Part shown: positions 1 to 32,686 of the stretch, piece after piece
Position numbering within the stretch: the stretch's first letter is position 1
Layout of the letters: each line of letters opens with the position of its first letter
Assembly: GCA_015493615.1 (NCBI GenBank)
Contig: WGCV01000064.1
Span: forward strand, 1 to 32,686
Direction: 5' to 3'
Length of the DNA stretch: 32,686 bases
Source of the DNA: Melioribacteraceae bacterium
Lineage (GTDB): Bacteria; Bacteroidota; Ignavibacteria; Ignavibacteriales; Melioribacteraceae
The notes under the pieces: model-generated
Database searches by the model: none
Told to the model about the DNA's origin: nothing
What the model saw: the letters and a program-made list of their open reading frames with translations, nothing else
Translations under genes and position numbers: made by a program

Positions 1-288
1 AAACCTAACCTGGACAAGCCAGAACCAAAAAGGGAGATAGGCTGAAAAGAATAATCTCTGAAAGGATTTTACTAATGAATGTCGGCGGGGTAATTCCCAA
101 CGAAAGGCAGTCGGGACAAGTTCGGAGGTTTTTCATTTCATCAGTTCTTAATAGTGATATTATTTCGGCGACTTTAAAAATGCCAATATTAGTAAAATTA
201 GATTTTAACTTTTACTCCGCCTGGTCGGATTACGTATCGCGTTAACATATCTAAGAGGTTGTTCATAACATTAAATCAAAGAGAAGTA

Positions 289-459
289 ACTCCGTAGGAG
301 TGTTACCTTTGTAATAAATAAAGCGCGCCATTATCTATTAGCTCCGTAGGAGCGGCACTTCAATGCTTACGAGATAATCATTGTATTTTATGTATCGCTC
401 CTACGGAGCTTTTGATTGGAGATTAATTGTTTATTACAAAGGTTTTGCTCCTACGGAGC
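289..459. repeat. Nested inverted repeat built from four GCTCC-GTA-GGAGC palindromes
   Basis: Four copies of a 5-bp stem with a 3-nt loop are visible: ACTCC-GTA-GGAGT at 289-301, GCTCC-GTA-GGAGC at 341-353, and the opposite orientation (loop TAC) at 397-409 and 447-459. The outer pair is extended by matching flanks: ACCTTTGTAATAAA follows the first copy and TTTATTACAAAGGT precedes the last. The whole block can therefore fold on itself. This arrangement resembles the paired REP/BIME units moved by RAYT transposases. That relationship is inference, since no transposase gene is present in the window. Confidence 0.75.
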
Positions 460-510
460 AAGTATGAAATCATATCGTCTATGTAATTATCAGAAAGTTT
501 CGTATAACTC

Positions 511-656
511 AACATGGACAAGCCGGAAACAACATGAGAAAAAGTTGGACAAAAAAATAATCTCTGAAACCCTTATCAATAAGGGATTTTAGAGTATTTG
601 GAAAAATATTTTGCCACAAATAACACGAATTTTACTGATAAGGTACTAAAGTTATC
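511..656 (+). repeat. Dispersed ~140-bp repeat, copy A
   Basis: This stretch matches the reverse complement of about 25201-25342 over nearly its full length. Shared blocks include CAAGC.GGAAACAA.ATGAG, TAATCTCTGAAA and AATTTTACTGA. A small hairpin in the middle (CCCTTAT/ATAAGGG) is kept in the other copy with different bases (GCCCT/AGGGC), which suggests that structure is conserved. A third, degenerate copy lies at about 1-80. No open frame is shared by the copies, so the element is non-coding. Confidence 0.75.
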
Positions 657-711
657 ATTAAAAAAATTTTCCGCCCTAAAAACTTGAATAACAAAATGTT
701 TTTTGTAGTGT

Positions 712-727
712 AGATTGCTTGCAATCT
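712..727. repeat. Short palindrome AGATTGC-TT-GCAATCT
   Basis: A perfect 7-bp inverted repeat with a 2-nt centre lies about 50 bases beyond the 3' end of the minus-strand M23 gene. There is no adjoining T-run on the minus strand, so a Rho-independent terminator role is uncertain. It may be another member of the small palindromes scattered through this window. Confidence 0.4.
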
Positions 728-778
728 GCGGAAAACAGACATAACCGGAAGAGGAAGTCAGCTTATCCTTTCTTATCT

Positions 779-2023
779 CTATTCATCCCCCTCAAGTGTG
801 TTTTGATACGGAATGGAATCGAGTTCCTTTTTCATTGAATCGCGGAGTTCGATAAAGCGTTTCATATATTCCTTTTTAACCGGTTTGGAGGGAGGGAATT
901 TCTGCGTCAGGTAATTTACAAGTCTCCCGTTTTTCCAAAATCTGAAATCAAGATGCGGTCCTGTGGATAGCCCGCTGCTGCCGACATATCCGATAACATC
1001 CCCTTGCTTAACATGTTTCCCCGGGCGAATTCCTTTTCCGTAACGGGAAAGGTGCATGTAGCCGCTGGAAAAAGTAGCGTTGTGGCGAATTTTCACAAAC
1101 CTTCCGGCTCCGCCTCTCCGCCTAGCTTCAATTACAACTCCGTCCCCGACAGCCTGAACCGGCGTCCCAATCGGAGCGGCAAAATCAATTCCGAGATGCG
1201 GACGGTAAATATGGAGAATCGGGTGGTATCTGTGCCTTGAGAATCTGGAGGAAATTCTGGTGAACTTAAGAGGAGCTTTTAAAAACTCCTTCCTCATGCT
1301 TCCGCCATCCAAATCGTAGTAATCAATATCGTCTCCTTCCTTAAACCGGAAAGCGTAATAGGGGGTTTTCATATGCTCGAACATCACAGCTTTTATTATT
1401 CCCGTACCGACAAATCTGTCGTCGATGTAATTGTTGTCGTAGATTACTTTGAACTTGTCTCCGTTCCGAACGGCGTTAAAGTCAATCTGCCATGCGAGAA
1501 TCTCGCTCATCTTGATTGCTATAACGGGACTTAAATTTAAGCTCTGCATTGTATTCCACAACGAACCTTTTACAATTCCGCCCGCCCGTTCTTCCTTTGA
1601 TGAAACATGTTTTCTTCCTTTCCGGACAGCGATAACGGAATCACGGAAATCGTAAACAACATAATTTATTTGATCAATCTCGTAAACAAAATATTTTAAG
1701 CTTTTTAAACTCTCCTTTGTAGTAAAAGCGGCATAATCCGCGCCTGGACGAATTTTCCGCACATCAAATATTTTTTTGCTTGAATCGGAAAGTTCAAGAA
1801 TTTTTTTATAACTGACTCCGAAAGGAATAAGTATATCGGAAAAGTTCTGGCGCTTTAACACTACGCCGTCGTGCTCGATTAATGAATCGGCGTTCATCCC
1901 GTATTCATTTAACTGAGGTTCGCTGATTTTTTCCGCGGTAACGGATATGGCGCTTTCTTTACTGCATGATATTACAAAAAATACCCCGGCAATAATCGGA
2001 ATAAGAATAGTTTTTAATTTCAT
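779..2023 (-). CDS. M23 (LytM) peptidase lipoprotein with an HxD variant motif
   Basis: Predicted cell-wall endopeptidase, or regulator of one, anchored as a lipoprotein. Residues 1-20 are a hydrophobic signal ending in the lipobox VISC (Cys20). The C-terminal half (about 255-372) is a LytM fold: H276-x3-D280 (HLGID), the VQAVGDGVV strand, H324 (YMHLS), and GPHLDFRFWKNG at 356-366. The second zinc ligand of the usual HxH motif is Asp359 instead of His, while His357 is kept. As I recall, Bacteroidota homologues often carry a non-His residue here, so this may be a lineage variant that still binds metal with Asp or is catalytically weak. The start overlaps the moxR stop as ATGA, so the two genes are translationally coupled. 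It is the last gene of the chaperone operon. Confidence 0.88.
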   Translation of the reverse strand: MKLKTILIPIIAGVFFVISCSKESAISVTAEKISEPQLNEYGMNADSLIEHDGVVLKRQNFSDILIPFGVSYKKILELSDSSKKIFDVRKIRPGADYAAFTTKESLKSLKYFVYEIDQINYVVYDFRDSVIAVRKGRKHVSSKEERAGGIVKGSLWNTMQSLNLSPVIAIKMSEILAWQIDFNAVRNGDKFKVIYDNNYIDDRFVGTGIIKAVMFEHMKTPYYAFRFKEGDDIDYYDLDGGSMRKEFLKAPLKFTRISSRFSRHRYHPILHIYRPHLGIDFAAPIGTPVQAVGDGVVIEARRRGGAGRFVKIRHNATFSSGYMHLSRYGKGIRPGKHVKQGDVIGYVGSSGLSTGPHLDFRFWKNGRLVNYLTQKFPPSKPVKKEYMKRFIELRDSMKKELDSIPYQNTLEGDE

Positions 2024-3006
2024 AAATTTAATTTTCTGAGAATGTAATTAATAATATCTTCGGAAGAGATTCCCTCGGCTTCCGCGCTGAAGCTCGGAAT
2101 AATTCTGTGGCGCAAAACCGGAACGGCGGCTTCTTTCAAATCCTCAAGATTCGGCGTGTAGCGTCCGTTAATTATTGCCCGAGTCTTTGCAGCAAGAATC
2201 AAATATTGCGATGCTCTTGGACCCGCGCCCCATTGAATCCACTTGCTTAAAGTTTCGTCCGTACTATTTTTTGTTCTGGTTTCTCCAACCAGTTTAACCG
2301 CAGCATTAATAATATTATCCGATACGGGAACGCGAAGCGCAAGATTCGAATATTCTTTCAGTTGTTCGGCGGATATAATCTTGCTTACTTCGGATTGTTG
2401 CGATACGGTAGTGCGCTTTACAATTTCAACTTCGTCTTCCGCGCTCGGATAATCGAGCCAAAGATTAAACATAAATCTGTCCAACTGCGCTTCCGGAAGC
2501 GGGTAAGTTCCTTCCTGCTCAATCGGGTTTTGTGTAGCCAAAACAAAAAAAGGTTCGGGCAGTTCAAATGTTCTGCCGGAAGCCGTAACCTGATGTTCCT
2601 GCATCGCTTCAAGCAATGCGGACTGCGTTTTGGGCGGCGTGCGGTTTATTTCATCGGCAAGAATTACATTCGCAAAAACCGGACCTTTAATAAACCGGAA
2701 TTCCTTCTGTCCGGTGGTTTGATTATTCTCCAAAACTTCAGTGCCGGTAATGTCGGCAGGCATTAAGTCGGGAGTAAACTGAATTCTGTTAAACGACAAA
2801 TCCAATATTTCCGAAAAGGTTTTAATTATTAATGTTTTTGCTAATCCCGGAACGCCTACAAGGAGCGAATGCCCGCCCGCGAGCAATGAAATCAACAGTT
2901 TCTCTATTATATCTTCTTGTCCGACAATTACTTTTCCAATTTCGGCGTAAAGTTTTTCCGTTTGTTCGCGCAGTTCTTTTACCAAATCAACATCTTTATT
3001 CCCCAA
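2020..3006 (-). CDS. MoxR-family AAA+ ATPase
   Basis: MoxR ATPases act as chaperones that insert cofactors or assemble periplasmic and envelope complexes. The whole protein (328 aa, usual length) fits the family: Walker A GVPGLAKT at 51-58, Walker B ILADEI at 115-120, sensor 1 ATQNP at 157-161, LDRF at 175-178, and sensor 2 GPRA at 262-265. The start is TTG, two bases after the SurA stop codon, and is supported by a GAGG six bases upstream. Its ATGA overlap with the M23 gene puts both in one operon. Unlike many moxR loci there is no DUF58 or VWA partner next to it. The neighbours are peptidyl-prolyl isomerases upstream and a LytM lipoprotein downstream. Confidence 0.93.
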   Translation of the reverse strand: MGNKDVDLVKELREQTEKLYAEIGKVIVGQEDIIEKLLISLLAGGHSLLVGVPGLAKTLIIKTFSEILDLSFNRIQFTPDLMPADITGTEVLENNQTTGQKEFRFIKGPVFANVILADEINRTPPKTQSALLEAMQEHQVTASGRTFELPEPFFVLATQNPIEQEGTYPLPEAQLDRFMFNLWLDYPSAEDEVEIVKRTTVSQQSEVSKIISAEQLKEYSNLALRVPVSDNIINAAVKLVGETRTKNSTDETLSKWIQWGAGPRASQYLILAAKTRAIINGRYTPNLEDLKEAAVPVLRHRIIPSFSAEAEGISSEDIINYILRKLNL

Positions 3007-4281
3007 TTAAATCCTCACTTCCCAATAAATTTTACTTTTAATTTCTTTCAACCATTTTTGGTACAACTCCTGCTTTTTCTTCAGGATTGCAAGCTGTTTA
3101 ATATCGTCAAAATCTTTTTCCGGATCGGGCTTGTGCTGTTTTACCCGCTTATCCAATTTTACAATCTGATAACCGTAAACCATCCGGTTTATATCTAACC
3201 GCTTCGGATAACTTATCTCGCCTTCCTTTAATTTATAAACGGCGTCAAGCGTCTGCTTATCTATTTTGCCGACTTCAAACGTCCCGAGTTTTCCGCCGAA
3301 CTTTGCCGATTCCTTGTCGTCGCTATACTTTTTGGCGTAATACTCAAATGTGTTTTTCTTCTGTACAATGCTGTCGCGAATATCTGTTAAAAGCTCAATC
3401 GCCTTCAAATCAGCTTGGTCGTCGCTTTTTATTTTAATCAGAATATGGCGCGCGTTAATCGCTTCGCCGCGTCTGTCGAGTAACTGAATAATATGAAAGC
3501 CGACCGGCGTTTCCACAATTCCTGAAAGTTCTCCTTTTTTCAAAGCAAAAGCAGCGGCTTCAAATTCGGGGTAAAAAACTCCGCGCTTTGCCCAGCCCAA
3601 GTCTCCGCCGTTTGCGGCGCTGCCGGGGTCGTCGGAATATTTTTTTGCAAGCTCGGCAAAATCGCCGCCGTGTTTTAGCGAATCGAGAATCATCTGCGCC
3701 TTTTCTTTTGCTTTCTTTTTCAATCGCTCGCTTTTCTGAGGATTAATAAAGATATGCGAAATAGTTAATTTTTCAGGAATTAAACCGAGGGAATCTTTGT
3801 ACTCTTTGTAAAACTCCAGCACTTCGCGGCGCGTTACATCAACATTGCCGAACTTCTTCTGCTGTACCATCTGCGCCATAAGTTCTTTTTTTACGTCGTC
3901 GCGGAACTCCCGCTTAATCTGGTTGATGCTCATTCCGTAAACCTGCTCGACTCTTTCCTTAGAGCCGTACTGCTGAATAAAATAGCTCATTTGCCGGTCA
4001 AGCTGCTGGTCAACCTGTTCATCGCTGACTTGAATCGAATCGAGCTGCGCCTGAACGTAAAGCAGTTTTTCATCAATCATCTGATCCAGAACTTTTCGCC
4101 TCAGCGCCGGGTCGGTCGGACTTAAATTACTGCGCGCCGCAACGTAAGCCGCTCTTACGTCTAACTCCGATTTTAAAATTATCTCGTTATCCACAACCGC
4201 CACAATTTTATCGATTACCTCTTGCGCGAATATCGATCCGACAAAAAGGAGTGAAAACAACACCAATATTTTTTTATTCAT
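3007..4281 (-). CDS. SurA-like periplasmic peptidyl-prolyl isomerase (two parvulin domains)
   Basis: Predicted periplasmic chaperone for outer-membrane proteins. Residues 1-19 form a signal peptide (LFVGSIFA, cut before Q20). A SurA N-terminal helical domain follows at about 21-165 (IVAVVDNEIILKSEL is typical). Then come two PpiC rotamase domains, about 170-270 (ISHIFI...GGDLGW...GFHIIQLLD) and about 275-385 (ARHILIKI...GGKLGTF). At 424 aa it has the length expected for SurA. It starts inside the 3' end of the preceding lipoprotein gene (8-base overlap), and moxR begins directly after its stop. The three chaperone genes and moxR are almost certainly co-transcribed. Confidence 0.92.
   Translation of the reverse strand: MNKKILVLFSLLFVGSIFAQEVIDKIVAVVDNEIILKSELDVRAAYVAARSNLSPTDPALRRKVLDQMIDEKLLYVQAQLDSIQVSDEQVDQQLDRQMSYFIQQYGSKERVEQVYGMSINQIKREFRDDVKKELMAQMVQQKKFGNVDVTRREVLEFYKEYKDSLGLIPEKLTISHIFINPQKSERLKKKAKEKAQMILDSLKHGGDFAELAKKYSDDPGSAANGGDLGWAKRGVFYPEFEAAAFALKKGELSGIVETPVGFHIIQLLDRRGEAINARHILIKIKSDDQADLKAIELLTDIRDSIVQKKNTFEYYAKKYSDDKESAKFGGKLGTFEVGKIDKQTLDAVYKLKEGEISYPKRLDINRMVYGYQIVKLDKRVKQHKPDPEKDFDDIKQLAILKKKQELYQKWLKEIKSKIYWEVRI
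3013..3016 (-). promoter_or_regulatory. Ribosome binding site GAGG for moxR TTG start
   Basis: On the minus strand GAGG lies within the last codons of the SurA-like gene, six bases before TTG at 3006. No nearer ATG or GTG exists in this frame, so this site decides the start and couples the two genes. Confidence 0.6.
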
Positions 4282-5116
4282 TTAGATCTCCGTAAATCTC
4301 AATCTTATGTTTGGAAAATAATTTCTCTTTGTACTTTTCGTAACTTATTATTTTTTTCTGTAATTTTATTCTTTCAATTATATCGTCTCGAACGTCTTCG
4401 AGAGTTGACGTTGAGCCTTTCCTTAAAATCTTGTTAATCTTAAAGACAATAAATGTTCTTCCGTTTTTCTTTACTACGGGAGAAACTCTCCCTTTATCGA
4501 TAGAAAGAAGAAGATTCCGGAAATCGCCCGCTCCCACTTTCTCCGGCTTAATTTTCAAACCTGAAACAACGTTGATTTTCGGGTTGTCATTCGCGGCTTT
4601 TTGCCAACCTGCGGAAACGGCATTTTGCCTGAAATTTAAGAGCGCGGTAAAATCATCGGACCGAGCGGCGTCGAGCAAATAAACATCTTCGGTTAAAATA
4701 AATTCTCCGTTGTGATTTTTGTAGTAGCTTTCGATTTCATCATTAGAAACGTTTTCATCAACGGAATCAAAAAATTTCTTCAGCAGAAGGGCTTTCGCGA
4801 TTTCGCTTTTGCTTTCTCTGACAAGAACATCAAACGTTCCGCTTTCAAGCGCGCCTTCTTCTTCGGCTTCGCGCAGAAAGACTTCACCTTCGATCCAGCC
4901 GTTAACGATTTTTTTCTTATCGGAATCTGAGAACGAATAAGCGGTTTTGATCTTGTCCAGATAGGTATCCGTTAAAATTGTCCCGTCAACAGAGGCAAGC
5001 GCTTTGGGCGGCGGCGATTTTTTCTCGCCGCACCCGTAAGCGATTAACAAAAGGAGGACTAACCAAACGGATAAACTAATCTTCGTCAGGTTTATATGCT
5101 TTTTGCAATTCGTCAT
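4274..5116 (-). CDS. SurA/PpiC-like lipoprotein
   Basis: This 280-aa protein begins with a hydrophobic segment ending at Cys29 (LLLLIAYGC), consistent with an outer-membrane lipoprotein. The N-terminal part (about 40-130) has the SurA-type helical pattern [14 protein letters not shown]...[19 protein letters not shown]. The remainder (about 135-235) looks like a degenerate parvulin domain, with [19 protein letters not shown] where active rotamases have a GYHII-type strand. It may be a chaperone without isomerase activity. The start given overlaps the upstream PPIase gene by 41 bases and has no clear ribosome binding site, so the true start may be a little further in. Function is inferred from fold resemblance and from its position between two clear PPIases. 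Confidence 0.8.
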
Positions 5117-7082
5117 AATAGAATTTAACGTGATAAATATTTTCGAGATTTTTATTCATCTCGTCTCTTAATCTCTTTGTCTCCTTGTCTTGATATTCGC
5201 TCATTAATTCCGGCAGAGCTTCTTTGTAAGTTTTTACTCTCGACGGCGATTTTTTCAACAGCTTCACAATTCCCCAAATTTTTCCCACGCCTACGGGAGA
5301 TGAGAAGTCGCCCGGTTTTTCCAATCCGAACGCAGCTTCCGTCAACGAATTGGTTTCCGCTTTTAGCTTAATGTTGGGTCTAAACTTAAGCGCGCTTTTC
5401 GGATTTTTCTTAACCGCATTGGAAATCGAATCGGCAATTTCGTCAAAAGTCCTTTTTCCGTTTAGCAATTCCTTGTAAACATTAATTATCAATGAATCGT
5501 TTCGTGAATATATTTGATCGAACTCAACTTCGTTGGGGGTAACAAGTTTACTCTTTTCTTCTTCGTACATTTTTTTCAACTGAGTTGAATCGATTTTCAT
5601 CTTGTCCCAAATATCTTCCTGCTGAATTTTAAATACAAGCAATCCGTTTCTGTATTCATTCATCAGCGCTTTGAAAGCCGAGTCCGTTTTTGCAAGTTCC
5701 TGAGCTTTGACTTCAAAAAGGAATTTTTCCGCTAGCTTTTCAGCAGCTTTTCTCAAATTTTCAAAAGTCAGCTTTTTCCCCTGCAGTTCCTTTTCCCCAA
5801 GCCCGAAACCGATTACTGTATCTAAAGTTGAAGGAATATTATTAACTTTGAAAACGGTTTTATCCAAGTTGTTTTTTATTCCATCTTTTTCCTTAACGCC
5901 TTTTTCAAATTTATAATCTTTCGCTTTTGCCGCAATGCTTCTTAAAAGAGAATCGTTTTCAAAAAAGTCGAACTCCTGTTTCATCGAATCAACATAAACT
6001 TTATAATCCGATTTATAGCGAGTTTGTTCGTAACGCTTTTTCAATTTATCTTTCATTTTATCAAACGGAGGAAGGGGAACGATATCGGTAACTTTAATTA
6101 TATGGAAACCGAATTTTGTTTCCACCGGTTTACTGATTTCGCCTTTCTTTAAATTGAATGCGGTTTCGTCAAAGGGCTTAATCATCATTCTTCTTTCAAA
6201 GTAGCCGAGATTGCCGCCTTTTACCGCGCTCCCTTTATCGTCGGAATATTTCTTTGCCATTTCGGCGAAATCGGCTCCGTCAATAAGTTTCCGGTAAATC
6301 GAATCCGCCTTTGCCCTTGCGGCTGCGGTATCAAGCTTACCGTTAACTTTCTTAATCTTAATTAAAATGTGGCTTGCTTTAATTTTATATTCCCGCGGGC
6401 GTCTGTCCGTTACTTTTATTATGTGATAACCGTAGGAAGTTTTTACCGGTTTCGGATAAACTTCGCCGACTTTGGTCGCGTACATTGCATCTTCAATCGG
6501 CGTTAATATTTGTCCGGCGGTTATGTAGTAAAGATCTCCTCCGTCGTTTTTCGTAAAAGTGTGCTCGCTGTATTTTTTGCAGAGGGAATCAAAACTTTCC
6601 CCTTTTTTCAGCCGCTTAATTAACGAAAGCGCAAGCGCTTCGGCTGCTTTGGCGGGTTTGTTGTCCGTTCTGATTAAAATATGACTTACTCGTATTTCTT
6701 CCTTGCTTCTGTCGTACATCTTTTTCAGAGCAGGTTCCACAATCTTTTTCTCAATAATATAACTTTCCCCGATTTGTTTCAGGTAATCGTTGTACTCCTT
6801 ATTCAGTTCGGGGTCTTTATCGTAACCGCGCACCCAAGCATTGCGGAGTTTTAATTTATAATCGGTATAAAGCTTTAAGAAATCTTTGTATTGGCTTAAG
6901 GAATCTTTTTTTGCTTTTTCCACGCCTCCGACCGACTTGGCATATTCCTTTTCAAACTCCCCCATAGTTACTTTGCCTACATCATATTTGGAAAGCGCTA
7001 TATCTTTATGTTGAGCAACTGCCAAAGCGCTCATTAGCACGGATAATATAACTCCGGTTTTCAACAAATTTTTGAACATCAT
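5076..7082 (-). CDS. Large PpiC-type peptidyl-prolyl isomerase, periplasmic
   Basis: First gene of the operon, 668 aa. Signal peptide 1-23 (cut after AVA). A helical SurA-like N-terminus (about 30-125) precedes two canonical parvulin domains: 131-228 (VSHILIR...GGDLYY...GYHIIKVTD) and 235-333 (ASHILIKI...GGNLGYF...GFHIIKVTD). The C-terminal half (about 515-625) has a weaker third copy (VEFDQIY...[19 protein letters not shown]), so the protein may bind clients with three tandem domains. AAGGAG sits four bases before the first ATG and seven before the second (7079), and the second spacing is the better one. Likely role: folding of outer-membrane or secreted proteins. Confidence 0.9.
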
Positions 7083-7832
7083 CTTTCTCCTTAATTCAAT
7101 TAAGTGTGTTGCTTTTTTTATTTTCTATTTAAAATTTTTCTCTCTCATCCGTCATTCTGAACGGAGCGGAGCGAATCCGCCTTGGCGGAAAGAATCTCAT
7201 AACATGTATTTGCGCAAAATCTAATTTAGAGATTCTTCGTCCCGCTTAGCGCGGAACTCAGAATGACAAACAACTGTTTAGCTTAATTTAAATTTGTCAT
7301 TCTGAAGGACGCCGTCTTTCTGTCCCATGTAATCACAAATGTTATGAAGAATCTCCTATCAAGCATCTACGCGTATTCTAATTTGGAGATTCTTCTCCCG
7401 CCAAAAAGCGGCGGTATCAGAATGACAAATAACAGCTTAGCTAAATTCCAATTTGTCATTCTGAAGGACACCGTCTTTCTGTCCCATGTATTCGCGAATG
7501 TTATGAAGAATCTCCTATCAAGCATCTGCGCGTATTCTAATTTGGAGATTCTTCTCCCGCCAAAAAGCGGCGGTATCAGAATGACAAAAAACAGCTTAGC
7601 TAAATTCCAATTTGTCATTCTGAAGGACGCCGTCTTTCTATCCCATGTAATCACGAATATTATGAAGAATCTCTTATCAAGCATCTGCGCGTATTCCAAT
7701 TTGGAGATTCTTCTCCCGCCAAAAAGCGGCGGTATCAGAATGACAAAACGGAATTTTTTTTACATTCTTGCTTACTAAGAATGTCGCGATTTCTTATTAA
7801 TCTCAAAAAATAAAAGAACATAAATATAGCTG
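7083..7832. other. Gene-free region dominated by tandem palindromic repeats
   Basis: This 750-base gap separates the chaperone operon from the methyltransferase, both on the minus strand. About 7151-7747 is the repeat block described separately. The first 70 bases must hold the promoter and ribosome binding site of the large PPIase gene, but I see no promoter I can name with confidence. The last 85 bases next to the methyltransferase stop show nothing recognisable beyond an A/T-rich run. The frames that stay open across the block are repeat artefacts. Confidence 0.75.
7151..7747. repeat. Four tandem units of a GTCATTCTGA...TCAGAATGAC palindromic repeat
   Basis: Units lie at about 7151-7268 (diverged), 7293-7429, 7452-7588 and 7611-7747. 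The last three recur at an exact 159-base period and are nearly identical. Each unit begins TTTGTCATTCTGA and ends TCAGAATGACAAA, and inside it GAAGAATCTCC pairs with GGAGATTCTTC, so one unit can fold into a long hairpin. The first unit carries a different interior with TCCGCC-TT-GGCGGA. Such GTCATTCTGA elements are common intergenic repeats in Bacteroidota and other phyla; that link is from general knowledge. The 159-base period equals 53 codons, which explains the spurious open frames on both strands. Confidence 0.92.
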
Positions 7833-8774
7833 TTACTTTTTATAAGGAAACGAATTTCTTTCCCAGAACACGCCGTCCGCATAACCTTGTATTCCTTTAT
7901 TCGTTTCCGCTAACTCCAATCTTTTTTCCGTAAGCGCCGCAAACTCCTTATCCATTTCAATCCCGAGAAATCTGCGTCCCAATTTTTTCGCCGTTACGCT
8001 TGTTGTGCCGGAACCGACAAACGGGTCGAGGATAAAATCACCTTCCCGCGTTCCCGATAAGATTATCTTTGCCAGAAGCTTCTCCGGTTTCTGTGTCGGA
8101 TGATCCGTGTTTTCCGGCATTGACCAGAACGGAATTGAAATATCATTCCAAATATTGGAAGAATACGTTAATCTGTAACTTCCGTTTTTACTCTTTACCC
8201 AATCCTTTGGTTCCCTTTTTTCGTTACGGTAAGGAGCTAAAACTCTCCGCTTCAGCTTAACCGCTTCGGGATTGAAATAATAATCTTCCGAAACCGTTGC
8301 AAACCAGATATCCTCGGAGTTATTTTTCCAATTCTTTTTGGCTCCGCGCCCTTTATCGCGCTCCCAGGTAATTCTGTTCCGCAGAATAAAAAATTTTTCA
8401 AGAACAAGAGGAATCGAAATCGAAGAACGCCAATCCCCGCATACATAAACGGAAGCCGTTTCTTTCAAAGCGGGAAAAACCGCCGATATAACTTTTTCAA
8501 GATAATCGGAATATTCTTTAACTCCGGTTTGAGAAAACTTAACCGAATTAAACTTTTTATTCATATTGTACGGCGGATCGATAAAAAGCAAATCAACAAA
8601 CTTTTCCGGAAGATTTTCTGCCGCTTCAAAAAAATCCCCTTCGATAGTTTTATTTTCAATTTCTCGAATGCTTTTTTTCCCTTTTGGGGACAAAGTTTTA
8701 TCGCTGTATTTTTTAATTTCCGCCGCGGATAAAACAAGCGTACGGTTACGTTTTGCTCGCTCTTTCTTCTCCAT
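7833..8774 (-). CDS. Site-specific DNA methyltransferase, beta class, solitary
   Basis: Transfers methyl from S-adenosylmethionine to DNA. Counting from an upstream ATG at 8810, the catalytic motif IV is DPPY at 78-81, the target-region HPTQKP is at 237-242 and the SAM-binding motif FVGSGT is at 264-269. The order DPPY before FxGxG defines the beta group, and DPPY favours N6-adenine. I prefer the ATG at 8774, seven bases after the metG stop, because the longer start overlaps metG by 29 bases; neither has a strong ribosome binding site. No restriction endonuclease gene is next to it, so it looks like an orphan methyltransferase with a regulatory or housekeeping role. The recognition sequence cannot be read from the protein. 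Confidence 0.9.
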   Translation of the reverse strand: MEKKERAKRNRTLVLSAAEIKKYSDKTLSPKGKKSIREIENKTIEGDFFEAAENLPEKFVDLLFIDPPYNMNKKFNSVKFSQTGVKEYSDYLEKVISAVFPALKETASVYVCGDWRSSISIPLVLEKFFILRNRITWERDKGRGAKKNWKNNSEDIWFATVSEDYYFNPEAVKLKRRVLAPYRNEKREPKDWVKSKNGSYRLTYSSNIWNDISIPFWSMPENTDHPTQKPEKLLAKIILSGTREGDFILDPFVGSGTTSVTAKKLGRRFLGIEMDKEFAALTEKRLELAETNKGIQGYADGVFWERNSFPYKK

Positions 8775-8781
8775 ATTAAAA

Positions 8782-10821
8782 CTATCGGACTTCCGTTCCG
8801 GGCAAAACATTATCCGGCAGATTAATTACGTTCAACTTTCCTTCAGCGTCTTCAACTGCAAGAATCATCCCCTGCGATTCAATTCCGAACAATTTAGCCG
8901 GCTTAAGATTCGCGACTAAAATTATGTTTTTCCCTACAAGTTCTTCGGGAGAATAAAATTTACCAACTCCCGCAACCACTTGCCTCGTTTCGCCTTTAAG
9001 CCGGACTTTCAGTTTTACCAATTTTTCGCTTTTCTTAACGCGTTCGGCTTCCAATATTTTTCCGCTTCTCAGCTTAACTTTAGCAAAATCGTCAATAGTT
9101 ATTATTTCATTAAACTTTTCCTTTTCCTCTTCCGGCTCTCCCAGTTTATTTGTCTGAGATTCGATTTCTTTATCGTCAATCTTGGTAAAGAGAATTTCAC
9201 CTTTGTTGAGTTTTGTGCCCGCAGGCAGAACGCTTTTTCCCGCTTCGTACCAATCAGTAGGTTTGGAATTAAGCGACTTAAAAAGTTTGTCCGATGTAAA
9301 AGGAATAACGGGAGAAAAGAGTTCGGCAAGAGTGTAAATTGTTTGAAGACAGATATTTATCGTATTCGCACCTTTCTGCTTGTCGGTTTTAATCGTCTTC
9401 CACGGTTCAGAGTCGTTAAAATATTTATTTGCCGCGCGGGCAACGTTCATCATTTCGAGAACGGCATCCTTTAACTTGTAGCGTTCGATTAAATCGCCGA
9501 TTTTATCCGGAGCCGCTTCAAGCATCGTCAGCATTTCCTTATCCATTTCGGAAAGATTTTCTCTTGCCGGAACTTCGCCGTTAAAATGTTTGTGAGCAAA
9601 AATGAACGTACGATTAACAAAATTCCCGAGAATATCGGCTAACTCATTGTTGTTTCGCGCCTGAAATTCTTTCCAGTAAAAGTCTGTATCTTTATTCTCG
9701 GGTAAATTTGCCGCAAGCGTGTAGCGCAGCGGGTCGGGAGGAAAAATCTCCAGAAACTCATGAACGTCAATTCCCCAATTTCTTGATTTGGAGAACTTTT
9801 TCCCTTCAAAATTTAAGAACTCATTCGCGGGAACATTCTGAGGCAAAATATATTTATCTTCGTTTCCGTCGTTCCAAGCCATAAGCATCGAAGGGAAAAT
9901 AATTGTATGAAAAACAATATTATCCTTCCCGATAAACGCGATATATTTTGTATCGTCGGTTTGCCAATATTTTTTCCATAAATCGGGGTCGCCTCGCTCT
10001 TCACCGAGTTGCTTTGTTGCGGAGATATAACCGAGAACCGCCTCGAACCAGACGTAAAGCACTTTCCCTTCCGAGTCGGGAAGCGGCACTTTAACTCCCC
10101 AATCCAAATCGCGCGTAACGGCTCTGTCTCTTAATCCGTCTTTAAACCAGCTGTTGCAGTATTGGATAACATTATCTTTCCAGCCGTATTTTTCGCTCAT
10201 CTCCTTAACGTAATCTTCAAGTCGCATCTGAAATTTACCGAGAGGAAAATACCAATGGGATGTTTCTCGCAGCGAGGGCGTTTCGCCGGTGATTTTGCTT
10301 TTGGGATTAATTAATTCCGACGGGTCGTAAAGAGCGCCGCATTTTTCGCATTCGTCGCTTCGCGCCTCTTCGTAACCGCATTTCGGGCAAGTTCCTTCGA
10401 CGTATCTGTCGGGCAAAAACATTTTCACTTTTTCATCAAAAAACTGGAGAGTTTTTTTCTCGTTCAAAATCCCCTGTTCATAAAAATTAAGGAAAAACTC
10501 CTGCGCTGTTTTGTGATGAATAGGGAGACTCGTTCGGGAGTAAATATCAAAACTCATCCCGAATTTTTCAAAAGCGCTTTTATTCAAATTATGGTATCTA
10601 TCGATAATTACCTGAGGCGTTACGCCTTCTTTTTCGGCGGTAATTGTAATCGGCACGCCGTGTTCGTCCGATCCGCAAACGTAAAGAACGTCGTCCCCTT
10701 TTAATCTTTTGTATCTCACATAAATATCGGCGGGTAAATACGCTCCGCTTAAATGTCCCAGATGTATCGGTCCGTTAGCGTACGGCAAAGCCGAAGTAAC
10801 TAAAACTTTTTCTTTTTGCAC
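8782..10821 (-). CDS. metG: Methionyl-tRNA synthetase
   Basis: Charges tRNA-Met with methionine in the cytoplasm. The 679-aa protein has HLGH (HIGH motif) at 20-23 and KFSKS (KMSKS motif) at 342-346. A complete four-cysteine zinc knuckle is present at C145, C148, C158 and C161. A C-terminal tRNA-binding domain of the EMAP/Trbp111 type occupies about 575-679 (FAKVKLRSGKILEAE...GIESQGMILA). This is the MetG1 long form used by many Bacteroidota. The start is GTG, with GGGA eight to nine bases upstream. The methyltransferase follows seven bases after its stop and may be co-transcribed. Confidence 0.97.
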   Translation of the reverse strand: MQKEKVLVTSALPYANGPIHLGHLSGAYLPADIYVRYKRLKGDDVLYVCGSDEHGVPITITAEKEGVTPQVIIDRYHNLNKSAFEKFGMSFDIYSRTSLPIHHKTAQEFFLNFYEQGILNEKKTLQFFDEKVKMFLPDRYVEGTCPKCGYEEARSDECEKCGALYDPSELINPKSKITGETPSLRETSHWYFPLGKFQMRLEDYVKEMSEKYGWKDNVIQYCNSWFKDGLRDRAVTRDLDWGVKVPLPDSEGKVLYVWFEAVLGYISATKQLGEERGDPDLWKKYWQTDDTKYIAFIGKDNIVFHTIIFPSMLMAWNDGNEDKYILPQNVPANEFLNFEGKKFSKSRNWGIDVHEFLEIFPPDPLRYTLAANLPENKDTDFYWKEFQARNNNELADILGNFVNRTFIFAHKHFNGEVPARENLSEMDKEMLTMLEAAPDKIGDLIERYKLKDAVLEMMNVARAANKYFNDSEPWKTIKTDKQKGANTINICLQTIYTLAELFSPVIPFTSDKLFKSLNSKPTDWYEAGKSVLPAGTKLNKGEILFTKIDDKEIESQTNKLGEPEEEKEKFNEIITIDDFAKVKLRSGKILEAERVKKSEKLVKLKVRLKGETRQVVAGVGKFYSPEELVGKNIILVANLKPAKLFGIESQGMILAVEDAEGKLNVINLPDNVLPGTEVR

Positions 10822-10943
10822 GATAATTCCCAGCTTTTTTTATATAACTAAGAAATATAAGAAACTTCTGAAAATAATGGCGAATCAAGTTGAATTTCAC
10901 AAAGATTTGAAGCGAAGATTTCAGCAAGCAACGCTGTCAACTT

Positions 10944-10986
10944 AAAAAAATAATCATTCTGATTAACCCGCTGATTCATCAGCGGG
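10944..10986 (-). terminator. Two adjacent hairpins followed by a T-run (minus strand)
   Basis: Read on the minus strand, CCCGCTGA-TGAA-TCAGCGGG (10967-10986) is followed by TAATCA-GAA-TGATTA (10951-10965) and then seven T residues. The layout fits a Rho-independent terminator for the pentapeptide-repeat gene, which ends 120 bases upstream. A further palindrome AACCGG-TTCA-CCGGTT lies at 11010-11025. These may instead belong to the scattered small palindromes of this genome. Confidence 0.45.
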
Positions 10987-11108
10987 GAAAGGGAAACCAT
11001 AATTGCCGTAACCGGTTCACCGGTTTATGTGCCGTAGAGTTAAGGAATTATCCGTGACAATCTGAGTTTTTCGTGTCATCCGTGTTCTATTGTATTTCGA
11101 TTTTTTCT

Positions 11109-11681
11109 CTAACTTTCAATCTCAATATCATATTTTAAAAGAAGTCCGGCAATATTTCCGGTCGAAAATTTCGCCTTTTTTATTCGATTGGATTCAGGAT
11201 CGATATCAAAATTATAAGCGGTTCGGAAATCAACGTTTTCAAGAATCGAATTTTCAAAAACGGCTCTTGTTAAATCGCAGTTTTCAAAAACGGAGCCTGA
11301 CAAATCGCAACCGGTAAAATCTGATTCGCGTAACTCGGAATTGCGGAAACCGGTTTCTTTCAATCTCATCTGATAAAATATCGAATGATTTAACGCGCAG
11401 TTTTCAAACGACAGTTGAAGTCCGAATTCGTTGCATGCGTTAAAGTTTACGCCCAACATTTTGCAATTATTAAATTTCACATTTCTAAAAGCCGTCTGCG
11501 TAACATCCGCTAAACTTAAATTACAATTAATGAATTCACATTCGGAAAAGCTGATATCCGTGAGATTGGAATTTGAGAAATCACATTCGGAAAACATGCA
11601 ATACTCGTATTCCCCTTTCGCAAGGGGATTTTCCGTGAAATCTGATTTTTCAAACTTTTTGTTTTCAGTATAGTCGTTCAT
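11109..11681 (-). CDS. Pentapeptide-repeat protein, Qnr-like
   Basis: The 190-aa protein consists almost wholly of A(D/N)LxF-type five-residue repeats (SECDFSNSNLTDISFSECEF, SDFTGCDLSGSVFENCDLTR). It should fold into a right-handed quadrilateral beta helix. One break near residue 85-92 (NEFGLQLSFENC) could be a loop. The C-terminus, FDIDPESNRIKKAKF followed by GLLLKYDIEIE, resembles chromosomal Qnr/McbG-like proteins that mimic DNA and bind gyrase or topoisomerase IV. Whether this one protects topoisomerases is not shown by sequence. It stands alone: metG lies downstream and the aldehyde dehydrogenase gene upstream, each about 250-290 bases away. It has no signal peptide and is probably cytoplasmic. 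Confidence 0.88.
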   Translation of the reverse strand: MNDYTENKKFEKSDFTENPLAKGEYEYCMFSECDFSNSNLTDISFSECEFINCNLSLADVTQTAFRNVKFNNCKMLGVNFNACNEFGLQLSFENCALNHSIFYQMRLKETGFRNSELRESDFTGCDLSGSVFENCDLTRAVFENSILENVDFRTAYNFDIDPESNRIKKAKFSTGNIAGLLLKYDIEIES

Positions 11682-11850
11682 CTTATCATGTCGTATTTAG
11701 TGGCGTAAAACAATCAAAAATAACACATACTTTTGAATATATTTCAATCCTAAAAAATATATTGCGAAAAACAAGGCATTTCAGAATGGGAATATTCTCT
11801 TTAAGAATGCTTTGTATAACTTAATAGAGACCTTTGCATAACCTAAAGTT

Positions 11851-11920
11851 GTCATATTGAGTCCGCCAATCCCCCAAGGCGGAGGAGTGTAAGCCGTCCG
11901 AAATATCTCTAAATTGGGTA
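11851..11920. repeat. Degenerate GTCATATTGA repeat with TCCGCC/GGCGGA hairpin
   Basis: In the gap between the pentapeptide gene and the aldehyde dehydrogenase, GTCATATTGA starts a diverged relative of the 7151-7747 family. TCCGCC (11862-11867) pairs with GGCGGA (11878-11883), and AAATATCTCTAAATT recalls the AGAATCTC core. No other feature is seen in the gap. Confidence 0.5.
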
Positions 11921-11933
11921 TAATTACCGGTTC

Positions 11934-13349
11934 TTAAAAAAACTTAATAATCCAATCGATTAGTTTCTTTACTCTTTTTGTAAAGGGCGGATAAAACATT
12001 TTGATTGTTGTAAATTTTTTCTGCTTCATTACGGCGCGTTCGTGCGAGAATTCCAAAAATCCGTAGTAACCGTGCCCCTTACCGAAACCGCTTTCCTTTA
12101 CGCCTCCGAACGGAAGTACGTAATTGGCAAAGTGAACAACCACATCGTTTATTGCCGCGCCGCCGGATGGAATCTCATTTACTATTTTATCGGTAAACTT
12201 TTTATTTTTGGAGAAAATATAAAGAGCCAGCGGATTAGGATTTCGGGCGATAATTTCAAAAAGCTCTTTTTCGGAAGCGTAACCGAGCAAAGGAAGAACG
12301 GGCCCGAAGATCTCGTTTTTCATTATTTCGGAATCTGCTGAAACATTTGTCAAAATTGTCGGCTGGAATGTATTGCCTTCCAATATTTTTCCGCCGACTT
12401 CAATTTCAGCTCCTTTATTTACGGCGTCGGCAGTCAGATTTTCCAGCATGCGCAAATGATTTCCGTTTACGATGTGGCAATAATCGGGATTTTTATCTAT
12501 CTCGCTTATCTCTCCGTAAAGCTTGTAAATATTATCTTTCACTAACTTCAGAAACTCGGTTTTTTTCCCCTCGTGGATTAAAACATAATCGGGCGCAATA
12601 CAGGTTTGCCCGGCGTTTAAGAATTTTCCCCAAGTAACTTTTTGAGCCGCATCTTTTAAGTCAGCTGTGGAATCGATAATCACGGGAGATTTCCCCCCAA
12701 GCTCGAGAGTAACTCCGGCAAGATGCTGCGCGGCTTTCTCCATTACGACTTTCCCGATTGCGGTACTTCCGGTAAAGAAGATATGATCGAAAGGCAAATC
12801 GAGCAGCGCTTGCGCGATTTCTTTATCCCCTTGCAGAACCGTAACTTCATCTTCGGAGAAAGTTTCCGCAATGAGTTCGGCTATAACCGACGAAGTATTG
12901 GGACTGAGTTCGGACGGTTTTAATACCGCTCCGTTGCCCGCCGCAATCGCGGAAACAAGCGGACCGACTGCAAGTTGAAACGGATAATTCCACGGGGAGA
13001 TAATCAGAACAATGCCTTTCGGCTGATAAACAATTTTACTTGAAGCGCCGAAAAATGTAATCGGCGTCGCGGTTCTTTTTTCCTGCGTCCAAGCCGTAAG
13101 ATTTCTGACGACATATTTTATTTCGCTTGTTACGGGAAAAATCTCGGTTAATCTTACTTCAGCCGCCGGTTTGTGAAAATCCGCAAAAATCGCTTCTTCA
13201 ATTCTTTTGGAAAACTTCTCGATGTTTTTAAGCAGACGCTTTAGTTTTTCTTTTCTGCCGGCAACCGGTTCCCTTCTTAAATTCAGCTCGTTCGATTTGA
13301 GCGCTTTAAAAACTTTTGCAGCTTTTTCTGTGTCGTTAATTATCTCCAT
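11934..13349 (-). CDS. Aldehyde dehydrogenase, class 3 (fatty-aldehyde type)
   Basis: Oxidises aldehydes to acids with NAD(P)+. At 471 aa it has the shorter N-terminus of the ALDH3 class. All catalytic landmarks are present: SPWNYPF with Asn121, FTGST at 192-196, ELGGK with Glu216 as general base, GQTC with nucleophile Cys250, and EIFGP at 346-350. The basic, aromatic C-terminal tail (KMFYPPFTKRVKKLIDWIIKFF region) is typical of class 3 enzymes and may touch the membrane. It is transcribed divergently from the TonB receptor with only 65 bases between the starts, so the two may share a control region. The substrate is likely a medium or long-chain aldehyde, but that is inference from class. 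Confidence 0.94.
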   Translation of the reverse strand: MEIINDTEKAAKVFKALKSNELNLRREPVAGRKEKLKRLLKNIEKFSKRIEEAIFADFHKPAAEVRLTEIFPVTSEIKYVVRNLTAWTQEKRTATPITFFGASSKIVYQPKGIVLIISPWNYPFQLAVGPLVSAIAAGNGAVLKPSELSPNTSSVIAELIAETFSEDEVTVLQGDKEIAQALLDLPFDHIFFTGSTAIGKVVMEKAAQHLAGVTLELGGKSPVIIDSTADLKDAAQKVTWGKFLNAGQTCIAPDYVLIHEGKKTEFLKLVKDNIYKLYGEISEIDKNPDYCHIVNGNHLRMLENLTADAVNKGAEIEVGGKILEGNTFQPTILTNVSADSEIMKNEIFGPVLPLLGYASEKELFEIIARNPNPLALYIFSKNKKFTDKIVNEIPSGGAAINDVVVHFANYVLPFGGVKESGFGKGHGYYGFLEFSHERAVMKQKKFTTIKMFYPPFTKRVKKLIDWIIKFF

Positions 13350-13414
13350 AACTTAACCAATAAAATTCCCAAACAATTTTTATTTTTTCTTTAATTTCAA
13401 GTTACTGATTTTAA

Positions 13415-15394
13415 ATGATTAACAAAAAATTAAGGTTTTCAATTGTGAAAAAGTTACTCATCCTCCTTTTATCGGTTTCATCTTTTTTGATCGCACAAGA
13501 AAAAGACTCACTGAAAAGTTATAATCTCAATGAAATAACGATTGAAAGCGGTTTGGTTCTGCAGCCGAAATCAACCATAAAAATTTCCGCAAAGGAAATA
13601 TCTCTCTCTGACGCTCCCACGCTGGATAAAATCGCTCCGCTTCTTCCAAGCGTAAAAGTTCAGACTAACTCCCGCGGAGAGACACTGTTCTACTTTCGTA
13701 ATTCCGGCAAGCGGAGAATAACGCTCATGCTTGACGGTATTCCGCTGAATATTCCGTGGGACAACAGAATTGACTTGAGTTTAATACCGACGAGCGCTAT
13801 TTCGGGCATCACGATTACAAAAGGAATTCCCTCTGTGATTTACGGACCCAACGCACTCGGCGGAGTAATTAACGTTACGACAATCGAGCCGGACGGCAAA
13901 GCCCGTGGGGAGGTTTCGTTATCCGGCGGCGAAAGCGGACTAAAAAACATGTCGGGATTTTACAGTAAAAATGTCGGCGGTTTCGGAATCCTTTTTTCCG
14001 GAGGTTACGGCGCGCGGGACGCTTATCCGCTTCCCGAAAGTTTTAACTCTCCGGCTAATCCGGGCGGAGACAGAATTAACAGTTACTACAGCGGATACAA
14101 TTTGTTTTTCAAATTAAATAAAACTTTTTCGAATAATTCAAACTTCGGAGCAGCCATTTCCTACATCAGCAAGGAGAAAGGCGTCCCGCCGGAAATCGGC
14201 GTGGATAAAATACGCTACTGGAAGTATCCCGAGCTGAGCGATTTATCCGTTACTCTCGGCGGGAAACTTAATCTGAGCGGCGGTAATTCTTTTCTTACAT
14301 ATTCCGCTAATTTCACAAAGTATCATTCATTAATTAATCAGTATGTCAACTCCGACTATTCCACTCTTGACGCCGTGGAACAAGGAGACGATTTCACTTA
14401 CTTCGGCAGAGCGACTTACACTTCGCTGCTCAGTTCCTCCTCGATTCTGAAAATCGCCTTCAGCGGATATAACTCAAAACATGTTGAAAAGATTTCGGAT
14501 AATTTTTCATCCGGCGCGCCTCTATCGGTAACGGAAAACAGTTACTCGCAGAATGTTTTCTCGATCGGAACAGAGTTTGAACATACGCTGAAAAATTTAG
14601 CGTTGAACGCCGGAATAAGTTTCGACGGAGCCGCGACGCCGCTTACCGGAGATAAGCCGAAAAAAGATCCGACTTATGATTTCGGATTTAACGCCGGCGG
14701 AGTTTACACTCTTGATGAAAACTTCAGCTTAAGATTTAATGCGGGAAGAAAAACCCGATTTCCAACGATGCGCGAGATGTATTCCGGCGCATTGGGAAAG
14801 TTTGAGCTTAATCCCGATTTACACGCCGAAACCGCGCAAAGCGGCGAACTGGGAATCGAATATAATTTCGCGGAAGGGAGTTTGGAAACGGATTTTTTCC
14901 TTACTTATATTAAGGAGGGTATCGTCCGGACAAAGTTGAGCAACGGAAAATATAAAAGAGTAAACAAAAGCGAGATTAGAAATTACGGAATTGAATCGGA
15001 GTTTGAGACCGAGCTGTTCAAAAATCTCGACTTTAGAATTAACGTCAGTTTGATTAACTCCCGCGGGAAAAACAGCGTAGGAGAATTTGCCGACACGCTG
15101 GAATATTCTCCCGGCATAATTGCCGGAGCGGGGTTAACTTATAACCTCGGCGGTTTCGGCATTGCGCTTGAAAGCAGTTATATCGGCAAAGAATTCGAGG
15201 AGCAGAATACTCTCGTTAAATTGCCCGATTATTTAATCGCCGACTTAAGGTTTAGTTACGCATTTGCTTTTAATTACTTTACGCCGAAAATATTTTTCAG
15301 GATAAATAATTTAACCGACAAGCTTTACTACACACAGTTCGGTTTGCCTGAAGCGGGCAGAGAATTTATTGTCGGGATTAAAACAAATTTTTAA
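13415..15394 (+). CDS. TonB-dependent outer-membrane receptor
   Basis: Energy-coupled outer-membrane transporter. Signal peptide 1-27 ([10 protein letters not shown]), then a TonB-box-like [10 protein letters not shown], a plug domain about 45-155 (LPSVKVQTN..., [10 protein letters not shown]-type [23 protein letters not shown]) and a 22-strand barrel to the end, finishing with an aromatic residue (GIKTNF). At 659 aa it is close in size to BtuB/CirA-type receptors and lacks the N-terminal carboxypeptidase-like domain of SusC proteins, so a metal chelate or cobalamin is more likely than a glycan. The substrate is not readable. The ATG at 13415 has no good ribosome binding site; a GTG at 13445 with AAGG nine bases upstream is an alternative that keeps the signal peptide. 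The glycosyltransferase overlaps its 3' end. Confidence 0.92.
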
Positions 15395-16820
15395 AAGGAA
15401 TAAAATTATTTTAAAGACCGATTTCTTCATATCGAATAAAAATCTGATTGATTGGAGCGCAGGGAGTAATAATGAAATAAACATTATTGAACTTGGCAAA
15501 AAGAGTATTGAAAGCCGCGAAACGCTTGATTTTATTGCGCGAGAAAGGAAGTCGAAATATTTTTTTGTCTCTTTAAGCGATTGCAAAATCTCCTTGGGAG
15601 ATTTGTTTATCCGGCGTTTTCTTACTTTATCCGAAACCTTTAACGCCGGTTTGATTTATTCCGACTATCATGAAAAAAACAATAATCGCGAGTTTCTTCA
15701 TCCCTTGATTGATTATCAGTCCGGCTCTGTTCGGGATGATTTTAATTTCGGCAAGATTGTTTTGCTGCGGGGAGATTTACTTAATCAATATCTAAAGGAG
15801 AAATCGTTCGAGACAAAATATTCCGCTTTATATTCATTCAGATTATTTCTCTCGAGGAAGAGCGAAATTGCTCACATCCCGGAGCCCCTTTATTCCATTG
15901 AAGAAGAAGAGATTCAGTCGGGGAACGAGAAAATATTTAATTATCAAAAATCCGCGTTAATAGAAAGGGAAAAAGAGAGGGAAAAAGTCTTTACAGATTA
16001 TCTTATTGATTCGGGAGCTTTTCTGCAAGCAAATAGAAAAGCGGTTAAATTTAATGAATTAGAATTCAAAAATATAGCTTCGGTAATTATTCCCGTAAAA
16101 AACAGAGTAGGTGCAATTGGGGACGCCGTTGCGTCGGCTTTTTCCCAGAAGACAGATTTTCCTTATAATGTAATTGTAGTGGATAACCATTCAACCGACG
16201 GAACTTCCGGGCTTTTGAGAAAACTTAAAAGGAAGTACGAAAACCTTTTTGTAATTATTCCGCCGGAGAAAAATCGCGGTATAGGAGGGTGCTGGAATTT
16301 TGCAATCGAACAAAGCTTCTGCGGAATGTTTTCCGTCCAGCTCGACAGCGACGATATTTACATCAATGAATTTACTCTCCGGAAAATTGTTGATAAATTT
16401 TATGAAACTTCGGCGGCGGCAGTAGTCGGAAGCTATAAACTTACCGACTTCAACTTAAAAGAAATTCCTCCCGGCGTAATTACTCATGCTGAATGGACAG
16501 ACGAGAACGGAATGAATAACGCTCTGAGAATTAACGGCTTCGGCGCGCCGCGTGCATTTTACACTCAGGTTATTCGAGAGATTAAATTCCCTGATGTCAG
16601 CTATGGAGAGGATTATGCGGTAATGCTTGCGGTTTCCCGCTTATATAAAATCGGCAGAATCTTCGAGCCTGTTTATGTCTGCCGCCGCTGGGAAGGGAAT
16701 TCCGATTCGAATCTTACAATTGAAAATGAGAACAAAAATAATCGCTACAAAGATTTTCTGAGAACAACCGAAATTAAGATTAGGCAAAGAATAAATAATG
16801 GGGAAAAAGGATGGAACTGA
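15369..16820 (+). CDS. Family 2 glycosyltransferase with N-terminal GT-like half
   Basis: Residues 235-450 are a GT-A family 2 domain: [20 protein letters not shown] at 271-280, the metal-binding DSDD at 326-329, and GED at 413-415 as probable catalytic base region. The first 230 residues contain what looks like the C-terminal half of a second GT2-like unit ([31 protein letters not shown]), so the protein is two-part. The sugar donor and acceptor are unknown, and it has no membrane segment. The only available start is TTG at 15369, inside the receptor gene (26-base overlap); no ATG or GTG serves the N-terminus. It overlaps the DUF4922 gene by ten bases, and as I recall this pairing is conserved in Bacteroidota. 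Confidence 0.85.
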
Positions 16821-17827
16821 AATTTTACACGCGCGATAAGTTCAGAGAAAAATTTAACTTAAACGATTCCGACGATTTATTTAACGAATTCTTTAATTGG
16901 CAAATTAACGAATGGGAGTTTGCCCGAAAGAATTATGACACGCTGAAAGAGCTGAAAGTAAAGGAGTTTAATTTTCCCGACGCTTCGGTTGTCGTCCAGT
17001 TCAATCCGCACAGGGTCGGCTCTACTCTGGCGTTAATCGATGAAAAGAGCATTGCAAACCGTAAATGTTTTTTGTGCGATGATAATCTTCACCTCGAGCA
17101 AAAAGGAATCAGACTAACGGAGAACTATACGTTTCTTGTAAATCCTTTCCCTATTATTCCGGTTCACTTTACTGCAAAGTTTAACGAACATCATCCGCAA
17201 AAAATCAGCGATAATTTCATCGAGATTCTTGAAGGGGCTGAAACTCTCGGAGAAAAATATTTTCTTCTTTACAACGGACCTGAAGCGGGAGCTTCCGTGC
17301 CGGAGCACAGGCATTTTCAGGGAGGGACGAGAAAACATTTTCCTCTTGTTAATTTCATTGACGAAATTTTATCGGGGTACAAATCCGGTTCGGGACTTCC
17401 GCATATCAAGGAAGAAAAAAATATCGGTAATGCCGTTCTCTATTCCGTTCGAGATACGCTTCGCAGAATTTTAGTTATTAAAGGAAGAGATAAAAAAGCA
17501 ATTGAGAAATTGTTTTTTATGGTTTACGGCGCAATGACGAATTTATTCCCTTCGGCAAAAGAAACAAAACTGAACTTGGTGTCAACAATGATGAACGGGG
17601 AACATCTCCTTTTTATTTTTCCGAGAAAAGCGCATCGCCCTAGATGCTTTTATGCTGAGGGGGACGAGCAGCTTTTAGTAAGTCCCGCAACATTGGATTT
17701 CGGCGGAGTTGTGGTATTGCCTCGAGAAGAAGACTTTAAGAAAATCACTAAGTATAACATTGAGCAAATTTTCTCGGATGTGGCTTTTTCGGAAGAGATG
17801 TTTTCAGCTTTGCTCACTAAACTGTAA
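16811..17827 (+). CDS. DUF4922 protein, GalT/Ap4A-phosphorylase-like (HIT superfamily)
   Basis: Probable nucleotidyltransferase or phosphorylase acting on a sugar nucleotide or dinucleotide. The 338-aa protein carries C86-x2-C89 (CFLC), H127/H128 in NEHHPQ, and the signature [16 protein letters not shown] with H166-R-H168-F-Q. By analogy with GalT, the cysteines, one of the NEHHPQ histidines and His166 would bind zinc, and His168 would be the nucleophile that carries the nucleotide. This residue assignment is inference from motif spacing. The gene starts inside the glycosyltransferase 3' end (GGGGA about five bases upstream), so the two proteins are likely made together. One may provide or recycle the activated sugar used by the other. 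No biochemical function is established for the family that I know of. Confidence 0.85.
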
Positions 17828-17837
17828 AAATTATTTT

Positions 17838-17861
17838 GGAATAGATAATTCCTCCTTTTTT
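17838..17861 (+). terminator. Weak hairpin plus T-run after the DUF4922 gene
   Basis: GGAAT (17838-17842) pairs with ATTCC (17848-17852) and is followed by TCCTTTTTTA. The stem is short and A/T-rich, so termination may be partial. Confidence 0.4.
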
Positions 17862-18007
17862 ATTAGATTATAAATTGTAAAAAGTGAAAGAATAATTCAC
17901 GCATTTTTTTATTGAAGTCTAAATAAAAATTAGAATAATCAAAACGAAAATTTGCCGTTATTTTTTACTGCTGTTTAATCTGACATGAAACATTTGAAAG
18001 GAAAACT

Positions 18008-19107
18008 ATGAACGACTTCAGATTCTATAATCCGACCGAAATTTTATTCGGTAAAAACCAAATTGAAAAACTCGGCGAAAGCTTAAAAAAGAATAATGTA
18101 AAGAAAATCCTTTTGTTGTATGGACAAGGTTCGATATTTAAAAATAATGTTTACAAAAGAACGACTGAGATGTTAAACTCTGCCGGCATTGATTTTGTTG
18201 AACTTGGAGGAATAAAAGCTAATCCCGTTTTATCCAAAGTTTACGAAGCTGTAAATTTGGTTAAGCAAGAGGGCGTTGATTCAATCCTTGCCGTTGGCGG
18301 CGGGAGCGTAATTGACACGGGAAAAGCAGTGGCGGCAGGCGCGCTGTTTAACGGCGATGTTTGGGATTTATTTGAAGGGAAATCATTTACGAGCGAAGCT
18401 CTTCCTCTTTTTACAATTTTAACAATTTCCGCAACCGGAAGCGAGATGAATCCTTTTGCTGTAATAACAAAAGAGGATGAATATAAAAAATGGCCTTTCA
18501 CTGCCGGCGATGCTTCCTTTCCCAAGACGACGGTAATTGAACCGGAGATACAATTTTCGCTTCCAGCCGAACAGACGGCTTACGGAGCTATCGATGCTAT
18601 TGCTCATGTAATGGAACTTTATTTTGACGGCTCGGAGAATGTTGATATTCAGGATGAAATAGCCGAGGGATTAATAAGAAACATCATTAAGCACACTAAA
18701 ATTTTAATGAAAAGTCCCGAAGAATATAACTCACGCGCCGAGCTTGCCTGGAGCGCCACTCTTGCGTTAAACGGAATTAACAGCGCGGGAAGATTCGGCG
18801 GTGATTGGGCTACGCACACACTCGAACATTCGTTAAGCGCCTTTTATGATATTGCGCATGGAGCCGGACTTGCGATTATGTTTCCGGCATTGAAAATAAT
18901 GACACAGATTTTGTTGTAAATGAACTTGCCGGCAAACTCACTTCATTCTTCAGCGAAATAAAAGCCCCTACATCGCTTGCCGACATTGGAGTTACCGGAG
19001 ATGAAATTGAGAAACTGACTAAAAACGCCACGATAAGAATTCCCTTGGGACGATTGAAAAAATTATACAAAGACGACGTAAGAGAAATTTATCGCCTGGC
19101 GCTTTAA
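18008..19107 (+). pseudogene. Iron-containing alcohol dehydrogenase, frameshifted with internal loss
   Basis: The intact family (butanol dehydrogenase/YqhD type) is about 385 aa. Here an open frame of 303 codons stops at 18919 just after GLAIMFPA. The missing C-terminus continues in another frame (offset +2) from about 18893 (ENNDTDFVVNELAGKL) to a natural family ending, DVREIYRLAL, stop at 19105-19107. Roughly 25-30 residues that should follow GLAIMFPA are absent, so the lesion is a deletion not divisible by three. The N-terminal part keeps GGGS at 97-100, SATGSEMN at 141-148 and the iron ligands D196, H200, H270 and H284. The helical C-terminal domain is disrupted, so activity is doubtful. 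An assembly error is an alternative. Confidence 0.85.
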
Positions 19108-19181
19108 GTCCGGAGAAAATTTAATTCGTTTGGCTGCCCGGAAATTATTTGCGATATTAATTTATCTTTATTAATAGACGT

Positions 19182-19185
19182 GGAG
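19182..19185 (+). promoter_or_regulatory. Ribosome binding site GGAG setting the msrB TTG start
   Basis: GGAG is six bases before TTG at 19192. A GTG at 19180 in the same frame overlaps this site and has no Shine-Dalgarno of its own, so TTG is preferred. Confidence 0.55.
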
Positions 19186-19191
19186 TCTGAT

Positions 19192-19635
19192 TTGAAATTT
19201 TTCTTAATCTTAATATTATTTCTTACTACATCACAATTTAATTTCGGTCAGGATAAAAAAATGAAGTTAAATAAATTAACTCCTGAAGAAGAGCAGGTTA
19301 TTATATATAAAGAGACTGAAGCCCCTTACACCGGGAAACTCCTTTATAATAAGGAGTCTGGCGTTTACACATGCAAACATTGCGGCGCGCCCCTTTTTAA
19401 GAGCGATTCCAAATTTGAATCCCATTGCGGCTGGCCAAGTTTTGATGATGAAATTCCCGGCGCCGTTAAGAAGATTCCCGATCCCGACGGAGAGCGCACG
19501 GAAATAATTTGCGCTAATTGCGGCGGGCATCTCGGGCATATTTTTTACGGGGAAGGATTTACAGATAAAAACCGTCGTTACTGTGTAAATTCGATTTCTC
19601 TTAATTTTATTCCGGATTCGACTAAGAAAAAGTAG
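19192..19635 (+). CDS. msrB: Peptide-methionine (R)-S-oxide reductase, exported
   Basis: Reduces methionine-R-sulfoxide in oxidised proteins. Numbering from the GTG four codons upstream, the zinc cysteines are C65/C68 (CKHC) and C111/C114 (CANC), the core has GWPSFD, GGHLGHIF and the catalytic Cys135 in RRYCVNS. Before the domain lies a short hydrophobic stretch (FFLILILFLTTSQFNFG), so the enzyme is probably sent to the periplasm or is membrane-anchored, where it would repair envelope proteins. Length of the catalytic part is normal. It follows the broken alcohol dehydrogenase by 84 bases and is probably transcribed on its own. Confidence 0.93.
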   Translation: MKFFLILILFLTTSQFNFGQDKKMKLNKLTPEEEQVIIYKETEAPYTGKLLYNKESGVYTCKHCGAPLFKSDSKFESHCGWPSFDDEIPGAVKKIPDPDGERTEIICANCGGHLGHIFYGEGFTDKNRRYCVNSISLNFIPDSTKKK

Positions 19636-19717
19636 CTGTTTATAGGACGCTGATTTATTAAGATGCTTATGATTTTCGCAGTGTAAGTTTGTGTCTAAGA
19701 TTCAATTCCGGAAGTTA

Positions 19718-20080
19718 TTAAAAGGCGTTTCGGATGTGGTTAATATTTTCCTTCCCGCCGTGAAGCATTATTCCGATAATATCGAAACGGACTTCATCAT
19801 ATTCGATTTCATCGTTATCCGAAAATAAAAATCCCTCGGCAGTCTTTTTTATTTGGGCTGCTTTTCTTTTATTGACCGCTTCAACCGGAGTCCCGTATTC
19901 CAAGTTGGTTCTGGTTTTTACTTCAATGAAAACAAGAGTCTTTTTCTCTTTCGCTATTATGTCAATCTCTCCCCGGTCAAAACGGAAATTACGCCGGAGA
20001 ATTTTGAACCCGTTTTTCTCAAGATATTTTGAAGCAATATCTTCCCCTCGTTTTCCGGTGGTTTGATTATTCTTTTTCAT
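19718..20080 (-). CDS. YraN family (UPF0102) endonuclease-like protein
   Basis: A 120-aa protein with the restriction-endonuclease-like core of the YraN family: G-x-R-GED near the N-terminus (TGKRGEDIA), GEID at 37-40 and IEVKTR with E53 and K55. Asp40, Glu53 and Lys55 would form the PD-(D/E)XK-type site. The family is widespread and usually sits beside rnhB, as here, where its ATG overlaps the rnhB stop by four bases (ATGA). The cellular role is not settled; DNA repair or Holliday junction processing has been suggested by fold only. Confidence 0.93.
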   Translation of the reverse strand: MKKNNQTTGKRGEDIASKYLEKNGFKILRRNFRFDRGEIDIIAKEKKTLVFIEVKTRTNLEYGTPVEAVNKRKAAQIKKTAEGFLFSDNDEIEYDEVRFDIIGIMLHGGKENINHIRNAF

Positions 20081-20712
20081 GAGAATAAATTTTCAACTTC
20101 TTCGGTTGTTTCAACATTAAAAATTTTTCGCAAAAACTTTTTCCGGTGCAAGGGAGTTATTCCGTACTTCCGGATAGCTTCGATATGTTCTTTGGTTCCG
20201 TAACCTTTATTTCTTTCCCAGCCGTATTCGGGATAGCTTTCGGCGGCTTTTCGCATTAATCTGTCGCGCCAGACCTTTGCCAGTATTGATGCGGCTCCAA
20301 TAGAGTATGACTTGGCGTCCCCTTTAACAATTGAATGAGCCGGAATTTTGGTGGCAAAAAGTTTATTTCCGTCAACCAGGATAATGTCGGGCGCTGGATT
20401 TAACTTTCCGACTGCAATTTTCATTGCTCTTAAAGACGCCTGTAGAATATTCAGTTCTTCAATTACTTCAATGTCAGATTCCGCTATTCCGTAAGAGATT
20501 GATTGATTAAGAATTAAATTAAAAAGCTCTTCCCGTTTTTTTTCGCTTAGTTTCTTGGAATCGTCAATTTCTTTTATGGGATTTTCATTGTCTAAAATTA
20601 CGGCTGCCGCAACAACGGGTCCTGCAAGCGGACCTCTTCCCGCTTCGTCCACTCCGGCAAGAAGTTTGTATTTCTCTTCCCTGAAAAAATTATCGAATTC
20701 AATTTTCTTCAT
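20077..20712 (-). CDS. rnhB: Ribonuclease HII
   Basis: Cleaves the RNA strand of RNA-DNA hybrids and removes single ribonucleotides from DNA. The 211-aa protein has the type 2 RNase H motif AGVDEAGRGPLAGPVV with D22 and E23, then D114 (ILVDGN) and D132 (GDAKSYSIGAAS), giving the complete DEDD set. C-terminal WERNKGYGTKEH is also characteristic. It overlaps yraN downstream and the UbiA gene upstream by four bases each, so the three form a translationally coupled unit. Confidence 0.97.
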   Translation of the reverse strand: MKKIEFDNFFREEKYKLLAGVDEAGRGPLAGPVVAAAVILDNENPIKEIDDSKKLSEKKREELFNLILNQSISYGIAESDIEVIEELNILQASLRAMKIAVGKLNPAPDIILVDGNKLFATKIPAHSIVKGDAKSYSIGAASILAKVWRDRLMRKAAESYPEYGWERNKGYGTKEHIEAIRKYGITPLHRKKFLRKIFNVETTEEVENLFS

Positions 20713-21539
20713 AACACACCTATAATTAAAATTCCAAGACCGAGAATCATCAATATTTTCAACTGTAAACTTAACTTACGGTAATCGGAATAATCTGAAT
20801 TAAGCCGGATTAAAATATTGACAAGGGGTATGTCAATCAGAAAAAGAATCAGTAAAAGAAATTCAAAATTATAGTTAAAGAAAAAAAAAGGAAGAGGGGA
20901 AGAAATTATCAGAAGTAAAATAAGAACGGAAATAATCTTTTTTGTAAATGAAATTCCTTTTACAATCGGCAATGTTTTAATTTTATTAACGGAATCCCCT
21001 TCGTAATCTTCAATATCTTTAACCAGTTCCCGCGTCAGATTAATCAGGAATGCGAAGAAGAAGGGAATTATTCCTCCTGCGGCATTCCCTGCGGCAATTC
21101 CCGCGTATATAAAAACAAAGCCCGTTAAAAAAGCGACAAGCAGATTTCCCGCAAGAGGAATGCGCTTAAGTTTTGACGAATAAATAAAAAGCAAGGATGC
21201 GGTCATCAAAACAATTGCAAGTACCGAAAGGGAAACATATCCGGCAAAGAAAAAGCCGAGACCATTAAGAGTTATGTAATATTTTATCGCAGTTCTTTTG
21301 AAAATTTCTCCGCTAACAAGGGGGCGATCCGGACGGTTAATTTTGTCAATCTCAAAATCGTAATAGTCATTAATTATGTTCCCCGCCGCCGCGATGAAAC
21401 CCGCCGCAAGCGAGGCGGCAATTAAATCAGCCCAAGGGAATCCTGAAAAACTTCGCAGTGAAATAAATCCGCCTCCAAGAACGGAAAGGATTGTAATTAA
21501 AAAATTACTGGGTCTCGCTATTTTAATCAGCGCTTTTAT
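20709..21539 (-). CDS. UbiA-family prenyltransferase with apparent ATA start
   Basis: Integral membrane prenyltransferase resembling digeranylgeranylglyceryl-phosphate synthases. The frame is open from 21590 to 20709 without a stop. Upstream of a TTG/ATG pair at 21209-21204 (which would discard 110 residues and the first active-site motif) there is no ATG, GTG or TTG. From the ATA at 21539 the protein is 276 aa, normal for the family, and begins KALIKIARPSNFLI. It has N57-D58-x2-D61-x3-D65 (NDYYDFEID) and a second Asp motif D175/D178/D182 (KDIEDYEGD) followed by KTLPI. AAGAGGAAAG directly precedes the ATA. Either ATA is used, a CTG at 21530 is used, or an ATG was mutated or misread. It overlaps rnhB by four bases. 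Confidence 0.85.
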   Translation of the reverse strand: MKALIKIARPSNFLITILSVLGGGFISLRSFSGFPWADLIAASLAAGFIAAAGNIINDYYDFEIDKINRPDRPLVSGEIFKRTAIKYYITLNGLGFFFAGYVSLSVLAIVLMTASLLFIYSSKLKRIPLAGNLLVAFLTGFVFIYAGIAAGNAAGGIIPFFFAFLINLTRELVKDIEDYEGDSVNKIKTLPIVKGISFTKKIISVLILLLIISSPLPFFFFNYNFEFLLLILFLIDIPLVNILIRLNSDYSDYRKLSLQLKILMILGLGILIIGVL

Positions 21540-21543
21540 CTTT

Positions 21544-21549
21544 CCTCTT
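21544..21549 (-). promoter_or_regulatory. Strong ribosome binding site before the ATA codon of the UbiA gene
   Basis: AAGAGG on the minus strand lies four bases before ATA at 21539-21537. It is the only good Shine-Dalgarno sequence near the expected N-terminus of the protein and is the reason for placing the start there. Confidence 0.5.
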
Positions 21550-21590
21550 AAATTTAGTTTGCAGAAGACGTAAGAGCTTTTTGCCGGAAT

Positions 21591-24179
21591 TTAACTCTGC
21601 GACTCAACTACAGATTCCACCGCGGCAAGCGCGTCGGGAATTTTACTTACATCCTTTCCTCCCGCCGTTGCAAGATGAGGGCGCCCGCCTCCGCCTCCGC
21701 CGACAACCTTCGCAATTTGGCCTACGATTTTTCCGGCAAGCAGTTTCTTCTCTTTAATCAAATCGTCCGAAACTACCGCAACAATTCCAACCTTTTCGCC
21801 GATTGGGGAAATCAGCACGCCTACTCCCGATTTCATTTTAACGCGGAGTTCGTCTGCCATTGTTTTAAGCTCGTCCATTGAAGCTGCGGCAACTTCACCT
21901 TTGAAAACCGGAATATCCTTAACTTTTACAGGGGAATTCAAAATGCTATCCAGACCTCCCAGCTTGCTTTTGATTTCCAAGTCTGCAATCGTTTTTTCCA
22001 ATTTCCGTTTTTCTTCATTTAATTTTGCTATTTTTTCACCGGCTGTTTTTAATTCATGTTCCTTGGCGTACAAATAAGCTTCGGCTCCTTTTCCGGTAAC
22101 CGCTTCGATTCTCCTTACTCCGCTTGCTACGGATGTTTCCTGCGTGATTTTAAAGCACTCAATCTGCGATGAGTTTTGAACATGCGTGCCTCCGCAAAAC
22201 TCAACCGAGTAATCTCCGAACTGAACAACATTAACTTTGTCGCCGTATTTATCGCCGAAGAACATCAGCGCGCCCATCTTCTTAGCTTCTTCAAAAGGTA
22301 TATCACGGTGATGAGTAAGCTCTATGTTTTTTCTGATAGCGGTATTAATTCTTTTTTCAATTTTCTCAATTTCCTCTTCCGTAAGTTTTGAAAAGTGAGT
22401 GAAGTCAAATCTCAATCGCTCGCCGTTAACATGAGAACCGGCTTGCTTAACATGCGTTCCCAAAACTTTACGGAGAGTCGCATGCAGAAAGTGCGTAGCG
22501 GAATGATTGCGCATTACATCCCAGCGGAATTCCTCTTCAACCTCGGCAAGTATGCTCATTCCTTTTTTGAATTCAAATCCATTTTTGTTTTCGACAACAT
22601 GAATTACTCGCCCCTTTATTTTCAATACTCTCAGAACTTCAAACTCATTTCCCTCAACAACCAACTCCCCTTTGTCGCTTACCTGTCCGCCCGACTCCGA
22701 ATAAAAAGGAGTTTCTGGAAGAATAATAAACGACGTGTGTTCTTTCGTAATAAAATCAAGAACGGTTGTAATTTTTTTCAGTTTCTCGTAACCGCAGAAA
22801 AGCGTTTGGGGAATGTTGTCAAAATCAAAATTCTGCTCTATTCCGTCAACATCATAAGCTCCGGCAATTTTCTTTTTCGTAGATTCCCTTGCGCGCTGTT
22901 TCTGCTCGAACATTAGCGCTTCAAACCCTTTGATATCAACATCAAAACCTTTTTCACGCGCCATCAGCTCAACCAAATCAACGGGAAAACCGTATGTGTC
23001 GTATAGTTTGAAAACATCTTCTCCGGAAATCTTTTTCTCTTTTCCGGAGGAAGCGATAATATTTTCAAAAAGAACAATGCCACGGTCAAGCGTCAGGTTA
23101 AAGCTTTCTTCTTCGGCAAGAATTACTTTTTTAATATTTTCACGATTGCCTTTTATTTCGGGAAAGACTTCTCCCATTCCGCCTCCCGCTTCGTCAATAA
23201 CCACATCAACAAGTTTATAAAGGAAAGGTTTATTCAAATCCAGTTCTCTTCCGAAACGGGCGGCGCGCCGCAGAATTCTTCTTAACACATAGCTTCTTCC
23301 TTCGTTGCCGGGAATAGCGCCGTCCGCAATTGCAAAGGTCAGAGTTCTGACATGATCGGCAATCACGCGCATCGCAGCTTCATTTTCCCCTTCATATTTT
23401 TTACCGCTTAACTCCGCAATATTTTCGAGCAACGGAATAAAAATATCCGTGTCGTAATTCGAATTTTTTCCGTTAAGAACTGCAACTACCCGCTCAAAGC
23501 CCATTCCCGTATCGATATGTTTTTGAGGCAAATCGTGCAGCATTCCGTCGGCATCACGGAAAGACTGAATGAACACCAAATTCCAAAGCTCAATGCACAT
23601 AGGGTCGTCGGCGTTTACAAGTTCCGGATTATCATAATCATCGCTTAAATTGATATGAATTTCGGAAGAGGGTCCGCATGGGCCCGTTTCGCCCATTTCC
23701 CAGAAATTATCTTTTTCGTCGAATCTCAGAATGTGCGCGGGATTAATATCGGTATGATTTTTCCAAATCTCAAAAGCTTCATCGTCGGTTCTGAAAACTG
23801 TCGCCCAAAGTCGTTCTTTGGGGAGTTTCCAAACATCCGTCATTAATTCCCAAGCCCAAGTGATTGCTTCCTTTTTATAGTAATCGCCGAACGACCAGTT
23901 ACCGAGCATCTCAAAAAAAGTGTGGTGGTAGGTGTCCCGCCCGACTTCCTCCAAATCGTTGTGTTTCCCGCTTACGCGAATACACTTCTGCGTATCTGCC
24001 GCGCGTTTGTAATCCCTTGTTCCCTGTCCGAGAAAAACATCTTTGAATTGGTTCATTCCCGCATTCGTGAAAAGAAGCGTCGGGTCGTCGTAAGGAACTA
24101 CCGGCGCGCTGGGAACGATTTTGTGTTCTTTATCTTTAAAAAATTGTAAAAATTGATTTCTGATTTCTTTTGATGTCAT
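21591..24179 (-). CDS. alaS: Alanyl-tRNA synthetase
   Basis: Charges tRNA-Ala and edits mischarged serine or glycine. The 862-aa protein has the class II catalytic core at about 1-240 (FTNAGMNQFKDVFLG, RDTYHHTFFEMLGNWSFGDY, GPCGPSSEIH), the tRNA-recognition helices to about 450, and the editing domain with zinc ligands H559 and H563 (HSATH) plus C662 and H666 (CGGTH). A coiled-coil linker lies near 705-735 and the C-Ala domain ends with the glycine-rich VVGGGGGGRPHLATAGG. Full length and intact. The start is ATG with only a weak AAGAAA upstream. The UbiA, rnhB and yraN genes follow, about 50 bases to the next start, so they may be co-transcribed. Confidence 0.98.
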   Translation of the reverse strand: MTSKEIRNQFLQFFKDKEHKIVPSAPVVPYDDPTLLFTNAGMNQFKDVFLGQGTRDYKRAADTQKCIRVSGKHNDLEEVGRDTYHHTFFEMLGNWSFGDYYKKEAITWAWELMTDVWKLPKERLWATVFRTDDEAFEIWKNHTDINPAHILRFDEKDNFWEMGETGPCGPSSEIHINLSDDYDNPELVNADDPMCIELWNLVFIQSFRDADGMLHDLPQKHIDTGMGFERVVAVLNGKNSNYDTDIFIPLLENIAELSGKKYEGENEAAMRVIADHVRTLTFAIADGAIPGNEGRSYVLRRILRRAARFGRELDLNKPFLYKLVDVVIDEAGGGMGEVFPEIKGNRENIKKVILAEEESFNLTLDRGIVLFENIIASSGKEKKISGEDVFKLYDTYGFPVDLVELMAREKGFDVDIKGFEALMFEQKQRARESTKKKIAGAYDVDGIEQNFDFDNIPQTLFCGYEKLKKITTVLDFITKEHTSFIILPETPFYSESGGQVSDKGELVVEGNEFEVLRVLKIKGRVIHVVENKNGFEFKKGMSILAEVEEEFRWDVMRNHSATHFLHATLRKVLGTHVKQAGSHVNGERLRFDFTHFSKLTEEEIEKIEKRINTAIRKNIELTHHRDIPFEEAKKMGALMFFGDKYGDKVNVVQFGDYSVEFCGGTHVQNSSQIECFKITQETSVASGVRRIEAVTGKGAEAYLYAKEHELKTAGEKIAKLNEEKRKLEKTIADLEIKSKLGGLDSILNSPVKVKDIPVFKGEVAAASMDELKTMADELRVKMKSGVGVLISPIGEKVGIVAVVSDDLIKEKKLLAGKIVGQIAKVVGGGGGGRPHLATAGGKDVSKIPDALAAVESVVESQS

Positions 24180-24260
24180 CGCTATTTCTTAATTGTTAAA
24201 ATTGAGTAACAAATATAATCAACAGCAGAATTTCATTTATGAATTTTTTGGATTGAAGAT

Positions 24261-24524
24261 CTAAGATGAAATTTTTCCAGGGCGATTTTTTGTCAGATAA
24301 TATCTTACGATACCTACCAAACTTAATATCAGCCAAAACGCTTCGATTATGAAAGAGGAAAGGTTAAAATCATAAATAAGAGAAACAATAATTAACGCAG
24401 CTCCGATTGCATTAAGAAGGGAATAAATCAAATCATTATTTGACAGCTTGTTTAATTGAATAAGAAGATAGCCGAGCACAATCATAAAAACTCCCGCGCT
24501 CCCGACAAAATCATACCATTTCAT
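24261..24524 (-). CDS. Small membrane protein, CBU_0592-like
   Basis: An 87-aa protein with three predicted membrane helices: about 6-25 (VGSAGVFMIVLGYLLIQL), 34-52 (YSLLNAIGAALIIVSLIYD) and 56-76 (SSFIIEAFWLILSLVGIV). The pattern of a first helix ending YLLIQ, then NLLNAIGA, then an F-E-x-W helix matches small proteins annotated as CBU_0592 family, whose function is unknown. It lies 81 bases upstream of alaS on the same strand. A possible ribosome binding site (AGAGATGG region) precedes the ATG. I do not infer a role. Confidence 0.75.
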   Translation of the reverse strand: MKWYDFVGSAGVFMIVLGYLLIQLNKLSNNDLIYSLLNAIGAALIIVSLIYDFNLSSFIIEAFWLILSLVGIVRYYLTKNRPGKISS

Positions 24525-24633
24525 AAATTTCCATCTCTTTTATTAAAATTCAGATCCGTAAAATAAGGATTGGAATTAGAATTTTAGCCGAAAAATTATG
24601 TCAGCAAAATTTGCTTTATTATCAAACTCTTAC

Positions 24634-25086
24634 TTATTGAACAAAGGCGTTATTTGGTTTTTTGCGTGACGCTGTATGAAACGAGCTGCTATGAATTTTT
24701 TTTGATGAGTTTATCAATTTATAAGGACGATTAAATGCTTCTTGCGAAATCTTAAAGAAATCTGATAATTTTCGTATTGTCTCTTTTGAAATTCCTTTAT
24801 GATAATTCAATATTTTTGAAACCGTGCTTTTGGATAATCCGAGAATTTCAGCTAAATCTTTAGATTTTAAGTTATTTTCTTCCATTAGGGATTTGATTAT
24901 TTCCACAGGATCGTTCGATTGGTTTGAGAAATATTCTTCATCCCATTTCTCAATTAAGAGAGTTAATAATTCAATTTCATCGGAATTATTAGGAGTTGTA
25001 ATAAGAAGGTTTTCCAACATATTACAATATTCCCGACACTGTTTCTCGCTTTTTATTACTTTATATTTTAATGTTTTCTTAGACAA
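24634..25086 (-). CDS. HigA-like Xre-family antitoxin, toxin partner missing
   Basis: The 150-aa protein has the layout of COG5499-type HigA antitoxins: an N-terminal helical part (KYKVIKSEKQCREYCNMLE, EIELLTLLIEKWDEEY) and a C-terminal helix-turn-helix at about 62-118 (NNLKSKDLAEILGLSKSTVSKILNY). These normally follow a HigB toxin gene, but the 700 bases upstream hold no toxin frame. The last 25 residues after YKLINS (SSKKIHSSSFHTASRKKPNN) do not look like the family ending and follow a run of eight A residues in the gene, so the tail may result from a frameshift. It is best read as an orphan, perhaps decaying antitoxin or a stand-alone regulator. Confidence 0.75.
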   Translation of the reverse strand: MSKKTLKYKVIKSEKQCREYCNMLENLLITTPNNSDEIELLTLLIEKWDEEYFSNQSNDPVEIIKSLMEENNLKSKDLAEILGLSKSTVSKILNYHKGISKETIRKLSDFFKISQEAFNRPYKLINSSKKIHSSSFHTASRKKPNNAFVQ

Positions 25087-25200
25087 AGTTTATGAATAAT
25101 AGTTTTGCATTGAGTGAATTTTTATCTATTGTTAACATACAAAAAAGTTTCACAAAGAGAAACATTTTGTAGCAAACTGCTTTTAAGAATGAAAGATTAT

Positions 25201-25342
25201 GATTAGTGCCGATTCAGTAAAATTTGTGTTGTTTTTGGAAAAATATTTTCCCAAATAATATAAGGCCCTTTATTGGTAGGGCTTTCAGAGATTATATTTT
25301 TGTTCATCTTTTTCTCATTTTGTTTCCTGCTTGACAGTATTA
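25201..25342 (-). repeat. Dispersed ~140-bp repeat, copy B (inverted)
   Basis: Its reverse complement aligns with 511-656 along nearly the whole length. The central hairpin here is GCCCT/AGGGC where copy A has CCCTTAT/ATAAGGG, a paired change that keeps the stem. It lies about 115 bases upstream of the HigA-like gene and in the same direction. Confidence 0.75.
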
Positions 25343-25386
25343 GGTTTGTAGAGCTTTCTTATATTTGTTAAATAAAAAAAAACATT

Positions 25387-25713
25387 GAACTGCGTTCGCA
25401 GTTCATGTAATTTTGGCAAATCCATTCTCTATGGGTTTCACCCATAGTTATTATAAATTTAAGCGCTTTGCGCTTTTGAAGACAAAAATCGAACTTTTGA
25501 ATCTTGCGGTTTACTAAAACGAAGTTGGAAATCTTTACATCTAATCAAACTAACCGTAAAGCGGTTAAATTCACAATAGCCATGGATTAAAAAAATTAAA
25601 ATTGAGTAATCACCATTCGAAGTTATGAACTGCGAAGCAGTTAAATTTATAATAGCCCCGAATTTAATTCGGGGTTAATGAAAGAAAGGATAAATGCCAA
25701 CTGCAAAGCAGTT
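25387..25713. repeat. Array of seven small palindromes with variable stems
   Basis: Palindromes: GAACTGCG/CGCAGTTC 25387-25404; CTATGGGT-TTC-ACCCATAG 25429-25447; AAGCGC-TTT-GCGCTT 25461-25475; AACCG-TAAAG-CGGTT 25552-25566; AACTGC-GAA-GCAGTT 25628-25642; CCCCGAAT-TTA-ATTCGGGG 25656-25674; AACTGC-AAA-GCAGTT 25699-25713. Five of the seven have an exact 3-nt loop. The stems differ but stay self-complementary, and several are followed by a similar flank (TTAAATTYAYAATAGCC after two of them). REP-like elements are the nearest known parallel. No transposase is adjacent. Confidence 0.8.
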
Positions 25714-25753
25714 GAATTGAAGGTACCACATGAATGATTTATTTCAATACAAT

Positions 25754-25787
25754 AAAAGCCGCAGAAAAAAAACTTCCGGCGGCTTTT
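25754..25787 (-). terminator. Terminator of the M24 peptidase gene
   Basis: AAAAGCCGC (25754-25762) pairs with GCGGCTTTT (25779-25787) about 18 bases beyond the stop codon. On the minus strand the stem is followed by a T-containing stretch. The nine-pair G/C-centred stem is a good fit to a Rho-independent terminator. Confidence 0.7.
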
Positions 25788-25804
25788 AAAATCAGAATCT
25801 CAGA

Positions 25805-26998
25805 TTACGGTTTAATTAAATAAATTTCAGTTTGGGGCGGAGAAAGAAACTCAACGCCATCCTTTCTTATCACTACTTCTTCTTCCATTGTTGCGATGCC
25901 GTAACCTTCTATTGTCAGTCTCGGTTCAATTGTAAAGACCTGTGATTCTTCCAGCGTCATATAAGGCAGATTTCCGTATCGTTCCCACTTCGGAGCGAGC
26001 AAAGCGCCACCGTCGTGAGCAAGGCGTCCGACCTGATGCCCCAAACCGTGCGGATATTCTTCGTAACCATGCGAAGTTATATAATTGCGCGCAACGGCGT
26101 CAACTTCCCATGCAACGGCTCCCGGTTTAATTGCTTTTGCGGCAAGCTGAATTGAATCGCGAATTACGTTAAATCCGCGCAAAACTTCCTCGGGCGGTTC
26201 GGTTTCTCCGGGGCGGAGTACGTACCATGTGCGCTGCAAATCGGAGCAGTAACCTTTGTACTTTATTCCGAAATCCATATTGATTACATGTCCGGGTTCA
26301 ACTTTTTTGTCGGTCGGACCGGCATGCGCGCCTGCGGTATCGGGACCTGTAAAGACTGAAGGACAATATTCTTTTTCCCAAGCGTAACCGTAACCGCGTT
26401 CCTCTACTTTTCCGAAAACAAATTCCGCTATTTCTTTTTCCGTAACGCCCGGACGAATAAACCCGGTAACCTCGTCAAATATCTCGAGTGTTTTAACAAT
26501 CGCTTCTTTCATTATTGCAAGCTCCGCTTCAGATTTCCTTCCGCGTAGAGCGGCAATAATTTCTTCGGACGAGATTAATCTGTCGGCGTAAGGAGTTCCC
26601 TCCAAAATATCCATTAACTCCAAATACATTCCGTGAGTTAAGCCGTCCGCAAGACTTGAGTTCCGTGAAAAGTTAACTGCAATTTTATTGGGATTGATTT
26701 CCTCCAAAGTTTTCAGCAAATCTTCTTTAACCGATTTCAGATAGGGAATAATGGTTTGATATGTTCCGACTATTTTCATGTTGGCTTCTTCAAGCGAGCC
26801 GACTATCGCAATTGTTTTTCCGGTTTTTGTGATTATAAAAGCAGAGTGCCACGTTGCGTTTGTTCCGACAATCATATCAATCATCGGGTCTTTAATATTT
26901 CCGGTTTCTCTAACAAAAGTCATCCACATATCAATTCCTTTTTCATTCAGAATATCAACAGCCTGACGTTGTTTTTCGAGAATCATTTCCTTGTTCAT
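25805..26998 (-). CDS. M24 family metallopeptidase (Xaa-Pro aminopeptidase/dipeptidase type)
   Basis: Cleaves the bond before or after proline in small peptides. The 397-aa protein has a creatinase-like N-terminal domain (about 1-155) and a pita-bread catalytic domain (about 160-397). All five metal ligands are visible: D242 (NMDFG), D253 (CSDLQRT), H317 (PHGLGH), E358 (FTIEPR) and E372 (TMEEEV). No signal peptide, so it is probably cytoplasmic. The ATG is preceded by GGAGGAAAG, an excellent ribosome binding site. It is a single-gene unit with its own terminator. The exact substrate cannot be read from the sequence. Confidence 0.93.
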   Translation of the reverse strand: MNKEMILEKQRQAVDILNEKGIDMWMTFVRETGNIKDPMIDMIVGTNATWHSAFIITKTGKTIAIVGSLEEANMKIVGTYQTIIPYLKSVKEDLLKTLEEINPNKIAVNFSRNSSLADGLTHGMYLELMDILEGTPYADRLISSEEIIAALRGRKSEAELAIMKEAIVKTLEIFDEVTGFIRPGVTEKEIAEFVFGKVEERGYGYAWEKEYCPSVFTGPDTAGAHAGPTDKKVEPGHVINMDFGIKYKGYCSDLQRTWYVLRPGETEPPEEVLRGFNVIRDSIQLAAKAIKPGAVAWEVDAVARNYITSHGYEEYPHGLGHQVGRLAHDGGALLAPKWERYGNLPYMTLEESQVFTIEPRLTIEGYGIATMEEEVVIRKDGVEFLSPPQTEIYLIKP

Positions 26999-27089
26999 CT
27001 TTCCTCCGAATTGATTTTGAACTTATATTCAAAAGTAACGAATCTTACTAAAAGGGAGAAACTATTTTCATGATGGAACCGGCGTTCAG

Positions 27090-27233
27090 TTATGAGTAAC
27101 AAGTAATGAGTAATGAGTTAAGAGTAATGAGTTAAGAGTAATGAGTTAAGAGTAATGAGTTAAGAGTAATGAGTTATGAGTTATGAGCAATGAGTTATGA
27201 GCAATGAGTTATGAGCAATGAGTTATGAGCAAA
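27090..27233. repeat. Tandem heptamer repeat (GAGTTAA/GAGTAAT, then GAGTTAT/GAGCAAT)
   Basis: About twenty 7-base units in a row. The first half repeats the 14-mer GAGTTAAGAGTAAT four times, the second half repeats GAGTTATGAGCAAT about four times, so two higher-order units sit side by side. An inverted piece (27353-27390, CTCATTACTCTTAACT then GATAACTCATTAC) could pair with it. Confidence 0.9.
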
Positions 27234-27352
27234 TATCAATATAAGTGGGGTAGATGACGGTTATAGATTACTCGTAAAAATAGATTTCATCTTTTTTTAA
27301 TATTTCATTAATTTACCTAAAACCGGATTTTCGAAAAACTTATCACAGATTT

Positions 27353-27390
27353 CTCACAACTCATTACTCTTAACTGATAACTCATTACTA
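27353..27390. repeat. Inverted copy of the heptamer repeat
   Basis: The reverse complement reads TAGTAATGAGTTATCAGTTA then AGAGTAATGAGTTGTGAG, made of the same heptamers as 27090-27233. It lies 60 bases upstream of the adenosine deaminase start, so a large hairpin with the tandem array is possible in the leader. Confidence 0.75.
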
Positions 27391-27452
27391 AAAAATCTTT
27401 GATTGCTTTTCCCTTTCAAAAAGGATAATTTTAAATCTAAAAAGGAGAAAAT

Positions 27453-28544
27453 ATGACTACTGAAGAAATAATCCGCAAAGCCCCGAAAGTACTGCTTCAC
27501 GATCACCTGGATGGCGGACTTCGCCCCGAAACAATAATTGACATTGCAAAGAAAATAAATTACGACAAACTCCCGACTGACGACCCGAAAGAGCTGGCAG
27601 AATGGTTTCATCGCGGCGCAAACAAAGGGAACTTGGTTGAGTTTCTTCAAGGATTTGAGCACACGATTGCAGTAATGCAGAGCAAGGAAAACCTTGAGCG
27701 CGTTGCTTACGAGATGATGGAAGATATGAAAAAGGATGGTGTGGTTTATGTTGAAACACGTTTTGCTCCTTCGCTTCATACAGCTCAGGGACTTTACTAC
27801 GATGATATCATGGAAGCGGTTTTAACCGGATTGGAAAAAGGGAAAGAAGATTTTGGAGTCGGCTACGGCTTGATTTTATGCGCTTTGCGCAATATGACCG
27901 ATTCCCTTGAAATTGCCGAACTAGCGGTTAACTACCGCAGGAAAGGCGTTGTAGGGTTTGACCTCGCAGGTGAAGAGGGAGGTTATCCGCCGAAAAAACA
28001 TATTGAAGCGTTTCAGTTTATTCAGCGCGAAAACTTTAACATTACAATTCACGCAGGGGAAGCTTTCGGTAAGGAATCAATCTGGCAGGCGATTCAATAT
28101 TGCGGCGCACACAGAATCGGACACGCAACAAGACTGAGCGAAGATATTGTTTACGACGAATCAGGTAAGGAAATTGTCGCGCTTGGAGATTTGGCGCAGT
28201 ACATTTTGGATAAACGTCTTCCGCTTGAAATTTGTCTTTTAAGCAATCTGCATACGGGCGCCATTGATAAATTGGAAGATCACCCATTCCCTAAATTATT
28301 CAAAAAGCAGTTCCGTGTTTTTCTGAATACCGACGACCGCTTGATGAGCGACACTACTTTAACAAACGAATATTTGGTCGCCACAAATTACTTCGGGATA
28401 ACGCTTGAAGATATTGAAAAGTTAAACCTCAATGCAATGAAATCTGCTTTTGCACATTATGACGACCGTTTACATTACATTTACGATGTGATTAAACCGG
28501 GTTACAAAAAAATTAAAGACGATCTTTTATCACTAAAAAGTTAA
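27453..28544 (+). CDS. add: Adenosine deaminase
   Basis: Hydrolyses adenosine to inosine and ammonia in purine salvage. The 363-aa protein has all metal and catalytic residues: H16 and H18 (LLHDHLDGG), H200 and E203 (TIHAGE), H224 (RIGHATR) and D294/D295 (LNTDDRLMSD). The N-terminus APKVLLHDHLDGGLRPET and the NTDDRLMSDTTLT segment resemble the actinobacterial Add type more than the short proteobacterial type. AAGGAG precedes the ATG. It is the first gene of a tight plus-strand operon; the next gene starts six bases after its stop. Confidence 0.95.
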   Translation: MTTEEIIRKAPKVLLHDHLDGGLRPETIIDIAKKINYDKLPTDDPKELAEWFHRGANKGNLVEFLQGFEHTIAVMQSKENLERVAYEMMEDMKKDGVVYVETRFAPSLHTAQGLYYDDIMEAVLTGLEKGKEDFGVGYGLILCALRNMTDSLEIAELAVNYRRKGVVGFDLAGEEGGYPPKKHIEAFQFIQRENFNITIHAGEAFGKESIWQAIQYCGAHRIGHATRLSEDIVYDESGKEIVALGDLAQYILDKRLPLEICLLSNLHTGAIDKLEDHPFPKLFKKQFRVFLNTDDRLMSDTTLTNEYLVATNYFGITLEDIEKLNLNAMKSAFAHYDDRLHYIYDVIKPGYKKIKDDLLSLKS

Positions 28545-28550
28545 GGAACC

Positions 28551-28895
28551 ATGGCAAAAAAAGGATTAAAATTTAAAAGCTATAAATACAATTTTGACAA
28601 AAACGAAAGAAAATTGGTTTTAAGTTTCTGCAATCAGGCGGTTAAAGAAATGTCTTCCGATTCGAGATTTGCACAGGAACTTTCGATTTTTAATTCAATA
28701 ATCGATAAACTTGAAGCCCCCGGAGAAGAAGTTCAGCTGACGAAAAAAGAAGCTACGAGACTTACATTTCAGTTAAAAGAAAATACAAAACAGTTGAAGG
28801 AGAGATTGGATAAAAGCTCCTTTATCAAAAAATGGTTTTATAAATCGATTTATAATCAATATCAAAATTTATTAGATAATCACTTTGAGGATTAA
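28551..28895 (+). CDS. Small basic protein of unknown function
   Basis: A 114-aa protein with no signal peptide or membrane segment and no motif I recognise. It is highly charged and mostly helical by composition, with a lysine-rich N-terminus ([19 protein letters not shown]) and a possible coiled-coil stretch at about 65-90 ([20 protein letters not shown]). The real gene status is supported by AAGGA four bases before the ATG, six-base spacing to adenosine deaminase and one-base spacing to urocanate hydratase. Its constant operon company would suggest a minor or regulatory role, but I cannot name one. Confidence 0.75.
28887..28890 (+). promoter_or_regulatory. Ribosome binding site GAGG setting the hutU ATG start
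   Basis: GAGG lies six bases before ATG at 28897. An in-frame TTG at 28885 overlaps this site and would extend the protein by four residues not expected in the family, so it is rejected. Confidence 0.65.
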
Positions 28896-28896
28896 A

Positions 28897-30549
28897 ATGG
28901 CACACAGAGAAATTCACGCTCCTCACGGAACAAAGCTGCACACAAAGGGTTGGATTCAGGAAGCTGCAATGAGAATGCTGATGAATAACCTTGACCCTGA
29001 AGTTGCGGAAAAACCGGACGAGCTTATTATTTACGGCGGCTCGGGAAAAGCCGCTCGTAATTGGGAATCTTACGATGCAATAATTGCATCCCTTAAAAGT
29101 CTTGAAGATGACGAAACACTTTTGGTGCAATCGGGAAAACCGGTCGGTATTTTTAAAACGCATAAGGATGCTCCGAGAGTTCTTATCTCGAACGCAATGT
29201 TAGTCCCCGATTGGGCGAATTGGGACGAGTTCAGACGACTTGAGGCGCTTGGACTGACAATGTACGGACAAATGACAGCGGGAAGCTGGATTTACATCGG
29301 CACGCAGGGAATTCTGCAGGGAACTTACGAAACATTTGCCGAATGCGCGCGCCAGCATTTCGGAGGAAGCTTAAGCGGAAAGTTTCTCCTTACTGCCGGA
29401 ATCGGAGGTATGGGAGGCGCACAGCCGCTTGCCGCCACTATGAACGGCGCAACTTTCCTTGGAATAGAGGTTGACCGCGAAAGACTGCAGAAACGAATCG
29501 ACACCGGCTATTTGGACGTTATCGCCAACGACCTTGATCACGCGTTGGAATTAATTGAGGAAGCAAAAGCCAATAAAGAAGCGCTTTCGGTAGGGTTGGT
29601 CGGGAACGCCGGCGAAGTTCTTCCGGAAATTTTGCGGAGAAATATTATTCCCGATGTTCTTACAGATCAAACTTCGGCTCATGACACGCTTAACGGTTAT
29701 GTCCCGATGGGAATGACACTGGAAGAAGCTTTTAAACTTCGCGAAGAAAATCCGCAGGAATATATCAAAAGAGCGAAAGCGACAATCGTTGAACATGTAA
29801 AAGCGATGCTCGAATTCCAAAAACGGGGCGCAATAACTTTCGATTACGGAAACAACATCCGCGGCGAAGCTAAGGAAAACGGCGTTGACAATGCGTTCGA
29901 TATTCCGGGATTTGTTCCCGAGTTTATTCGTCCGTTATTCAATGACGGAAAAGGACCTTTCCGTTGGGCTGCGCTTTCGGGAGATCCGAATGATATTTAC
30001 GAAACCGACAAAGCCGTTATTGAAACTTTCCCCGAAGATGAAGCGCTTGTCCGCTGGATAAAACTGGCGCAGAAGAAGGTTCATTTTCAAGGATTGCCTT
30101 CGAGGATTTGCTGGCTCGGTTATGGCGACAGAGCGAAAATGGGAAAAATATTTAACGACTTGGTGGCAAGCGGTAAAGTTAGCGCTCCTATCGTTATCGG
30201 GCGCGATCATCTGGATTGCGGTTCCGTGGCATCGCCTTATAGAGAAACCGAAGGAATGAAAGACGGAAGCGACGCAATTGCCGATTGGCCTATCTTGAAC
30301 GCTTTGATGAATGCAATCGGCGGCGCAAGCTGGGTTTCTGTTCATCACGGCGGCGGAGTGGGAATCGGGAAGTCGATTCACGCGGGAATGGTAATCGTTG
30401 CCGACGGAACGCCCGAAACGGAAAAACGGTTAGAGCGGGTTTTAACTTACGATCCCGGAATGGGAATAGTACGACATGCGGACGCTGGCTATGAGCGCGC
30501 AATTGAAAATGCAAAAAAATTCGGCGTTAAAATACCGATGTTAAAATAA
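28897..30549 (+). CDS. hutU: Urocanate hydratase
   Basis: Second step of histidine breakdown: converts urocanate to imidazolone propionate with tightly bound NAD+. From ATG 28897 it is 550 aa, the usual length. Family blocks are intact: [47 protein letters not shown] at 122-138, [10 protein letters not shown] (Rossmann region) near 168-177, [11 protein letters not shown] with C405 (the position I expect for the active-site cysteine), [19 protein letters not shown] and [15 protein letters not shown]. The ATG comes one base after the stop of the unknown small gene. No hutH, hutI or hutG lies in the window, so the rest of the pathway must be elsewhere or absent. Confidence 0.96.
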
Positions 30550-30562
30550 AGGAGATAATAAG

Positions 30563-31483
30563 ATGAAAGTATTAGTTGCCACTGTAAAACCTTTTGCTGC
30601 GGAAGCCGTAAACGGGATAAAAGAGATAGTTGAAAATGCAGGGTACGAGTTTGCTTTGCTCGAAAAGTATGAATCCCAGGATGAATTGATTGCTGCCGTA
30701 AAAGATGCGGATGCAATTATCATCAGAAGCGATAAGATTACAAAGGAAGTTCTTGATTCTGCCGCCAATCTTAAAATAGTTGTTCGCGCCGGCGCAGGTT
30801 ACGATAATGTAGATTTAGCGGTTGCAAGTTCAAAGGGAATTGTAGTTATGAACACTCCGGGGCAAAACTCAAACGCCGTTGCCGAGTTGGCTATCGGGCT
30901 GATGATTTATGCCGCGCGCGGATTCTTTAACGGAAAACCGGGTACGGAGCTGAAAGGTAAAACTCTCGGAATACACGCTTACGGACATGTCGGGAGTTTG
31001 GTGGCGAAGCTGGGGAAAGCTTTCGGAATGGAAGTAAGCGCATACGATCCTTTTATTCCGGCGGAAAAAATCGAAGCGGACGGAGTGAAGGTTTACAACT
31101 CCGTTGAAGAACTTTATGCAAACAATCGCTATGTTTCACTTCATATTCCCGCTACTCCTCAAACGGCAAAATCAATTAATTATGATTTACTGAAAACCAT
31201 GCCGCACGGCGCAACCCTTGTTAATACTGCACGAAAGGAAGTTATCGACGAGGAAGGTCTGCTGGCGTTGATGCGGGAACGGGAAGACTTTAAATATATT
31301 TCCGATATTGCTCCTTCAAACGGAGAACTTCTTCTTGAGAAATTTAACGGAAGATGTTTCTTTACTCCTAAAAAAATGGGCGCTCAAACAGCCGAAGCAA
31401 ATATCAACGCGGGTTTGGCTGCGGCAAATCAGATAGTCCGGTTTTTTACCGAAGGAGATAAAACATTCCAAGTGAATAAATAA
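30563..31483 (+). CDS. D-3-phosphoglycerate dehydrogenase-like 2-hydroxyacid dehydrogenase
   Basis: Probably the NAD-linked first step of serine synthesis. The 306-aa protein has the two-domain fold without the C-terminal ACT regulatory domain. The nucleotide loop is AYGHVG at 139-144, with Asp162 (YDPF) for NAD ribose, and catalytic Arg224 in NTARKEV. The usual catalytic histidine (TPHIGA) is replaced by lysine K270 in TPKKMGAQTAEANINAG, and the DVFEKEP segment is DIAPSNGE. This form is, as I recall, the normal SerA of Bacteroidota, so it is a lineage trait rather than decay. AGGAG is eight bases before the ATG. It is the last gene of the ada-hutU operon, with a terminator right after. Confidence 0.85.
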   Translation: MKVLVATVKPFAAEAVNGIKEIVENAGYEFALLEKYESQDELIAAVKDADAIIIRSDKITKEVLDSAANLKIVVRAGAGYDNVDLAVASSKGIVVMNTPGQNSNAVAELAIGLMIYAARGFFNGKPGTELKGKTLGIHAYGHVGSLVAKLGKAFGMEVSAYDPFIPAEKIEADGVKVYNSVEELYANNRYVSLHIPATPQTAKSINYDLLKTMPHGATLVNTARKEVIDEEGLLALMREREDFKYISDIAPSNGELLLEKFNGRCFFTPKKMGAQTAEANINAGLAAANQIVRFFTEGDKTFQVNK

Positions 31484-31507
31484 TGTTTCCTAATTTGTAA
31501 TTTCGAT

Positions 31508-31533
31508 AAAAGCCGTTAGCGATAACGGCTTTT
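31508..31533. terminator. Bidirectional terminator between serA-like and T9SS genes
   Basis: AAAAGCCGTT (31508-31517) pairs with AACGGCTTTT (31524-31533) around a 6-base loop, with a T-run on the plus side and TTTT on the minus side. It abuts the stop codon of the minus-strand gene (31534) and ends the plus-strand operon, so it can serve both. Confidence 0.88.
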
Positions 31534-32478
31534 TTATTTCATCAAAATCATCTTCTTTGTTGCGCTGAAATTTCCGGCGCGTAATGTGTAGAAGTAAACT
31601 CCGCTTGGTAATCCGCCGGAAACGGAGCTTGCGTTGAATTGAACCGAATATTTTCCCGGTGATTGTATTTTGTTTACAAGCGTGGCAATCTTGCGTCCGA
31701 GTGCGTCGTAAACATTCAATTGCACAGACAATTCAGAAGTCCGCCTAGGCGGAGCCATCGTCGCTTCGCTCCTCGCAATGACGTAGTTTATTGTAGTTGT
31801 CGGGTTGAACGGATTCGGATAGTTTTGCTCCAACTCAAATTTAGCCGGTTTAATGCCGTTTGGTTCATCTTCAACGCCAACCAATGTTCCGTATGTTACG
31901 CCGTTTATTATCGCACCGGTTAAAGAACATCCTTCACTTTGTTCCGGCCAAATTCCCGTAAGACCAATTTTATCAGTATATAGCAGTTCCTCACCAAATG
32001 TAAAAACCAATCTTGTAAATAAGGTATCATTATCTATTAAATACCACAATGTATCCAATACAGTATGCCCATTATATGTAGTACCATACGGGACTTCCAA
32101 ACTATCTACTAAAAATTCCTCATCGGTTATTCCATCGTTATCGTTATCGTAAATGTCCAATCCCCTTATAACTCCTTCATCGTCTGTACGATAATAATAA
32201 AAAAAATAAGGTTGTTCCATTTTAAAATATTGTAAGTTATTAACCAACGTATCTTTAATAATTCTGTGCTCAAAATATTCTAAAGTATCATTATCGTGAT
32301 CATAATAGTAATACTGCCACAAATCTCCTACGTGCAAAGGAAAAAAATCATGCTCTTCTTTTGAAAAATATCTTTCCTTAAAACTTTGAGATACTTCGTT
32401 GTTGTTAAGATAACGCCCCGCTCCCTGTGCAAAAATCATTACCGGCAACAATATCATAATAAATAACATTCGTTTCAT
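31534..32478 (-). CDS. Secreted protein with T9SS type A sorting domain
   Basis: Exported by signal peptide (1-18, LLPVMIFAQ) and then through the type IX secretion system. About 45-200 is an unnamed, Asp- and aromatic-rich domain (FFPLHVGDLWQYYYYDHDND, DIYDNDNDGITDEEF, which recalls a calcium-binding loop). From 218 the C-terminal signal begins (QNYPNPFNPTTTI), runs through LNVYDALGRKIATLVN, and ends GVYFYTLRAGNFSATKKMILMK. Between Tyr232 and Leu250 the signal is interrupted by VIARSEATMAPPRRTSE, which is translated repeat DNA. AAGGAG is seven bases before ATG. The function of the N-terminal domain is unknown. Confidence 0.88.
   Translation of the reverse strand: MKRMLFIMILLPVMIFAQGAGRYLNNNEVSQSFKERYFSKEEHDFFPLHVGDLWQYYYYDHDNDTLEYFEHRIIKDTLVNNLQYFKMEQPYFFYYYRTDDEGVIRGLDIYDNDNDGITDEEFLVDSLEVPYGTTYNGHTVLDTLWYLIDNDTLFTRLVFTFGEELLYTDKIGLTGIWPEQSEGCSLTGAIINGVTYGTLVGVEDEPNGIKPAKFELEQNYPNPFNPTTTINYVIARSEATMAPPRRTSELSVQLNVYDALGRKIATLVNKIQSPGKYSVQFNASSVSGGLPSGVYFYTLRAGNFSATKKMILMK
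31740..31783. repeat. GTCATTGCGAGGAGCGAAGC repeat inserted within a coding sequence
   Basis: On the minus strand the sequence GTCATTGCGAGGAGCGAAGC, then GACG, is followed by the perfect palindrome TCCGCCTAGGCGGA (31740-31753). This is the style of a common bacterial intergenic repeat, here kept in frame in the T9SS tail. Confidence 0.75.
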
Positions 32479-32509
32479 TTTCTATCTCCTTGCATTTTTT
32501 TATCTATGC

Positions 32510-32529
32510 CGGGGATAAAAATATCCCCG
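32510..32529 (-). terminator. CGGGGATA hairpin between two T9SS genes
   Basis: CGGGGATA (32510-32517) pairs with TATCCCCG (32522-32529) over a 4-base loop. It lies between the stop of the edge gene and the ribosome binding site of the next. There is no T-run on the minus strand, so it could attenuate rather than end transcription. Confidence 0.5.
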
Positions 32530-32544
32530 ACAAATAATTTAAAA

Positions 32545-32686
32545 CTATTTAACCAAAATCATTTTTTTTGTAGATGTAAAATTGCCCGCGTTTAACGTGT
32601 AAAAATATATTCCGCTCGGCAATCCTCCGGCGACAGACGAGGCGTTGAAGTTAACGGTATAATATCCCGCTCGTTGAGTTTCATTT
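32545..32686 (-). CDS. Partial gene: T9SS C-terminal sorting domain
   Basis: Only the last 46 codons are inside the window. They read AGYYTVNFNASSVAGG, LPSGIYFYTLNAGNFTSTKKMILVK and a TAG stop, which is the tail of a type IX secretion signal and nearly identical to that of the next gene. The body of the protein lies beyond the right edge. The two genes follow each other on the minus strand, 66 bases apart. Confidence 0.9.
   Translation of the reverse strand, partial: NETQRAGYYTVNFNASSVAGGLPSGIYFYTLNAGNFTSTKKMILVK

Follow-up and report, generated by a model that had tools for sequence, protein, structure and literature searches.

Translated REP-like repeats in one loop of T9SS sorting domains, with probable turnover by copying between domains

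We find that a secreted protein encoded in the window (the whole 32,686-nucleotide stretch analysed, contig 64 in the draft genome, 3.15 Mb in size, of a Melioribacteraceae bacterium) contains a translated CGTC-type REP-like repeat in a loop of its T9SS sorting domain, and that the corresponding loop of other sorting domains, in this genome and in other genera, holds unrelated palindromes. The reading that we consider reasonably probable is that REP-like DNA is tolerated in a surface loop and that short-tract ectopic gene conversion among the sorting domains turns it over. Comparison of the sequences gives a history that looks like turnover by copying between these domains.

The gene is a 314-aa open reading frame on the minus strand (positions 31534–32478), recognized from the open frame and from profile matches as coding for a secreted protein with a C-terminal T9SS sorting domain. 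The domain is of type A (31546–31821, minus strand) and scores above the curated cut-offs of both profiles, with 34.8 bits for TIGR04183 (cut-off 23) and 32.5 bits for the Pfam profile Por_Secre_tail (PF18962; cut-off 27). The protein is probably made and secreted, and the domain would direct its export through the T9SS. The seventeen residues VIARSEATMAPPRRTSE are read in the frame of this ORF from 51 nt (31732–31782, minus strand) between TTTINY and LSVQLNVYDALGRK, as an earlier note on this DNA had stated. Read directly on the minus strand from 31782 down to 31732, the DNA is GTCATTGCGAGGAGCGAAGC-GACG-ATGGC-TCCGCCTAGGCGGA-CTTCTGAA. Here GTCATTGCGAGGAGCGAAGC is the CGTC-type half element (31763–31782, minus strand), also written GTCATTGCGAGGAGCGAAGCGACG, and TCCGCCTAGGCGGA is a nested palindrome that represents a second repeat family (31740–31753, no strand). 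The earlier note had the repeat, GACG and the palindrome in the right order, and left out the ATGGC that separates the last two. As delimited by a regular expression, the interval from INY to VYDALG takes 23 codons (31714–31782, minus strand), versus 11 in domains without an insert. Close to the end of the contig, a second sorting domain is represented by its C-terminal part (32554–32658, minus strand), which lies in an open frame of 46 aa.

Where does the segment lie in the folded protein? An AlphaFold model built with eight sequences (mean pLDDT 75.7) places strands at residues 25–32 (TTTINYVI) and 48–55 (LSVQLNVY) of the folded fragment, and the rest of the insert, modelled with lower confidence, between these first two beta-strands. 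The predicted turn (residues 33–47, about positions 31732–31776) agrees with the suggestion that the insert sits in a surface loop. A PDB search with the sorting domain gave one weak match only (E 0.096). Among ten homologues from outside the genus (L017–L026) none has the segment, and seven have an 11-residue loop, compared with 23 residues in the window protein. Within the genus, a homologue from the sister species G002 (L016; 75% identical DNA) has the window's CGTC repeat at the same codon. The window gene also has two paralogues in its own genome, L056 and L064 (74% and 67% protein identity), the former with a short loop in its sorting domain and the latter with a GTAG loop. DNA similarity between L056 and L016 ends near the start of the domain, which suggests whole-domain exchange.

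The 20-mer of the CGTC half element occurs at 41 places in the genome with up to three mismatches, and the same 20-mer read backwards occurs at none. Hence, the repeat in the window is not a chance resemblance. Four of the 41 places are inside open frames of 315–682 aa, and all four are the sorting-domain loop, on one strand and in one phase; at the remaining 37 the longest open frame across the first 40 nt is at most 108 aa. The repeat therefore has the high copy number and mostly intergenic location of the CGTC superfamily. These sequences, frames and counts, observed directly, confirm the earlier note's main claim, that an otherwise intergenic repeat lies in frame in a T9SS sorting domain, and the genome search that it recommended did uncover further intragenic copies. 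When diverged copies are included, eight sorting domains of this genome contain the CGTC repeat, in a common frame and orientation. In seven of them the repeat begins directly behind the first-strand tyrosine, and in L121 it begins four codons later, after SIPS; one of the eight domains holds the repeat as an inverted pair (contig C36, L065). A single recent move into the window gene is not supported, given these eight domains and the repeat shared with L016.

Other family traits of the CGTC repeat can be recognized. The base before GTC is C at 32 of the 41 places, T at seven and another base at two, and the tag bases are unpaired in the fold. An opposed partner motif lies nearby at 24 of the 41 places, versus 258 of 4000 random windows from the same stretches, and many intergenic copies are longer than the half element, which is followed by a partner in the opposite orientation. 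The half element itself folds into a 5-bp ATTGC/GCAAT outer stem with a long interior (z 0.25 relative to shuffles); a single half element lacks the stem of 8–9 bp and loop of 4–5 bp that are typical of the superfamily. The nested palindrome TCCGCCTAGGCGGA is found at 134 places with at most one mismatch, of which six are exact; every place is counted on each strand, and the reversed control gave no match. A variant, GC-TCCGCC..GGCGGA-CT, is seen in L035, an intergenic copy of the repeat. Two CGTC repeats in sorting domains of G002 (L180 and L183) likewise have a further short in-frame insertion, similar to the nested TCCGCC palindrome of the window.

The CGTC repeat is not the only occupant of this loop. 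The sequence GTAGAGACAAGGCATGCCTTGTCTCTAC, a perfect 28-bp palindrome that is translated as VETRHALSL and differs from the palindrome in the window's own loop, is present at 19 places in the genome with up to three mismatches, 18 of them in frame in the loop that holds the window's insert. Two more repeats are each confined to a single loop of this genome, GTAGGGACAGG..GATTGTCCCTAC (L066) and TCCGCCTTGGGCGGA (L123). Among relatives, whose loci were chosen by similarity to the insert-bearing window protein and are not a random sample, the loop contains palindromes of the GTAGAGAC type with differing cores (G005, G030, G047 and G014, and two rows of L181 in G002), of the CCTCCCCTTTGGCAAAGGGGAGG type (G021, G023 and G042), CCCTCCCCTTACCAAGGGGAGGG (G028 and G033) and the CGTC type (G048); many long loops of relatives have no palindrome. 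The insertion is accordingly not a lone one, and further copies and genera have unrelated palindromes at this position.

Palindromes are concentrated in long loops. Of the long loops, 17 of 40 in the window's genome and 26 of 73 in relatives have a perfect stem of at least 8 bp, versus none of the 42 short loops that make up the rest of the genome's 82 sorting domains. In base-shuffled loops such stems arise in 26 of 4000 (own genome) and 51 of 7300 cases (relatives). Control stretches of the same length contain them in 0/40 and 0/73 cases when taken 18 nt downstream, and in 2/40 and 4/73 when taken 60 nt downstream. Some of the latter matches may be due to GTAG-type palindromes in a second loop of the domain, which are in frame just before SG[VI]Y in L199, L200, L201 and L032 and were found in G005 and G048.

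We compared four-fold degenerate positions among 20 domains of the window's genome that were chosen by a loop length of 16 residues alone, decayed copies included. The GTAG palindrome differs at 12/785 of these comparisons (1.5%). By comparison, divergence is 319/756 over the eight codons to the left of the loop, 221/350 over the four that precede the palindrome and 953/2276 downstream, so that beside the palindrome it is 42–63%. Second positions downstream differ at only 268/4560 comparisons, which, set against the four-fold value for the same region, indicates that the protein after the insert is under purifying selection. For nine CGTC loops of G002, picked for a VIAR start and a length of 19 residues, a choice that favours alike repeats, four-fold divergence is 27/197 in the repeat versus 64/116 to the left and 158/487 to the right. 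Five similarly picked CGTC loops of the window's genome give a weaker trend (12/34 in the repeat versus 18/33 and 66/108).

Matching genes in related species can hold different repeats. In five colinear pairs of sorting-domain genes, 79–92% identical and with orthology assigned by best match and gene order, the gene in the window's genome has a GTAG palindrome (two on contig C57, three on C31) and that in the sister species G004 has a CGTC repeat; for one of these genes G002 has a third palindrome. In another pair (L069/L192) the GTAG palindrome of one species is matched by a decayed form in the other. Such differences are directly visible in the alignments, and five gene pairs with different repeats mean that a single insertion is not sufficient as the full history. 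We profiled one segment, C57/L190, which is 91.6% identical over 2471 aligned bases and in which most 30-nt windows have 26–30 matches. Around its two repeats, matching falls to 14–25 per 30 over about 180 bp and to 15–26 over about 90 bp; the low values extend to windows flanking the repeats, and in windows at the repeats the repeat is itself part of the count. Other low windows occur at 1830–1889 (19/30 and 23/30), 2070 (24/30) and 870 (25/30), and there is a gapped stretch at 750–809.

How might these patterns have arisen? We propose that the segment represents an intergenic REP-like repeat of the CGTC type, translated together with the TCCGCC palindrome nested within it, and that the turn between the first two beta-strands would tolerate extra residues, so that repeats in the loop would survive wherever the frame is kept. 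The many sorting-domain paralogues would then swap the loop by short-tract ectopic recombination, the copying process probably being gene conversion with tracts of roughly 100 bp around the repeat. Conversion of this kind would keep copies of a repeat alike while their flanks diverge, and would let the same gene hold different repeats in sister species. For the original entry of the GTAG palindromes, a RAYT transposase would be the likeliest agent. Several observations weigh against this reading. The GTAG palindrome has a sharp left edge, in an analysis that covered sorting domains parsed and matched from the model's start (five unparsed domains were left out), and a long conversion tract would not by itself be expected to leave such an edge. 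The type of repeat is in part associated with the flanks, homogeneity in the five CGTC loops of the window's genome is weak, and the sole segment profiled has low windows away from its repeats; the donor in each conversion is also assumed. The sharp left edge leaves room for a transposase-driven copy, and gene conversion is nonetheless the best reading.

A bolder version of events, which we regard as possible but doubtful, makes the beta1–beta2 turn a recurrent landing site. Coding palindromes would act as a short-range drive between sorting domains, provoking breaks or nicks and being copied with a little flank, and RAYT genes with in-frame GTAG palindromes would supply the nick. If so, dozens of secreted proteins are being edited at one loop in a lineage-specific manner.

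Somewhat less likely is that RAYT transposition, rather than conversion, has repeatedly and site-specifically delivered GTAG palindromes into each domain. The 19th GTAG copy, the only one outside sorting domains in this genome at up to three mismatches, is in frame in a 202-aa RAYT-like ORF (L146:755–1363, minus strand, on contig C22 of the window's genome, G000; palindrome at C22:8932). This ORF matches the REP-associated tyrosine transposase family NF047646 with 64.7 bits (E 7.9e-18; curated cut-off 80) and Pfam Y1_Tnp with 15.1 bits (cut-off 23), and it is absent from the results of the PF01797 genome search; falling below the cut-offs of both RAYT models counts against its role. Among 30 RAYT matches of relatives (L149–L178), eight have, within the match, a perfect inverted repeat that is GTAG-tagged and whose arms measure at least 14 bp, and the repeat is read in frame only in L149, L155, L157 and L160. 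The RAYT palindrome matches the sorting-domain palindrome exactly in the window's genome, shares only the outer bases with it in G005, and does not match it in G006 and G014, for each of which few domains were examined. RAYT genes flanked by CGTC repeats were also considered and rejected, as none of the five PF01797 loci (L010–L014) has a CGTC match at up to three mismatches.

The sharp left edge and the presence of the same palindrome across many phyla also favour repeated transposition. A scan of the genome collection for GTAGAGACNNGGCATGCCNNGTCTCTAC returned at least 116 stretches. Sorted by frame and motif, the 83 copies in the 80 stretches listed comprise 56 that are short or intergenic, 17 in open frames of 150 aa or more (by open-frame length alone), seven in frame in RAYT-like ORFs, and three in sorting domains, namely the Ignavibacteriales L291 and L310 and the Neomarinimicrobiota L316; the other 36 stretches were scanned for sorting domains only. 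In L269, L293 and L253 the palindrome lies in open frames that we take to resemble TsaD, a KdtA-like transferase and a histidine kinase, respectively. A sorting domain of another type (L334:2967–3224, minus strand) has VETRHATSLQ in a different loop, plus a further repeat-like stretch. Repeated transposition leaves the CGTC and CCTCCCC repeats and the changed flanks of C57/L190 unexplained, and no common target sequence is evident by eye to the left of the insertion.

About as improbable is that each repeat was inserted once in an ancestor and then spread by ordinary gene duplication. The single frame of all eight CGTC copies, the single start codon of seven and the presence of the window's repeat in L016 fit such a history. 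The label counts point the same way: on a tree of the flanks with 49 rows, those with a short right part being left out, repeat types need 13 changes, compared with a shuffled mean of 16.6, and 50 of 1000 shuffles (about 5%) are as low; for the 27 rows of the window's genome the count is five changes (mean 7.0; 55 of 1000 as low). Resolution of the tree is poor: 42 of its 69 inner branches are open. Because 13 changes compare with a mean of 16.6, repeat type appears to be only loosely tied to the flanks and partly to go with them. The five colinear pairs with different repeats strain an account by duplication, as does the four-fold divergence of 12/785 in the palindrome versus 953/2276 downstream in the same genes. 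Turnover by gene conversion is the reading under which we would expect both.

It is quite unlikely that selection for a DNA or RNA hairpin near the 3ʹ end of the gene, through mRNA stability or termination, has kept the repeats identical. The GTAG palindrome does fold strongly (z -6.46), and the copy in L139 has two compensating changes. However, the CGTC half folds no better than its shuffles, which disfavours the hairpin as sole cause, about half of the sorting domains are short-looped and have no 8-bp stem, and some GTAG copies are decayed (L094 and L125). An assembly artefact or pseudogene is hardly credible: the genomes used are largely drafts or MAGs, but open frames run to the conserved end in many genes of several genera, the protein downstream is under purifying selection, and named Ignavibacteriales and Neomarinimicrobiota records also have inserts.

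What is the significance of these repeats? Intragenic REPs have so far been catalogued as scattered curiosities; here, several unrelated families gather in a single domain loop across many genes and genera. They offer replicated natural experiments on the spread of REPs, the continuing action of RAYTs and the tolerance of translated mobile DNA. They also call for caution, since strings such as VIARSEA and VETRHALS, which look conserved in sorting domains, are DNA repeats, not protein motifs.

Intragenic REPs as such are known already, from CGTC and GTAG families and from Rickettsia palindromic elements (RPEs). In the available part of their paper, Di Nocera et al. (2013, PMC3733652) describe in-frame REPs in many genes, suggest that the insertions may be neutral in linkers or loops, and identify RPE-6 with CGTC-1 and RPE-4 with CGTC-4 repeats. 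The repeats described here resemble their CGTC and GTAG superfamilies in the C/T-GTC tag, the opposed partner, the intragenic copies and perhaps the link between GTAG repeats and RAYTs; they differ in that the superfamily table gives CGTC repeats a stem of 8–9 bp and a loop of 4–5 bp, and the half element combines an outer stem of 5 bp with a long interior. Intragenic sites in that work mostly differ from one another, with one shared site in recB, and the same part of the paper makes no mention of T9SS domains. Nor do the available parts of the RepRanger paper (PMC12306157) mention T9SS or Ignavibacteria, and our literature searches, as far as the indexed text extends, found no paper on palindromes in T9SS sorting domains. 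The RAYT-like ORF on C22 is similar to the NF047646 family and differs from it in its sub-cut-off score and in the GTAG palindrome within its own frame. Coding palindromes in Nematomorpha mitochondria are likewise perfect inverted repeats; in the portion of that report at hand (PMC6649704), both arms encode conserved protein, whereas the repeat here encodes an extra loop. RPEs, to which we liken the present repeats by description, are also short palindromic repeats read in frame. According to the accounts available, they are spread over many unrelated Rickettsia genes; here, in contrast, different repeats have recurrently entered one loop of one domain family. Relative to the literature as far as it was accessible to our searches, what is new is an export-domain loop that recurrently hosts unrelated palindromes, which are swapped between matching genes.
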